In this document: piece after piece, positions 1-64,000 of the stretch
How the letters are laid out: each line of letters begins with the position of its first letter
How positions within the stretch are numbered: position 1 is the first letter of the stretch
Assembly: GCF_001428545.1 (NCBI RefSeq)
Contig: NZ_LMHZ01000001.1
Location: 248,961-312,960 of the forward strand
Reading direction: 5' to 3'
Origin: Noviherbaspirillum sp. Root189
GTDB taxonomy: Bacteria > Pseudomonadota > Gammaproteobacteria > Burkholderiales > Burkholderiaceae_D
DNA: 64,000 nt
Notes under the pieces: generated by a model
What the model saw: only the letters and a program-made list of their open reading frames with translations
Told to the model about the DNA's origin: nothing
Databases searched by the model: none
Translations under genes and position numbers: made by a program

Positions 1-179
1 CGGCAGTTGTCATGCTGAGCAGCAGAACCTCGGCGTTCGATAAATTTCGCGGCAGCTGGGCCGGATGCGACGCCTATCTCGGCAAGCCTGTCAGCGAAGA
101 TGAGTTGTTGAGCACCATCGCTCGCTTCCTGCCAAGCGCGCGCCGGGTGGCGAATGCGATCCTTGCGCGGACCGATTAG
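1..179 (+). CDS. Response regulator receiver domain, C-terminal end (partial)
   Basis: The window opens inside a reading frame (first full codon at base 3) that ends with TAG at 177-179. The 58 visible residues read as the second half of a CheY-like receiver: a beta-4 strand ending VVMLSSR, then GCDAYLGKPVSEDELL, in which KP is the conserved lysine-proline pair, and a final helix STIARFLP. A short tail of about 15 residues follows with no output domain, so the gene probably ends in a receiver domain, as in a single-domain regulator or the C-terminus of a hybrid protein. The phospho-acceptor aspartate lies outside the window and its partner is unknown. Confidence 0.75.
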   Translation, partial: AVVMLSSRTSAFDKFRGSWAGCDAYLGKPVSEDELLSTIARFLPSARRVANAILARTD

Positions 180-218
180 GACGTTATTGAAAAGCACGGT
201 GTACGCTTTTGCGGTGTT

Positions 219-377
219 ATACCAATCCCAACCTGTAACGTACCGAATGACATCGATGGATTTTTTTGACTGGCAAGGCGCAGGAGGAGTCAATAGCGGG
301 CTATTGACGACGAGTGCAACGCCGGCAGGCGGAAAAAGACGCGATGTCATGGTGCGTTATGGGTTGGGATTGGTATT
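219..377. repeat. Long imperfect palindrome (MITE/REP-like element)
   Basis: About 37 bases starting ATACCAATCCCAACC and ending ATGACATCG recur as the reverse complement at the far end, where the plus strand reads CGATGTCAT through GGGTTGGGATTGGTAT. A second nested inverted repeat, TCAATAGC-GG-GCTATTGA, lies in the middle. The element fills the gap between the response regulator end and the stop codon of the minus-strand Kef-type gene, and its right arm runs into the last bases of that gene. It codes for no convincing protein. The shape fits a non-autonomous mobile or palindromic intergenic element, or a large bidirectional hairpin terminator between convergent genes. Confidence 0.7.
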
Positions 378-2127
378 ACGCCTGCAGTTCCGCAATACGC
401 CGTTCTCTTTCCAGCTGCACCACATGCGCGGCACTGCCTTCAGGCAGCCCCACTGCCTGCAGCACTAGCGCCGACAGCTGTAATCCGGCTTCCAGTGTTT
501 CCGGGATAACGTGCGTGGCTCCGGCATGGCGCAGTGCAACCGCGTGCTTTTCATCGCGTGAACGCGCATAGAGCGGAATACCCGGATAGGCGCGACGGAT
601 GGCTTTTACTGCATGCAGCGCCGATGCCGGATGATCCATGGTCAGCACGATGGCGGCGGCCTTTTCCGCGCGTACCTTGTGCAACAGTTCCACCCGCGCC
701 GCGTCGCCGAAGAACACCGGCAATCCCCTGCCATGCAGCTTGCTCACGACCCGCGCGTCCGTTTCGAAAGCGACATAAGGAATCTCTTGTGCCGCGACCA
801 GTTGCGCCACCAACTGCCCGACACGACCAAAGCCGGCGATGATGACGTGGCCCTCTTTCTGCCCTATCTGCTCCGCCTGCTCCGACAAGTCACGCTCGGC
901 CTGCGCTGCCGACCTCCGGCTTTCCGCATGTTCGCGGAAACTGCGGCCGGCTTTTGCGATCAGGGGTGTGGCGAACAAGCTCAAGCCAACGACCAGCATG
1001 ATGAATTGCCCGGTCGCCACCGGCATCAGCTTGGCAGTCAATGCATAGCCGATCACGATGAAGGTGAATTCCCCGCCTTGCCCCAGCAAGGCGCCGCCCT
1101 CAATCGAACGTCCCCAGCGAAAACCGCCGATGCGCAGAATCACCGCGGTCACCAGCATCTTGATGGCAAACAGCCCGGCCACCGACAAGGGTAGCCATAA
1201 AGGCGAGCGCGCCACTTCGCGCAAGTCGATTGACATGCCGACCGACATGAAGAACAAGCCCATCAGCAAGCCCTTGAATGGTTCGATGGTCACTTCGACT
1301 TCGTGCCGGAACTCGGTTTCCGCCAGCAGCAGACCGGCCAGAAGAGCGCCCAGCGCCATCGACAAGCCGGCCATCTCCGTCAATGCCGCGATGCCAAGCG
1401 TGCTCAACAGCGTCAGTGCCATGAACACATCCGGCTGGCGTTGCCGCACGAAGGTCTGGAACAGCGGCCGTATCACGCGGCGTCCGAGCAGGTAAATCAG
1501 CACGATAGCGACGGCCGCCTTCAACAATGCCAGTCCGGCCAACGCCGCCATACCTTCGGTGCTGCCGGTTGCCAGCACGCCGATCAGGATCAGCAAAGGC
1601 ACCACCGCCAGGTCTTGCAGCATCAGGATCGAAAAGCCGGCGCGACCAAGTGGCGTACCGAGCGAACGCTGCTCATCCATCAATTGCATCACTACCGCGG
1701 TCGACGACAGCGACAGCACAAAGCCGAGGATCGCGGCCACCTCCGGGGGATTGCCAAACCACCAGGCCAGCCCGCCGATCAGTGTTGCACTGAAGACGAC
1801 CTGTGCCACACCTGCACCGAATACCCAATGCCGTAACGCCCAGAGACGCGAGGCCGACAATTCGAGGCCGATCATGAACATCAGAAACAGCACCCCGAAC
1901 TCCGCCAGTGCCGCCACGCCATCGCGATCAGGAAAGGTGAAGTACGCCAGCCAGGGAAATTCACCCGCCCACAGCCCCAGTCCAAACGGTCCAATTAGTG
2001 TGCCGGCAGCCAGAAAACCGAGTACCTGGTTGACGCGCGCCCGCTGCAACAGGGGAATCAGGATGCCGGTCAGCGCCAGGAACAGGAGCGTTTCACGAAG
2101 ATAAGGGAGGGTTTGGTGTACTTCCAC
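376..2127 (-). CDS. Monovalent cation:proton antiporter-2 (Kef-type) with RCK domain
   Basis: This is an inner-membrane CPA2-family antiporter, predicted to exchange K+ or Na+ for protons. The first ~370 residues are strongly hydrophobic with about a dozen membrane segments, including GLELSASRLW and the helix FVLSLSSTAVVMQLM typical of Kef/CPA2 proteins. After a charged linker (~residues 375-415) comes a TrkA-N/RCK nucleotide-binding fold starting HVIIAGFGRVGQ, a Rossmann glycine motif, with a following acidic FETD. The open frame runs up to an ATG at 2193, but a GTG at 2127 has a well placed AAAGGA nine bases upstream, so 583 residues is preferred. No KefF/KefG-like partner is adjacent. Whether it is glutathione-gated like KefB/C cannot be told. 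Confidence 0.88.
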   Translation of the reverse strand: MEVHQTLPYLRETLLFLALTGILIPLLQRARVNQVLGFLAAGTLIGPFGLGLWAGEFPWLAYFTFPDRDGVAALAEFGVLFLMFMIGLELSASRLWALRHWVFGAGVAQVVFSATLIGGLAWWFGNPPEVAAILGFVLSLSSTAVVMQLMDEQRSLGTPLGRAGFSILMLQDLAVVPLLILIGVLATGSTEGMAALAGLALLKAAVAIVLIYLLGRRVIRPLFQTFVRQRQPDVFMALTLLSTLGIAALTEMAGLSMALGALLAGLLLAETEFRHEVEVTIEPFKGLLMGLFFMSVGMSIDLREVARSPLWLPLSVAGLFAIKMLVTAVILRIGGFRWGRSIEGGALLGQGGEFTFIVIGYALTAKLMPVATGQFIMLVVGLSLFATPLIAKAGRSFREHAESRRSAAQAERDLSEQAEQIGQKEGHVIIAGFGRVGQLVAQLVAAQEIPYVAFETDARVVSKLHGRGLPVFFGDAARVELLHKVRAEKAAAIVLTMDHPASALHAVKAIRRAYPGIPLYARSRDEKHAVALRHAGATHVIPETLEAGLQLSALVLQAVGLPEGSAAHVVQLERERRIAELQA

Positions 2128-2287
2128 GTCGAACGATCCTTTGGCAAGCGATACGGAGGCAACGGACAACCGCCATGGCGCATCCGCGTGCAAAGGAGTG
2201 TGTCATAAATCGGGCTGGATATCCCTGAGCGGATTGTGCGGGTATTCGGTAGCGAATCGACTCTGGTAATCCCGCACGCACCAGGTA

Positions 2288-2524
2288 TTACTTCCGGCGC
2301 TTTTTCCAGTTGTAATCGGGGTCGGGATCGGCCACGCCGGGATGGCCCACCGAATTGGGGTTTTCGGACGACATGGCAACAAAACAGATGCCCTCGCCAG
2401 CTCGCTGACGTGTGCGCAAGTCTTCCATGAGCTTCATTGCGCCAGTCATATCGCTCGACGCGAATTCCTGGCCCCGGGCTGAGGCCTCGCCGTTTTCCAC
2501 CACGGTCCAGTACACCATGTACAT
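2288..2524 (-). CDS. Conserved small hypothetical protein (78 aa)
   Basis: Start ATG at 2524 is preceded by GGAG at six bases, which rejects the longer frame beginning at 2638 inside the neighbouring gene. The product is soluble and polar, beginning MYMVYWTVVENG and ending with a basic KKRRK tail. The middle has an amphipathic helix (MTGAMKLMEDLRTRQ). I do not recognise a named domain. The N-terminal alternation of hydrophobic residues followed by a helix could be a small alpha/beta fold. It lies between the antiporter and the TSUP gene on the same strand, with 73 bases to the latter, and has no visible functional link to either. Confidence 0.6.
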   Translation of the reverse strand: MYMVYWTVVENGEASARGQEFASSDMTGAMKLMEDLRTRQRAGEGICFVAMSSENPNSVGHPGVADPDPDYNWKKRRK

Positions 2525-2597
2525 TGTTGTCTCCGCTGCGATGACTGCCGGCCGGCTCTGGGATGTCCGGCCCCACCTCCCGCCGGAAACAACGACG

Positions 2598-3371
2598 CTA
2601 GAACGACAGAAAACCTTTTTGCCACAAATATCTGCCAAGCATGACCACGCACACGGTCACGATCATCGGCCGTATCAGTTTGGTACCGCCGCGCACCATC
2701 GCATGCGAACCGCCCCAGGCTCCGATCACCTGCCCAGCGACCATGGCCGCGCCAGCGGTCCACAAGACCTTGCCGCCGGCAATGAATACCGCCAGCGATG
2801 CAATGTTGCTGGCGAAGTTCAGCACCTTGGCCTGCGCGGTTGCGGTCAGCAGATTATGGCCGCGCAAGGCGACGCCGGCCAATGAAAAAAATGATCCGGT
2901 GCCCGGACCGAACATGCCATCGTAGAAGCCAATGCCTGGCACCACCACACCACGATAGGCTCCCTGATTGATGCGTGGCTTTTTCTCGACCGCGCCTGCA
3001 TTCGGCGCCAGCAGGAAATACATCGCGATCGCGACCAGCACCACGGGAATGACGATATCCAGCGTTTGCGCACGAACGAATTGCACGGCAAACGCGCCGA
3101 TTGCCGAACCGATCAGGGAACAGACGAACAGTACCCGCATGTCCGGCCAGTGCACCAGCCCGCGTCGCAGAGCCATCACCGACGCAGTCAAGGAACCGAA
3201 GCTGCCCTGCAGCTTATTGGTCGCCAGTGCATGCAGGGGCGGTATCTGGGCCAGCAGCAGGACCGGGATGGTGATCAGCCCGCCGCCGCCGGCGATGGCA
3301 TCAACAAAACCGGCAATCATGGCGGCACAGAACAGCGCCGCAAGGATTTCCGGCGATAAAACGACATCCAT
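2598..3371 (-). CDS. TSUP (TauE/SafE) family sulfite/organosulfonate exporter
   Basis: A 257-residue inner-membrane protein with about eight hydrophobic helices. The N-terminal segment GFVDAIAGGGGLITIPVLL is the diagnostic TSUP loop, and a second related glycine-rich signature (GFYDGMFGPGTGSFF) appears in the second half, reflecting the internal duplication of the family. Known members move sulfite, sulfoacetate or other sulfur anions; the substrate here is unknown. The frame is open further upstream to 3704, but that part runs through a palindromic intergenic element, and ATG 3371 has AAGAAAGA at suitable distance, so the short form is chosen. Confidence 0.88.
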   Translation of the reverse strand: MDVVLSPEILAALFCAAMIAGFVDAIAGGGGLITIPVLLLAQIPPLHALATNKLQGSFGSLTASVMALRRGLVHWPDMRVLFVCSLIGSAIGAFAVQFVRAQTLDIVIPVVLVAIAMYFLLAPNAGAVEKKPRINQGAYRGVVVPGIGFYDGMFGPGTGSFFSLAGVALRGHNLLTATAQAKVLNFASNIASLAVFIAGGKVLWTAGAAMVAGQVIGAWGGSHAMVRGGTKLIRPMIVTVCVVMLGRYLWQKGFLSF

Positions 3372-3398
3372 GTGCATCTTTCTTGGGAATGGCAGGAA

Positions 3399-3544
3399 GC
3401 GGTCCCGAACAGTATTTAGAGCGCCTATCAAAATGCCGCTTGCGGCGTTGCTTCTCCTAGCCGTACGCCTGTACTGTCTTCGTCGGCGCGCCTTGCCATC
3501 GTCATTTTGATAGGCGCACTTAGCAAAATACTGTTCGGGACCGC
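3399..3544. repeat. Second type of long intergenic palindrome (~146 bp)
   Basis: The left arm GCGGTCCCGAACAGTATTT, then AGAGCGCCTATCAAAATG, is repeated in inverted form on the right (CATTTTGATAGGCGCACTTAG, then AAATACTGTTCGGGACCGC), with a few bases of insertion between the two blocks. The core contains CCGTACGCCTGTACTGTC and GC-rich flanks that are also partly complementary. It occupies almost the whole gap between the tesB-like stop (3560) and the TSUP start (3371). Its sequence differs from the palindrome at 219-377, so it is a separate family. No transposase is present. Confidence 0.75.
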
Positions 3545-3559
3545 GCAGAAATATCTGGA

Positions 3560-4441
3560 CTACGCGTTCGGCTTGTTGCGCAACCGGATCAAGCCCTCCT
3601 GCGCAATCGTGGCCACCAGTTCGCCGCCGCGATTGTACACATACGCCAGGCACAGCCCGCGGCCGCCGGAAGCGTTTGGCGACTCCATCGCAAACAGCAG
3701 CCATTCATCCATCCGGAACGGGCGGTGGAACCAGATCGTGTGATCCAGGCTCGCAATCTGCAGGCGCGGATCGCCGAGGCGGATGCCGTGCGGCTGCAGC
3801 GATGTCCATAACAGGCCATAGTCGGACACGTAGCCGAACAGCGTGTCATGCAGCAGTGGATCGTCCGGCAGGCTGAGCGGCGCCTTGGTCCATACCTGCT
3901 TGCCTCGATCGCCGGTATTGCCGCCCAGGATGTCGCCTGCATGGTTAGCACGAAAATCCACGGGCACCGGCATGAAGGGACGCTTGGGATGCGGCGGTTG
4001 CTTTTTCCATGCGACGATATTGGATTCAATGGTTTCCGGATCCTGCGACTGCGGCGCTTCCCTCTGGTGCGACAGTCCTTCTTCGACATGCTGGAACGAG
4101 GCGGACATCACGAAAATCCGCCGGCCTTCCTGGATCGCAACCACACGACGAGTACTGAACGAACCGCCGTCGCGCACGCGTTCGACCTCATAGTCGATCG
4201 GCAGGCGGTGATTCCCCGGCAGCAGGAACATCGAATGCAGTGAATGCACGCGACGCTCCGGCACGGTGACGGCCGCTGCGTACAGCGACTGTCCCACCAC
4301 CTGGCCGCCGAAAACATTCGGGCTGCCCATGAAATGGCTTTGGCCACGATAGCGGTCGGGTTCAATTTGCTCAAGTTTGAGCAGGTCAAGAACTTCCTGC
4401 GTGTTGTACAGAGAGGAATCCGGTATGTTCATGTCGTTCAT
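3560..4441 (-). CDS. tesB: Acyl-CoA thioesterase II
   Basis: Hydrolyses medium- and long-chain acyl-CoA to free fatty acid and CoA in the cytosol. The 293-residue length and the double hot-dog layout match TesB: the N-terminal hot dog carries FGGQVVGQSLYAAA and HSLHSMFLLPG, and the second hot dog contains DHTIWFHRPFRMDEWLL followed by SPNASGGRGL. The C-terminal hot-dog aspartate expected in TesB active sites is seen in the LASLDHTIWFH segment. It lies 50 bases downstream of an acyl-CoA ligase on the same strand, so activation and release of acyl groups are probably co-transcribed. A 12-base tandem repeat sits between the two genes. Confidence 0.92.
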   Translation of the reverse strand: MNDMNIPDSSLYNTQEVLDLLKLEQIEPDRYRGQSHFMGSPNVFGGQVVGQSLYAAAVTVPERRVHSLHSMFLLPGNHRLPIDYEVERVRDGGSFSTRRVVAIQEGRRIFVMSASFQHVEEGLSHQREAPQSQDPETIESNIVAWKKQPPHPKRPFMPVPVDFRANHAGDILGGNTGDRGKQVWTKAPLSLPDDPLLHDTLFGYVSDYGLLWTSLQPHGIRLGDPRLQIASLDHTIWFHRPFRMDEWLLFAMESPNASGGRGLCLAYVYNRGGELVATIAQEGLIRLRNKPNA

Positions 4442-4466
4442 TATTTTGGAAAGTAAAGCGCCGCCG

Positions 4467-4497
4467 CTGAGTCAGTCTCTGAGTCAGTCTGTCAGTC
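4467..4497. repeat. 12-bp tandem repeat between acyl-CoA ligase and tesB
   Basis: CTGAGTCAGTCT occurs twice in direct succession (4467-4478, 4479-4490), followed by a partial third copy GTCAGTC. It starts at the stop codon of the ligase gene and extends into the short gap ahead of tesB. Confidence 0.6.
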
Positions 4498-6069
4498 GAG
4501 CGTGCGGCCGAAGCTATCGCGCAATTCGCGCTTGAGGACTTTGCCGATCGCGCTGCGCGGCAGCACATCGGTGATCTGGACCGCCGCCAGCCGCTGCGTC
4601 TTGCCCAGCCGTTCATTGGCCCATGACAGCAGTGTTTTGTCGTCGAGCGCCGCACCCGGGCGCACCACGGCGAACGCAATCGGCGTCTCGCCCCAGCGGG
4701 TCGACGGCACCCCGACCACCGCCGCTTCAACCACGTCAGGATGCTGCTGCAGCACCGCTTCCAGGTCGCTCGGATAGACATTGAAGCCGCCGGAAATGAT
4801 CATGTCCTTCTTGCGGTCCATCAGTGTCAGGAAACCATCTGCATCGAAACGGCCGACATCGCCGGTCCGGATGAAGCGCTTGCCGCTCGGGTCGTACCAT
4901 TCCGCTTCGGCGGTCTTTTGCGGCTGGTTGTGGTAACCGGCCATCATCGCCGGTGAATGACCGACCACTTCGCCAAGTTCGCCGGGGCCGACTTCCTTGC
5001 CTTCATCGTCGATCAGGCGGATGTCATGTCCGGGGGCCGGCTGGCCCACGGTGTGTAACTTGTCCGGGTGCTCATGCGCGGACAGGATACAGGTGCCTCC
5101 TCCTTCGGTCATGCCGTAATATTCCACCAGGCCGCCCGGCCAGCGCTTGAGGATGTCGGCCTTCAGTGCAGCGGAAAATGGCGCGCTGGTACAGAACTTC
5201 CAGCGGAACGATGACAGGTCGTACTGACCGAAATCCTCGCGCGCCATGATGCGCTGATACTGCACGGGGACCAGCATGGTATGGGTGACACGATATTGTT
5301 GGGCCAGCTTCAGGTAAGTGCCGGCATCGAATTTCGCCATCAGCACCACGGTGCCGCCCAGCGTGACGGTCGGGAAAAAACACACCAGCGTCGTGTTCGA
5401 ATACAGCGGCGTTGAAATCAGCGTCACGGCGCTGCTGTCATAACCGTTGATGCGACCGCGCTGCACATGGGTCCAGCGCATCGAATGGGGCTGCACGATG
5501 CCTTTTGGCGCGCCGGTCGTTCCTGACGAATAAATGATATTGAATGGCCAGTCGGGGGCAATGTCCACCGGCTGCGGCTTGCTGCCTTCCGGTGCCAGCC
5601 AGGCATCGAAAGCCTTGCCGGCGTCGCTGCCGTCAAGCGCAACCGTGGGTGCGGTGATGGATGCGCGTACCGGTGCGAGTTGCTCCGCCACGGTCCGATC
5701 CAGAAACAGCAAGCGCGCATCCGCATCTTTGGCCATGGTTACCAGGCTTTCCGCCGACGACGAGGGGGCCAGCGGCGCCACGGCGACACCGGCGCGCAAG
5801 CCACCGAGGAACACCGCGGCATACGGGATCGAAGTGCCGGCGCAAATGGCAATCGCATCACGCGGACGCAGGCCGTCACGCTGGAGCGAAGCCGCAATGC
5901 GGTCCATTAAGGCATCAAGTTCGGCATAGGTCAGCGAACTGCCGTCCTGGACCAGTGCCGGCCTGTCCGGCGCGGCTTGCGCATGGAGACGGATCAGGTA
6001 AGGCAGTGGATGAAAATCGTCTTCGAGAATGGTATCGATGGTGGACTGGGGCGTCATACGTATCGTCAA
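4492..6069 (-). CDS. AMP-dependent acyl-CoA synthetase/ligase
   Basis: A 525-residue class I adenylate-forming enzyme that activates a carboxylic acid to its acyl-AMP and then acyl-CoA. Visible motifs in order: the P-loop-like YSSGTTGAPKGI (A3, ~residue 180), YYGMTEGG (A5, ~315), the GELGEVVG region, IRTGDVGRFDADGFLTLMDRKKDMIISGG (A7-A8, ~410-430) with the hinge, and the C-terminal lysine segment PRSAIGKVLKREL (A10, near 510). All core motifs are intact. The substrate cannot be read from sequence; the downstream thioesterase gene suggests a fatty or aromatic acid. An in-frame ATG at 6057 is an alternative start. Confidence 0.9.
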   Translation of the reverse strand: MTIRMTPQSTIDTILEDDFHPLPYLIRLHAQAAPDRPALVQDGSSLTYAELDALMDRIAASLQRDGLRPRDAIAICAGTSIPYAAVFLGGLRAGVAVAPLAPSSSAESLVTMAKDADARLLFLDRTVAEQLAPVRASITAPTVALDGSDAGKAFDAWLAPEGSKPQPVDIAPDWPFNIIYSSGTTGAPKGIVQPHSMRWTHVQRGRINGYDSSAVTLISTPLYSNTTLVCFFPTVTLGGTVVLMAKFDAGTYLKLAQQYRVTHTMLVPVQYQRIMAREDFGQYDLSSFRWKFCTSAPFSAALKADILKRWPGGLVEYYGMTEGGGTCILSAHEHPDKLHTVGQPAPGHDIRLIDDEGKEVGPGELGEVVGHSPAMMAGYHNQPQKTAEAEWYDPSGKRFIRTGDVGRFDADGFLTLMDRKKDMIISGGFNVYPSDLEAVLQQHPDVVEAAVVGVPSTRWGETPIAFAVVRPGAALDDKTLLSWANERLGKTQRLAAVQITDVLPRSAIGKVLKRELRDSFGRTLD

Positions 6070-6346
6070 TCAGGTCAATCGGTTGAATCGGCGTACTGGA
6101 AAATTCATCGGTAAATGCTGGACTCAATACTAGAGCAGATTTGAGTTTTTTGTGAAAAGCGCTTCGATTACCTGCCGGCTATCGCCCGCCCGAAGATGGA
6201 TTGCGGATAATCAATTAATTTATTGATACAACCGTGCATCGCTTGTGGTCGTGCTCGTATGCTGAAGAAATGGCATAAATGGCGTAAATGGCCTAATACA
6301 GCGCAAACCTCCAAGCTCAAGCCGCAAAGATTCAAGGGGAAACCAT

Positions 6347-6778
6347 ATGAATTTCCGTACTGCCATTGCTGTAGCGATGCTTGCCCTTGCCGGCTTGCCG
6401 CTCGGGGCATCCGCTTGCGATACACAGCGTCCAGAAAATTTCTCCAGCTTCTTCAGTCACTTTGCCAACGACAAGAATTTCGCTTTTAGCCGCACGATCT
6501 ATCCATCAACCCGGGTGCGCCTTGAATACGGTATTGAAGGCGGCAAGCAGCAGATTACCGAGCAGCGGCGCATGGTGACCCGGCAAGGCGACGCCGCCAG
6601 TTCTGCACTTGGCGACTACATCAAGGCCAACCAGCTGGAATTTACCGTGGACGAGAATGCATGGGGCAAGGCCGTGGTCGATGTCTTCAAGCCGGAGCGC
6701 GACTGGGTATTGAGCTATCATTTCCTGAGCAAGAATGGATGCTGGTTCCTGCGCGAAATCCAGTATCACGCACTGTAG
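6347..6778 (+). CDS. Secreted hypothetical protein (143 aa)
   Basis: The start has a strong ribosome site (AAGGGGAAACCAT before ATG). The N-terminus is a clear Sec signal peptide: MNFRTAIAV, a hydrophobic core, and a likely cleavage after GASA ahead of CDTQ. The mature part of about 120 residues has two cysteines, one at the new N-terminus and one near the end (NGCWFLRE), which could form a disulfide, and C-terminal strands like a small periplasmic beta-rich fold. A lipobox is unlikely because -3 to -1 reads ASA rather than LAG-like. I do not recognise the family. It is flanked by oppositely oriented genes and is probably monocistronic. Confidence 0.7.
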   Translation: MNFRTAIAVAMLALAGLPLGASACDTQRPENFSSFFSHFANDKNFAFSRTIYPSTRVRLEYGIEGGKQQITEQRRMVTRQGDAASSALGDYIKANQLEFTVDENAWGKAVVDVFKPERDWVLSYHFLSKNGCWFLREIQYHAL

Positions 6779-6822
6779 ATCGGCAGGCGAATTTTAACGG
6801 CGTTCGCTTCTGACCCGTACTC

Positions 6823-8493
6823 CTATCCCCTGACGATGCGGTTGCGCCCGCTGTTCTTGGCGTCATAGAGCGCCACATCGGCTAGCCGGAACAACTCGTC
6901 CGCTTCGGTATCCCCACCCAGGCTGGCCACCCCGGCGGAAAATGTCACGGTAAAGTCCTGATGCTCGGCCTGATGCCGGATATTTGAAAATGACTCGCGA
7001 ATCTGGTCAAGTACGGTGATCGCAGCGTCAACCGGGGTATTCGGCATGATCACCGCAAACTCTTCGCCGCCGTAGCGGCCGATGATGTCGCTGCGCCGCA
7101 AGCGTTGCTGCAGCAAGCGTGACAGTCCGCGAATCACCTGATCGCCGACCGGATGTCCATAGCTGTCATTGACGCTTTTAAATCGATCGATGTCGATCAT
7201 CACCAGCGATAGCTGCGTTGCCGTACGACGCGCGTTCGATATCTCGCGAATCAGGTGTTCCTTGATGGCGGAGTGGTTAAACAACCCTGTCAAGCTGTCA
7301 CGCATAATCAGCGCCCGCAGTTCGCGATAACGCCTGGCGCGGCTGGTCAGTGCCGACACCAGTTGCAGCGGCTTGATCGGTTTGGTCAGAAAATCGTCGG
7401 CGCCGGACGCAATCGCGTCCAGCTGGTTATCGAGATTGCCTTCGCTCGACAGGAAAACGATGGGCACGTCGAGGTACATGGGATCCTGACGAATGATGCG
7501 TGCGAGGTCAATGCCGTTGCAGGTCGGCATATACACATCCATCAAAATCAGTTCCGGCCGGTACTCGCCGAGGACTTTCAGCATGTCGGCAACCTTGTGC
7601 AGCACCCGCACTTCCATGCCGGCGCCGCGCAACACTGCGGCATAGTAATCGGCGGTTTCGATTTCATCATCGATCACCAGGATGCGGTAGAGCCGCTCTT
7701 CCTCTGCCACCACCAGGTGGTCGAGCCGGTCGATCAGCGCCACCATATCAAGCGGCTTGGAAAAATAGCCATCCGCGCCGGCGCGCACGGTGGCCAGCCT
7801 TGCTTCGAAATTGCTGCGTGTCGACAGGAATATCACCGCGATGCGATGCGCGTTGGCAGTCTTGATGCGTGCTACTTCCTTGGCCCCGGCGAGAATGCCA
7901 GTCGGGAAGCCGAGGTCCATGACGATGGCTGCCGGTATGCGCCGGTCGATGCAGACTTGTAGTCGCGCCAGTTCGCTGATGACCTCGACTTCATAACCGA
8001 AATACTGCAGCTGCACGGCAATATCGGTAGCCAGCATCGGATTGTCGTGTACCAGGTAAATGAGCCGCCGCTCGGCAACATTGCTGTCGTTAGCGCGAAG
8101 ATTGCGCGGCATGGCGGCGGTCATTTCACGCGACGCGTCATCGCCCTTGGGATTGACCTTCGCCCAGCGCGACAGGTCGCGCACGCCCGAGGCAATCGGC
8201 GCGAAATCCTTGCCAAAGGGGGCGGTGCCTTTCATGAAGGCACTCAGCAACATTTCGAGGTCGGTCGCCTGCAGGCCGAGACGCGCAAAACCAAAGGTGC
8301 CGGCCGATCCGGCCAAACCGTGCAGCTTGCTCAGCAGAGTATGGTGATGCGCTTCATTGGCCGGTTCGTCGAGGCAGTGCTGCAGGGCGTCGTCGATATC
8401 GTCAAGCCGGGGCGGCAGGTTGGCCTCGTAGGTTGCCTCGATGGCTTTCAATGTCTGATCGAGACCGTCATCTTCCGGTTGCTGCTTATCCAT
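6823..8493 (-). CDS. Hpt-REC-REC-GGDEF diguanylate cyclase (PleD-like)
   Basis: Predicted cytosolic enzyme making cyclic di-GMP from GTP under phosphorelay control. Domains in order: an Hpt domain (about 20-120) with H58 in KLHGLAGSAGTFG; receiver 1 (about 160-275) with LVHDNPM in place of the usual double acid, IVMDLGF and FSKP; receiver 2 (~290-405) with VIDDE, LILMDVYMP and LTKP; then a GGDEF domain with RYGGEEF active site and an intact RRSD inhibitory I-site five residues ahead of it. GGAGG seven bases before ATG 8493 decides the start over the frame opening at 8538. Having both Hpt and receivers in one chain suggests it both accepts and passes phosphate. No kinase gene is adjacent. Confidence 0.92.
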   Translation of the reverse strand: MDKQQPEDDGLDQTLKAIEATYEANLPPRLDDIDDALQHCLDEPANEAHHHTLLSKLHGLAGSAGTFGFARLGLQATDLEMLLSAFMKGTAPFGKDFAPIASGVRDLSRWAKVNPKGDDASREMTAAMPRNLRANDSNVAERRLIYLVHDNPMLATDIAVQLQYFGYEVEVISELARLQVCIDRRIPAAIVMDLGFPTGILAGAKEVARIKTANAHRIAVIFLSTRSNFEARLATVRAGADGYFSKPLDMVALIDRLDHLVVAEEERLYRILVIDDEIETADYYAAVLRGAGMEVRVLHKVADMLKVLGEYRPELILMDVYMPTCNGIDLARIIRQDPMYLDVPIVFLSSEGNLDNQLDAIASGADDFLTKPIKPLQLVSALTSRARRYRELRALIMRDSLTGLFNHSAIKEHLIREISNARRTATQLSLVMIDIDRFKSVNDSYGHPVGDQVIRGLSRLLQQRLRRSDIIGRYGGEEFAVIMPNTPVDAAITVLDQIRESFSNIRHQAEHQDFTVTFSAGVASLGGDTEADELFRLADVALYDAKNSGRNRIVRG

Positions 8494-8649
8494 TGATGTC
8501 CTCCCCGGAGCAGCCTGTGCCGCTGCAACGCTTTCCACTTAGCGCACTTAGCGTGGATGTCGTCCTGATGCACTGTCGCCATACACGCCTCGCGTTGCAC
8601 GACAGATCGACCTGCTTCCTCACCGGCCAGTTCGCAACCCATTCGCGTC

Positions 8650-8997
8650 TTAGCTGCTCTCGCTTTCGCTTTCGTTGACAAGGCGTTTTTGTCGGCGCCG
8701 GTCGAGCCACCAGGCCAGTACAGGCATTGCCAGGAAACCACCCGGTGACACAAATAGCACCATGTAAGGGCTGAGCGATGCCAGCTTGCGCAATTGGGCA
8801 CGGATCTTTCGCCGGTCGGTCTCGGTCCAGCGATAGCCGTTGCGTTGCTTCATAAGCAATTGCATCAGCCCGCGCACCTGCGCCATTTCCTGCCAAAGCC
8901 TGACTCGTTCGCGATCTTGTACCGCCCACAGATGTAGTACGAAACGGCGTGTGAGCTGCATGGGTGCTTTCACGACGGAACGAAGGCGTGGGATCAC
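8650..8997 (-). CDS. Small LETM1-like membrane-associated protein (115 aa)
   Basis: The N-terminal two thirds are basic and helical. The last third reads WTETDRRKIRAQLRKLASLSP followed by a hydrophobic stretch (PYMVLFVSPGGFLAMPVLAWWL) and a basic RRRQKR end. This order resembles the LETM1 family signature, in which a charged amphipathic helix precedes a proline-containing membrane segment. The start is uncertain: GTG at 8997 with a weak ribosome site, or ATG at 8961 (residue 13). No partner gene is evident and the function is unknown; a membrane anchoring or ion-homeostasis role would be a guess. Confidence 0.6.
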   Translation of the reverse strand: MIPRLRSVVKAPMQLTRRFVLHLWAVQDRERVRLWQEMAQVRGLMQLLMKQRNGYRWTETDRRKIRAQLRKLASLSPYMVLFVSPGGFLAMPVLAWWLDRRRQKRLVNESESESS

Positions 8998-9136
8998 GTT
9001 GCTCGATTGTTTGAATGATTGGCATGGGCAATAGGCGGGTTCTCACACCGGCTGTAATAATTTTACGGCAGATAATGAAGCTTGCCGAAAAACATTATTC
9101 TGTGACGCATGCCCGAACCGGGTGCTTATGCCTGAT

Positions 9137-9377
9137 TCAAGGTAACTGCAGCGCATTGCGCTCGAGCCGCTGGAAATACTCGCTTTCCAGCTTACGCAAG
9201 GATATGGTTTGTAACGCTGTGTTGAACGCCTGTCGCAACGCTTTGCCTTCCGCCGAATGCCGGAAACATATATGCAGCGGCAGCTCCGCCAGCGGCTTGT
9301 CATGAATACTCGATTCTCACTTGGTAGCCGCCCGCACGCGCCGCGCACAGCAGGCCAAGCAACAGACCGCGAATCAT
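9137..9377 (-). pseudogene. Remnant of a periplasmic substrate-binding protein gene
   Basis: On the minus strand an ATG at 9377, preceded by AAGGGGGC, opens a signal-peptide-like start (MIRGLLLGLLCAARAGGYQV) that stops after 25 codons at 9300. A different frame then reads HDKPLAELPLHICFRHSAEG, continuing through KALRQAFNTALQTI to a TGA at 9137. This looks like the C-terminal helix region of a family-3-type solute-binding protein. Head and tail of one gene therefore seem joined with a frame change, and the ~200-residue ligand-binding middle is missing. The tail match is recognised by pattern only, so the family is tentative. Confidence 0.55.
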
Positions 9378-9680
9378 TTCTTTGCCCCCTTGCTGATATC
9401 CGGCATGCGTCGTTGTATTAGTAGGGTGGCGTGCGTTAACTATGTCAAATATCGCCGATTCATCCCATCTTTTATGGGATTAGTGTAGCTGTTTGCAAGA
9501 AAGATGTCGCGATTCGTATAGAGAAAGCAAGTCATGCTGTCAGGCGGATCGCTCAACCATGGTCCTGGCTTGCCGCCTCGATCAGCTGCTGCGTGGCCGG
9601 TTTGCCAACGAATTGCTGCGCCGCGCGACTACGCGTGATCGTGAAGTGTCCGCATCAACGGTCTCGACCTGCATGCGAGC
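9378..9680. other. Gap without an intact gene; possible gene-tail remnant
   Basis: A perfect 7-base inverted repeat ATCCCAT-CTTTT-ATGGGAT lies at 9462-9480, in the upstream region of the solute-binding-protein remnant, and could be an operator or hairpin. On the minus strand about 30 codons ending at a TGA near 9553 (reading AAQQFVGKPATQQLIEAA in the middle) look coding-like but lack any start. They may be the tail of a lost gene. Nothing else is recognisable. Confidence 0.35.
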
Positions 9681-10847
9681 CTAGCTGCTCAAGGCGCGCA
9701 TCTCGCTGTACAGGTTCGCTTTTCCTTCAAAGCCGATACCGACCAGTTCCGGCATGTGCACGTAGCCGTTGACGACTTCGACGCCATCCGGGAAACCGCC
9801 GAAAGGCTGGAACAGGTCCGGATACGATTCATTGCCGCCCAATCCCAGCCCGGCTGCGATATTGAGGGACATCTGGTGGCCGCCGTGCGGAATGCAGCGT
9901 GATGGCGACCAGCCGTGCTGGCGCAGCATATCCAGTGTGCGCAGGTATTCCACCAGACCATAGCTCAGTGCGCAGTCGAACTGCAGCCAGTCGCGGTCAG
10001 GGCGCATGCCGCCGTAACGGATCAGATTGCGCGCATCCTGCATTGAAAACAGGTCCTCGCCAGTCGCCATCGGCTTGTCGTAATAATTGCGCAGCACCGC
10101 CTGCAGTTCAAAGTCGAGCGGATCGCCCGGCTCTTCGTACCAGAACAAGTCATACTGCGACATCGCCTTTGCATACGCGATCGCGGTATCCATGTCGAAG
10201 CGGCCGTTGGCATCGACGCACAGTTTCTGGCCATCCTGCAGCACGCTCATGATGGCGTCGATACGGCGCAGGTCTTCATCGAGCGACGCACCGCCGATTT
10301 TCTTTTTGACCACGGTATAGCCGCGGTCGATATAGCTGCGCATTTCATCCTTCAGCGCATTCAGATCCTGTCCGGGATGGTAATAACCGCCGGCTGCATA
10401 GACGAAGATATCCTTGTTCACCGTGCCGTCGCCATAGCGTTCGGCGAGCAGGCGGAACAGCGGCTTGTTCTCGATCTTTGCCACCGCATCCCACACCGCC
10501 ATGTCGATGGTGCCGATCGCCACCGAACGTTCGCCGTGGCCTCCAGGTTTTTCATTGGTGAACATGCAGTTCCAGATCTTGTGCGGGTCAAGATTATTGC
10601 CCGCGTCATTGACCAGCGTTGCCGGATCGGCAGCAAGGATGCGCGGAATGAAGCGCTCGCGCATCAGGTTGCCCTGACCATAGCGCCCGTTGGAATTGAA
10701 GCCGTAGCCGACCACCGGTTTGCCATCACGGATCACGTCGGTGATCACCGCCACCAGGCTCAGCGTCATCTTGCTGAAATCGATGTAAGCGTTGCGGATG
10801 GGCGAACTGATCGGAAGGGTTTTTTCGCGGATTTCAACAATTTTCAT
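9681..10847 (-). CDS. tarD: D(-)-tartrate dehydratase (enolase superfamily)
   Basis: Predicted to dehydrate D-tartrate to oxaloacetate (EC 4.2.1.81) using Mg2+. From memory, the 388 residues resemble the characterised Bradyrhizobium enzyme over the whole length: ISSPIRNAYIDF near the start, VGYGFNSNGRYGQG, EKPGGHGERSVA, and the C-terminal IPHGGHQMSLNIAAGLGLGG. The catalytic set is present: the K-x-K base motif (VVKKKIGG), metal ligands in CVDANG, FWYEEPGD and TGEDLF, and the histidine of IPHGGH. The ATG at 10847 follows GGTAAGGTGCC. It is divergent from a LysR gene across 110 bases, which is the likely regulator. Other mandelate-racemase-family acid-sugar dehydratases are less likely given the resemblance. 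Confidence 0.85.
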   Translation of the reverse strand: MKIVEIREKTLPISSPIRNAYIDFSKMTLSLVAVITDVIRDGKPVVGYGFNSNGRYGQGNLMRERFIPRILAADPATLVNDAGNNLDPHKIWNCMFTNEKPGGHGERSVAIGTIDMAVWDAVAKIENKPLFRLLAERYGDGTVNKDIFVYAAGGYYHPGQDLNALKDEMRSYIDRGYTVVKKKIGGASLDEDLRRIDAIMSVLQDGQKLCVDANGRFDMDTAIAYAKAMSQYDLFWYEEPGDPLDFELQAVLRNYYDKPMATGEDLFSMQDARNLIRYGGMRPDRDWLQFDCALSYGLVEYLRTLDMLRQHGWSPSRCIPHGGHQMSLNIAAGLGLGGNESYPDLFQPFGGFPDGVEVVNGYVHMPELVGIGFEGKANLYSEMRALSS

Positions 10848-10957
10848 TCGGGCACCTTACCTTTTCTTCTGAGAGAACCTGCATCAGGGAGAACGTCAGC
10901 ATACTGCGTAAGCCAGTCCGTATAATTAACGGTATTTCAATACACCATTCACCGCAT

Positions 10958-11854
10958 GTGAAAAACGACGCTGCATCCGAATTACATTTCTTCGTTGTTC
11001 TCGCCAGGAAAGCCAGCCTGTCGGCGACCGCCCGCGAATTGGACATGACGCCGCCTGCCGCCACCAAGCGCCTGGCGCAGATGGAGCAGCGGCTCGGTGT
11101 GCGACTGGTCAATCGCACTACCCGGACCCTTAGCCTGACCAGCGAAGGCGAGCTGTATCTGGCCCACGCGACGCAGATTCTCGCCAGTATTCGCGAAATG
11201 GAAGAGCAACTTGCCGGAAGCCGCGGCGCCCCCAAAGGATTGCTGCGCATTAATGCCACGCTGGGCTTTGGCCGAACCACCATCGCTCCCCTCATTTCCA
11301 CGTTTGCACAGCATTATCCGGAAGTCGAGGTACAACTGCAGCTGACCGACCGGCCGATCAACCTTGTAGAAGAAGCATTTGATCTGGGGATACGCTTCGG
11401 TGAATTGCCCGATACCCGGTTGACCGCCCGCAAGATCATGTCGAATGCACGTTTCCTGTGTGCGTCACCGGCCTACCTGAAGAAAATGGGCGAGCCGCGC
11501 ACGCCGCTGGAACTGAGCACGCATCGCTGTATCCTGCATCGTCAGAACGACGATGCGCATGGCATCTGGCGTTTGCAAAAAGGGCGCAGGACGGAATCGG
11601 TGAAAGTGGGCGGAACGCTGTCAAGCAACGATGGCGACGTGGTACTGAAATGGGCGCTGGATGGCCACGGCATCCTGATGCGCTCCGAATGGGACGTCGC
11701 CAAATATCTGGACAGCGGGCGCCTGCGGCTGGTGCTGCCTGATTACAAGCTGGCGCCCGCCGACCTGTTCGTGTTTTATCCAAGCCGGCGCAACCTGCCG
11801 GCCAAGGTGCGGACCTTCATCGATTTCCTGATCGCGGAATTCAAGCCGGCTTGA
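10958..11854 (+). CDS. LysR-family transcriptional regulator (next to tartrate dehydratase)
   Basis: A 298-residue LysR protein. The N-terminal winged helix-turn-helix (1-60) shows ASLSATARELDMTPPAATKRLAQME and LVNRTTRTLSLTSEGE. The effector domain begins near residue 90 (GLLRINATLGFGR) and contains the usual CRILHRQN-like segment. The near N-terminus lacks a classic methionine-rich start, and the first codon is GTG at 10958. It diverges from the D-tartrate dehydratase, so control of that gene with a dicarboxylate co-inducer is a reasonable inference. Confidence 0.88.
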   Translation: MKNDAASELHFFVVLARKASLSATARELDMTPPAATKRLAQMEQRLGVRLVNRTTRTLSLTSEGELYLAHATQILASIREMEEQLAGSRGAPKGLLRINATLGFGRTTIAPLISTFAQHYPEVEVQLQLTDRPINLVEEAFDLGIRFGELPDTRLTARKIMSNARFLCASPAYLKKMGEPRTPLELSTHRCILHRQNDDAHGIWRLQKGRRTESVKVGGTLSSNDGDVVLKWALDGHGILMRSEWDVAKYLDSGRLRLVLPDYKLAPADLFVFYPSRRNLPAKVRTFIDFLIAEFKPA

Positions 11855-11884
11855 TGCACGGCGGATACCCAGTGCGAAAGCGCG

Positions 11885-12451
11885 CTATACGCCCCAAGGC
11901 ACCGCCTTCACGCCGAACAGCAGGCGATGGACTGTCATGACCAGCAGTGCGATCACGATGCCACCGAGCACCGCGCGGACATCATGCCGCGACGTCGGGG
12001 TAAAAGATTTGATCGCATGCCGGCTGGTTGCGGATAGCAGATCGATGATCGCATAGGCAAGAAAAGCACCGAACAGCAAAGAGGCCTTCAGTTCGCCGTT
12101 GGCCAGCAGATGCACCGTCGCCCACAAGCCGACGCCGATCAGCATCGGATGTTTGACCGTATGGCGGATATGGGTCTTCATGTTGGCCGCCGCCAGCAGG
12201 ATGAAGCTGATGATCATCACCAGCGGCGCAATCATGATGGCAAACGGAAAGGGGGAAAACAGGTAAGGTTCGGACGGCGCACGTGCATAGCCGACGACAA
12301 TGAGAATGAGCCCGAGCGCCGAGACCAGCGAAAACATTCCCTTGTAGCGTTTCTCGCCCAGCGACGAAAACAAATTGTTCCGCATGCCGGTCAGCACCGG
12401 AACAAGATGGATACCCAGAAACAGTACGAGACCCGTAATCAAGATTCCCAT
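11885..12451 (-). CDS. NnrU family membrane protein
   Basis: A 188-residue protein with five or six hydrophobic helices, recognisable as NnrU by the N-terminal LVLFLGIHLVPVL, then GMRNNLFSSLGEKRYKG and the helix pair around HPMLIGVGLWATVHLLANGE. NnrU was first noted near nitric oxide reductase regulation in alphaproteobacteria; its biochemical role is not known and no denitrification gene is adjacent here. ATG 12451 has a full AGGAGG seven bases upstream, so the longer frame to 12526 is rejected. It is convergent with the LysR gene upstream (30-base gap). Confidence 0.85.
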   Translation of the reverse strand: MGILITGLVLFLGIHLVPVLTGMRNNLFSSLGEKRYKGMFSLVSALGLILIVVGYARAPSEPYLFSPFPFAIMIAPLVMIISFILLAAANMKTHIRHTVKHPMLIGVGLWATVHLLANGELKASLLFGAFLAYAIIDLLSATSRHAIKSFTPTSRHDVRAVLGGIVIALLVMTVHRLLFGVKAVPWGV

Positions 12452-12609
12452 GACACGCCTCCTGAAGATAAACGTGAATGCGATTACATCACAGTTGCCG
12501 CGATGCGTGGCATGCAATGTGGTCATGAGGATAGCCCGAGGACAACGCAGTCGGTCTGCGTAACGATGCTATTGGTTGCTAGTGGATGCTATTTGAGTGG
12601 GGTGGGAGC

Positions 12610-14757
12610 TTATGCGGCGGACTTGTCGCCGGCGGAGTCCGAGTTGGCGCTGTTGCCCAGGTCGATGCCGAGTGCTTCGGCCAGCGCCTGCCCTATCAGC
12701 CCGGCCCCCGGAACAATATGCGCGCGTCCTTCGCGCAGGGCCTGCGCAAATTCTTCAGCGGTCATCGACAGTGCTTCCTGCCGTTCACGGGTGCCGAAGA
12801 TGTAGAGGTTGCGCAGCGGGCTGACCCAGCCAAGACGCAGCCGCCGGGTGCGGTCTTCACGCCCGATATCAACCCATGCGCCCTGCTCCAGTGCCTGTAC
12901 CTGCGCATCGTACGCATCCGGTACGCGTTCTGGCTCCGCATTGGCCTGCCGCTGCAAGCGACGCTCAGTCGCTTGTTTCGCCAGTGCCAGTGCAATCTGC
13001 ACCTGGCGCTCGGGCGACAGCTCCAGCGGCGACCGCACAATGGAGGCGTGGCATTTTGCCAGGTCGTTGAAGAACTTGACGCGCGCCTCATCATTCCAGC
13101 GGATGATGTCCAGCCATTTGTTGAGGCCGGCGACGATGGTGGGCAGCTTGGCGAGCAGTTCCTTGCGCTCTTCAGCCGTGATCTTCGGCTTCACGCTCCA
13201 GACCAGGTCATCCATGGTTTGCAGTGCATGATCGAGGGCCTGCGGTTTTTCATCCTTGACACTGTAGGCCAGGGTCAGCACCGGCACCCATTGGTCTTCC
13301 AGGAAGGCTTCGACGAAGGCAACGACCTCACCGGTGCCGATGCGCAGGGCAACCTGCTGCCTGGCTGCACGGCGCGCCTCGATCATTTTTTCATCTTGCA
13401 GCCGCTGTGCAATGCTTGTCTTCAGCGCCTGCACCGTCGTGGTTTCTTCGCGGCGCCGATACGCATCCAGATCCGATACCACATCAAGGAATACAGCCGG
13501 ACGGCGGTCTGCTTCATGCGCGATACGGTCAATGCTGCGCACCAGGAGCAGGTATAGCGGGTCGGACACGCCCTTTTCGGGCTCCCAGCCCGCACACAGG
13601 CCGATCAGCGTGTCGATGGCGCGCCGCGCCGGATGTGAACGCTTGAAAAAGAACTCCGGCTGTTGCAGCGCCGCCTTCAGCACCGGTAATTGCAGGCGCA
13701 GCAGCGTCGCCTTCAACTCTCCGGCGATATGCGGGTCACGCTGGATGACCTCAAAAATCTTGGCGACCAGTTCAAGAACATTCGCATCCGAATCGCTCAG
13801 GCCTTCGCGCGGCGCGTTGCGATTGATCTCGTCGAGCAAGCCGGCAAGCGATGCATCGGGACTGCTCTTGTCGAAGCTGGTGAGATAACCGAGCAAGGCA
13901 TTGCGCGCGGTGCTGGCAATCACCGCATCATCGTCGAACAGCGCAGGAAACCCGTTGGACAAAGGCTTGTCCGTGGATTTGGATGACGGCGAGAAAAGCC
14001 GGCGCAGTTGTGGCAGCAGCACATCGTCTTCTGGCTCTTCGAAGTCTTCGACGCTGGCGGCGCCATTCTCGCCGCGGGTTTTCCTGACCAGCTGCGGCAT
14101 GACGCCCAGCTTGACCAGCGCCGTGTTCAGCGCATGCAGCAACGGCCCCATGTCTAGACAGAGTTCCGGTCCCAGCAGCGGATAGACGATGTGATGCGCA
14201 GTGACGTCGGGCTGAAATTCGCACCAGGCATCGTGGATCACGGAAAGGAAAATGTGCGGACGGAAAGGGTTCTCGGCAGTGATCAGCGGATTGCGTTGAA
14301 GCAGTGCGCCGAGACGCATGCCGAGCCCTACCATGCGCTCAGTATGTTCATTTTCGATGGCGCGGCTGGCCTTGACCAGGCACAGCTTCTTGTCGATTTC
14401 AACGTCCGGCTCCAGCGAAGGCGGCGCATCGCCCGCATCGACAGGCTGGAAATCCGGGTTGGCCAGCGCTTCGACTTCCTGCTTGAGCATGGCCGCGAGC
14501 CGCTCCGATACCACGTAGTAAAACGGATAGCGGTTTTTCTTCAGCAGGCTGGCAGCGTTGAAATGCAGGCGTGCCTGTGCGGGGTCGGCGCAGGATGCGG
14601 ATGCACGCAACAGCGCTTCGGAAAGCCGTGTGGTCAATCCGTCGATTTGGGCATTCGCTGTATTCGACGCGAGAACGGCGAGTTCGAGCAGGATCTCGCC
14701 TCGCCGTGACGCGGGAATAGCAGTGCTAGCTTTGTTGTCGGCAGAACTGGGGGCCAT
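12610..14757 (-). CDS. DUF1631 family protein
   Basis: A 715-residue soluble, mostly helical protein of the DUF1631 family found mainly in beta- and gammaproteobacteria. Recognisable parts are NRYPFYYVVSERLAAML near the N-terminus, ENPFRPHIFLSVIHDAW, and the C-terminal block WVDIGREDRTRRLRLGWVSP, followed by LYIFGTRERQEALSM, which looks like a PilZ-related beta-barrel core with an arginine cluster. If that resemblance is right, the C-terminus may bind cyclic di-GMP, which would fit the GGDEF and HD-GYP genes elsewhere in the window; that is inference. It appears monocistronic. Confidence 0.8.
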   Translation of the reverse strand: MAPSSADNKASTAIPASRRGEILLELAVLASNTANAQIDGLTTRLSEALLRASASCADPAQARLHFNAASLLKKNRYPFYYVVSERLAAMLKQEVEALANPDFQPVDAGDAPPSLEPDVEIDKKLCLVKASRAIENEHTERMVGLGMRLGALLQRNPLITAENPFRPHIFLSVIHDAWCEFQPDVTAHHIVYPLLGPELCLDMGPLLHALNTALVKLGVMPQLVRKTRGENGAASVEDFEEPEDDVLLPQLRRLFSPSSKSTDKPLSNGFPALFDDDAVIASTARNALLGYLTSFDKSSPDASLAGLLDEINRNAPREGLSDSDANVLELVAKIFEVIQRDPHIAGELKATLLRLQLPVLKAALQQPEFFFKRSHPARRAIDTLIGLCAGWEPEKGVSDPLYLLLVRSIDRIAHEADRRPAVFLDVVSDLDAYRRREETTTVQALKTSIAQRLQDEKMIEARRAARQQVALRIGTGEVVAFVEAFLEDQWVPVLTLAYSVKDEKPQALDHALQTMDDLVWSVKPKITAEERKELLAKLPTIVAGLNKWLDIIRWNDEARVKFFNDLAKCHASIVRSPLELSPERQVQIALALAKQATERRLQRQANAEPERVPDAYDAQVQALEQGAWVDIGREDRTRRLRLGWVSPLRNLYIFGTRERQEALSMTAEEFAQALREGRAHIVPGAGLIGQALAEALGIDLGNSANSDSAGDKSAA

Positions 14758-15020
14758 GAAGTGCTGCTTGTTAAAATGTTCAAAGGAACTGCAACGGTAT
14801 CAGCGAGAGTTCTATTTTTGCATAATATTGCCTTGCGGCAAGTTATATTTTGTAATGATACGTTACGGATACGAATAGGCTGCGGTTAGCAATTAGTAGC
14901 AATTTTGCAAATTTGGCGCTGATCGGTTAGGCCAAGTGTGTAAGTTGGCACTTACCATCAGCCTTGTGGCGTGCGAAACATCTTGCGAATTACGTCAGGA
15001 CAAATGCGGCTTTCTGGCAC

Positions 15021-15929
15021 TTATTTTCCAAGTTTCGTGAAATCCTGCGCCCGCAGTCGCGGTGCGGCGAAATCGATGAAAGCCCGTACACGTGCCGACA
15101 TGAGCTTGGAATGCGGGTAAAGCATATGGATCGGAAGCGGTTCAGCTTCGAACTTGCGCAACACCGGTTTAAGTTCGCCTGCGCGTACCGGCGCCTGGAT
15201 CATATAAGACAGGAATGCACCGATACCGAGTCCGTCGCGACAGGCATTGATCGCCGCATCGACAGAATTGGTGATCAGGCGCGGTGTGAAGCGCACGTTC
15301 AGCGTGCGGCCGTTTTCGCGGAACTGCCATTCACTGAGTACGCTTCGTCCTGAAAAACGTATGCCGGCATGGTCACTCAGTTCGCTCGGATGTGTTGGCG
15401 TGCCGTGCTGCTTCAGATAGGCAGGACTGGCACAGATGACCCGGTGCAGGAGGCCGGCAGATACCGCATGCAAGCTTGAATCCACGAGGTGACCGATCCG
15501 TACTGCGACGTCGACGCCTTCTTCGATGAGATCAATGTTACGGTCCAGCAGCAGCATTTCCACCGTGAGCTCCGGGTACATGCGCATGAACTCCGCTACC
15601 AAGGGTGCAACATGGAGACGTCCAAACAAGACGGGCGCTGTCAGCATCAGTTTGCCGGTTGGCTTGGCCTTGGCATCGAACAGTGCTTCTTCCGCTTCTT
15701 CCAGTTGCCCAAGTGCGGTCTTGCAGATAGCGAGATAACGTAATCCTTCATCGGTCAGGTGAATGCGGCGCGTTGTCCGATTGAACAGGCGTACGCCAAG
15801 GCTTTCTTCCAGTTCCGCAAGCTTGCGCACCACCGTCGGCAATGACGTGTCGAGCGCATTGGCGGCAGCGGTCAGACTGCCCTTTTCGGCAATGGCGATG
15901 AAAGTCTGGATACCACGCAGTTTGTCCAT
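15021..15929 (-). CDS. LysR-family transcriptional regulator (next to GST operon)
   Basis: A 302-residue regulator starting MDKLRGIQTFIAIAEKGSLT. The helix-turn-helix is in residues 15-60 (AAANALDTSLPTVVRKLAELE and LFNRTTRRIHLTDEG), and the effector domain starts at about 90 (GKLMLTAPVLFGR), with the typical SPAYLKQHGTPTHPSEL stretch. This is the CrgA-like subgroup by general pattern. It is divergent from the GST and PNPOx-like genes across 155 bases and probably controls them. Confidence 0.88.
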   Translation of the reverse strand: MDKLRGIQTFIAIAEKGSLTAAANALDTSLPTVVRKLAELEESLGVRLFNRTTRRIHLTDEGLRYLAICKTALGQLEEAEEALFDAKAKPTGKLMLTAPVLFGRLHVAPLVAEFMRMYPELTVEMLLLDRNIDLIEEGVDVAVRIGHLVDSSLHAVSAGLLHRVICASPAYLKQHGTPTHPSELSDHAGIRFSGRSVLSEWQFRENGRTLNVRFTPRLITNSVDAAINACRDGLGIGAFLSYMIQAPVRAGELKPVLRKFEAEPLPIHMLYPHSKLMSARVRAFIDFAAPRLRAQDFTKLGK

Positions 15930-16084
15930 GTCGTTCGTGCAAGGAGATCAATGAGGCGCAGGGGATGCTGTCTGCTTATCGCGGATTACTCCGAATTATG
16001 GAGCAATTTTGTTTGTTTAATCCCATTTATTCAGTAATGCCCGCGACGCACAATGGCGTCTCCATATCGACCAGGAGGCGCAAC

Positions 16085-16720
16085 ATGCAAACCACATCCC
16101 CGATCAAGCTGTATCGCAGCATCGTGTCCGGCCACGCGCATCGGGCAGAACTGTTTCTTTCGCTGTTGGGCTTGCCCTACGCGACGATCGACATCGATCT
16201 GCGCGCGGGCGAGCAAAAGAGCGAAGACTTCCTCAAGCTCAATCCTTTCGGACAAGTGCCGGTCATCGACGACAACGGTACCGTGGTCGCCGACTCCAAC
16301 GCCATCCTGGTGTACCTGGCATTGCGATACGGCGATGAACACTGGATGCCGCGCGACCCGGCCGGTGCCGCGCAAGTGCAGCGCTGGCTGTCGGTCGCTG
16401 CCGGTGAAATCGCATTCGGGCCGGCGTTGGCGCGGGTGATCAAACGTTTCAACCGGCCGTATGACATCGACAGCGCGACCGCGATTGCCGCTCGCTTATT
16501 CACCGTCATGGACAAGCAATTGCAAGAGCGTTCCTATCTCGCTGCAACGCATCCCACGATCGCCGACATCGCCGCCTATAGCTATATCGCCCGCGCTCCG
16601 GAAGGCGATGTGTCGCTGGAGCCTTATCCGGCCTTGCAGGCGTGGCTGAAGCGCATCGAAGCAATGCCACGATTTGTGCCGATGATTGAACTGCCGCCGC
16701 ATCCCGGCAAAGCCGCCTAG
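16085..16720 (+). CDS. Glutathione S-transferase family protein
   Basis: A 211-residue cytosolic GST. Residues 7-80 form the thioredoxin-like domain: LYRSIVSGHAHRAELFLSLL, with the active-site serine region, NPFGQVPVIDDN with the cis-proline VP, and ADSNAILVYLA, where the SN pair binds glutathione. The helical C-terminal domain contains the N-capping-like THPTIADIAAYSY segment. AGGAGG six bases ahead of ATG 16085 sets the start and rejects an open extension to 15965. The next gene begins nine bases after its stop, so the two form an operon opposite a LysR gene. Confidence 0.9.
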   Translation: MQTTSPIKLYRSIVSGHAHRAELFLSLLGLPYATIDIDLRAGEQKSEDFLKLNPFGQVPVIDDNGTVVADSNAILVYLALRYGDEHWMPRDPAGAAQVQRWLSVAAGEIAFGPALARVIKRFNRPYDIDSATAIAARLFTVMDKQLQERSYLAATHPTIADIAAYSYIARAPEGDVSLEPYPALQAWLKRIEAMPRFVPMIELPPHPGKAA

Positions 16721-16729
16721 GAGATCATC

Positions 16730-17698
16730 ATGGATACCGCTCGTTCGCCACAAGCCCACAATCCCGAGCCCTTCCATCGCGGAGAAATCGACGCTCAGGA
16801 ACGCGCCGGTGTCCGCGCACAGATGGAAAGAGTCGGTGCGGTCGTGCTGCGTAATCATATGCCCGACCAGCATCGTGAATTGTTCAACAAGCTGCCAACC
16901 CTGCTTCTCGGCGGCACCGACGCGAATGCACAGGTCTGGGCTTCCATCATCTGGGGCAAGCCTGGCTTTATCGCTTCACCCGATGCGACCACGCTGCGTG
17001 TGGGTGCACGGCTGTGCGACCCTGATCCACTGTCAGCAATGGTAAAACCGGGTGCCGAATTTGGTGCACTCGGGCTGGAGTTCGAAACCCGGCGGCGTAA
17101 TCGTGCCAATGGCATCGTCACGCAGGTAGACGAGCAAGGTTTCACGTTTTCCGTACAACAGAGCTTTGGCAATTGCCCAAAATATATACAGACGCGGGAG
17201 CTTGCGACCCACGAGCCCGACGGACACGGCGGTCAAGTCGTGTCAGGCACCGGAGCGCTGCCGCCAGCCGCGTTAGCGCTGGTCCGCCGCAGCGATACCT
17301 TCTTTATCGCCACCATGGCGGATGCCTCCGCTGGCAGGGCACATGGTGCCGATGTGTCACACCGTGGAGGCAAGCCGGGTTTTGTGAACGTCGGCGAGGA
17401 TGGAGAACTGACCTGGCCGGATTTCGTCGGGAACAATTTTTTCAACACCATCGGCAACATTCTTGCCGATGGCCGGGCCGGTTTGCTGTTCATTGATTTT
17501 GAAGACGGCGATCTGCTGCAGGTCACTGGGAAGGCCTGTGTCCTGTGGGACGAAGAAGAAGTAAGCCGATTCGAGGGCGCCAGGCGACTGCTGCGTTTTC
17601 AGCCCGCGCGTTATGTGTTCAGGAAAAACGCGTTTCCGCTGCGCTGGGCGCTACGGGAACAGTCTCCTAATCTGGAACCGACCGGCACGTGGAATTAA
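16730..17698 (+). CDS. Pyridoxamine 5'-phosphate oxidase-like (FMN-binding) protein
   Basis: A 322-residue protein of the PNPOx-like split beta-barrel class. The flavin-binding barrel is in the second half: DTFFIATMADASAG, then DVSHRGGKPGFVNV, WPDFVGNNFFNTIGNI and GLLFIDFEDGDLLQVTG. The first 130 residues form an extra N-terminal region common in the longer members, which are often annotated as flavin nucleotide-binding. The ribosome site GGAGATCATC overlaps the stop of the GST gene, suggesting co-expression. No substrate can be given; a detoxifying redox role with the GST is an inference. Confidence 0.82.
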   Translation: MDTARSPQAHNPEPFHRGEIDAQERAGVRAQMERVGAVVLRNHMPDQHRELFNKLPTLLLGGTDANAQVWASIIWGKPGFIASPDATTLRVGARLCDPDPLSAMVKPGAEFGALGLEFETRRRNRANGIVTQVDEQGFTFSVQQSFGNCPKYIQTRELATHEPDGHGGQVVSGTGALPPAALALVRRSDTFFIATMADASAGRAHGADVSHRGGKPGFVNVGEDGELTWPDFVGNNFFNTIGNILADGRAGLLFIDFEDGDLLQVTGKACVLWDEEEVSRFEGARRLLRFQPARYVFRKNAFPLRWALREQSPNLEPTGTWN

Positions 17699-17756
17699 AA
17701 CCGTCCATTGCGGCTCGCTGTATCGCATCAGGCCATCCTATGAAACGGGCAGTTAT

Positions 17757-18695
17757 TTAATGCGCTGCTGCGCTTTTGCGAAATGTCTTCTTGTATAAAT
17801 ACACCAGCGCAAGGACAAGTGAGCCTACAACGAGACCGATTGCCATGTTGATGAGCAGCGGCGTTCCGAACGCTAAAACATTGCCCACGGTGGGCAACTC
17901 CTGCGCTTCGTGTGCAGCATGCTCTGCAAAATGATGAAGGAACGGAAATCCGTGTGCAATGATGCCGCCACCGACAAGGAACATGGCAACGGTTCCCAGG
18001 ATGGAAAGTGTCTTCATCAGGTAAGGGGTGATCCACAGTATGAAGCGGCCTGCGGCTTTCTTCGCGCCATTGACCCCGGCAGCAAGATAAAGTCCAAGAT
18101 CGTCCAACTTGACAACTCCGGCGACGACAAGATAAACACCAATCGTAAACGCAATGGAGATGGCAACGAGTACGGCAGCTTGGGTCATAAACGGTGCACC
18201 TTGAATCGTACCGAGTGAAATTACAACGATTTCGGCACTCAAGATGAAGTCCGTACGCACGGCACCTTTAATCTTCTCTTTTTCAGCCGCAAGCAACTGA
18301 TCAGGCGTCAATTGCACGTGAGTGATGAGCTCAGCGTGGCGGGCCTTGTCTTCTGCCTCAGAGTGCAAAAACTTATGAAAAACCTTTTCGACACCTTCGA
18401 AGCAAAGGAATGCGCCTCCAATCATCAACAACGGCGTTAATGCCCAGGGTGCGAATGCGACAAGAAGAAGTGCAATGGGCACCAAGATCGCCTTATTTAT
18501 TGCAGAGCCTTTCGCTACAGCAAAAACCACTGGCAATTCCCGGCTCGGAGCGAACCCGGTTACCTGATCCGCGTTCAATGCAATGTCGTCTCCAAGTACC
18601 CCTGCGGTTTTCTTCGCTGCGATTTTTGACATGGCTGCGACGTCGTCGGCCAGAAACGCTATGTCATCAAGCAATGCTAATAAGCTGACAGCCAT
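17757..18695 (-). CDS. DUF808 family membrane protein (YedI-like)
   Basis: A 312-residue multi-spanning inner-membrane protein. The start MAVSLLALLDDIAFLADDVAAM and the following KKTAGVLGDDIALNADQVTG are the hallmark of DUF808/YedI. About six hydrophobic segments follow, with a charged middle (HSEAEDKARHAELI) and the segment KIKGAVRTDFILSAEIVVISL. Function is unknown. The gene is visibly richer in A/T at third codon positions than its neighbours, possibly a sign of acquisition or weaker codon selection. It is convergent with the PNPOx-like gene and probably monocistronic. Confidence 0.88.
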   Translation of the reverse strand: MAVSLLALLDDIAFLADDVAAMSKIAAKKTAGVLGDDIALNADQVTGFAPSRELPVVFAVAKGSAINKAILVPIALLLVAFAPWALTPLLMIGGAFLCFEGVEKVFHKFLHSEAEDKARHAELITHVQLTPDQLLAAEKEKIKGAVRTDFILSAEIVVISLGTIQGAPFMTQAAVLVAISIAFTIGVYLVVAGVVKLDDLGLYLAAGVNGAKKAAGRFILWITPYLMKTLSILGTVAMFLVGGGIIAHGFPFLHHFAEHAAHEAQELPTVGNVLAFGTPLLINMAIGLVVGSLVLALVYLYKKTFRKSAAAH

Positions 18696-18921
18696 ATTTG
18701 GATCCTTGTTTGGGTACAGAATTTATGTCACGGTTGAATAGTTTCAGATCAAGCCTTCCGTCATCGCACACACACCTGATCAAATTAGTTTCACCCTTGA
18801 ACTCAAAAGATAAGCAAAAAGCATGACCATCCAAGGATCGCATCGCATGATGCTGCATTTTATGCTTTGAGCCAAAGAAACCGATGACAATCCGGTAAAT
18901 TTTGCATGGCATCCTGGCAAG

Positions 18922-18950
18922 GAAAGAAAAAAGGCACCCGAAGGTGCCTT
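18922..18950 (-). terminator. Rho-independent terminator of pckG
   Basis: On the minus strand AAGGCACC-TTCG-GGTGCCTT forms a perfect 8-bp stem with a UUCG tetraloop followed by a run of T residues, 44 bases beyond the pckG stop codon. Confidence 0.9.
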
Positions 18951-18993
18951 GCTTAACATCGCCAAGCCTGAACCGGGCTTGCCTGATATTTCA

Positions 18994-20850
18994 TTATGCT
19001 GCCAGACGCTTTTCCAGCTGAGCCTTGGTCGATTCCAGTTCGCTGGGCAAGTGGTACTTCAGCTTGTCGAACAGCTCCGCGTGCAGTTTCAATTCGGCGT
19101 CCCATGCGCTCTTGTCGATCGAAGTGATCCGGTCGAACTGCTCGCGGGTGAATTCGATCCCGTCCCACTTCAGGTCTTCATAGCGCGGTGTGACACCGAA
19201 GATGTGTTCGGCGCCGCCGGCATTGCCTTCAATGCGGTCCAGCATCCACTTCAGTACGCGCATGTTGTCGCCGAAGCCGGGCCAGACGAACTTGCCGTTC
19301 TCATCGGTACGGAACCAGTTGACGCAGAAGATCTTCGGCAGTTCGGCCGGCGAAGCGGCAATCTTCTTGCCGATGTTTAGCCAGTGCTGGAAGTAGTCGC
19401 TCATGTTGTAACCCATGAACGGCAGCATCGCGAACGGATCGCGGCGCACCACGCCCTGTTGGCCTGCGGCGGCCGCAGTGGTTTCCGAACCCATGGTCGC
19501 GGCCATGTAGACGCCTTCCACCCAGTTGCGGGCTTCGGTGACGAGCGGCACGGTGGTCGAACGGCGACCGCCGAAGATGAAGGCCGAAATCGGCACGCCG
19601 GCCGGATCGTCCCATGCCGGGTCGATTACCGGATTCTGGGTTGCGGCGACGGTAAAGCGCGCGTTCGGATGCGCTGCCTTGCGGCCGCTTTCCTTGGCGA
19701 TTTGCGGTGTCCAGTCCTTGCCCTGCCAGTCGATCAGGTGCGCCGGCGCTTCCTTGGTCATGCCTTCCCACCAGACATCGCCATCGTCGGTCAGCGCGAC
19801 GTTGGTGAAGATGGTGTTGCCGCTGAGCGAAGCCATGCAATTGGCGTTCGAGCTGGTGTTGGTGCCCGGTGCCACGCCAAAGTAGCCGGCTTCCGGATTG
19901 ATTGCGTACAGGCGGCCATCGGCGCCCGGCTTGATCCAGGCGATGTCGTCGCCGATGGTGGTGACTTTCCAGCCGTTAAAGGCTTTCGGCGGAATCAGCA
20001 TCGCGAAGTTGGTCTTGCCGCAGGCAGACGGGAATGCCGCTGCGACATAGTGCTTCTTGCCTTCCGGCGATTCGACGCCGAGGATCAGCATGTGCTCAGC
20101 CAGCCAGCCCTGGTCGCGGCCCATGGTCGACGCGATACGCAGTGCGAAGCACTTCTTGCCCAGCAGCGCGTTGCCGCCGTAGCCGGAACCGAATGACCAG
20201 ATTTCGCGGGTTTCAGGGTAGTGGACGATGTATTTGGTCTCGTTGCACGGCCACGGCACATCCTTTTCACCCTTGGCCAGCGGCTTGCCGACCGTGTGCA
20301 CGCAAGGCACGAATTCGCCGTCGGTGCCCAGTACGTCGTACACGGCCTTGCCCATGCGGGTCATGATGCGCATGTTGACGGCAACATAGGGAGAGTCGGA
20401 CAGCTCGACGCCGATATGGGCGATCGGCGAACCGAGCGGGCCCATCGAGAATGGCACCACGTACATGGTGCGGCCGCGCATGCAGCCGTCGAACAGGCCG
20501 TTCAGCGTGACGCGCATTTCGGACGGAGCCATCCAGTTATTGGTCGGGCCGGCGTCTTCCTGGCGTGCGGAGCAGATGAAGGTACGGTCTTCGACGCGGG
20601 CGACGTCGGAAGGATCGGAGCAGGCTAGATAGCTGTTCGGGCGCTTGGCTTCGTTCAGCTTTTTCATGGTGCCGGCGGCAACCATTTCAGCGCACAGGCG
20701 ATCGTATTCTTCCTGGGAACCGTCGCACCAGTAGATGCGGTCGGGCTTGGTCAGGGCGGCGATCTCGGCTACCCAGCTAATCAGCTTCTGCTGTTTGACG
20801 TAAGTTGGCGCATTCAATGGTGCAATGCCTCCCATGACGGGTTGGTTCAT
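18994..20850 (-). CDS. pckG: Phosphoenolpyruvate carboxykinase (GTP)
   Basis: Converts oxaloacetate and GTP to phosphoenolpyruvate, CO2 and GDP for gluconeogenesis. The 618-residue length fits the GTP-dependent class. Motifs in order: [14 protein letters not shown] near residue 40, the PEP site around [14 protein letters not shown], the kinase P-loop [10 protein letters not shown] (~285), the metal-binding GDDIAWIK, and the GTP-specific [13 protein letters not shown] loop. All expected residues are in place. The 364-base upstream region is long and may hold regulatory elements. The upstream gap contains an inverted repeat (20993-21021). Confidence 0.96.
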
Positions 20851-21214
20851 AAGTTACTTCCTCCAATGCCAATAAAGAATTCTGTCTTGTCCCGGCACGG
20901 CAGGATCGTCGTTAGCTTGTGGCTCGGCTGGCACCAATAGCCAGCGGTACGGCGGTCTTGTCGAACGCGGTCTCGTAGTGACCGCGCTGCAGCCCGAAAA
21001 ATAGAATAATGGTCGGGCTGGTGGGCTCGCGCCAACATCGAAGTGCGTTTCGAGGCGCGAAAAATAGGAACCGATTGTACACGCGGGGGTACCCTTGCTC
21101 AATGATTTACAACAAAAATGTAGGAAGAATTCCCGAGTTTTGTAGTAGACCTTTATTGTTTCTCGGCATACTTGTATCTTTCTTACGTAATTACCAAAAA
21201 CTTGCTAAACCACT
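20851..21214. other. Divergent promoter region between pckG and a 2-hydroxyacid dehydrogenase
   Basis: No gene is visible. The pckG-proximal part includes GGAAGTAAC just ahead of its start. An inverted repeat AGCCCGA ... TCGGGCT with a ~15-base loop lies at about 20993-21021. The half next to the dehydrogenase (21085-21210) is AT-rich and presumably holds its promoter, but I cannot assign -35/-10 boxes with confidence. Confidence 0.4.
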
Positions 21215-22201
21215 ATGAAAATCGCGATCCTCGACGACTATCAGGACAGTGTCCGCCATCTAGATTGCTTCCGTCTGCTTGATGGACATGAGGTGAAGAT
21301 ATTCAACAATAGCGCACGCGGACTCGTCCAACTTGCGATACGTCTAGCCGACTACGAAGCGTTGGTGCTGATCCGCGAACGTACTGCATTCAATCGGGCG
21401 TTACTACAAAAACTGCCGCGCCTGAAACTGATTTCGCAAACCGGCAAGTTAAGCGGTCATGTGGATGTGGAGACGGCTACCGAACGCGGCATCGCGATTG
21501 CCGAAGGCGTGGGCGATCCGACTGCGCCGGCGGAATTGACCTGGGCACTGATCATGGCGGCAACACGCAAGATTCCACAGTACGCGGCAAATTTGCGTGA
21601 CGGCTTGTGGCAAACCGCGTCGGTAGCGCCGGAACTCAACACGCTCGGTACCGTCCTTAAAGGGCGCACGCTCGCCATCTGGGGATACGGTCGTATCGGG
21701 AGGATGGTGGCCGGTTATGGCAAGGCGTTTGGTATGGATGTGATGGTCTGGGGCCGCGAAGCTAGCCGGGCCGCCGCGGAGAACGACGGCTATCGCGCTG
21801 CAGCAAACCGCGAAAGCTTCTTCGCCGAGGCCGACGTGCTCTCACTCCATCTGCGCCTGAACGACGCAACCCGTGAGATCGTGACGGCGGAAGATCTTGC
21901 GCGCATGAAGCGCTCCGCCCTTTTCGTCAATACCAGCCGGGCAGAACTGGTGGCTTCCGGTGCACTGGATGGCGCGTTGCGTGCTGGGCATCCGGGATTT
22001 GCCGCGCTCGACGTATTCGAAACCGAGCCCTTGCCGAAAGATTTTTCCTTGCTGCGCTATGCCAATGTCCTGGCGACGCCGCACCTCGGCTATGTCGAAA
22101 AGGACAGTTACGAGATTTATTTCCGCGCCGCCTTTCAGAACATCGTCGATTTTGCCAATGGAACACCGAAAAACATTTTAAATCCGCAAGTGTTCCAATG
22201 A
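21215..22201 (+). CDS. D-2-hydroxyacid dehydrogenase family protein (SerA-like)
   Basis: A 328-residue NAD-dependent D-isomer-specific 2-hydroxyacid dehydrogenase. The outer substrate domain (1-~100) starts MKIAILDDYQD. The Rossmann domain shows GRTLAIWGYGRIGRMVAGYG (glycine motif ~residue 150), then the NTSRAELV arginine region, ALDVFETEPLP and the catalytic TPHLGYVEKD histidine, close to the D-3-phosphoglycerate dehydrogenase pattern. It lacks a C-terminal ACT domain, so it is unlikely to be the main biosynthetic SerA. Substrate is unknown. The region ahead of ATG 21215 has no good ribosome site. Confidence 0.87.
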   Translation: MKIAILDDYQDSVRHLDCFRLLDGHEVKIFNNSARGLVQLAIRLADYEALVLIRERTAFNRALLQKLPRLKLISQTGKLSGHVDVETATERGIAIAEGVGDPTAPAELTWALIMAATRKIPQYAANLRDGLWQTASVAPELNTLGTVLKGRTLAIWGYGRIGRMVAGYGKAFGMDVMVWGREASRAAAENDGYRAAANRESFFAEADVLSLHLRLNDATREIVTAEDLARMKRSALFVNTSRAELVASGALDGALRAGHPGFAALDVFETEPLPKDFSLLRYANVLATPHLGYVEKDSYEIYFRAAFQNIVDFANGTPKNILNPQVFQ

Positions 22202-22330
22202 CGCACGCATCCCGCGCACGCTGGAAATACGATAGCGTGTACGGCCAATGCTTATTTCCTATTCAAGGTCAAACAAAGGGTGGAAAGCATGCCTACAATG
22301 GTTTGATGCCACCCGATCAGGAGATTGCAC

Positions 22331-22768
22331 ATGCACAGTGTTTCCCAGATTCTGAAGAACAAAAGCAATACTCAAGTCTATACGGTCACGCCGACCACCA
22401 CCGTGCTCGATGCGATCAAGCTGATGGCGGAACGCGGCATCGGTGCCCTGCTCGTCATGGAAGGCGAAAAAATTGTCGGCATCGTGACCGAGCGTGACTA
22501 TGCGCGCAAGGTGGTCCTGAAAGGCCGTGCGTCCAACGAGACGCCGGTGCGCGACATCATGACGACTTCGGTGATGTACGTGCGACCGGATACAACCAAT
22601 GAGCAATGCATGGCGCTGATGACCGAGAACCGCTTGCGGCATTTGCCGGTCATCGAAAACGAAAAGCTGGTCGGGCTGATTTCCATCGGCGACCTCGTGG
22701 CCGACATCATCTCGGAACAGCAATTCATCATTGAACAGATGGAACATTACATTCGCGGCGAGCGATAA
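22331..22768 (+). CDS. CBS domain protein
   Basis: A 145-residue stand-alone tandem CBS (Bateman) module. CBS1 spans roughly 10-62 (VTPTTTVLDAIKLMAERGIGALLV, then IVGIVTERDYARKV) and CBS2 about 75-130 (MYVRPDTTNEQCMALMTENRLRHLPVIE, then LVGLISIGDLV). Such proteins bind adenosine nucleotides or similar ligands and act as energy sensors, or with a partner enzyme. AGGAG seven bases before ATG 22331 sets the start. It lies 130 bases after the dehydrogenase on the same strand. Confidence 0.9.
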   Translation: MHSVSQILKNKSNTQVYTVTPTTTVLDAIKLMAERGIGALLVMEGEKIVGIVTERDYARKVVLKGRASNETPVRDIMTTSVMYVRPDTTNEQCMALMTENRLRHLPVIENEKLVGLISIGDLVADIISEQQFIIEQMEHYIRGER

Positions 22769-22931
22769 CGCGTCATCGTAGATCTCCTGTCAGGCTGACG
22801 GAACTATAGCCACATGCCGGCCTCCTATCGGAACGCAGCGCCGCAGACACCCGTCCACAGGACGCTGAAATCCCTTTCGGCACGTTGTACGGCGCGCTAG
22901 CTAACCACAGGAACGATTACAGGAGATAACT

Positions 22932-23471
22932 ATGGGACTCGGATTCGACATCGGCCGTATTCTGGAGCAATACAGTGGCGCCGGCGCTGGCCGCGCATCG
23001 CATGACGTGGAACAGGACTTCGATAACATTGCGCAAAATTCTCCGCAGGAAGATCTACGTGACGGCTTGAGCCAAGCCTTCCGTTCCGATCAGACACCAC
23101 CGTTCAGCAACATGGTGGGCCAGCTCTTCAATCAGGCTGACACGAACCAGCGTACAGGCATGCTGAATCAGCTGCTGGGTTCGGTCGGCCCTTCGGTACT
23201 CGCCTCAGTACTGGGTGGTGGCGCCCTGGGTGGTCTGGGCGGCCTGCTCAATCGCGGTGGCGGTGAGCAGCAAGTACAGCTGACACCGGACCAGGTTGAC
23301 CAGCTTAGTCCGCAGCAAGTCGAGGAACTGGCTGCACATGCCGAACGCGAAAATCCCGGCGTCATTGATCGCATGAGTAGCTTCTATGCGCAAAACCCGA
23401 CGCTGGTGAAAGCACTGGGCGGTGCCGCGCTGGCGATTGCCCTTGGTCATATGTCGCAACGCCGGCGCTGA
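22932..23471 (+). CDS. Glycine-rich hypothetical protein (179 aa)
   Basis: Start ATG 22932 follows AGGAGATAACT. The N-terminal ~95 residues are polar and helical (HDVEQDFDNIAQNSPQEDLRD). They are followed by a glycine-rich hydrophobic stretch (GGGALGGLGGLLNRGGG) and a helical region with repeated Q-V-[DE]-[QE]-L motifs (PDQVDQLSPQQVEELAAHAE), ending in a hydrophobic helix and MSQRRR. The layout is reminiscent of the YidB/DUF937 group of small proteins, but I do not assign it firmly. A strong hairpin terminator follows 45 bases later. Confidence 0.65.
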   Translation: MGLGFDIGRILEQYSGAGAGRASHDVEQDFDNIAQNSPQEDLRDGLSQAFRSDQTPPFSNMVGQLFNQADTNQRTGMLNQLLGSVGPSVLASVLGGGALGGLGGLLNRGGGEQQVQLTPDQVDQLSPQQVEELAAHAERENPGVIDRMSSFYAQNPTLVKALGGAALAIALGHMSQRRR

Positions 23472-23516
23472 GCAGCGCCAAGTACGTCAGTTCATCCACC
23501 GAAACGCAGCATCATC

Positions 23517-23558
23517 AAAGCGCCGTGTCCCGATAAAGGACACGGCGCTTTGGTTTTT
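23517..23558 (+). terminator. Strong rho-independent terminator
   Basis: AAAGCGCCGTGTCC and its exact complement GGACACGGCGCTTT form a 14-bp stem around a 7-base loop (CGATAAA), followed by GGTTTTT. It closes the transcription unit of the glycine-rich protein before the MFS gene. Confidence 0.92.
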
Positions 23559-23632
23559 GCGTACCGTTTCGAGTCATTCAGCAAGCCTGGGCGGCTTTGG
23601 TTACACTGGGATCCTCGTTTTCCGGAGCTGCC

Positions 23633-24796
23633 ATGCAACCCAGACTGTGGTCCCTTACCCTCGGCAATTTCGCCATCGGCACCGGCGTCATGGTCGTGCC
23701 CGGCATGCTTAATGAGCTTGCTGCCGACCTCGCGATTTCGCATGCCATGGTTGGCATGCTGATTTCCGGCTTTGCAATGATGATCTGTGTCGGCGGCCCC
23801 TTTCTTGCAAGCTGGACCACGGCGATCGACCGGCGCAAGCTGCTCACCGCTTCCCTCGTGCTTTACGCTGTCATGCATGGGGTTGCCGCGCTGGCGCCGG
23901 ACTATACCAGCCTGCTGGTAATACGCATCGTGACGGCTATTGGCGCCGCACTTTTTACTGCCCAGGCCGCGGCAACCGCAGGCCTGATGGTGCCCGCCGC
24001 AATGCGCGGCAAGGCGATCGGCCTGGTATTCCTCGGCTGGTCGATTGCTGCCGTGGTCGGCACGCCGCTCGGCTCTTATCTGGGTGCGCATATTGGCTGG
24101 CGATCAACCATGGCGCTGGTCGGCGTGATATCCGCGCTGTTTGCCGTCGCTGTCTGGATACAGATTCCGGCCAAACTCTTCGTCGCGCCGATGGACCGTG
24201 CGGCATGGAAGGCGCTGTTTGCCAACACACCCCTGCTGCTGGTGATTTCCGTCACCGCGATCCAGGCGCTCGGCATGTTCACCATGTTCGCGTATATGGC
24301 ATTGCTGCTGAAGGATTTCATTGGCGCGACACCGACCGTCATCAGTCTTCTGTTCCTGTGCTTCGGCGTCACCGGCGTCATCGGTAATGTGCTCGGCGCG
24401 CGCGTGATGGACCGCATCGGGCCCATGCGTGTCGGCGTGGTCGCGATGAGCTGCATGCTGGCGGCGATCATTGCCTGGCCGCTGTCGCGCGGCTCGCTGC
24501 CGGCATCGGTGGTGCTCATGCTGTTGTGGGGCTTCGGCTGCTTTGCGATCAATGGTTCGCAGCAGGCGCGCCTGGTTGGGATGGCGCCTTCGCTTGCTTC
24601 GGCATCGGTATCGCTCAACTCCTCCGCCATTTATCTCGGCCAGGCGGCGGGTGCCTTCCTCGGCGGTGTCATCGTATCGGTTGCCGGCACGGCCAAGCTG
24701 TCGTATTTCGCGGTGGTACCCATGGCGGTCGCCATCGCGGTATCGCTCATGGCAGGCAACATGGCGCAGCGCCGCCGCATGGCCGAGGCAGCATGA
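23633..24796 (+). CDS. MFS transporter
   Basis: A 387-residue major-facilitator protein with 12 predicted membrane helices. Helix 1 starts LWSLTLGNFAIGTGVMVVPG. The loop 2-3 region TTAIDRRKLLTASL corresponds to the conserved MFS D/R-rich motif, and helix 5 contains the antiporter-like GWSIAAVVGTPLGSYLG. The second half begins around residue 200 after a basic loop. The pattern is that of the drug:H+ antiporter/arabinose-efflux-like group, but the substrate is unknown. GGAGCTGCC precedes ATG 23633, which is preferred over a start at 23597. Its stop overlaps the start of the MOSC gene (ATGA), so the two are coupled. Confidence 0.9.
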   Translation: MQPRLWSLTLGNFAIGTGVMVVPGMLNELAADLAISHAMVGMLISGFAMMICVGGPFLASWTTAIDRRKLLTASLVLYAVMHGVAALAPDYTSLLVIRIVTAIGAALFTAQAAATAGLMVPAAMRGKAIGLVFLGWSIAAVVGTPLGSYLGAHIGWRSTMALVGVISALFAVAVWIQIPAKLFVAPMDRAAWKALFANTPLLLVISVTAIQALGMFTMFAYMALLLKDFIGATPTVISLLFLCFGVTGVIGNVLGARVMDRIGPMRVGVVAMSCMLAAIIAWPLSRGSLPASVVLMLLWGFGCFAINGSQQARLVGMAPSLASASVSLNSSAIYLGQAAGAFLGGVIVSVAGTAKLSYFAVVPMAVAIAVSLMAGNMAQRRRMAEAA

Positions 24797-25395
24797 AAGT
24801 CATCAGTGTTAATGTCGGCGCCATCGGCGACTTGTTCGTTCGGCCATCGGAACACATGAAGGAACCGGTGCGGCGCATCGCCACCGGAATGCACAAGCGG
24901 CCAGTCGGTGGCGCTGTCCGGGTGAACCGGCTTGGTCTCGACGGTGATGAACAGGCGGACCCTACTGTGCACGGCGGCATCAATAAGGCCGTGTATGCCT
25001 ATCCGTCCGAGCATTACGGCTTCTGGATTGCGCAGCGTCTCGCGGCACTGAAGCGTGAAGAGCCGCTGCCGCCCGGCGCGATGGGAGAAAATCTCACGCT
25101 GCAGGGTTTGCTGGAAAAGGATCTCTGGATCGGCGACCGGCTGCGCATCGGCACCGTGCTGCTGGAAGTGACGGAACCGCGCCAGCCCTGCTTCAAGTTC
25201 AATGCAAAGATGGGCTTTAGCCACGCGGCAAAGATGATGGTGCAGGCCGGCAATAGCGGCTTTTACCTGCGTGTGATTGAACCGGGAGCGATTGCGGCCG
25301 GCGATGCGATCGTGCTGAGCGCCGGCCCGCGTGAGACTTCCATTGTGCAAATCAACGAAAGGCGTCTGAAGGGGCGCCAGCGGGATTTGTTCTGA
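24793..25395 (+). CDS. MOSC domain protein (YiiM-like)
   Basis: A 200-residue MOSC (molybdenum cofactor sulfurase C-terminal) protein. It starts MKVISVNVGAIGD at the ATGA overlap with the MFS stop. Visible motifs: GLDGDEQADPTVHGGINKAVYAYP, the MGENLTLQG block and TEPRQPCFKFNAKMG, in which the conserved cysteine of the family sits. Characterised relatives include YiiM, linked to reduction of N-hydroxylated base analogues. Coupling with an efflux transporter suggests detoxification of an N-hydroxylated or oxidised compound; this is inference. Confidence 0.9.
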   Translation: MKVISVNVGAIGDLFVRPSEHMKEPVRRIATGMHKRPVGGAVRVNRLGLDGDEQADPTVHGGINKAVYAYPSEHYGFWIAQRLAALKREEPLPPGAMGENLTLQGLLEKDLWIGDRLRIGTVLLEVTEPRQPCFKFNAKMGFSHAAKMMVQAGNSGFYLRVIEPGAIAAGDAIVLSAGPRETSIVQINERRLKGRQRDLF

Positions 25396-26110
25396 CGCTG
25401 CTGCGCACCAGCGTACTTCCACCGGTCCACAGGCGTGTCCAGCCAGGTGGCCAAGGCAGCGGCGGTCCCGCATATGGCGGCACGCCACGTCGTACCGGGA
25501 TCACCGGCAGGTGCTCGGGTACCGGTCCATCGCGATAATCCCAGCCTAGCGTGTACGCATAATTTGGCAGCAAGGCTTCGCACACCGCATCGAACCATGC
25601 GGTGTGGTCTTCATCGCGCTTCAACGCCTGTGCGAGACCATGCGGATCGAATTGCGCAAATGCGTTCACCAGTTCCTTGGACGTGGCGCCCGGCTGGTCA
25701 CCCCAGCCGAGTATCGGGTTGAAGTTGTAATCCGCACCGGATCCGTACCAGCCTTCGCGCCATGCACGATCCATCCAGTTGCGCTGTCCGGTGAACAGGT
25801 GCCAGCGCCAGTGCAGGCCCGATGGTTTCGGCCAGCTGTACAAATATAAGCGTTGATAGCCGGCGCGATGCAGTTCGCGCACCATGGCCATCAGCCGCGC
25901 GTGCGGCATGCGGTCTGGCGGATCACGCCGGAAATGGATCGGCTCGCCATCGGCGTGCTGCAGCTCGTCATGGGAAAGATTCAGGTCGAGTGTGCGCACC
26001 TCGTCGCCGAAACGGGCCGAAATCCAGCCGGTCAGCAGATTGACCGACGTGATAACGCCATAGCCTCGGTGACGGTGAAAAATGACGGTGCCGGGTGCAA
26101 CAGGTTTCAT
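25352..26110 (-). CDS. Conserved hypothetical protein (252 aa)
   Basis: I do not recognise the family. The first ~60 residues look like a small SH3-like beta domain (GTVIFHRHRGYGVITSV, then GWISARFGDEVRTLDL), similar to a CarD/Tudor-type fold that could contact nucleic acid or protein; the resemblance is only by pattern. The middle is rich in tryptophan and tyrosine (YLYSWPKPSGLHWRWHLF), and the C-terminus is proline-rich. The gene is convergent with the MOSC gene and the two coding regions overlap by 44 bases at their 3' ends. The start ATG 26110 has no strong ribosome site. Confidence 0.68.
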   Translation of the reverse strand: MKPVAPGTVIFHRHRGYGVITSVNLLTGWISARFGDEVRTLDLNLSHDELQHADGEPIHFRRDPPDRMPHARLMAMVRELHRAGYQRLYLYSWPKPSGLHWRWHLFTGQRNWMDRAWREGWYGSGADYNFNPILGWGDQPGATSKELVNAFAQFDPHGLAQALKRDEDHTAWFDAVCEALLPNYAYTLGWDYRDGPVPEHLPVIPVRRGVPPYAGPPLPWPPGWTRLWTGGSTLVRSSVRTNPAGAPSDAFR

Positions 26111-26477
26111 AGGTCTATCACTTGCAATAACGGTTCTAGTTTAGCTTCATTCGCTGGACGGCCAGCATAAAAACATCGCCTCTGGTCGCTCTTGATCAAG
26201 CACCAGCATTGCGCATGTCTCTGCGGGTTTTTGACCATGCGCACCAAAACGGCGCTCGCTGTCTAAGCACGCGGCGCGCATAGGGGTGACAACAGGCGTT
26301 GCCATTGCCTAACAACAGCAAAGGCTAGGTTTGAGGCCCAAAAACGCTGGAAATTCCCTGCTGGCCTGCAAATTGCAAGAATGTTGCAGTGCACCTAAAT
26401 GTGCCGCTCACCTCGAAGCGTGTCTCCACCCGGACTGCGCTGAGAGCTTAAGAGAAATAATTGCCAAGACAGTCATC
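26111..26477. other. Intergenic region before the CheW-linked sensor gene
   Basis: No gene is confidently seen. The frame of the next gene is open from a TTG at 26331 (AAAGG six bases upstream), giving a possible 49-residue cysteine-rich extension with six Cys between residues 13 and 36. Third-position composition of that part is mixed, unlike the GC-rich body of the gene, so non-coding leader is more likely. I cannot assign promoter boxes. Confidence 0.4.
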
Positions 26478-29084
26478 ATGAGTGATTCAGCGCCCTTACC
26501 CATCGACACATTTCTTCCCTACATGCGCGACGTCGTTCGCTGCGAGCAATCGCTGCGCGAACTGAACCTCATGTGGCGCATGATTGAAGCTTCCGCCAAA
26601 ATGAACTGTCCGGTCGAAGCGAAAACCATCCTGCCGACCATGGCCGCGACCCGCGCCGGCTTCAATCGCCTCGAACAGGAACTGGTTACCAGCCTGGTCA
26701 CCGAAAAAGTCGGCAACGTGCTCGACGAGATTGGCACCAAGGCGCAGTACGTGATCGACATCGTGGTGCGCAACCTGTACGAGCGCACCGCCGATGTCGG
26801 CTTCCTTGCCACCGACCGCGAACTCTGTGCATTTGTCGCCGGCATGCACGACGACGCCGACGCGATTCGATTGCGCCTGCGCGCTTACCGCAACAAATAC
26901 ACCGTCTACGACGAGATTATCCTGCTCGACACCGAAGGCAACGTGCTGGTCCAGATCGATGAATCGTCACCGCTGGAAGGCAGCACCGATCCGTTGATCC
27001 GTCAGACGCTCATGGCGGAAGGTTATGTCGAAACCTTCCGTGCGACCGACTTGCGGCCGCTGAAAAAACAGGCATTGATTTACTCGCGCCGCATGCTGCA
27101 TTCGGACACCGGCGTCGCGGTCGGCGTGCTGTGCCTGTGCTTCCATTTCGAGGAAGAACTGGCCGGGATTTTCGATTCACATCGTGATGCCGACGAGCGC
27201 GCCAACATGCTGCTGCTCGATGGGAACAACCAGGTGATCGCCAGCGCCGACGAACTGTGGATTCCGGTTGGCGCCACCGTGCCGGTCAATCGCTCGGCAA
27301 GTCCGCGCCTGATGGTCTACGGCGGCCGCGAATACCTGGTACGCACCATCAGCGCCGAAGCTTATCAGGGCTACATGGGACCGCCGGGCTGGCAGGGCCA
27401 GGTCATGATCCCGGTGGATGTCGCCTTCCATGGCAGCAGCAGCAATGCGCTTGCCTCGCTCGACCCGAGCGTCGCCGACGGGTTGCTGTCACATGCCCGC
27501 TCCTTCTGCCCGCCGCTGTTCGAAATCATGACCGCGGCCGATACCATCCGACGCGTGGTCTGGAACGGCCAGGTGATGACCGCCGGCCAGCACGGGGAAC
27601 TGCTCAAGCTGAAGACCATTCTCGACCAGATCAGCGAGACCGGCATGCGCAGCAACGAGCTGTTTTCGCAATCGATCCGCGACCTCTATGAAACGGTGCT
27701 GGCATCGAGCCTGCGCGATTCGGAATTCGTGTCTCACTTGCTGGTCGATTTGCTTGACCGGAATCTGTACGAGCGTTCGGACGACTGCCGCTGGTGGGCA
27801 TTGACGCCGGAACTGCGCAATGCGCTGGCATCGGAAGAAAAGGATCACGAAGCCATCGCCAGCATCACCGCCATCCTCGCCTACATCAACCGGCTCTATA
27901 CCGTCTACACCCGCATTTTCGTGTACGACAGCGAAGGCCGCATCATTGCCAGCACCAATCCGATGGAAGACGGCGTCCCGGTGATCGGCACGATGATCGA
28001 TGCGACCACCCTGAGCAGCGTCATGGCCTTGCGCAGCGAACAGGATTACTACGTATCGCCGTTCGCGCCCACCCCGCTGTACGGTAACCGGCCGACCTAC
28101 ATCTATCATGCGGCGATCCGTGATCCGCATCGCGAATCCACGGTGGTTGGCGGCATCGGCATCGTGTTCGATTCCGAGCCGGAATTTTCCGCCATGCTGC
28201 GCGGCGCACTGGCTGACAAGAGCGACATGACCGCGCTCTTCATCGATCGCAGCGGACGCGTGATCTCCAGTACCGACCCGACACGGCCGGTCGGCGCGCA
28301 GCTCGACATCGACCCGAAACTGCTGGCTGCGGCCAACGGCAGCAGTGCATCGCGCATCGTCATCCATGACGACCATTACGCGATCATGGGGTGCACGGTG
28401 TCCAACGGCTACCGCGAATTCAAGGTATCCGACGGCTACAGGGAAGACGTGCTGGCCGTGGTCTTTGATACCTTTGGCGAAGTACGCGAACGCAGTTCCG
28501 CAGTCAACCGCGAAGATACGGTACTGGAAACCGATGTCACCGCCAGCGGCGGCACCGAGTATGCAAGCTTCTTCATCGACGGCATGCTGCTCGCCCTCCC
28601 CGCCGCACACGTGCTGGAAGCCTTGCCGGCATCGGAAGTGTCACCGGTCTCGATGGGCGGCCGGCCCGAGCGTGTCGGCGTGCTGGCGCTGCAGCGCTAC
28701 GGCGAGAACCGGCAGTTCGTCTGGGTGTTCGATCTGCGCCACCTGATGCGCGGCGCACCTGCGCATATCGAAAACAGCAGTCAGGTCATCATCGTTCGTC
28801 ATGACGGGCAGGACATCGGACTGCTGGTCGATGAACTGCATGGCGTGCCGGAATTTCAGGCATCCCAGATCAAGCCCACCCCGTTTGCCGGCAATGCCGA
28901 CGGCTTGCTGGTCAAGCAAGTGATCCAGGCCAACGGAGGCCGCCTGCTGATTCAGGCGCTGGATGTGGCACAGCTGTATGCGTGCCTGAAAGACCCCAGC
29001 CTGCCTACCGTATTAAACGTCACTGACGTGAATCGCCTGACCGACATGGCGTTCGACGCAGATTTATTGGAGAAAGCAGCATGA
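26478..29084 (+). CDS. Soluble duplicated-sensor protein with C-terminal CheW domain
   Basis: About 868 residues with no signal peptide or membrane helix. It appears built as two tandem sensor modules followed by CheW. Each module starts with a helix ending RNLYER(T/S) (about residues 95 and 425) and later carries a PAS/Cache-like strand pair, EIILLDTEGNVLVQIDE in the first and RIFVYDSEGRIIASTNP in the second. The two copies are about 329 residues apart. The last ~150 residues read EYASFFIDGMLLALPAAHVLEAL, RVGVLALQRY, FVWVFDLRHLM and LLVDELHGVPEF, the CheW pattern. It should couple a cytosolic signal to a chemotaxis-type kinase, but none is in the window. It overlaps the next gene by four bases (ATGA). 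Confidence 0.75.
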   Translation: MSDSAPLPIDTFLPYMRDVVRCEQSLRELNLMWRMIEASAKMNCPVEAKTILPTMAATRAGFNRLEQELVTSLVTEKVGNVLDEIGTKAQYVIDIVVRNLYERTADVGFLATDRELCAFVAGMHDDADAIRLRLRAYRNKYTVYDEIILLDTEGNVLVQIDESSPLEGSTDPLIRQTLMAEGYVETFRATDLRPLKKQALIYSRRMLHSDTGVAVGVLCLCFHFEEELAGIFDSHRDADERANMLLLDGNNQVIASADELWIPVGATVPVNRSASPRLMVYGGREYLVRTISAEAYQGYMGPPGWQGQVMIPVDVAFHGSSSNALASLDPSVADGLLSHARSFCPPLFEIMTAADTIRRVVWNGQVMTAGQHGELLKLKTILDQISETGMRSNELFSQSIRDLYETVLASSLRDSEFVSHLLVDLLDRNLYERSDDCRWWALTPELRNALASEEKDHEAIASITAILAYINRLYTVYTRIFVYDSEGRIIASTNPMEDGVPVIGTMIDATTLSSVMALRSEQDYYVSPFAPTPLYGNRPTYIYHAAIRDPHRESTVVGGIGIVFDSEPEFSAMLRGALADKSDMTALFIDRSGRVISSTDPTRPVGAQLDIDPKLLAAANGSSASRIVIHDDHYAIMGCTVSNGYREFKVSDGYREDVLAVVFDTFGEVRERSSAVNREDTVLETDVTASGGTEYASFFIDGMLLALPAAHVLEALPASEVSPVSMGGRPERVGVLALQRYGENRQFVWVFDLRHLMRGAPAHIENSSQVIIVRHDGQDIGLLVDELHGVPEFQASQIKPTPFAGNADGLLVKQVIQANGGRLLIQALDVAQLYACLKDPSLPTVLNVTDVNRLTDMAFDADLLEKAA

Positions 29085-29617
29085 ACGCGATTGACAGTTT
29101 TTTATTGGGCGACAGTGCCTTGTACGCACGCCTTTGCATGACGACCGAAGTGCTTGGCCAGTTCGTGTCGTGCGCGCCGCGTTCCCTCACTCTTGACCAG
29201 CTGGAGCGGCTGACGCGCATGCCGGTCAAGGACTTGCTGAAACTGTGCGTGACGCTGTGCCGCGAACAGGTATTGCGTCCGCATCCCGAACAGCCGCAAT
29301 GCTGGGTGCTGGCCTGCGAAACCAGCGAACTGACGCTGGAAGATGCGTTCCGCTGCGTCGTGTCCGAACAATCCGAGCGCACCCGCGCCGCGAAACGCCG
29401 GGCACTGGCGGACGCGCCACTGGCCGATACCGTCCATCGCGAAGTCGACATGCTGGTCATGCAGGCCACGATGGGAATCAACCAGAGCGTGTTCCAGCAC
29501 CTGCGACAGTTTTCGCTCGACCGGCTGAAGATGACAGCGGCCGGCATGTTTCCCGCACGCCGCAGCAACGATGACGCATTGCGCGGGTGGCCGCCGACCC
29601 GGCTGTCGTTTTCCTGA
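29081..29617 (+). CDS. Rrf2-like winged-helix protein (178 aa)
   Basis: Starts at the ATGA overlap with the CheW-linked sensor gene, so the two are translated together. Residues ~35-95 (SLTLDQLERLTRMPVKDLLKLCVTLC, then QVLRPHPEQPQCWVLACETSELTLEDAF) match the winged-helix pattern of Rrf2 regulators, including the wing and the following SELTLEDAF helix. The three-cysteine cluster of Fe-S Rrf2 proteins (IscR, NsrR) is not present in its usual place, although scattered cysteines occur. The C-terminal 70 residues are helical and unassigned. A DNA-binding or adaptor partner of the sensor is the likely role. Confidence 0.65.
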   Translation: MNAIDSFLLGDSALYARLCMTTEVLGQFVSCAPRSLTLDQLERLTRMPVKDLLKLCVTLCREQVLRPHPEQPQCWVLACETSELTLEDAFRCVVSEQSERTRAAKRRALADAPLADTVHREVDMLVMQATMGINQSVFQHLRQFSLDRLKMTAAGMFPARRSNDDALRGWPPTRLSFS

Positions 29618-29642
29618 AGCTTATTACTGTTGCTAACGCCGT

Positions 29643-30566
29643 TCAAAGCGAATCGAGATAGTCGCGGTAGAACGCAATGAAGCTGCGCACCTTGGCCGGC
29701 ACATGTCGCCCCGGCGGGTACACCGCATACACGCCGCCACGCGGCAATGACCATTCCGGTAACACCTGCACCAGGTAGCCGGCCCTGATGCCTTCGCTGG
29801 CCGCCTGCTGGTCCAGCACCGAGATACCGGCGCCGTGCCGCAGCAAGGCGCGCAGGGCGCCCGGCGAATTGACCCGGATGCGCGATTTCATTTGTACGCT
29901 ACACGTCTCGCCGGACGGCGCGCTGAATTTCCAGGTGAGCGGCGTTGGCAGCAGGCTGAGCGCCAGCCATTCCTTGTCCACCAGTTCTTCCGGCCGGGCT
30001 GGTGCGCCGCTGCGCTGCAGGTAATCGGGCGACGCCACCAGATACTGACCGAACTCGCCGAGCTTCACCGCACGCAGCGAGGAATCCCGCAGCCAGCCAA
30101 GGCGGATCGCGACGTCGATTCCTTCGCCGACCAGGTCTGCGACCGTATCGCTGGCCCGCAAGTCGATGTGCAGATCCGGATGCAGGGCGGCAAAGCGTGC
30201 CAGCGCCGGGGCCAAGGACAGTACCGCATGATCGACCGCCGCGGTCAGCCGCAGGGTACCGCTCAGCCGGACCGCTTTTCCGGCGTCCCGTCCATCCTGA
30301 CCGACCTGCATCACCGCATCCTGCAAGCCCTGCAGTAAAGGCTGGCATTCAGCATGCAAACTGCGGCCGGCATCGGTCAGTGTCACACGCCGTGTCGTCC
30401 GGTGGAACAGGCTGGTGCCCAACTGCTCTTCCAGCCGGGCGATCTGTATGCTGACCCGGGCCTTGGCAATTCCGAGGCGTTCCGCGGCGGCCGTAAAGCT
30501 GCCGCATTCGACCAGCCGATCGAAGACCACCAGGCTGTTGAGATCGATTTGACCGAGCAGGGACAT
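29643..30566 (-). CDS. LysR-family transcriptional regulator (divergent from NAD(P)-binding gene)
   Basis: A 307-residue LysR protein. The helix-turn-helix lies in residues 20-65 (GSFTAAAERLGIAKARVSIQIARLEE and LFHRTTRRVTLTDAG). The effector domain starts near 95 (VRLSGTLRLTAAVDHAVLS), with ASPDYLQRSGAPARPEEL and a C-terminal AVYPPGRHVPAKVRSFI end typical of the CrgA/AaeR-like subgroup. It diverges from the NAD(P)-binding gene at 30677, a common arrangement in which the regulator controls a small stress or quinone-related oxidoreductase. Confidence 0.9.
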   Translation of the reverse strand: MSLLGQIDLNSLVVFDRLVECGSFTAAAERLGIAKARVSIQIARLEEQLGTSLFHRTTRRVTLTDAGRSLHAECQPLLQGLQDAVMQVGQDGRDAGKAVRLSGTLRLTAAVDHAVLSLAPALARFAALHPDLHIDLRASDTVADLVGEGIDVAIRLGWLRDSSLRAVKLGEFGQYLVASPDYLQRSGAPARPEELVDKEWLALSLLPTPLTWKFSAPSGETCSVQMKSRIRVNSPGALRALLRHGAGISVLDQQAASEGIRAGYLVQVLPEWSLPRGGVYAVYPPGRHVPAKVRSFIAFYRDYLDSL

Positions 30567-30676
30567 GGCAAGTATTGATTAGAAAAAAGTAACAATGAAT
30601 TATCGATCTTGCCGTTTATCGAATCAATGTTTTCCACGATGATGGCTGCTCCATCGACATTTTCAAGGGGAACACC

Positions 30677-31324
30677 ATGCAAATCGCACTCATCGGCGCA
30701 AGCGGCTTTATCGGCTCGGCCTTGCGCAAGGAAGCGCTCTCCCGTGGCCACGGCGTCACCGCCCTGGTTCAGCATCCGGAAAAGCTGGCCGCGGACGACC
30801 ATGGCAAGGGCAGGCTTCAGGCCGTCAAAGCCGATGTGCTGGACCCGGCGCTGGCTGCGCAGTTGAAAGGCCACGATGCTGTGATCAGCGCATTCAGCGG
30901 CCATGCGAAAAGCGATATCTACGACTACTACCTGCGTGGCATGCGGGCCATCATCCGCGCTACGCAAGAAGCCGGCGTCCCGCGACTGCTGGTGGTTGGC
31001 GGTGCCGGCAGCCTGGAAGTCGCGCCCGGCTTGCAGGTGGTCGATACGCCGGAATTCCCGGCGCAATGGAAGGCCACCGCCGAGGGCGCACGGGAAGCAC
31101 TCAAGTTGCTGCGGCAGCAAACGCATCTTGACTGGACCATGCTCAGCCCTTCTGCACATATCGCACCGGGACAAAGAACAGGCAATTTCCGCCTTGGCAC
31201 CGATCAATTACTGGTCGACAAGAGCGGCGAAAGTCACATCTCGCTGGAAGATTATGCGGTGGCGATGATCGATGAACTTGAAAAGCCGGCGCATCCGCGA
31301 CAGCGCTTCACCGTCGGTTACTGA
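30677..31324 (+). CDS. NAD(P)-binding atypical short-chain reductase (NmrA/YwnB-like)
   Basis: A 215-residue Rossmann protein. The N-terminal glycine motif is IALIGASGFIGSAL, the acidic-residue position lies in ALVQHPEKL, and strand 4 reads HDAVISAFSGH. The middle PRLLVVGGAGSLEV and TMLSPSAHIAPGQR match the YwnB/NmrA-like atypical SDR family, which lack the classical YxxxK pair and often act as NADP sensors or quinone/flavin reductases. GGGGAACACC precedes the ATG. Divergence from the LysR gene (110-base gap) suggests it is the regulator's target. Confidence 0.88.
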   Translation: MQIALIGASGFIGSALRKEALSRGHGVTALVQHPEKLAADDHGKGRLQAVKADVLDPALAAQLKGHDAVISAFSGHAKSDIYDYYLRGMRAIIRATQEAGVPRLLVVGGAGSLEVAPGLQVVDTPEFPAQWKATAEGAREALKLLRQQTHLDWTMLSPSAHIAPGQRTGNFRLGTDQLLVDKSGESHISLEDYAVAMIDELEKPAHPRQRFTVGY

Positions 31325-31370
31325 GCCCACCCGCCTGATAGGCATCGGTGCCTGAGCAGCCATTTCCTGA

Positions 31371-32417
31371 CTATCCGTGCCGGTTCTTCAGGCGCTGCCC
31401 CAGCCGGAACAGCGGGCCGATGCTGATCACCAGCGCCGCCAGCCGCGTCACATGGAATGCCGTGACGATCGGCACCCCAAGCTGCAGATTCTTGGCCGTC
31501 AGGCTCATTTCCGCGATGCCACCCGGCGAGGTCGCCAGGATCGCCGTCGCTGGATGGATGCCGCTGATGTTTGCCAGTCCGAACGCAAAAGCGGCGGCAA
31601 CAGCCATCGCCACCAGTGTGCAGAAACCCACACTGACCAGATAGCGCGGCGCCGTATGCAGGAATTCCGGTGTAAAGCGCGTGCCCAGCGAAATCCCGAT
31701 GAACAGCTGGCCAAGATGCACCATCCATTCCGGCAGCGCCGACAGGTTGATGCCCGAGGCAGTCAACGCAATCGTGATGGCCAGCGGTCCGAGCACGAAG
31801 GCATTCGGCGACTTCATGCGCTTGAACAGCAAGGCGCCCAGCACCGTCAACCCGATCAGCACCAGCAAGCCGCCGTAATGCACGACCCGCGCTCCCGGAA
31901 CGAAGGTGTCCAGCCCCCGTATATCCTGGAACTTGAACAGGAAGGGAATGATCGCCACCACCATCATGATGCGCAGGCTGTGGGAAGCCGCGACACGGTC
32001 CACCTTGGCGCCATGGCGTTCACCCTGGTTGGCCATTTCCGATGCGCCGCCGACCGCCATCGCAAAAAACGCCGTGGTGCGGTCAACACCCGACAGCTTG
32101 TGCAGCAGCCAGCCGCAGGACGCGCCGAGCACCAGTGCAAACAGTACGCCAAGCACGATATAACCGCTATACGAGGCCAGCACCCGCACCACGGCGGGCG
32201 TGAAATACAGGCCGAGGGCGGCGCCGATCGCCCATTGTCCCGCTTCCCGCACGTGTACCGGGCATGCCAGCGGTGTGCCGCCCATGCGTGCGGCAGCGGT
32301 GGCAAACAGCGGACCGATCATCCAGGGCAGAGGCGTGTTGATCCATTCGCAAAACAAGGCGGCGACAAGGCCGATGGACAAGGCAAGCAGGAAAGGGTGA
32401 AAACGGGTTTGAAGCAT
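31371..32417 (-). CDS. AbrB-duplication family membrane transporter
   Basis: A polytopic protein of about 348 residues made of two related halves of ~5 helices. The first half has GLVAALFCEWINTPLPWMIGPLFATA and MAVGGASEMANQGE; the second has FVLGPLAITIALTASG, LGQLFIGISLG and ATSPGGIAEMSL. The repeated GG[AI][SA]EM signature identifies the AbrB-duplication family (DUF-type, formerly called putative ammonia monooxygenase). Function is unproven; transport is assumed. Three ATG codons spaced seven bases apart lie just upstream at 32435, 32442 and 32449, within a 7-bp repeat, so the start (32417 or 32435) is unsure. It sits downstream of a Bug-type binding protein on the same strand. Confidence 0.82.
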   Translation of the reverse strand: MLQTRFHPFLLALSIGLVAALFCEWINTPLPWMIGPLFATAAARMGGTPLACPVHVREAGQWAIGAALGLYFTPAVVRVLASYSGYIVLGVLFALVLGASCGWLLHKLSGVDRTTAFFAMAVGGASEMANQGERHGAKVDRVAASHSLRIMMVVAIIPFLFKFQDIRGLDTFVPGARVVHYGGLLVLIGLTVLGALLFKRMKSPNAFVLGPLAITIALTASGINLSALPEWMVHLGQLFIGISLGTRFTPEFLHTAPRYLVSVGFCTLVAMAVAAAFAFGLANISGIHPATAILATSPGGIAEMSLTAKNLQLGVPIVTAFHVTRLAALVISIGPLFRLGQRLKNRHG

Positions 32418-32430
32418 GACAAGAGGTGGA

Positions 32431-32452
32431 GGCATTGGGCATTGGGCATTGG
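32431..32452. repeat. 7-bp tandem repeat (x3) at a translation start
   Basis: On the minus strand the unit CCAATGC occurs three times in a row. Each copy supplies an ATG in a different reading frame, immediately ahead of the AbrB-family transporter; only the one nearest the gene (32435) is in frame. Confidence 0.7.
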
Positions 32453-32563
32453 ACAAACGAAGGCATGTGCAGCGGGAATCGGCAACACGCGTCAGGACCA
32501 CCGGGCCACACGGCGTTGCCGACTCCCATCGAGGAGCTTTTCGGTTTCTTTGCGGTTTTATAT

Positions 32564-33556
32564 CTATCTCATCAAACCCAGTTCCTTTGCCTGTTTGCCA
32601 TAAGTGTCAACGACGCCACGCACATACTCGGTCAATGCATCGCCGGTCATGGCGAAGGGATACAGACCGTGGGCCGCGCGTAGTTGAGCGAACGATGGCT
32701 CGGCCATTATCCTGTCGAAAGCGGCCACCCACTTGCGATAGTCCGCGTCCGGTACTTCCGGTCCCATGTACACGCCGCGAATGATCGGCCAGGTGACGTC
32801 GTAACCCTGTTCGCGCGCGGTGGGCACACTGGCCAGTACGCCGGGCAGGCGCTGGTCGCTCATCACGGCCAGCACCCGTATCTTGCCGCCGGCGGCGTAC
32901 AGCGCGGCTTCCGAGGTATCGCCGGAAACCGCCTGCACATGGCCTGCCAGCAAGGCCGTGAACGATTCGCCGCCGCCTTCAAAGGCAACGAAGCGCAAGG
33001 ACCTCGGATTCATGCCGGCCTGCTTCGCAATGATCGACACCTTCAACCAGTCCTGGCTGCCGACCGTGCCGCCGGCACCGATCGAGATCTTGCCGGCATC
33101 GCGCTTGAGCGCCTTCAGCAGATCGTCCAGCGTCTTGTAGGGCGAATCGCTGCGTACCGCCACCATGCCGTAATCCGTGCCGAGCGCCGCGACCCAGCGT
33201 ACATCGGCGGCCGACGCCTTGCCGTATTTGCCTTGTGCAAGGTTGAGCAGGGAGCCGCCGGAAAACACGACCAGCGTATCGGCTTCCGCGCGCCGCTGCG
33301 ACAAGACAGAATTCCAGGCCACCGCGCCGATGCCGCCCGGCAAATAGCTGATATGCAACGCCGGATCGACACGCATGTCAGCGGCGACTTGCGCCAGCCC
33401 CTTGCGCGCCAGCTTGCAGGTCAGGTCCATGCCGCCGCCCGGTTTGGCAGGCACTACGCATTCGGGCGGGCGTGCCAATGCCGATGCCGGCATTGATGCC
33501 TGCCATGCTGTCCATGCCAAGGCCAGCACGATTGTCACTGCGCTTCGTTTTCCCAC
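32564..33556 (-). CDS. Bug family (TctC) periplasmic carboxylate-binding protein
   Basis: A 330-residue secreted solute-binding protein of the tripartite tricarboxylate transport type. The signal peptide runs through about residue 28 (MGKRSAVTIVLALAW up to SALA). The ligand-binding signature VPAKPGGGMDLTCK corresponds to the family's beta1 loop and YLPGGIGAVAWN to the second. The C-terminal half includes DISIGAGGTVGSQDW-like and FVAFEGGGESFTALLAGHV segments. Membrane components TctA/TctB are absent, as is common for Bug proteins in Burkholderiales. It diverges from the TctD/TctE two-component pair at 33827, the known arrangement for control of tricarboxylate uptake. An AbrB-family transporter follows on the same strand after a 146-base gap. 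Confidence 0.9.
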   Translation of the reverse strand: MGKRSAVTIVLALAWTAWQASMPASALARPPECVVPAKPGGGMDLTCKLARKGLAQVAADMRVDPALHISYLPGGIGAVAWNSVLSQRRAEADTLVVFSGGSLLNLAQGKYGKASAADVRWVAALGTDYGMVAVRSDSPYKTLDDLLKALKRDAGKISIGAGGTVGSQDWLKVSIIAKQAGMNPRSLRFVAFEGGGESFTALLAGHVQAVSGDTSEAALYAAGGKIRVLAVMSDQRLPGVLASVPTAREQGYDVTWPIIRGVYMGPEVPDADYRKWVAAFDRIMAEPSFAQLRAAHGLYPFAMTGDALTEYVRGVVDTYGKQAKELGLMR

Positions 33557-33826
33557 CGTGTCTCCTCAACGCCGCCGTGGAGGCGGTATCGCTGCAATTA
33601 TCCATCCATCGGCGATCTGACGCTGGCAAAGGCATGCTCTTTTGCAATCCGGGCGAAATGCGTATGATGGCATCGCAAGGCGGGCGCTGATCTGTTTGTT
33701 TTGTCGCCCTGCCTGTTGAGCAAGCACCATAACCGTCACAAGCTTTCAAAATGCTTTCAAAAAACTGGTAGAAAGTTTTCGCAAAGCTTTCCAGCGAGTC
33801 TCCATTTTTCCAGCCCGAATACTGCC

Positions 33827-34507
33827 ATGCGAATCCTGTTGGTCGAAGATCATGCCGAACTGTCACGCTGGCTTACCAAGGCGCTGCAGGATGCGCGCCT
33901 GTCGGTGGAATGCGCGATGAACGGGGCCGATGCCGATGCCCTGCTGCATACGCAGGAATACGCACTGGTGATCCTCGACCTGACCCTGCCGAAAATGGAC
34001 GGACTGGAAGTGCTCAAGCGCCTGCGTGCGCGTGGCAGCAAGACGCCGGTGCTGGTATTGACCGCCCGTGGCGGCCTCAACGACCGCGTGCAGGGACTCA
34101 ATCTGGGCGCCGACGACTACCTGCCCAAGCCTTTCGAACTGGCGGAACTGGAAGCACGCGTCAAGGCGCTGCTGCGCCGCTCGCAAGGTAACGAAGCGGT
34201 CACCCTCACCTGCGGCGCCCTGTCCTTCGATACCGTGTCGCGCATGTTCACCTATGGCGGCGCGCCGCTGGCCCTGACGCCGCGTGAACATGCGGTGCTG
34301 GAAGTGCTGCTGACCCGCGCCGGCCGCGCCGTGTCCAAGGAAAAGCTGTTCGACGATGTCTTTGCGCTCGACGATGAAGCCAATGTCGACGCGATCGAAA
34401 TCTATGTGCACCGGCTACGCAAGAAGCTCGAACGCGCCGAGCCGGGACGCGTTGCTATCACCACGCTGCGCGGCCTCGGTTATTTACTGGAAGAAAAGCC
34501 GCAATGA
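33827..34507 (+). CDS. tctD: OmpR-family response regulator (TctD-like)
   Basis: A 226-residue DNA-binding regulator. Receiver domain residues 1-115: LLVEDHAELSR (acidic pair), phospho-acceptor D51 in LVILDLTLPKMDG, and the switch lysine in DDYLPKPFEL. The C-terminal winged helix (~130-222) shows LTPREHAVLEVLLTRAG and VDAIEIYVHRLRKKLE, the OmpR pattern, ending GLGYLLEEK. It overlaps the sensor kinase by four bases (ATGA), and the divergent neighbour is a Bug binding protein, so regulation of carboxylate uptake as for TctD is likely. The symbol rests on synteny and general similarity. Confidence 0.85.
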   Translation: MRILLVEDHAELSRWLTKALQDARLSVECAMNGADADALLHTQEYALVILDLTLPKMDGLEVLKRLRARGSKTPVLVLTARGGLNDRVQGLNLGADDYLPKPFELAELEARVKALLRRSQGNEAVTLTCGALSFDTVSRMFTYGGAPLALTPREHAVLEVLLTRAGRAVSKEKLFDDVFALDDEANVDAIEIYVHRLRKKLERAEPGRVAITTLRGLGYLLEEKPQ

Positions 34508-35922
34508 ACGCAGCATTGCCGGAAGCGCCCCTTGGCAGCCTGCGTTCGCAACTGCTGCGCTGGCTGCTGATCCCGCTTGCGGTGCTGGTGCTGATCGATG
34601 CCGTCTCGGTGTACAACAATGCGCTCGAAGCCGCCGACCAAGCCTATGACCGTTCACTGCTCGCCTCCACGCGCGCACTGGCCGAACGGGTATCGATTGT
34701 CGACGGCCGCGTGGTGGCCGATGTGCCTTACGTGGCGCTGGATAGTTTCGAAACTGACACGCTGGGACGGATTTATTACAAGGTCACCGGCGTGCATGGC
34801 GAGCATGTCTCCGGCTACGACGATCTGCCGCCCCTGCCGCGCAACGCGACGCGCTCCGATGCCTATCCGGCATTGGTGTATTTCTATCATGCGACGTATC
34901 GCAGCGAACCGGTCCGCATCGCTGCGTTATACCAGCCGGTGTATGACGACTCCATGCGTGGCATCGCTATGATCCAGGTCGGCGAAACTTTGGAGGGCCG
35001 GCACGAGCTGTCGCGCAAGATCCTGATCGATACCCTGGCGCGCCAGGCGGTGCTGGTGCTGGCCGCAGCTGCGCTGGCGTGGGTTGCCGTACGTCTGGTG
35101 CTGCGGCCGTTGATGCAGCTGAAAAGCGATGTCGAATCGCGTGCACCGACCGACCTGTCCGATTTCAATGCCGACCTGGTGCACAAGGAAGTGCGTCCTC
35201 TGGTGGTTGCCATGAATGGCTACATGGCACGCCTGCAGACCCTGATCGCCGGCCAGCGGCGCTTCATTGCCGACGCCTCGCATCAATTGCGCACTCCGCT
35301 CACCGTGTTGAAAACGCAAGCCGAACTTGCCTTGCGTTCCGACGATCCGAAGGCGATGCGGGAAATCGTCGAGAGCATCGCGCGCACCACCGATTCGACT
35401 GTGCATCTTGCCAATCGCCTGTTGACGCTGGCGCGTGCCGAACATGGCGCTGCCGTCGCCGACATGCAGCGGGTGTCGCTGGCCGAAGTCGCCCGTCAGG
35501 TCGGACTCGAGCTGGCCCAGCTTGCGGTACGCAAGGATATCGATTTGTCCTTTCATGCCGACGACGGGGATGTGCAGGTCAATGCCAATCCCTTGCTATT
35601 GCATGAATTGGTGTCAAACCTCGTTGACAATGCGATCCGTTACACGCCGCCCGGCGGCAAGGTCATGTTGCGCATTACACAGGATGACGGCGAACCACGT
35701 CTGGAGGTTGAGGACAGCGGCCCCGGCATTGTCCAGTCGGAACGGGAGCGTGTATTTGCGCCCTTCTATCGGGCCGCGTCCGCGCAGGAAGCCAACGTGC
35801 ACGGCAGCGGTCTGGGACTGACCATCGTGCGGGATATTGCCGCAATGCACAAAGCATCGGTACAACTAGAAGAAGGCACCGGCGGGTCGGGTTTGAAAGC
35901 GCAGATCCGTTTCCCGCGATAA
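34504..35922 (+). CDS. tctE: Sensor histidine kinase (TctE-like)
   Basis: A 472-residue inner-membrane kinase. One helix near residues 15-35 and a second at ~180-200 (LVLAAAALAWVAVRLVL) bracket a ~145-residue periplasmic sensor with the DUF-type TctE N-domain features. A HAMP-like linker precedes HisKA, with phospho-accepting H260 in DASHQLRTPLTVLK. The ATPase domain has N-box ELVSNLVDNAIRYTP, G1 VEDSGPGI and G2 GSGLGLTIV. All catalytic elements are present. Translation is coupled to tctD by ATGA. A 9-bp tandem repeat begins ten bases after its stop. Confidence 0.88.
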   Translation: MNAALPEAPLGSLRSQLLRWLLIPLAVLVLIDAVSVYNNALEAADQAYDRSLLASTRALAERVSIVDGRVVADVPYVALDSFETDTLGRIYYKVTGVHGEHVSGYDDLPPLPRNATRSDAYPALVYFYHATYRSEPVRIAALYQPVYDDSMRGIAMIQVGETLEGRHELSRKILIDTLARQAVLVLAAAALAWVAVRLVLRPLMQLKSDVESRAPTDLSDFNADLVHKEVRPLVVAMNGYMARLQTLIAGQRRFIADASHQLRTPLTVLKTQAELALRSDDPKAMREIVESIARTTDSTVHLANRLLTLARAEHGAAVADMQRVSLAEVARQVGLELAQLAVRKDIDLSFHADDGDVQVNANPLLLHELVSNLVDNAIRYTPPGGKVMLRITQDDGEPRLEVEDSGPGIVQSERERVFAPFYRAASAQEANVHGSGLGLTIVRDIAAMHKASVQLEEGTGGSGLKAQIRFPR

Positions 35923-35931
35923 GACGCAAGT

Positions 35932-36030
35932 AAGCAAAGTGAGCAAAGTGAGCAAAGTGAGCAAAGTGAGCAAAGTGAGCAAAGTGAGCAAAGTGAGCAA
36001 AGTGAGCAAAGTGAGCAAAGTGAGCAAATT
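35932..36030. repeat. 9-bp tandem repeat (~11 copies) behind the tctE-like gene
   Basis: The unit GAGCAAAGT is repeated nine times without error (35941-36021) and flanked by one degenerate copy on each side. The unit length is a multiple of three, so the array is open in several frames and gives spurious serine-lysine-valine or leucine-threonine repeat peptides. It lies in the gap between the kinase and the CAP-domain gene. Copy number is likely to vary between strains. Confidence 0.95.
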
Positions 36031-36244
36031 ACCCAAGCTAACCCGGCTGCATAGATTTATTGCCACCGTCGTTGCCACGTATTCCACGCTTTCCCGTATA
36101 CATCAACATACAGCTTATCCGCATCAGGTAATTTCACAGTCTGGCCTGCAACCGAATACGAAACTTACCGTCTAACCGGCGTTTGTCTTTACGGTGCCAC
36201 GGTGTATGCATGGCCCGCACCGGATTTTGTTAAAAGGAATATTC

Positions 36245-37195
36245 ATGGGGCGACCAACACGCTCGATCTACCCCGTTTTGCTTGCTTCGCTTATTCTGAC
36301 TGCCTGTGGCGGCGGTAGCGATTCCGGCCAAAGCACCACCTCTTCCAACGCCGCCGCGACGATCTCAGCACAGGAACCCAATGCGCCGCAGGCAACCGGC
36401 AATACCGCCACCGATGGTTTCAACTGGTTCAATTTCCGCCGCCGGCAAATCGGCCTGGAAGCAGTGGCACGCAATGCGTTGATCGATGTCGCTGCGCAGG
36501 GCCATTCGAATTACCAAAAGACGAATAACATCATTACCCACGATCAGATCGAGGGCAGACGCGATTTCACCGGCCGGACCGTGGGCGATCGCCTGGCCGT
36601 TGCCGGTTACGGATTCGCGTCGACCAATAGCTATGCCTATGGCGAAGTCATTTCCGCGACCTCGGACGCGTCGGGCTTCAATGCTGCGGAAGACTTGATT
36701 GCCGCGATTTACCACCGCTTCGTGATCCTGGAACCGATGTTCAAGGAAGCCGGTGCCGGTTCGGCAACCGTTTCCGCAGGACTGACCTATTTCACCACCA
36801 ATTTTGCGGCCAATGGCCTCGACCGCGGCTTGCCGCGCGGGTCGGTAGTGGTGTATCCGGCGCCGTCGCAGTCCCGGGTACCGCGCAACTTCTTCAGCGA
36901 CAACGAATCGCCGGATCCGGTCCCGAATCGCAATGAAGTCGGCTACCCGATCAGCGTACATGCCAATATTACGGCGACCGTGTCCGTGCAAAGCTTCACC
37001 ATCCGTCCGCGCGGCAGCAATGCCAATCTGACCGTACGGCTGCTGACTTCCGGCTCGGATACGCAAACGCCGTCATCGGCCGCGGCTATCGTCCCGCTGG
37101 ATCCGCTGGCGGCCAATATCACCTACGATGTGCAGTTTATCGGCAAGGTGGATAACACCGACGTCAACCGCTCATGGTCTTTTACAACACAGTAA
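36245..37195 (+). CDS. CAP-domain lipoprotein
   Basis: A 316-residue secreted protein. AAAGGA lies seven bases before ATG 36245. A lipobox LTAC after a hydrophobic stretch, followed by GGGSDSGQ, indicates lipidation and an outer-membrane or periplasmic location. Residues 55-185 match a CAP/SCP-PR1 domain: NWFNFRRRQIGLEAVARNALIDVAAQGHSNYQKTN is interrupted here as NWFNFRRRQIGLE, then AQGHSNYQ, ITHDQ, and AAEDLIAAIYHRFVIL; the conserved histidine is in GHSNY. The C-terminal 110 residues are beta-rich, with an Ig-like Ca-binding look (PNRNEVGYPISVH). Role is unknown; CAP domains often bind lipids or act on cell walls. Confidence 0.82.
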   Translation: MGRPTRSIYPVLLASLILTACGGGSDSGQSTTSSNAAATISAQEPNAPQATGNTATDGFNWFNFRRRQIGLEAVARNALIDVAAQGHSNYQKTNNIITHDQIEGRRDFTGRTVGDRLAVAGYGFASTNSYAYGEVISATSDASGFNAAEDLIAAIYHRFVILEPMFKEAGAGSATVSAGLTYFTTNFAANGLDRGLPRGSVVVYPAPSQSRVPRNFFSDNESPDPVPNRNEVGYPISVHANITATVSVQSFTIRPRGSNANLTVRLLTSGSDTQTPSSAAAIVPLDPLAANITYDVQFIGKVDNTDVNRSWSFTTQ

Positions 37196-37347
37196 GTGTT
37201 TGACAAGGCGATACAAGGCGATGGCGTGCCGCCGTCGCACGAATTCTGCTATCGTCTTTCCTGATATCAACGGGAAAGACAGGCAGACCGCATTCCGTTG
37301 CTTACCGGGGAGGCAGACCATGCCGATAACAATAAGCGGACGGCGGG

Positions 37348-41261
<3,914 letters not shown>

Positions 41262-41265
<4 letters not shown>

Positions 41266-42416
41266 CGCATTCAGCGCATTCGATGCATATCGCGCAATCG
41301 TTCGGCGTCACGCAAAAACCGACCATCCTGCTGGTCGATGATTCACCCGACAACATCGCGTTGTTGTCGGCCTTGCTGAAGGAGCAGTACAAGATCAGGA
41401 TCGCGACCAACGGCATCAAGGCCTTGCAGATCGCCGCCGCCGATCCGCTGCCTGACCTGCTCCTGCTCGATGTCGTGATGCCGGAGATGGACGGCTATGA
41501 AACCTGCCGTCGGCTCAAGGCAGATGCACGCACCGCCGATATTCCGGTTATTTTCCTGACTGCCAGGGTACGGCCGGAAGACGAGGAAATGGGATTGGGG
41601 CTTGGGGCCGCCGATTACATCACCAAGCCGATCAGCCCGCCGATCGTGATGGCGCGCGTCGCCACCCAGCTGCAACTGAAGAACGCGCAACAGCAGCTGA
41701 AAAACCAGAACGACCTCCTCGAGCAAATGGTCGGATTGCGTACCCGTGAACTTGTGAAGATGCAGGATGCGACCATCATGGCCATGGCCTCGCTCGCCGA
41801 GACTCGCGACAACGAGACCGGCAACCATATTCGCCGCACGCAGGCCTACGTCGCAGCACTGGCGCGCAAGCTACAGACGCATCCCCGTTTTGCCGCGCTG
41901 CTGACCGACGCCAATATTGAACTGCTGTTCAAGTCTGCCCCCTTGCATGACATCGGCAAGGTCGGCGTGCCGGATCGCATCCTGCTCAAGCCCGGCCGCC
42001 TCGATGCCGATGAGTACGAGATCATGAAGCTGCATACCGTCTACGGCCGCGATGCCATCCTGTCGGTTGAACGACAGATCGGCGGCAGTAACGGCTTTCT
42101 TACCTTTGCGCGTGAAATTGCGTATTCGCACCAGGAAAAGTGGGATGGTTCAGGCTATCCGGAAGGATTGTCGGGTGATGACATTCCGACTTCGGCACGG
42201 CTGATGGCGGTCGCCGATGTCTATGACGCCCTGATCACACGGCGCGTCTACAAGCCCGCGTTCAGCCACGATAAAGCGATGCACATCATGCGGGAAGGGC
42301 GGGGCAAGCATTTCGATCCCGATATCCTCGACGCATTTCTCGAGATCGAAGAGCAGGTTTGCGCCATCGCCAGCCAATACCGCGACGACGACACAGCCTG
42401 CCAGTCCGTGGCTTGA
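41262..42416 (+). CDS. Response regulator with HD-GYP phosphodiesterase domain (RpfG-like)
   Basis: A 384-residue cytosolic regulator predicted to hydrolyse cyclic di-GMP. The receiver (about 20-140) has LLVDDSPDNIALL, phospho-acceptor aspartate in LLLLDVVMPEMDGYE, and DYITKPISP. A helical linker (~145-185) leads to an HD-GYP domain with HDIGKVGVPDRIL (HD pair), the GYP loop EKWDGSGYPEGLSG, and the following metal-ligand motif ADVYDALITRRVYK. All metal ligands of the family appear intact. The ATGA overlap with the hybrid kinase gene makes them a translationally coupled pair, so the kinase most likely controls c-di-GMP breakdown. Confidence 0.93.
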
Positions 42417-42465
42417 AGCACTGCCAAGCAGGCTCTGCCTTACCCACATTTCCTGTGGCTAATCC

Positions 42466-42474
42466 TGTGGATAA
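42466..42474 (-). promoter_or_regulatory. Consensus DnaA box outside the origin
   Basis: TGTGGATAA on the plus strand is a perfect TTATCCACA on the minus strand, in the gap between the HD-GYP gene and a small gene. Confidence 0.5.
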
Positions 42475-42600
42475 AGCATGCCAGGGTGGGCTATCAATAT
42501 GATTCTTCAGGGAATTTTCGATGTGATGAAAATCAGCGCAACTGCGAACATCTGACGCCCGGGATAGTCCATACCTCCATATGGATGAAAGGAGAACGCC

Positions 42601-42822
42601 ATGGCAGCAGTGAAATACACCAAGGCAGACTGGGTTGCACAAGCAGATATTCAGGAACTGGCCGACGGCCGTTACCAGGGGGTGGTTCTGGTCAGCCGCG
42701 AACACGGCAAAGACTCGGAGGATGCGCGCCACACGGTGGAAGCGCCGTCTGACAGCCCCGAGCAGGCATTGGAACAAGCCACAGCCCTCGCGCATCGGCT
42801 GCTGGCCGATGTCGCGGCGTAA
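42601..42822 (+). CDS. Small hypothetical protein (73 aa)
   Basis: ATG 42601 has AAGGAG six bases upstream, which supports translation. The product is acidic and helical, with an N-terminal strand region (WVAQADIQEL, then YQGVVLVSRE) and a C-terminal helix (QALEQATALAHRLLADV). I recognise no family. It lies alone after a DnaA box and ahead of a DUF4186 gene, 19 bases from it on the same strand, so the two may be co-transcribed. Confidence 0.6.
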   Translation: MAAVKYTKADWVAQADIQELADGRYQGVVLVSREHGKDSEDARHTVEAPSDSPEQALEQATALAHRLLADVAA

Positions 42823-42841
42823 TTTGCGTCGCAACTGATCA

Positions 42842-43273
42842 ATGCGGCATATCGACGCGGTTTTCCGCGCCTTGCAAAGGTCGCCATTTCGCCGGCGATT
42901 CCACCTTAAGCCCGAGGAACGTACCTACCTTGGAAACAAGGGTGTCGATGAGGTCATGCGACATGCCCGCGACTTCATCGACACGCGCCTGGCGCCGGCC
43001 AACCCGGAAAACGATGGAAAGCAAACGCCGTTTCGCGGCCATCCGGTATTTGTTGCACAGCATGCGACGGCAACGTGCTGTCGCGCTTGCCTGGCTAAAT
43101 GGCATGGCATCGCTGCCGGCAGGGTTTTGGGCGAAGCGGAGCGCCGGCATGTCGCTTCGGTGCTTGAGCGCTGGCTGCGCATTGAAGCGGCGCGCGCACC
43201 ACAGGCATCGGTGCAGTCGGCTTTCGACTTCCCCACAAATGCCGTGGACAATCCTGTGGACAACCAAGGATGA
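42842..43273 (+). CDS. DUF4186 family protein
   Basis: A 143-residue soluble protein. The DUF4186 pattern is clear: SPFRRRFHLKPEERTYLGNKG, a HARDFIDTRLAPANPENDGKQTPFRGHPVF run in pieces, then HATATCCRACLAKWHGI, with a CxxC-type pair of cysteines and histidines that could bind metal. The 3' end contains two DnaA-box-like sequences (43243 and 43255), so the final residues NAVDNPVDNQG may owe their composition to those sites. Function is unknown. Confidence 0.82.
   Translation: MRHIDAVFRALQRSPFRRRFHLKPEERTYLGNKGVDEVMRHARDFIDTRLAPANPENDGKQTPFRGHPVFVAQHATATCCRACLAKWHGIAAGRVLGEAERRHVASVLERWLRIEAARAPQASVQSAFDFPTNAVDNPVDNQG
43255..43263 (-). promoter_or_regulatory. DnaA box pair inside the DUF4186 gene end
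   Basis: TGTGGACAA (TTGTCCACA on the minus strand) is preceded 12 bases upstream (43243-43251) by CGTGGACAA, a one-mismatch copy on the same strand. Confidence 0.45.
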
Positions 43274-43311
43274 TCTTGGCTAAGCCGCTGATTCACAAGG
43301 GAAACTTTCCT

Positions 43312-43325
43312 TTGATTAAAATCAA
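43312..43325. promoter_or_regulatory. Perfect FNR/Anr-type binding site
   Basis: TTGAT-TAAA-ATCAA is a flawless 14-bp FNR/CRP-class inverted repeat of the oxygen regulator type. Its centre lies 64 bases ahead of the ATG of a 39-codon gene. With activator spacing (-41.5), transcription would start near 43360, just before the gene's AAAGGAG ribosome site. Confidence 0.75.
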
Positions 43326-43381
43326 GGCGGCGGGAATGGGTCTTGCATCGTCTGACAGGTAGACGAGCAAAGGAGCACAAC

Positions 43382-43501
43382 ATGGAAATCATCATTGCAC
43401 TCAACTATATAGTTTTGATTGCTGCGACCTATGCGGTGCGGCGATCTTTAAAGCTGCGCGCCGCACGCATCGACAGGGCACCGCATCGTCATCGTCGGTA
43501 A
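43382..43501 (+). CDS. Small membrane protein (39 aa) behind an FNR-type site
   Basis: ATG 43382 is preceded by AAAGGAG six bases upstream, about as good a ribosome site as any in the window. The peptide has one hydrophobic helix, MEIIIALNYIVLIAATYAV, followed by a basic tail (RRSLKLRAARID) ending RHRR, which gives an N-out or N-in single-span membrane protein of 39 residues. I know no family. The FNR-type site upstream suggests induction at low oxygen. It is convergent with mnmE, with 22 bases between the two stops. Confidence 0.6.
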   Translation: MEIIIALNYIVLIAATYAVRRSLKLRAARIDRAPHRHRR

Positions 43502-43523
43502 GCGGAAGCTGATTGGCAGGGAA

Positions 43524-44906
43524 TTATTTTCCGATACAGAAGCGGCTGAAAATCACGCCCAGCAAATCGTCGGACGTGAATTCGCCGGTAATGCTGTTCA
43601 GCTTGTCTTGCGCGATGCGCAGTTCCTCGGCCAGCAGGTCGAGCGCCTGATCATTGGTCTGACCGCCACTGGCGGCCAGTTCGGCTGCGATATCCAGATG
43701 ATCACGCGCCGCCTTCAAGGCCAGCAAATGCCGCTCGCGCGCGATGAAGCGTGACTCCGCCGTCTGCTGCCAGCCGGCGACGCGCAGCAATTCCTTGCGC
43801 AACAGATCGATGCCGCTCCGGTCGGTTGCCGACAGGTAGACATGCGTCGCATCGCTCATGCGATCGACTGCCGGTTTGTGACCTGACAGGTCGATCTTGT
43901 TCCAGACGCGCAGCACCGGTACATTCGGTGGAAAGCGGCTGACAATGGTTTCGTCGGCCCGCGTCGGTCCGCGACTCGCATCCAGCAGATGCATGATGAC
44001 ATCAGCCTTATGCACCTCGCCCCAGGTCCGTTCGATACCGATACGTTCGACTTCATCGCCGGCGTCACGGATGCCGGCGGTATCGATGATATTGAGCGGA
44101 ATGCCTTCCATCTGAATGGTTTCCGTCACCTTGTCCCGGGTAGTACCCGCAATCGGCGTGACAATCGCCACTTCTGCACCGGCCAACGCGTTGAGCAAGG
44201 ATGATTTGCCAACATTCGGCTGACCGGCCAGCACGACATTCAAGCCATCACGCAGCAGGGCGCCTTGCGAGGCCTGCTGAAACACTTCCGCCAGGTTGGC
44301 GCGAATGCGTTCCAGCTGGCCGCGCGCATCCGACTTTTCCAGGAAGTCGATTTCCTCTTCAGGGAAATCCAGCGTCGCTTCGACCAGCATGCGCAGATGA
44401 ATGACCTTGTCGACCAGTTCATGAATGGTCTTGGAAAACACACCCGACAGCGATTGCGATGCGGATTTTGCCGCCGCTTCGGTCGATGCCTCGATCAGGT
44501 CGGCCACTGCTTCGGCTTGGGCCAGGTCCAGTTTGTTGTTCAGGAAAGCGCGGTGCGTGAATTCACCCGGCTGCGCGAGACGCAGGTCGATTTCCTTGCC
44601 GGCTTCCAGGCAGCGTGCCAGCAACATTTGCATCACCACCGGACCGCCGTGTCCTTGCAATTCCAGCACGTCTTCGCCGGTATATGAATGCGGTGCCTTG
44701 AAATAGATGGCGAGGCCCTGGTCGATCGCGCTGCCGTCTTCATTGCGGAAAGGCAGGTAGGTCGCATGTCGCGGCTGCAGCTCCTTGGGGCCGCAGACTG
44801 CCTGCATGACAGACGTGAGATTTTTGCCGGAAATGCGGACGACGCCGATGCCGCCGCGTCCGGGAGCGGTGGCGATGGCTGCGATGGGAGAGGAGTCGTA
44901 GTTCAT
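43524..44906 (-). CDS. mnmE: tRNA modification GTPase MnmE
   Basis: With MnmG it installs the carboxymethylaminomethyl or related group on U34 of certain tRNAs. The 460 residues have the N-terminal tetrahydrofolate-binding domain ([21 protein letters not shown]), a helical domain, and the inserted GTPase domain: G1 [13 protein letters not shown]2 TTRD, G3 [14 protein letters not shown]4 NKID. The C-terminus ends FCIGK, the conserved cysteine of the active site. It is the last gene of the minus-strand origin cluster and the yidC terminator lies between it and yidC. Confidence 0.97.
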
Positions 44907-45003
44907 GGAAACGATTGTAGGTTTGCGTCACCGGCGCGGGCAACAAAAAACAAAGGACGATAGGTGCGCTGGGAGCTTTTACAACGGCATCCAGCGCCAC
45001 CAG

Positions 45004-45032
45004 AAAAAAAGCCCGCGCAATGCGGGCTTTTT
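45004..45032 (-). terminator. Rho-independent terminator after yidC
   Basis: AAAGCCCGC-GCAAT-GCGGGCTTT forms a 9-bp stem; a run of A on the plus strand (45004-45010) gives the U tract on the minus strand, directly behind the yidC stop. Confidence 0.92.
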
Positions 45033-45052
45033 GACAGAACCTGACAAGGCAT

Positions 45053-46705
45053 TTATGCCGGTTTGCCAGCTTCGATTTTCTTGGTGATTACCCACTGCTG
45101 GGCGATCGACAAGACGTTGTTCACCACCCAGTACAGCACCAGGCCGGCCGGGAAGAAGAAGAACATCACCGAGAATACGATCGGCATGAACATCATGACC
45201 TTGGCCTGGATCGGATCGGGTGGCGTCGGGTTCAGCTTGGTCTGGATAAACATCGATACCGCCATCAGCACCGGCAGGATGTAGAACGGGTCCGGCGCAG
45301 CCAGGTCGTGGATCCAGCCCAGCCACGGCGCGTTACGCATTTCGACCGAAGCCAGCAGCACCCAGTACAGCGCAATGAACACCGGGATCTGCACCACGAT
45401 CGGCAGGCAGCCGCCGAGCGGGTTGATCTTTTCGGTCCGGTACAGTTCCATCATGGCCTGGTTCATCTTGGCCGGATCGGACTTGAAGCGCTCGCGAATC
45501 GATTGCATCTTCGGTGTCACGGTCTTCATCTTGGCCATGCTGCGGTAGCTTGCCGCCGACAGCGGGAAGAAGGCAAGCTTGATCAGCACGGTCAGCGCAA
45601 TGATGGTCCAGCCCCAGTTGCCCAGGATTTTGTGAATCTGCGTCATCAGCCAGAAAATCGGTTTGGCAATGATGGTCAGCCAGCCATAGTCCTTCACCAG
45701 GTCGAGACCGGGTGCCAGCTTTTCCAAGTTCTCGGTTTCCTGCGGGCCCGAGTACAGGCGCGATTCCAAAGAAGTCGCGGCGCCCGGTGCGACGGCACCT
45801 ACCGGCAGGATGGTACCGGTCGCGTACAGGTTGTTGCCGATCTTCTTGGTATAGATTTCGCGCGACACTTTTTCCGGCGGCACGATCGCCGTCACGAAGT
45901 AATGCTGGACCAGTGCCACCCAGCCGTCATCCGCTTTTGTTGCATGCTTGGCCTTACCCTCTTCGATGTCCTCGAAAGTCATCTTCTGGTATTTATTGGC
46001 GTCGGTATAGACCACCGGACCAGTAAACGTGCTGTAGAAGTGTGACTCGTTTTCCATCTTGTTCCCGTCGCGCACCAACTGCAGGTAAAGCGAAGGATTG
46101 ATCGGCGCACCGCTGTTATTGACGATGTCATGCTTGACGCCAATGGTGTAATTACCGCGCGTGAAGGTGTAGGTTTTGATCAGTTTGACGCCGCTTTGCT
46201 CGGATTCGAGCACCAGTTGTACCTGGTTGCCATTGTCCAGCGTACGTGGACCCGGCTTGGCAATGAAAGCTGATTTGTGGTTAGGGAAATCACCACCGAT
46301 CAGGCCGGTCTGGCCGAGATAGGTGTGCTTACTGCCCGGATCGAACAACAGCATGTTCTTGGTCGGATCCACCGCGTCTTTATGCTTGAGCAGTTCCAGG
46401 CGCTTGATCTCGCCGCCCATTGTGTCGATATCAACCTTCACCACGTCGGTCGTGATAGTCACGATCTCGCTCTTCGCTGCCGCAGCGCCAGCCGGAACGG
46501 CAGCAGCGCCTGGTGTCGCCGGCGTGCTGGCTTGCGGCACATCACCCTTGACGGCCGGTGCATTGCCCGCAGCCGGTTTGGCGACCTCTTGTGTCAGGCC
46601 CGGAAAAAACATCGAGGGCTTGCCGTTGTGGCGCATCCAGTTGTCCCACAGCAGAAGCAGGGACAACGAGAATACAACCCACAGGACGGTACGTTGGATA
46701 TCCAT
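45053..46705 (-). CDS. yidC: Membrane protein insertase YidC
   Basis: Inserts and folds inner-membrane proteins alone or with SecYEG. The 550 residues start with an uncleaved helix ([20 protein letters not shown]), then a low-complexity alanine/proline linker, the large periplasmic beta domain ([16 protein letters not shown]), and the five-helix core from about residue 350: [44 protein letters not shown], with the functional arginine-bearing helix, and a C-terminal KKIEAGKPA. The order rpmH-rnpA-yidD-yidC is the conserved operon. Confidence 0.97.
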
Positions 46706-46732
46706 AAATATAATCAGTCAGTGGTCAGGAGT

Positions 46733-46990
46733 TCAGTGATGGCAACCGCAGGCCTTGGCATCGGGCTCATCGGTTGTTTTCTGCGGCACCGGATCGAAAC
46801 CGCCCGGATGCCAGGGATGACACTTGCACAAACGTTTTGCCGCCAGCACGCTGCCCTTTGCCGGTCCGTGCATACGGATCGCTTCGGTCGCGTAGTCGGA
46901 ACAGCTAGGGTAAAAGCGGCACTTTGGCCCGAGAAAAGGGCTGATGCCGAGCTTGTACGCGCGCAATAGTAGCAGCAAAAGCGTTTTCAT
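46733..46990 (-). CDS. yidD: Membrane protein insertion efficiency factor YidD
   Basis: An 85-residue membrane-associated factor that helps YidC-dependent insertion. The signature is complete: [23 protein letters not shown] is visible as [15 protein letters not shown] and [12 protein letters not shown], then [18 protein letters not shown]. It overlaps rnpA by four bases and yidC follows 27 bases later. Confidence 0.96.
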
Positions 46991-47373
46991 TCCGGGGCCT
47001 TCGCCTTCGATTGCGAAGCCAGCAACTGTGTCAGTTCTGCGCGCAATTGCGCTTTCAGGCTGACGGTGGTGGCGGGTTCGGCTTTGGAGTTCACGGGCTT
47101 GGAGAGGCGGACGATGCAGTCGATCGCCGGCAGGTCGGACTGGCGGAACAGTTCGCGCGCTACGCGCTTGATCGTGTTGCGGGTAACCGCACGCGGCGCG
47201 AAACGCTTGGCTGCGACAATGCCAAGCCGGGCGTGGCTTAGTTGGGTGCTGCGCGCGTAAAGGACGAAATGTGCGGTCCGGTACACGGGCCGCAAACGAA
47301 AAACGGATGAAAAATCATCCGTTTTAACGATTCGCCGATCGCGTGCGTAGCTGTGTGAACGATCTTCGCTCAC
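46987..47373 (-). CDS. rnpA: Ribonuclease P protein component
   Basis: Protein subunit of RNase P, assisting 5' processing of tRNA. The 128 residues begin at a GTG codon. The core motifs are TDDFSSVF at the start, [26 protein letters not shown] (RNR-type region, the basic RNA-binding helix) and the following ELFRQSDLP. The C-terminal tail is alanine- and lysine-rich. The gene begins 29 bases after the rpmH stop and overlaps yidD. Confidence 0.96.
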
Positions 47374-47401
47374 GTCGGCAGCGTCGGTTGCAGTGCCTGG
47401 C

Positions 47402-47536
47402 TTATACAGCCAGACGCTTGCGGCCTTTGGCGCGACGTGCGTTCAGCACGGCGCGGCCACCGCGGGTTGCCATACGTGCACGGAAGCCATGGGTGCGCTT
47501 GCGGCGTACGACGGAAGGTTGGTAAGTACGTTTCAT
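47402..47536 (-). CDS. rpmH: 50S ribosomal protein L34
   Basis: A 44-residue basic ribosomal protein: [20 protein letters not shown], then [18 protein letters not shown] and KRLAV. The sequence matches L34 without gaps. It leads the origin-side operon into rnpA. It lies at the edge of the origin region and its promoter must lie within 47537-47650 or beyond. Confidence 0.97.
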
Positions 47537-47649
47537 GTTGGTCTCGCTAATCGGCAAAAATGGGTGGAATCATCACGCGGCCCATTCTTGTTTTGTGCGC
47601 TACACACAAAACGCAACAGGCAGTGAACCCGCAATTAGACACTCTTTTC

Positions 47650-48241
47650 CGCTTCTGTGTCAATCACTTAGGTATGGCGGGAATGGCAAGCCGGCGCGGT
47701 TTCGCAGGGGTTTTGTGCCTTTGTGCAAGATCTGTTAGCAGAAAAGCGCGGGTAGCAAACCCCATTCCGAAGCGAACAGCGCGGGGCAGTCCAGGAATGT
47801 TCATTCAAGCTTTGGCAGAGCCATTCCACGCGCGTTCGGCTCAAGCCGATGTGTGATGAATTGTTTAAATTTCATGTGATGAAGCTCGATGAAAATGCAT
47901 AAAAATTAAACACTCCTTAAGTCCGGTATGGCGATTCTGACATGCTGTATATTTCATCAGCACAAATTTGCATGTTTGCTTCCCGTGCCTTCCTCAAGCG
48001 GAAATTTCCTCGGATGGCAAGCAATTTATTATGTGGAAAAAATGATCCAGCCTGTGGATAACTCTGTTTCCCGGCGTTAGAATAGCTCTCCCGTGTGGAC
48101 AAACCCGAGCGCTGACATATCGATTCTGCACCCTGTTCAAATCCTGATCGTATCCATAGGCAGGGCAGCAAGCTGGTAGAGGGAGGTATTGTCTGGTGCC
48201 GGGTCGATTTAATTTCCACATAACAAGATATAGAAAAATAC
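47650..48241. other. Predicted chromosomal replication origin (oriC)
   Basis: The region between rpmH and dnaA has no gene. A cluster of minus-strand DnaA boxes is TTTTCCACA (48032-48040), the perfect TTATCCACA (48053-48061) and TTGTCCACA (48094-48102); a further degenerate ATTTCCACA lies at 48212-48220. Upstream is an AT-rich stretch (about 47855-47925) with three direct copies of GATGAA (47855, 47878, 47888) and TTAAATTTC, which is a good candidate for the unwinding element. A perfect box also occurs after dnaA at 49717. The exact borders are not defined by sequence alone. Confidence 0.8.
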
Positions 48242-49696
48242 ATGGAAGATTTCTGGCAAACCTGTTCTGCAATGCTGGAGCAGGAGCTTACGCCCCAACA
48301 GTACAGTGCATGGATTAAACCGTTGGCGCCCATCGATTTCGAAGATGGCCGCCTGCGTATCGCGGCGCCCAACCGCTTCAAGCTCGACTGGGTGAAAACC
48401 CAGTTCGCCAGCCGGATTACTACCCTTGCGTCTGAATACTGGGAAGCGCCGATCGATGTTCAGTTCATCCTGGACCCGCGCGGTAATGCAGTACGTCGCC
48501 CGGCTCCTTCATCTGCCGACGGCTCGTCCGGCGGAAATGGCAACAACAGCCATAATGGTCAGCATGGTCATCCCAGTCAACATGGCAGCAACGGCCACCA
48601 TGATCAAATGATTGACCAGGGCCCAGACCCAATTGAGCGGGCTGACATCCTGATCGAAAACACCGCGCGACGCGACCAGAGCAAGATCAACACAGCATTG
48701 ACCTTCGAAAGCTTCGTGACCGGCAAGGCGAACCAGCTGGCGCGCGCTGCTGCGATTCAGGTTGCCAATAATCCGGGCGTTTCCTATAACCCGTTGTTCC
48801 TTTACGGCGGCGTAGGCCTTGGCAAAACCCACCTGATCCATGCGATCGGCAACCAACTATTGAACGACAAGCCCAACGTACGTATTCGCTACATTCACGC
48901 AGAACAATATGTTCGCGACGTAGTGACTGCTTACCAGCGCAAGGGTTTCGACGATTTCAAGCGGTATTACCACTCGCTCGACATGCTGCTGATCGACGAT
49001 ATCCAATTCTTTGCCGGCAAGAGCCGGACACAGGAAGAATTTTTCTACGCGTTTGAGGCGTTGATTGCCGCCAAGAAACAAATCATTATCACCAGCGATA
49101 CCTATCCGAAGGAAATCACCGGCATGGATGACCGGCTGATTTCCCGTTTCGATTCCGGCCTGACGGTCGCCGTCGAGCCGCCGGAACTTGAAATGCGTGT
49201 TGCCATTCTGCTCAAAAAGGCTGCACAGGAAGGCGCCGTACTGTCCGACGACGTCGCTTTTTTCGTCGCCAAACACCTGCGCTCCAACGTCCGCGAACTG
49301 GAAGGCGCGCTGCGCAAGATCCTCGCTTACTCCCGCTTCCACGGCAAAGATATTACGATTGATGTTGTCAAGGATGCATTGAAAGATCTGCTTTCGGTCC
49401 AAAATAGACAGATATCGGTCGAAAACATCCAGAAGACGGTCGCCGACTTTTTCAACATCAAAGTCGCCGACATGTATTCGAAAAAGCGCCCGGCCAATAT
49501 TGCCCGCCCGCGCCAGATCGCGATGTATCTCGCCAAGGAATTAACCCAGAAAAGCCTGCCCGAAATTGGTGAGTTGTTTGGTGGCCGCGACCACACGACG
49601 GTGTTGCATGCCGTGCGAAAGATCGCAGCGGACCGTAGCAAGAGCCCGGAAGTCAACCACGAACTCCACGTCCTCGAGCAGACCCTGAAGGGATAA
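48242..49696 (+). CDS. dnaA: Chromosomal replication initiator DnaA
   Basis: Binds DnaA boxes in oriC and opens the duplex. Domain I covers about 1-85 ([22 protein letters not shown]). Domain II is a low-complexity Gly/Asn/His-rich linker (~95-135). Domain III is the AAA+ part with Walker [11 protein letters not shown], Walker [13 protein letters not shown] and sensor parts ([20 protein letters not shown]). Domain IV ends with the DNA-binding helix [15 protein letters not shown]. The 484-residue length is normal. No strong ribosome site precedes ATG 48242, which may limit expression, and DnaA boxes upstream suggest autoregulation. Confidence 0.98.
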
Positions 49697-50078
49697 TCCA
49701 CAGCTGCTTACTGGCTTGTGGATAAGTTGTCGGCACGGACTGTCCCGGGATGTCGCTTCGGGGCACACCGATTTGCCGGATCTTGCTGTTGGAGCTGCTG
49801 CCGCCGGGCTTTTTCAGGCGGTCGCCCCATTTCTGCATTGATCTGCAGCCCGGTATCCCGGAAGACAGCGCCGCCTCGACAAAGCAATCGGCTTACTCTC
49901 CAGATTGTCTTGTCGCTGCGGCAACAAAACGCTGTTCTATTTCATTGGAAGGAACCTTTTTCTGTCAAAATAGAGGGTATTTAGAAATGGCTCGATCCGG
50001 CTCGCGACCGTCGGTAAGCAACAGGCCTTTTCTCCGATTCACAGCATTGTCTCAACTCACACTACAAGGATAAAAAGC
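49697..50078. other. dnaA-dnaN intergenic region with a DnaA box
   Basis: No gene is seen. A perfect minus-strand DnaA box TTATCCACA lies at 49717-49725, preceded by a one-mismatch TAATCCACA at 49693-49701 overlapping the dnaA stop. AAGGAT lies eight bases before the dnaN start. The 3' half is moderately AT-rich (TGTCAAAATAGAGGGTATTT) and could hold a dnaN promoter. Confidence 0.6.
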
Positions 50079-51185
50079 ATGCAATTGGTGAAAACCCAAC
50101 GCGACACGCTTCTCCGGCCGCTGCAGATTGTGAGTGGTATTGTCGAGCGTCGGCACACATTGCCGATTCTGGCCAATATCCTCATTCGCAAGGACGGCGA
50201 GAAAGTGTCTTTCCTGTCGACCGACATCGAAGTGCAGATCACCACGCATGCCAATGTTGGCAGCGGCGGCGAAGTCGCAGCGACCACGGTCGCCGCGCGC
50301 AAGCTGCTCGATATCCTTCGTGCGCTGCCGGATTCAGGCGATGTCTCGCTGTCGCTGGCCAACAAGCGCATGACGGTCCAGTCCGGCAAATCGCGCTTTG
50401 CGCTGCAGACGCTGGCCGCCGAAGAATTTCCGACCGTGTCGCAGGCCGAGCACTTCAACGCCAAGGTCACCTTGCCGCAGAAGACGCTTAAGCACCTGTT
50501 CAACATGGTCCACTTCGCGATGGCGCAGCAGGATATCCGTTATTACCTCAACGGCCTGCTGCTCGTGGTCGATGGCAAGAACGTGATTGCCGTGGCAACC
50601 GACGGCCACCGCCTCGCTTTCTGCCAGGTCGAGACCGAACAGGATTTCCAGCGCCAGGAAGTCATCATTCCGCGCAAGACCATCCTGGAACTGCAGCGCC
50701 TGCTGGAAGATATCGACGAGTCGGTAGACCTTGAAATCGCCAATAATCAGGTCAAGCTGACTTTTGCGGATATCGAGCTGATTTCCAAGCTGGTCGAGGG
50801 CAAGTTCCCCGACTACACCCGCGTCATCCCGAAAGGATACAAGAACAACTTCACGATCGACCGCCAGACGCTGCTCCATTCGCTGCAGCGCGCGGCGATC
50901 ATGACCAGCGACAAGTTCAAGGGTGTCCGTTGCATCATCACGCCGGGTAGCCTGAAGATCAGTTCGACCAACGCCGATCAGGAAGAGGCAGTGGAAGAAC
51001 TCGAAATCGATTACGGCGGCGACAGCGTCGACATCGGTTTCAACGTCACCTACCTGCTCGACGTACTGAACAACCTCAAAGGCGACAACATCAACATCGC
51101 GCTTGGAGACGCCAATTCCTCCGCACTGATTACCGTGCCGGAGAACGGTGACTTCAAATACGTCGTGATGCCGATGCGTATTTGA
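50079..51185 (+). CDS. dnaN: DNA polymerase III beta sliding clamp
   Basis: Ring-shaped clamp that tethers polymerase III to DNA. The 368 residues match DnaN throughout: MQLVKTQRDTLLRPLQIVSG, VERRHTLPILANILI, domain junctions near FNMVHFAMAQQDIRYYLNGLL, TDGHRLAF, and the C-terminal VMPMRI clamp-loop end. Domain count of three is complete. It lies between dnaA and gyrB as usual, although recF is absent between dnaN and gyrB here. Confidence 0.98.
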   Translation: MQLVKTQRDTLLRPLQIVSGIVERRHTLPILANILIRKDGEKVSFLSTDIEVQITTHANVGSGGEVAATTVAARKLLDILRALPDSGDVSLSLANKRMTVQSGKSRFALQTLAAEEFPTVSQAEHFNAKVTLPQKTLKHLFNMVHFAMAQQDIRYYLNGLLLVVDGKNVIAVATDGHRLAFCQVETEQDFQRQEVIIPRKTILELQRLLEDIDESVDLEIANNQVKLTFADIELISKLVEGKFPDYTRVIPKGYKNNFTIDRQTLLHSLQRAAIMTSDKFKGVRCIITPGSLKISSTNADQEEAVEELEIDYGGDSVDIGFNVTYLLDVLNNLKGDNINIALGDANSSALITVPENGDFKYVVMPMRI

Positions 51186-51205
51186 CGAATTGAACAAGAA
51201 AGAAA

Positions 51206-51250
51206 GCAAGGGGGCCGCCGTGGTAAAGGCGAGCCCCTTTGCTGCGTTTT
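51206..51250 (+). terminator. Probable terminator after dnaN
   Basis: GCAAGGGG and its partner CCCCTTTGC can pair over a ~20-base loop, followed by a short T run in GCGTTTTAG. The stem is strong but the loop is large, so confidence is moderate. Confidence 0.5.
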
Positions 51251-51355
51251 AGAAAGTGCAAAATTTGTAGCTGGCGGGCTTTTTTCCCCGTGCTTGATTG
51301 ATCGGGGAAGCCTGGGAAGAGGGTGGTAGTTGATATAACGACTTCAGGCGTTTAG

Positions 51356-53953
<2,598 letters not shown>

Positions 53954-53994
53954 TGCGTTGCGAATGAACCTCCAAGCCCACAAAAGGTAAACGC

Positions 53995-55209
53995 TTGAAC
54001 GCCTTCGAGTTGCTTGAAAATCTGAACCTGCTTGATGAGCATGAGCGTATAGAGGCAAAGCGGGCAAGCGATGTTGGCAAATCCGTATTGGAAACAGTCT
54101 GCGCATTTGCCAACGAACCTGGCCTTGGCGGTGGCTGGATCGTCCTTGGTGTTGTACGGGAGGAGCTTGCGCTCTTTCCGTCATATGAGGTGGAAGGCAT
54201 TGCCAATCCGGACAAGATCAACACGGATCTTGCCAGCCAATGCCGCGATATGTTCAATATCCCCGTTCGGGTCGATATCTCTACCGAGCGCATCAGTGAC
54301 AAGACCGTCGTAACTGTTTTTGTGCCGGAGGCGCAACCGCAGGACAAACCAATTTGCTTCAAGGCCCAAGGTTTGCCAAAAGGGGCATTTCGCCGTGTCG
54401 GTAGTTCGGATCAGCGCTGCACTGACGATGATATGGCAGTGTTCTATCAAGGCCGGCAGCAGGAAAGCTTTGATGCGGGCATCGTAGCGGACGCCTCCCT
54501 GGATGACCTATCGGATGAGGCGATTGATGACTATCGGCTGTCCCGTGCCGAAGTCAATCCAGATGCGCAGGAACTACGCTGGTCTAATCGTGAACTCCTG
54601 CAGGCACTGGGATGTGTCCGACGCACCAATGACAATGGCGATTGGAAACCCACCGTAGCCGGTTTGATATTGTTCGGCACGCCGCAAGCTTTGCGCCGCT
54701 GCTTTCCCATGACACGGGTAGATTACATTCGCGTTCCAGGGCGTGACTGGGTACCGGATCCTGATCGTCGTTTCGATACCATCGAGTTGCGCGACCCACT
54801 GTTTCGTTTGATCCGTCGTGCCCAGGCGGCAGTGCTGGACGATCTTCCCAAAGGATTCGGTTTAGACGAAGGGGAACTGCAACGGCGGGAAAAGCCGGTT
54901 ATTCCTTTGCGTGTCATTCGCGAAGCCTTGGTCAATGCACTCATGCACCGAAGTTATCGTAGCCACAGCCCAGTACAAATCATCCGCTACGCCAATCGGC
55001 TCGAAATCCGCAATCCAGGCTTTTCTCTCAAATCGCCTGAACACTTAGGCGAACCAGGTTCGCAACCGCGTAATCCCAAGATTGCCGCCGTATTGCATGA
55101 AACACGCTTTGCTGAAACCAAAGGTAGTGGCATTCGTGTCATGCGAGAAAGCATGGAGCAGGCTGGGTTAACACCGCCGCTGTTTGAGTCCGATCGCAGT
55201 AATGACTAG
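53995..55209 (+). CDS. AlbA_2 (Schlafen-type) ATP-binding protein, N-terminal part before an amber stop
   Basis: Starts with TTG 53995 behind AAAAGG (seven-base spacing); no ATG in frame is possible because of an upstream stop. The N-terminal ~120 residues are an AlbA_2/Schlafen-type divergent AAA domain (EHERIEAKRASDVGKSVLETVCAFANE, GGGWIVLGV), followed by the GHKL-like ATPase-like segment (LREALVN is seen as VIREALVNALMHRSYRS, then IIRYANRLEIRNPGFSL and KGSGIRVMRESM). The product is cut at TAG 55207-55209, but the same frame continues with family-like sequence, so it is probably one half of an interrupted gene. Relatives are often linked to mobile elements and defence regions. Confidence 0.8.
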   Translation: MNAFELLENLNLLDEHERIEAKRASDVGKSVLETVCAFANEPGLGGGWIVLGVVREELALFPSYEVEGIANPDKINTDLASQCRDMFNIPVRVDISTERISDKTVVTVFVPEAQPQDKPICFKAQGLPKGAFRRVGSSDQRCTDDDMAVFYQGRQQESFDAGIVADASLDDLSDEAIDDYRLSRAEVNPDAQELRWSNRELLQALGCVRRTNDNGDWKPTVAGLILFGTPQALRRCFPMTRVDYIRVPGRDWVPDPDRRFDTIELRDPLFRLIRRAQAAVLDDLPKGFGLDEGELQRREKPVIPLRVIREALVNALMHRSYRSHSPVQIIRYANRLEIRNPGFSLKSPEHLGEPGSQPRNPKIAAVLHETRFAETKGSGIRVMRESMEQAGLTPPLFESDRSND

Positions 55210-55281
55210 TTCGTTGCGCGCTATTTATTTCATCACTTCCTCGACAGCGAAGACATTGCTTGGCTGGCACGTTTCAAGGAT

Positions 55282-55866
55282 ATGCATCTTTCCGATGACG
55301 ACGCCAAGGCGCTGGTATTCGTCCGCGAAGCAGGGGCAATCGATAACGCCACTTATCGTGAACTCAACAAGATTGATCCCCTTGCCGCCAGCGGTGCGCT
55401 TCGGCGTCTACGCGATGCTGGCTTGTTGGTACAAAAGGGGCGAGGATCAGCCACTTATTATGTCCCTACCGAGAGACTTACTGCACAAACGGAGCGTTTA
55501 TCTAGTAACCCCGAAGACTTATCTAGTAACCTAGACGTCTTATCTAGTAACCCAACCGCCTTATCTAGTCAGTCTCAGCCGGAAGACGAGGCGCGCCGAG
55601 TGCTATTAGCGACCCTGCCCGGAGAACTGGCCGCCCGTGTCGGAGCACTAGGACAGCGCAAGCCGCCCGAAGAAGTAAGAGTGGTAGTGCTCGATCTTTG
55701 TGATTTAAGGCAATGGCGAGCCGAAGAACTGGCAACTCTACTGAGGCGGAACGTGGAATACGTTCGGCAAAACTACCTTCGCCCCTTACTAAAAGACGGT
55801 AGCCTGAGAATGACCAATGAAGCTGAACCTAATGATCCGCAGCAAGCGTATCGCACGCCAGATTAA
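55282..55866 (+). CDS. C-terminal part of the interrupted AlbA_2 protein, with heptad repeats
   Basis: Same frame as the preceding gene: reading on from 55210 gives FVARYLFHHFLDSEDIAWLARF before the first in-frame ATG at 55282. The segment contains a winged-helix-like domain (NATYRELNKIDPLAASGALRRLRDAGLLV), then four seven-residue repeats LSSNPED, LSSNLDV, LSSNPTA and LSSQSQP. These are encoded by 21-base DNA repeats starting TTATCTAGT at 55498, 55519, 55540 and 55561. The C-terminal helices follow (EEVRVVVLDLCDLRQWRAEELATLLRR). Alone it has no good ribosome site, so it is best seen as the C-terminus of the AlbA_2 protein; the total would be 623 residues. Confidence 0.75.
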   Translation: MHLSDDDAKALVFVREAGAIDNATYRELNKIDPLAASGALRRLRDAGLLVQKGRGSATYYVPTERLTAQTERLSSNPEDLSSNLDVLSSNPTALSSQSQPEDEARRVLLATLPGELAARVGALGQRKPPEEVRVVVLDLCDLRQWRAEELATLLRRNVEYVRQNYLRPLLKDGSLRMTNEAEPNDPQQAYRTPD

Positions 55867-56000
55867 ACTTGTGTCCGCTGCAACGTGCAAATACTTTTGC
55901 ATGCCAATAAAAAGATCAAGGCGTCTTTACCAGATAACGATTAAGGCAACACAAACCCGAAATTTCCCTGTGTAATTATCGTATTGGCATGGCTTTAACC

Positions 56001-56030
56001 AAAGGCTCCGAAGGGGCCTTTTCTATTTTG
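56001..56030 (+). terminator. Rho-independent terminator after the AlbA_2 gene
   Basis: AAAGGCTCC-GAA-GGGGCCTTT forms a ~9-bp stem (one mismatch) followed by TTCTATTTT. Confidence 0.8.
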
Positions 56031-56110
56031 TGCGCCCGGCAGGGCGCACTCACTTGGAGGTGGAAATCCTCTGCTCGCCCGGCAAGGGGAAGAGCTAGCT
56101 GAACAAACGC
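56030..56110 (+). mobile_element. Fragment resembling the 5' end of a group II intron
   Basis: The sequence begins GTGCG, the conserved group II 5' end, as GTGCGCCCGGCAGGGCGCAC, and continues TTGGAGGTGGAAATCCTC, CGGCAAGGGGAAGAGCTAGC. These are typical of domain I in bacterial introns with a reverse transcriptase ORF. There is no ORF and no domain V or VI in the following 55 bases before the cupin gene, so it is a decayed remnant. Recognition is by pattern only. Confidence 0.5.
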
Positions 56111-56165
56111 TGCGCAGCCTGTAACCTTGAACCTTAGCCATCAGATTTTAACTGTCGAGGTCACC

Positions 56166-56645
56166 ATGCCAAAGCAATCAAATCCGGTCGCAGTCGTCGC
56201 AGCGGACGTACCGCCGCGTGTCAAACCGTCGAATTATCCAGAGCCATTTGCATCGCGCATGTCAGGTCGGGAGAAACGCGCTCTCGGCGATCTGTTCGGG
56301 CTCAACAACTTTGGTGTCAATCTCACTCGCCTGGCTCCCGGCGCGGTTTCCTCGCTTCGTCATGCTCATACCAGACAAGATGAGTTCATCTACATTTTGC
56401 AGGGTCACCCAACGCTACACACCGATGAAGGGAAAACGCAACTCTCGCCCGGAATGTGTGCGGGCTTCAAAGCGGGCACTGGCAATGGGCATTGCCTGAT
56501 CAACCAGACGTCTGATGACGTTGTTTATCTCGAAGTCGGCGACCGGACGCCCGGCGATGAAGGCAGTTATCCAGACGACGATCTCAAGGCATCGCTTGTT
56601 GAAGGGAAATGGCAGTTCCAGCATAAGGACGGGACGCCTTACTAG
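56166..56645 (+). CDS. Cupin-domain protein
   Basis: A 159-residue single-domain cupin. GAGG precedes ATG 56166, rejecting the open extension to 56127. The beta-barrel shows the metal motif 1 AVSSLRHAHTRQDEFIYILQGHPTLH (His-His-Glu, with a Tyr) and motif 2 GHCLINQTSDDVVYLEVG near residue 115, fitting a small dioxygenase-like or sugar-binding cupin. The N-terminal ~35 residues are disordered. It lies between the AlbA_2 remnants and the helicase gene and has lower G/C third positions than the helicase. Confidence 0.85.
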   Translation: MPKQSNPVAVVAADVPPRVKPSNYPEPFASRMSGREKRALGDLFGLNNFGVNLTRLAPGAVSSLRHAHTRQDEFIYILQGHPTLHTDEGKTQLSPGMCAGFKAGTGNGHCLINQTSDDVVYLEVGDRTPGDEGSYPDDDLKASLVEGKWQFQHKDGTPY

Positions 56646-56843
56646 GGCTGTCAACACGCCACGCGGCGATCCTCTGATGGCTTATCTTTCCACCGCAAGG
56701 ACATGCTTTGGTCTTGGGTAGCCCGCATTTTTACTCAATAAGTTTCCGGTACGCCGCCGACAACTTATCTAGTTTGCCAACAAGAGAGTAAACTGCGAAC
56801 AAGTCCTGTCCATCCGCGATTAGAACAATCTTTTGAGCAACCC

Positions 56844-59171
56844 ATGTCCGAAATGTCCCATCCCCTATTTGCCGACCTGAAACTTAGCGAGCCGCTGCTG
56901 CGCGTGCTGAATGAACTTGGTTACGAGGCGCCATCGCCTATCCAGGCGGCCACCATTCCCATTTTGCTCAACAACCGCGATGTGCTTGGTCAGGCGCAAA
57001 CCGGTACCGGCAAGACGGCGGCATTCGCCTTGCCCATCCTCGCACGTATTGATATCCGGCAATCCGCGCCGCAGGCACTGGTGCTGGCACCGACACGCGA
57101 ACTGGCGATCCAGGTGGCGGAAGCCTTTCAACGTTATGCCAGTCACATTCCCGGCTTCCATGTGCTGCCGATTTACGGCGGCCAGAGCTATGGCCCGCAG
57201 CTGAGCGCCTTGCGGCGCGGCGTGCACGTTGTTGTCGGTACACCCGGCCGTGTCATCGATCACCTGGAAAAAAACTCGCTCGACCTTTCGCAGATCAAGA
57301 CACTGGTGCTGGATGAAGCCGATGAAATGCTGCGCATGGGATTTATCGATGATGTCGAGACCATTTTGCAGAAGACCCCGGCAGGGCGTCAGACAGCGCT
57401 GTTCTCGGCGACCATGCCCTCCGCGATCAAGCGCATCGCCCAGACTTACCTGCGCGATCCGGCCGAGGTCACCGTCGCAGCCAAGACCGGCACAGCGGAC
57501 AATATCCGCCAGCGCTACTGGCTGGTCAGCGGGATGCACAAGCTGGATGCGCTGACACGCATCCTGGAAGCCGAGAGCTTTGATGGCATGATCATCTTCG
57601 CGCGCACCAAGCTCGCTACCGAAGAACTGGCGAGCAAGCTGCAGGCGCGTGGATTTTCCGCTGCGGCAATTAACGGCGATATTGTGCAGCAACAGCGCGA
57701 GCGCACCATCCAGCAGCTCAAGGACGGCAAAATCGATATCCTGGTTGCCACCGATGTGGCAGCACGCGGCCTCGACGTCGAGCGCATCAGCCATGTGATC
57801 AATTACGACGTGCCGCATGACCCGGAAAGTTATACGCATCGCATCGGACGTACCGGACGCGCCGGACGCAGCGGCGAAGCGATCCTGTTTATCGCGCCGC
57901 GCGAGCGTAATCTGCTCAAGACCATTGAACGCGCAACCCGTCAGCCGATATCCATGCTTGAGTTACCAAGCATTCAGGAAGTCAATGATGTGCGCATCGC
58001 CCGCTTCAAGGACCAGATCAGCGACACGCTCGCAGCCGGCGGCCTCGAAACTTTCCAGTCGCTGATTGAGGATTACGAGCGCGAAAAGAATGTCCCCGCC
58101 GTTGAAATCGCCGCTGCACTCGCAAAACTGGCACGTGGCGATGTGCCCCTGCTGTTAGACAAGAACAAGCGCGAGCCGGTACAGGAGCGCTCATGGTCGG
58201 ACGATCGGTCAGCCCGCCCTGGCAGGTTCGAAAGCAGTACCCGCAGCGAACGGCCGGACCGATTTGAACGCAAGGACCGCCCTGACCGCGCCGCGTTTGC
58301 GAGCAAGGCGCGCGTCGACCGCCAGCCGGATGCGGGCATGCAAAGCTTCCGTATCGAGGTGGGCCATGCTCATGGCGTCAAACCTGGCAACATCGTTGGT
58401 GCAATTGCCAATGAAGCCGGACTCGACGCTAAGTTCATCGGCCGCATCGAAATTTACGACGATCACAGTACGCTGGATCTGCCGGAAGACATGCCGCCTG
58501 AACTGCTGAATCATCTCAAAACCGTCTGGGTCGCCGGCCAGCAGCTACGCATTAGCCGCGACGGTGAGTCGCTGGCTGGGTCGCCTGTATCCGCTACTCC
58601 GGCACGCGCGCAGGAAAAGCCGCCAGCCGCGCATAGCGACACACGTGCCGAAAAGCCGGCACGCAAGGAGCGCCCTGCACGTGAAGAACCCGTAGAGCAC
58701 GAGGCGCCGCCAAAGAAGGAACGCTCCGGCAAGAAAGGCGAAGTCGGCATGCAGGCTTACCGTATCGAAGTGGGACATGTTCATGGCGTGAAGCCCGCCA
58801 ATATTGTTGGCGCGATAGCGAACGAGGCCGGGCTTGATGCAAAGTACATTGGCCGCATTGAGATATTCGACAACTACAGTTTGCTCGATCTTCCTGACGG
58901 CATGCCGAACGAGATTTTCGAGCAATTGAAAACGGTGAGCGTGGGTGCACATCCGCTGCGCATCAGTCAGTCCGGCGTCGCTCCCACGCAGGAAAAAACA
59001 AGCGGAAAGAAGATCACCTTGAGTGCGCCAAGAAAAGGCGCTGAACGGCGGGTTGAAGAGAAGAAGTCGGCTGGCAAGCCGCCACACAAGGCGACCGAAG
59101 GATTCGGCAAGCGCAGCACTGGTGGGAAGGCCGGGTCCAAGCCGCAGCGCAAGGGCAGTAAGCCGGCATGA
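56844..59171 (+). CDS. deaD: DEAD-box RNA helicase with two DbpA-type RNA-binding domains
   Basis: A 775-residue ATP-dependent RNA helicase of the CsdA/DeaD type. RecA-like core motifs in order: Q motif FADLKLSEPLLRVLNELGYEAPSPIQ, AQTGTGKT (I), PTRELAIQ (Ia), GTPGRVIDHL (Ib), DEAD (II), SATMPS (III), IIFARTK (IV), ATDVAARGLDVERISHVINYD (V), HRIGRTGRAGRSG (VI). The C-terminal region carries two copies of the ~75-residue DbpA RNA-binding fold (MQSFRIEVGHAHGVKP near 500, and MQAYRIEVGHVHGVKP near 640), linked by a basic lysine/proline-rich stretch. One copy is usual. The symbol is by family; a cold or ribosome-assembly role is likely. Confidence 0.93.
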   Translation: MSEMSHPLFADLKLSEPLLRVLNELGYEAPSPIQAATIPILLNNRDVLGQAQTGTGKTAAFALPILARIDIRQSAPQALVLAPTRELAIQVAEAFQRYASHIPGFHVLPIYGGQSYGPQLSALRRGVHVVVGTPGRVIDHLEKNSLDLSQIKTLVLDEADEMLRMGFIDDVETILQKTPAGRQTALFSATMPSAIKRIAQTYLRDPAEVTVAAKTGTADNIRQRYWLVSGMHKLDALTRILEAESFDGMIIFARTKLATEELASKLQARGFSAAAINGDIVQQQRERTIQQLKDGKIDILVATDVAARGLDVERISHVINYDVPHDPESYTHRIGRTGRAGRSGEAILFIAPRERNLLKTIERATRQPISMLELPSIQEVNDVRIARFKDQISDTLAAGGLETFQSLIEDYEREKNVPAVEIAAALAKLARGDVPLLLDKNKREPVQERSWSDDRSARPGRFESSTRSERPDRFERKDRPDRAAFASKARVDRQPDAGMQSFRIEVGHAHGVKPGNIVGAIANEAGLDAKFIGRIEIYDDHSTLDLPEDMPPELLNHLKTVWVAGQQLRISRDGESLAGSPVSATPARAQEKPPAAHSDTRAEKPARKERPAREEPVEHEAPPKKERSGKKGEVGMQAYRIEVGHVHGVKPANIVGAIANEAGLDAKYIGRIEIFDNYSLLDLPDGMPNEIFEQLKTVSVGAHPLRISQSGVAPTQEKTSGKKITLSAPRKGAERRVEEKKSAGKPPHKATEGFGKRSTGGKAGSKPQRKGSKPA

Positions 59172-59262
59172 TGGTTTCTGTCGGCTGAACTTCTATGGCG
59201 GGCGAGGTGGTAGGGGCATTCGTGAAGTGCCTGAGTGATTCAGGCAATCCAGGCACATTCAC

Positions 59263-59516
59263 TATTGAGGGTTTAGTGGATACTTGACACACTCAACCCC
59301 CATCCCAGCCTTCCCCCTCTCAGGGGGAAGGAGCCGGTCCTCTCCCTGGCATGGCGAGGAGGCCGGTCCTGTTTTCAGCGATATCCCATTCTGGACTTGG
59401 CTGGAAACAAAACACCCAACTAACCTGCCCGCCATCGCCTGCAGGCCCCTTCCCCCTGGCAGGGGGAAGGCTGGAATGGGGGTTGAGTGCATCAAGTATT
59501 TACTGACCTCTCAATA
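59263..59516. repeat. Third type of long intergenic palindrome (~254 bp)
   Basis: The left arm begins TATTGAG and includes GTGGATACTTGAC, CACTCAACCCCCATCCCAGC and CTTCCCCCTCTCAGGGGG; the right arm is its inverted copy, GGGGGAAGGCTGGAATGGGG and GTTGAGTGCATCAAGTATTT, ending CTCAATA. Each arm also contains an inner hairpin (CTTCCCC..GGGGAAG). Open frames of 77 codons exist on both strands with near-identical proline-rich peptides, an artefact of the symmetry. It lies after the helicase gene, in a gap that ends at the stop of the minus-strand dehydrogenase gene. Confidence 0.85.
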
Positions 59517-59571
59517 AATGCTTAGTAAGACGCCGTACACGTCAATACGCGCACACCAGCTCATACGACAC

Positions 59572-60714
59572 TCACTTCCAAGGCGTAATCAAATACTTTT
59601 CCCCGGTGCTGCGCTTGCCATACCCGGCAATCGCTTCCAGCTGCAGCGCCTCGGCAAGCGATACTTCTTTCGTGTAATGGCTGGCAAAGGTGGTTTTCAA
59701 TTCCGCCGCAACCCGTTGTTTGAGCCGCTGCACGACAGCAGGGCCGGCCTTTTGCAGGAAAGGAAACAGCAGCCAGCCGCCCATGCTCCAGGTCATGCCA
59801 AAGTCACGAACGATTTCGGTCGGACGCGTGTCGAGGCCGCCGTAGATATAGACCTGCTTGAGTGTGGTGGAGCCATAACGGCTGTATTCCTTTGCGTTCC
59901 GGTTTGCCGCCGCTTCCATGCCGCTGAGGATTTGTCCTGCCAGCCGGCCGCCGCCAATGGCATCGAACGCAATGGTCGCGCCTGTCTCCGCCAGCGCATC
60001 GGTCAGGTCCTGCATGAAGGTATCGGAACTGGAGTTGCAGACATACTTCGCGCCGATCTTCCGCAGCAAATCTTCTTGTTCCTGCGAGCGCACGATATTG
60101 ACCAGATCGATGCCATCCTTCAGGCAGATCCGGTTCAGCATCTGACCGAGATTGGATGCGGCAGCGGTATGAACCAAGGCCTTGTGCCCCTCCATGCGCA
60201 TGGTCTCGACCATGCCCAATGCGGTCAATGGATTGACGAACGAGGACGCGCCTTCTGCCGCAGTGGTTCCTTCGGGCAGCGGCAAACACTGGTCCACCGG
60301 AACGCATCGGTACTGCGCATACATGGCGCCACCGAGGATCGCAACGGTCTTGCCCACCAACTGCCGGGCGGCATCCGAAGTACCGGCGCCGATCACGGTG
60401 CCGGCGCCTTCATTCCCGACCGGCATGGACATGTCCAGCCGGGCGGCCATGCTTTTCATGCCCTTTTCCGGAATACGCGCCGTAACCAGCGGGCCGTTAT
60501 CTGTGTCCACGGCGGTCGCGGTGCTCATGTCGGCGGCGCCGAAGAGCAGACCGATATCGGAAGGATTAATGGGAGATGCGTCAATACGCACCAGCACTTC
60601 GTTCTCGGCCGGCGTCGGCACGGGCACGCTGACTAAGGACAGTTCCAGTTCGCCGCTCTGCTTAACGAGTGAACGAAGTTGCAACCCGGACTTTTCGGTA
60701 TTCGTGGTATTCAA
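59572..60714 (-). CDS. Zinc-binding-dehydrogenase (MDR) family oxidoreductase
   Basis: A 380-residue medium-chain dehydrogenase/reductase of the quinone-oxidoreductase-like group. The start is a TTG at 60714 preceded by GAGGAG at six bases; no ATG is available in frame. Motifs: NEVLVRIDASPINPSDIGLL at the N-terminus, PVGNEGAGTVIGAG, the Rossmann-type turn KALVHTAAASNLGQM, and IAFDAIGGGRLAG. The zinc-ligand cysteine cluster is not seen, so it is likely NADPH-dependent without structural zinc. Substrate is unknown. An 8-bp repeat (TCAGTGGC) x3 lies just upstream of its ribosome site. Confidence 0.86.
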   Translation of the reverse strand: MNTTNTEKSGLQLRSLVKQSGELELSLVSVPVPTPAENEVLVRIDASPINPSDIGLLFGAADMSTATAVDTDNGPLVTARIPEKGMKSMAARLDMSMPVGNEGAGTVIGAGTSDAARQLVGKTVAILGGAMYAQYRCVPVDQCLPLPEGTTAAEGASSFVNPLTALGMVETMRMEGHKALVHTAAASNLGQMLNRICLKDGIDLVNIVRSQEQEDLLRKIGAKYVCNSSSDTFMQDLTDALAETGATIAFDAIGGGRLAGQILSGMEAAANRNAKEYSRYGSTTLKQVYIYGGLDTRPTEIVRDFGMTWSMGGWLLFPFLQKAGPAVVQRLKQRVAAELKTTFASHYTKEVSLAEALQLEAIAGYGKRSTGEKYLITPWK

Positions 60715-60724
60715 TTGTGTCTCC

Positions 60725-60748
60725 TCAGTGGCTCAGTGGCTCAGTGGC
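60725..60748. repeat. 8-bp tandem repeat (x3) at an upstream region
   Basis: TCAGTGGC occurs three times in a row immediately upstream of the GAGGAG ribosome site of the TTG-started dehydrogenase gene. A change in copy number would alter spacing of upstream promoter elements. Confidence 0.7.
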
Positions 60749-60963
60749 CGGTGAAATGGTAGGTGGCGATACCGTCATGATCACGCCGATCTTATCACCG
60801 AGGAGATTTACAGGTTTGCAAGGCTGTTCGAAGCGAACTCGCTCACCGCTCGCAGCAATTCATTGACGAAGTTCAATGTAGAACAAGAACTTATTTTTCA
60901 TGGCAGCCGTCTTATTCCATGGTCATTTGGATTCTTCAATCTTCAACCGCGTAAAGGTCAGAT

Positions 60964-61398
60964 ATGAGCATACTGGGCAATATTTTCAACAAGATCTTTC
61001 CATCCCGTGCCAAGAGCGACCAGGCAGCCGATGCCACGCAAACTGCGCAAAACACCGCGACGGCAGCTACACCAGCGGCACCTGCAGGCGCAGCACCAGG
61101 TGCTGCGGGGACTCCGGCAGCCGCGCCAGCGGCAATCGAGCAAGTCGATGTTGAAGCCATCCTGAACCAGAAGGCGCAGCAGAACGGCCAAAAGCTGAAC
61201 TGGCGTACCTCGATCGTCGATTTGATGAAGCTGCTCGATCTCGACAGCAGCCTGAATGCGCGCAAGGAACTTGCCCAGGAACTGCATTACACCGGTGACA
61301 TGAATGACTCCGCGGCAATGAATATCTGGCTGCACAAGCAGGTAATGAACAAGCTGGCAGAAAATGGCGGCAAGGTACCTGCCGACCTGAAGGATTAA
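60964..61398 (+). CDS. DUF3597 family protein
   Basis: A 144-residue soluble protein. The N-terminus MSILGNIFNKIFP is followed by an alanine/proline-rich linker (about 25-60), then the conserved C-terminal domain: DVEAILNQKAQQNGQKLNW, TSIVDLMKLLDLDSSLNARKELAQELHYTGD and MNIWLHKQVM. Function is unknown; DUF3597 is frequent in Burkholderiales. A hairpin terminator follows the stop codon. Confidence 0.9.
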   Translation: MSILGNIFNKIFPSRAKSDQAADATQTAQNTATAATPAAPAGAAPGAAGTPAAAPAAIEQVDVEAILNQKAQQNGQKLNWRTSIVDLMKLLDLDSSLNARKELAQELHYTGDMNDSAAMNIWLHKQVMNKLAENGGKVPADLKD

Positions 61399-61423
61399 TT
61401 CGCAGTACCGGCATCGTTAATGC

Positions 61424-61453
61424 AATCAGGCTCCTTCGGGAGCCTGATTTTTT
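61424..61453 (+). terminator. Rho-independent terminator after the DUF3597 gene
   Basis: ATCAGGCTCC-TTCG-GGAGCCTGAT is a perfect 10-bp stem with a UUCG loop followed by T residues. Confidence 0.95.
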
Positions 61454-61569
61454 GGGGCCTGATCAGGGATGAGCGTTCAGCCGATTCAACTGTTCGCGCT
61501 ATCCCGCGTTAATATGTGCTCCATCCGCCATTACAAACATTACACACCAAAAAGCCGGTCCCGTTTCCC

Positions 61570-62607
61570 ATGGATATCATTTATAGCCCTGACCACCAAC
61601 TCCACCGCGGCGAGTTCGAGTTTTACCGTGGCGAACTCGTGCCATGCTTTGAAAAGCCCGAACGCGCCGACTATGTGCTCAGTGCCGTCACTGCGCAGGA
61701 TGTTGGCACAGTCTGCGAACCCGAACCGTTCCCGCTGACTGCCATCGAACGCGTGCATGCACCGCGTTACCTGCGCTTCCTTGAGCGTGCATGGGATAGC
61801 TGGACGGCGCTGGGCAACACACGGGATGCGATTCCCGCCGTGTGGCCGATCCGTGGTTTCCGGCATGATGTCGAGCCGGATAATTTCATCGCTCAGCTTG
61901 GCATGTATTCGTTCGACAGCGGCACACCGTTCACGGCGGGGACATGGCGCGCCGCGCGGCTGGGTGCGGACATTGCCCTGACAGCACAACGGCGCATTGC
62001 ACAAGGCGCTCGCGCAGCATTTGCCTTATCGCGTCCGCCGGGGCACCATGCGGGCCCGGATTTCCTTGGCGGCTACTGCTTCATCAACAATGCCGCTGTC
62101 GCCGCGCAGGCGTTCATTGACAGTGGCGCGTCACGCGTCGCCATCCTCGACGTCGACTACCACCACGGCAATGGCACGCAATCTATTTTTTACGAACGCG
62201 CCGATGTGCTGTTCCAGTCCATCCATGGCGACCCAACAACGGAATACCCGTTCTACCTTGGTCACGCGGATGAAACCGGTGCGAGCGACGGCGTGGGCTT
62301 CAATCAGAATTATCCGCTTGCTGCGGGCAGCAGCAATGCGCAATGGTTTGCCGCACTCGATGCCGCCTGCAAACGTATTGCGTCGTTTGCGCCGGATGCG
62401 TTGGTGGTGTCATTAGGTGTCGATACCTACGTCGGCGATCCGATTTCCAAATTCAAGCTGGATGCGCCGGAGTATTTGCGCATGGGCAGCGAGCTTGCCG
62501 GACTTGGATTGCCGACGCTGTTTGTCATGGAAGGCGGCTATGCAGTGCAAGAGATCGGTCTGAATGTCGCGCATGTGCTGCGCGGGTTCAGGGACCTTGC
62601 TGGTTGA
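61570..62607 (+). CDS. Histone-deacetylase-like hydrolase (acetylpolyamine amidohydrolase type)
   Basis: A 345-residue zinc hydrolase of the HDAC/AphA superfamily. Signature motifs: SRPPGHHAGPDFLGGYCFINNAA (visible parts PPGHHAG and GYCFINN), DVDYHHGNGTQSIF with the zinc-site aspartate-histidine pair, SIHGDPTTEYPF, and MEGGYAVQEIG. All catalytic His/Asp residues are in place. Such bacterial enzymes remove acetyl groups from polyamines or small amides; the exact substrate cannot be told. The ATG at 61570 is preferred although no strong ribosome site is present, because the extension from 61516 is proline-rich and poorly conserved in composition. Confidence 0.9.
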   Translation: MDIIYSPDHQLHRGEFEFYRGELVPCFEKPERADYVLSAVTAQDVGTVCEPEPFPLTAIERVHAPRYLRFLERAWDSWTALGNTRDAIPAVWPIRGFRHDVEPDNFIAQLGMYSFDSGTPFTAGTWRAARLGADIALTAQRRIAQGARAAFALSRPPGHHAGPDFLGGYCFINNAAVAAQAFIDSGASRVAILDVDYHHGNGTQSIFYERADVLFQSIHGDPTTEYPFYLGHADETGASDGVGFNQNYPLAAGSSNAQWFAALDAACKRIASFAPDALVVSLGVDTYVGDPISKFKLDAPEYLRMGSELAGLGLPTLFVMEGGYAVQEIGLNVAHVLRGFRDLAG

Positions 62608-62794
62608 GTGCGGTGCGGGTCGATAGACACTCTATAGACCCTGCACCTGGGATCTGAATGTCCTCACTGGGGGTGCGAACACTTCAGCGGGAAGAAGAAT
62701 TTGTCGCGATCGGACTCGTGTGTGGCTTCTTCGCATTAGGACAAGAGTGCGCGCATCTGTTGCGCGCGCTCCGTCTGCGTTCTTATTCTCTGCT

Positions 62795-63961
62795 TTATTC
62801 TCCCCCATACGCATACGTAAATTTGTTTCCGACTATGCGCCCCATCACGCGCGAACGCTGATCAAGACCGACGTGGTCTTTCGGGCTCATGGAAATCACG
62901 CCCTGCGGCACCATCAGGTTCCTGGTATTTTCGATGGCCGTGCGCAACGCGGCTCGAAACTCCCGGGTGCCCGGCTTGGCGGTTTTAAGCGCCTGCGGCA
63001 CCGCATTCGCAATCAGCAGGTAAGCGCCCCAGGCATCTGCGGAAAATTGCGTCATCGTGTCGGGGCCATATGCGGCTTCATAGCGTTGCAGGAAGTCCAT
63101 CGCAGTCTTCTTGATGGGATTGGTGCTGGGCAGGGTCTTGGCGACCACGCCCGGGCCGGACGGGAAGAACGTCCCTTCCACATCTTTTCCGCCAACGCGC
63201 AGGAAGTCGAGCGTGCCGATACCATGCGTCTGGTAGATGCGGCCCTTATAGCCGCGCTCGACCAGGGTTTTTTGCGGCAATACCGCCGGCGTCGCCGAAC
63301 CGGCTACCAGGATGGCATCGGGCTGTGCCGACATCAGCTTCAGAATTTGCCCGGTGACGCTGGTATCGGTGCGCGCATAGCGCTCGCTCGCAACGACCTT
63401 GAGCTTGCGTAATTCGGCCAGCTTGGAAAACTCGCGCCACCATCCTTCGCCATAGGCATCCGCAAAGCCGATGAAGCCAACGGTCTTCACGCCATTGTCC
63501 GACATATGCTGGGTGATGATGGTCGCCATGTGCGAGTCGTTCTGCGGGATCTTGAATGCCCAGGCGCGCCTGGCATCCATTGGTTCGACGATCGCCGACG
63601 AGGCGGCCAGCGCAACCATGGGCGTTTCGGACTCGGCCGCAATATCGAGCATCGCCAGCGCGTTCGGTGTGGTGACCGGCCCCACCACCACATCGACTTT
63701 TTCCTCAGCGGTCAGCTTGCGCATGTTGCGGGTAGCGTTGGTCACATCCGAACCGTCGTCGAGAATGATGTATTCAGCCTTCTGCCCGGCAATTTCTTTT
63801 GGCCAGAGCAGCATCGCATTCTTGGTCGGGATGCCGATCGCAGCCGCCGGCCCGGTGGAGGAAATGGTGACGCCGACCTTGATCTGCGAGAAGGCCGGCG
63901 CGGCCAGCATGACAAAGGAAGCGCCAACAAGGGCGGGTAAGCGACGCAGGCAGAAGGACAT
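62795..63961 (-). CDS. ABC transporter substrate-binding protein (LivK-like)
   Basis: A 388-residue periplasmic binding protein of the branched-chain amino acid/amide type (peripla_BP_6). The signal peptide runs to about residue 25 (MSFCLRRLPALVGASF, cleavage near AFSQ). Mature motifs: KVGVTISSTGPAAAIGIPTKN, DDGSDVTNATRNMRKL, VVVGPVTTPNALAML and FKIPQNDSHM. AAGGAAAATCC precedes ATG 63961. The remaining permease and ATPase genes of the transporter lie outside the window, if they exist. Ligand may be an aromatic or small organic acid as often as an amino acid. Confidence 0.9.
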   Translation of the reverse strand: MSFCLRRLPALVGASFVMLAAPAFSQIKVGVTISSTGPAAAIGIPTKNAMLLWPKEIAGQKAEYIILDDGSDVTNATRNMRKLTAEEKVDVVVGPVTTPNALAMLDIAAESETPMVALAASSAIVEPMDARRAWAFKIPQNDSHMATIITQHMSDNGVKTVGFIGFADAYGEGWWREFSKLAELRKLKVVASERYARTDTSVTGQILKLMSAQPDAILVAGSATPAVLPQKTLVERGYKGRIYQTHGIGTLDFLRVGGKDVEGTFFPSGPGVVAKTLPSTNPIKKTAMDFLQRYEAAYGPDTMTQFSADAWGAYLLIANAVPQALKTAKPGTREFRAALRTAIENTRNLMVPQGVISMSPKDHVGLDQRSRVMGRIVGNKFTYAYGGE

Positions 63962-64000
63962 GGATTTTCCTTGGTGGAGAAAGCTGAAATTATAGAACGG

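Follow-up and report, generated by a model that had tools for sequence, protein, structure and literature searches.

A soluble tandem dCache-CheW protein from Noviherbaspirillum as a candidate cytosolic input to chemosensory arrays

The window, a stretch of 64,000 nucleotides from contig NZ_LMHZ01000001.1 of Noviherbaspirillum sp. Root189, encodes a soluble protein in which two sensor modules are joined to a CheW domain, together with a smaller protein whose gene overlaps the end of the first (Table 1). The ATG at position 26478 is the likely start of the sensor-CheW gene, as the alignments of many relatives begin at residue 1. The original prediction, made from the sequence alone, was of two tandem sensor modules about 329 residues apart, each with an RNLYER motif, and of a protein without a membrane segment. 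The RNLYER motifs are indeed present, at residues 98 and 428 and so 330 residues apart, and a 19-residue Kyte-Doolittle scan of the 868 residues found no membrane segment, with the best mean, 1.59, falling within the CheW domain. No RNA elements were found in the window at Rfam gathering scores. A phage origin was discarded, given that no phage record matches the sensor-CheW protein at an E value of 0.001.

Table 1. Coordinates of the genes, domains and predicted structural elements, numbered from the first nucleotide of the window.
Feature	Position	Strand	Basis
Sensor-sensor-CheW protein, 868 aa, soluble	26478..29084	+	ORF, Pfam, hydropathy, AlphaFold2 model
Module 1 helical hairpin, residues 9-111, predicted break at residue 44	26502..26810	+	AlphaFold2 secondary structure
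Module 1 cytosolic dCache, residues 98-312, RNLYER at start	26769..27413	+	Weak Pfam dCache_1, hhalign, Foldseek of whole model
Module 2 helical hairpin, residues 345-441, predicted break at 369-373	27510..27800	+	AlphaFold2 model
Module 2 cytosolic dCache, residues 428-668, RNLYER at start	27759..28481	+	Pfam dCache_1, hhalign
CheW domain, residues 693-838, ~5-residue insertion at canonical N-x-R-G site	28554..28991	+	Pfam, AlphaFold2, Foldseek, alignments
ATGA overlap: stop of sensor-CheW gene and start of second gene	29081..29084	+	
Winged-helix protein, weakly Rrf2/IscR-like, 178 aa; genus-specific neighbour	29081..29617	+	Model, Foldseek, paralogue and locus comparison

The structure of the protein was predicted with AlphaFold2 from an alignment of 34 relatives, with L073 left out as its range contained a stop, and the model has a mean pLDDT of 79.8 and a pTM of 0.67. 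The order of domains in the model is helical hairpin, double Cache, helical hairpin, double Cache, CheW. The two modules are homologous to each other, with 23% identity over 325 residues (a score of 173, where 500 shuffles reached 63 at most) and a profile-profile E value of 5.2e-19. The whole protein scores 49 bits against the Pfam dCache_1 cut-off of 45, with the best stretch at residues 440-599, and module 1 by itself gives a weak dCache_1 match (E 5.6e-5). A Foldseek search with the whole model matched the solved dCache sensors DctB, Tlp3 and PctA, and both the Pfam and the Foldseek results point to a double PAS-like fold. The usual place of dCache sensors is extracytoplasmic, between two membrane helices; that layout is not seen in this protein, which lacks a hydrophobic segment.

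The predicted CheW domain at the C-terminus is borne out by Pfam PF01584 (residues 695-833, 58.3 bits against a cut-off of 23.5, E 8.3e-16) and by a Foldseek match to the solved CheW 2ch4 with an E value of 5.8e-8 and a target TM score of 0.82. In the predicted model, the AlphaFold strands, and target TM scores of 0.74-0.85 to 2ch4 and 2qdl, describe a complete two-subdomain SH3-like CheW fold. The PAS/Cache and CheW folds sought in domain databases and predicted structure were both recovered, with dCache_1 and CheW each above its Pfam cut-off.

A family of shorter proteins carries the same type of sensor. The sensor-CheW protein matches nine plasmid records, and all four of these with a named feature are annotated as "methyl-accepting chemotaxis protein". 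The six plasmid loci read all encode soluble proteins of 307-377 residues, in which an MCP signalling tip is followed by one Cache module with an RNLYER-type motif. These mini-chemoreceptors are typically about 350 residues long with the MCP tip at the N-terminus, and the MCPsignal domain was above the Pfam cut-off in eight of eight tested, three from plasmids and five from the phylum sample. By hhalign, their Cache domain matches module 2 with an E value of 5.5e-27 and module 1 with an E value of 5.1e-18. In the 868-residue protein, no match to the MCP signalling domain (PF00015) was found at E values up to 1.

Both modules of the double protein open with a helical hairpin where the mini-chemoreceptor carries its MCP tip. 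The idea that an MCP tip is concealed in these hairpins, suggested by breaks at about the position of the tip and by a likeness of residues seen by eye, was not upheld: against the MCP-tip profile the hairpins gave non-significant E values of 0.12 and 0.025, and 7 and 1 of 100 column shuffles reached the score. The likeness by eye is absent from divergent relatives and was dropped as evidence.

The two architectures were counted in an even sample of Pseudomonadota with a profile made from the modules only, which is less biased than a search with the whole protein as query. At an E limit of 1e-15, 35 of 398 genomes matched and 30 became loci. A single module with an MCP tip is encoded at 26 of the 30 loci fetched and a double module with CheW at the other four, with none mixed. 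Five matched genomes lie outside the 30 loci; G650 has a double protein with CheW and G839 has a double protein with no detectable CheW, and G805, G694 and G735 were left out of the count of architectures. No double-module protein with an MCP tip was found among all the loci compared. Single-module frames that carry CheW are limited to the genes of L119-L122, all four truncated at the edge of the locus, and to one half of a split gene in L158. Within the window's family, the best of the matches listed for the mini-receptor profile are double proteins and ordinary MCP tips. In short, the same sensor family seems to be connected to chemosensory arrays by either of two routes, a receptor tip or a built-in CheW.

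The double form is common in the window's family. Two modules and a CheW domain are present in 80/80 of the best 80 of 99 tblastn-confirmed loci from named genomes, a count that is partly by construction because the query was the sensor-CheW protein itself. Among the 80, the contig of L052 ends within CheW, and the N-terminus is only partly covered by the open frame at L084. The taxa named for these 80 loci are mainly Oxalobacteraceae, with Comamonadaceae, Methylophilaceae and relatives of Thiobacillus/Sulfuriferula also represented. Of the genomes in the window's family, 63/195 match at E 1e-3, 57 of them at 1e-120 or better and six weakly via CheW, and the loci fetched from this family all have two modules and CheW (30/30). 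The double form is sparse outside the family. Matches that span most of the protein come from four of the 274 genomes sampled in the class, counting the window's own, and in two of the four CheW is missing; in the phylum sample, two modules are present in 6/398 genomes, and G832 has one double-module CheW protein from outside the window's class. Double-module relatives lacking the CheW domain are found at L154 and L155, and the C-terminus at L229 has no detectable CheW match.

A tree was built from 83 modules, taken from 55 chosen loci; it is unrooted and its bootstrap is not fully settled. In it, module 1, module 2 and the single modules each lie on one side of a branch, with support of 100/99, 100/100 and 94/98. 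The labels change only twice over the whole tree, the minimum possible. As far as an unrooted tree of sequences can suggest, the three groups would fit one old duplication that preceded the spread of the double proteins. The L154 and L155 proteins fall inside the module 2 group, suggesting that their CheW was lost later.

Genomes with the gene also tend to encode CheA. A match to the CheA dimerisation domain is present in 57/57 family genomes with the gene versus 117/138 without it. If weak matches are counted as absent, the counts become 55/57 and 102/138 (Fisher p 1e-4, not corrected for relatedness), with the split between strong and weak placed at 1e-13 after the list had been seen; for these counts and those of flagellin below, five absences (one CheA, four flagellin) were assigned by elimination. 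The two genomes with the gene and only a weak CheA match are G068, in which the gene is split into two frames, and G090, in which the gene runs off the contig.

The architecture, the predicted folds, the homology of the modules to the mini-chemoreceptor sensors, the three module groups and the co-occurrence with CheA were all computed here. The reading that we prefer, with a probability of roughly 0.6, is that the protein is a cytosolic chemosensory input that enters the CheA/CheW ring by its own CheW, with the sensor pair altering CheA activity. The two non-equivalent dCache modules would respond to a small molecule inside the cell, or to its metabolic state, and the C-terminal CheW would insert the protein into the ring. 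Movement of the sensor pair on binding of a ligand would then change CheA activity with no separate MCP. A sensor unit of the mini-chemoreceptor type may have been duplicated in tandem, with the coupling role shifting from the MCP tip to the fused CheW, an order of events that is proposed from a tree without a root. Given that L154 and L155 lack CheW and L229 has none detectable, the sensor pair may also work without it. A further point against the preferred reading is that no CheA was seen beside the sensor-CheW gene in the neighbourhoods read by eye. The original prediction of a signalling protein is retained to the extent that a soluble, duplicated sensor is fused to CheW and is plausibly docked in an array, given the 80/80 loci and the CheA match in 57/57 genomes; its extension to a two-gene module is not.

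CheW normally serves as an adaptor between separate receptors and the chemotaxis kinase, and is commonly regarded as a passive linker. If the preferred reading is true, this would be a further lineage where CheW itself bears a sensor, common in the window's family and scattered in other beta-proteobacteria. The protein looks like an uncharacterised route for an internal signal into the chemotaxis machinery. The same sensor domain on an MCP tip in other species would be a natural comparison, by which an array's requirements of a receptor could be tested, and a soluble Cache sensor would allow ligand binding to be followed without a membrane.

A more tentative proposal, possible yet clearly less probable, is that the protein is a natural single-chain pseudo-dimer receptor with a covalent CheW substituted for the MCP tip, such that one molecule enters the ring in place of CheW. 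The two hairpins would form a four-helix bundle with the two asymmetric modules side by side, resembling a receptor homodimer within one chain. If so, evolution would have given a single sensor family two exchangeable connectors to one array.

The CheW domain itself bears on how the protein might dock. Canonical CheW has an N-x-R-G turn, and the pattern is found in 0/34 relatives, with an insertion of about five residues in its place. R-G is likewise absent at that site in 7/10 other CheW-like domains aligned from the same genome, and N-x-R-G therefore does not define the CheW family. The CheW part is also the least conserved, with a mean column identity of 59% (13 sequences) versus 80% and 72% for the two modules (12 sequences each), in alignments of chosen rows. 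Because it is the least conserved part and lacks N-x-R-G in 34/34, the sensor-fused CheW might not dock like a standard CheW. This fast divergence and the insertion would suit a modulator of array structure like FrzB, a divergent CheW described as acting in that way (PMC6952110); the domain would then attach to receptor tips or rings and leave CheA unactivated, with the size or position of the array set by the sensors. FrzB, however, is described as lacking 20 residues, beta4-beta5, which stops CheA binding (PMC6952110). Alignment of the present CheW domain with solved CheW is full-length and shows no loss of CheA-binding strands of this type. A role like that of FrzB is unlikely.

It is rather more doubtful that the protein serves a non-flagellar chemosensory system, with a type IV pilus-like or alternative function, instead of swimming chemotaxis. 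The genome does hold 13 CheW-domain matches at several places and three matches to the CheA dimerisation domain, and the sensor-CheW gene is an orphan. Flagellin, however, is present in 56/57 family genomes with the gene versus 115/138 without it. In genus g41, G068 has a weak CheA match and a split gene, whereas G041 has a strong match and a whole gene; this is a single case. At L160, an MCP-like gene lies about 4.5 kb from the sensor-CheW gene.

The second gene was originally predicted to encode an Rrf2-like winged-helix protein, sharing ATGA with the sensor-CheW gene. The overlap stands, with the same -3 offset in all six named loci with the pair, and a winged helix is suggested by the model; the Rrf2 likeness is weak. 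The 178-residue protein matches no Pfam family, and in NCBIfam it has a sub-cut-off match to another family and no model above cut-off. Its model, made from seven sequences, has a mean pLDDT of 73.4 and a low pTM of 0.52, and the sole Foldseek match under E 0.001 is to IscR (E 5.8e-4, target TM 0.47). Next, at about E 0.01, come matches to an Rrf2-family protein, a ZBP1 domain, CymR and MarR-type proteins. Taken together, these matches point weakly to a winged-helix product like Rrf2/IscR. The protein is conserved in all seven copies aligned, most strongly in its C-terminal half.

The pair had also been proposed as a possible two-gene module linking the array with gene expression, to be supported if the adjacency recurred across genomes. 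The adjacency is not unique to the window's genome and yet is seen in one genus only, that of the window, with the pair in 6 of the best 80 of 99 named loci (L009-L012, L033 and L085; it is not fully visible in five of the 80 that end within 550 bases of the gene) and in 4/30 family loci. L012 is labelled Herbaspirillum sp., but its match equals that of G151, which belongs to the window's genus. In most Herminiimonas, Oxalicibacterium and Herbaspirillum loci, an asparaginase-like gene comes after the sensor gene. The second gene is one of six paralogues in the window's genome, another of which is 84% identical to it, on another contig and without a sensor gene nearby, and none of the five others has a sensor-CheW gene within the 12-18 kb read around each. 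A profile of the second protein found no further copy in the flanks of 118 loci. Relatives of the second gene also occur at the same site with the same neighbours where the sensor-CheW gene is absent (L135, L136, L141 and L142). A joint system of the two proteins coupling the array to transcription would explain the shared ATGA and the conservation of the second protein, but is rejected as highly improbable on these adjacency and paralogue data: the pairing is a local arrangement, not a conserved partnership.

Sensors fused to CheW have been described elsewhere. The nearest characterised protein is CheWS of Treponema denticola, in which CheW is joined to a CheR-like sensor for SAM. CheWS is reported to bind SAM and to interact with CheA, has been modelled in the ring, and is termed the first reported characterised CheW-fused chemotaxis sensor (PMC10653840). 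Both proteins are soluble, with CheW joined to a sensor that carries, or here would carry, a cytosolic signal to the array (PMC10653840). The sensor of CheWS, a spirochete protein, however, is CheR-like and lies at the C-terminus, whereas the present protein has two N-terminal dCache modules and is from Pseudomonadota; no Pfam match to a CheR-like SAM-binding domain was found in the 868 residues at E values up to 1. Unlike the sensor of CheWS, the dCache modules are shared with a chemoreceptor family. No Cache-CheW protein is named in the titles and abstract openings searched, but the architecture as such may be listed among the 30 further undescribed CheW arrangements that Fig. S10 of PMC10653840 is noted as giving.

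Other systems share single features with the protein. CheW-CZB also joins CheW to a cytosolic sensor domain (PMC8262984), but CZB binds zinc and is a different domain from dCache. The mini-chemoreceptors have the same dCache family and RNLYER motif, but a single module, an N-terminal MCP tip and no CheW; MtpA of Methylobacterium was considered as a member of that family and set aside, as only an MCP domain is reported in the part of PMC10613068 used here. Single-chain chemoreceptors, both the engineered Tsr~Tsr and natural soluble single-chain MCP domains, likewise have two receptor units per chain (PMC4692393), but keep the MCP tip, and a fused CheW is not described in the part of that account used here. 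CheV also fuses CheW to another domain, but its partner is reported to be a phosphorylatable receiver domain rather than a sensor (PMC12691637). The best account of the sensor-CheW protein would be as a Cache-based counterpart of Treponema CheWS, differing from it in fold, in origin, and in having a sibling family with an MCP tip.

The winged-helix gene that overlaps the end of the sensor-CheW gene is one member of a family of dispersed paralogues, with six copies in the window's genome and a match in 25 of the 195 genomes of the window's family. Several of the copies are adjoined by amino-acid genes, which were judged by eye from their translations to encode LivK-type binding proteins, PutA, DadA and alanine racemase, hinting that the paralogues are local regulators of amino-acid use.

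The sensor-CheW site is bordered in many family genomes by a divergent gene, whether the sensor gene is present or absent. In most of the Herminiimonas, Herbaspirillum and Oxalicibacterium loci read, the sensor-CheW gene is followed by an asparaginase-like gene.

Coordinates of the genes discussed
Feature	Location
Second-gene family copies	window 29081-29617; L129 8658-9191; L130, L131, L132, L133, L137-L139, L143
Divergent gene (MKPVAPGTVIFHRHRGYGV...)	window 25352-26110
Asparaginase-like gene, 161 aa	L014 8723-9205 and similar
Sensor-CheW gene in two overlapping frames (genome G068)	L158 4626-7066
Double-Cache proteins ending before the CheW domain	L154 6378-8402; L155 6240-8366
CheA-like gene and mini-chemoreceptor gene	L221 3-2324 and 2761-3825

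The genome with the split sensor-CheW gene has only a weak match to the CheA dimerisation domain. Two double-Cache proteins of the sensor-CheW family may have lost the CheW domain. At another locus, a gene judged by eye to be CheA-like lies close to a mini-chemoreceptor gene (MCP tip and single dCache), a possible genomic link between this Cache sensor family and a chemosensory kinase.
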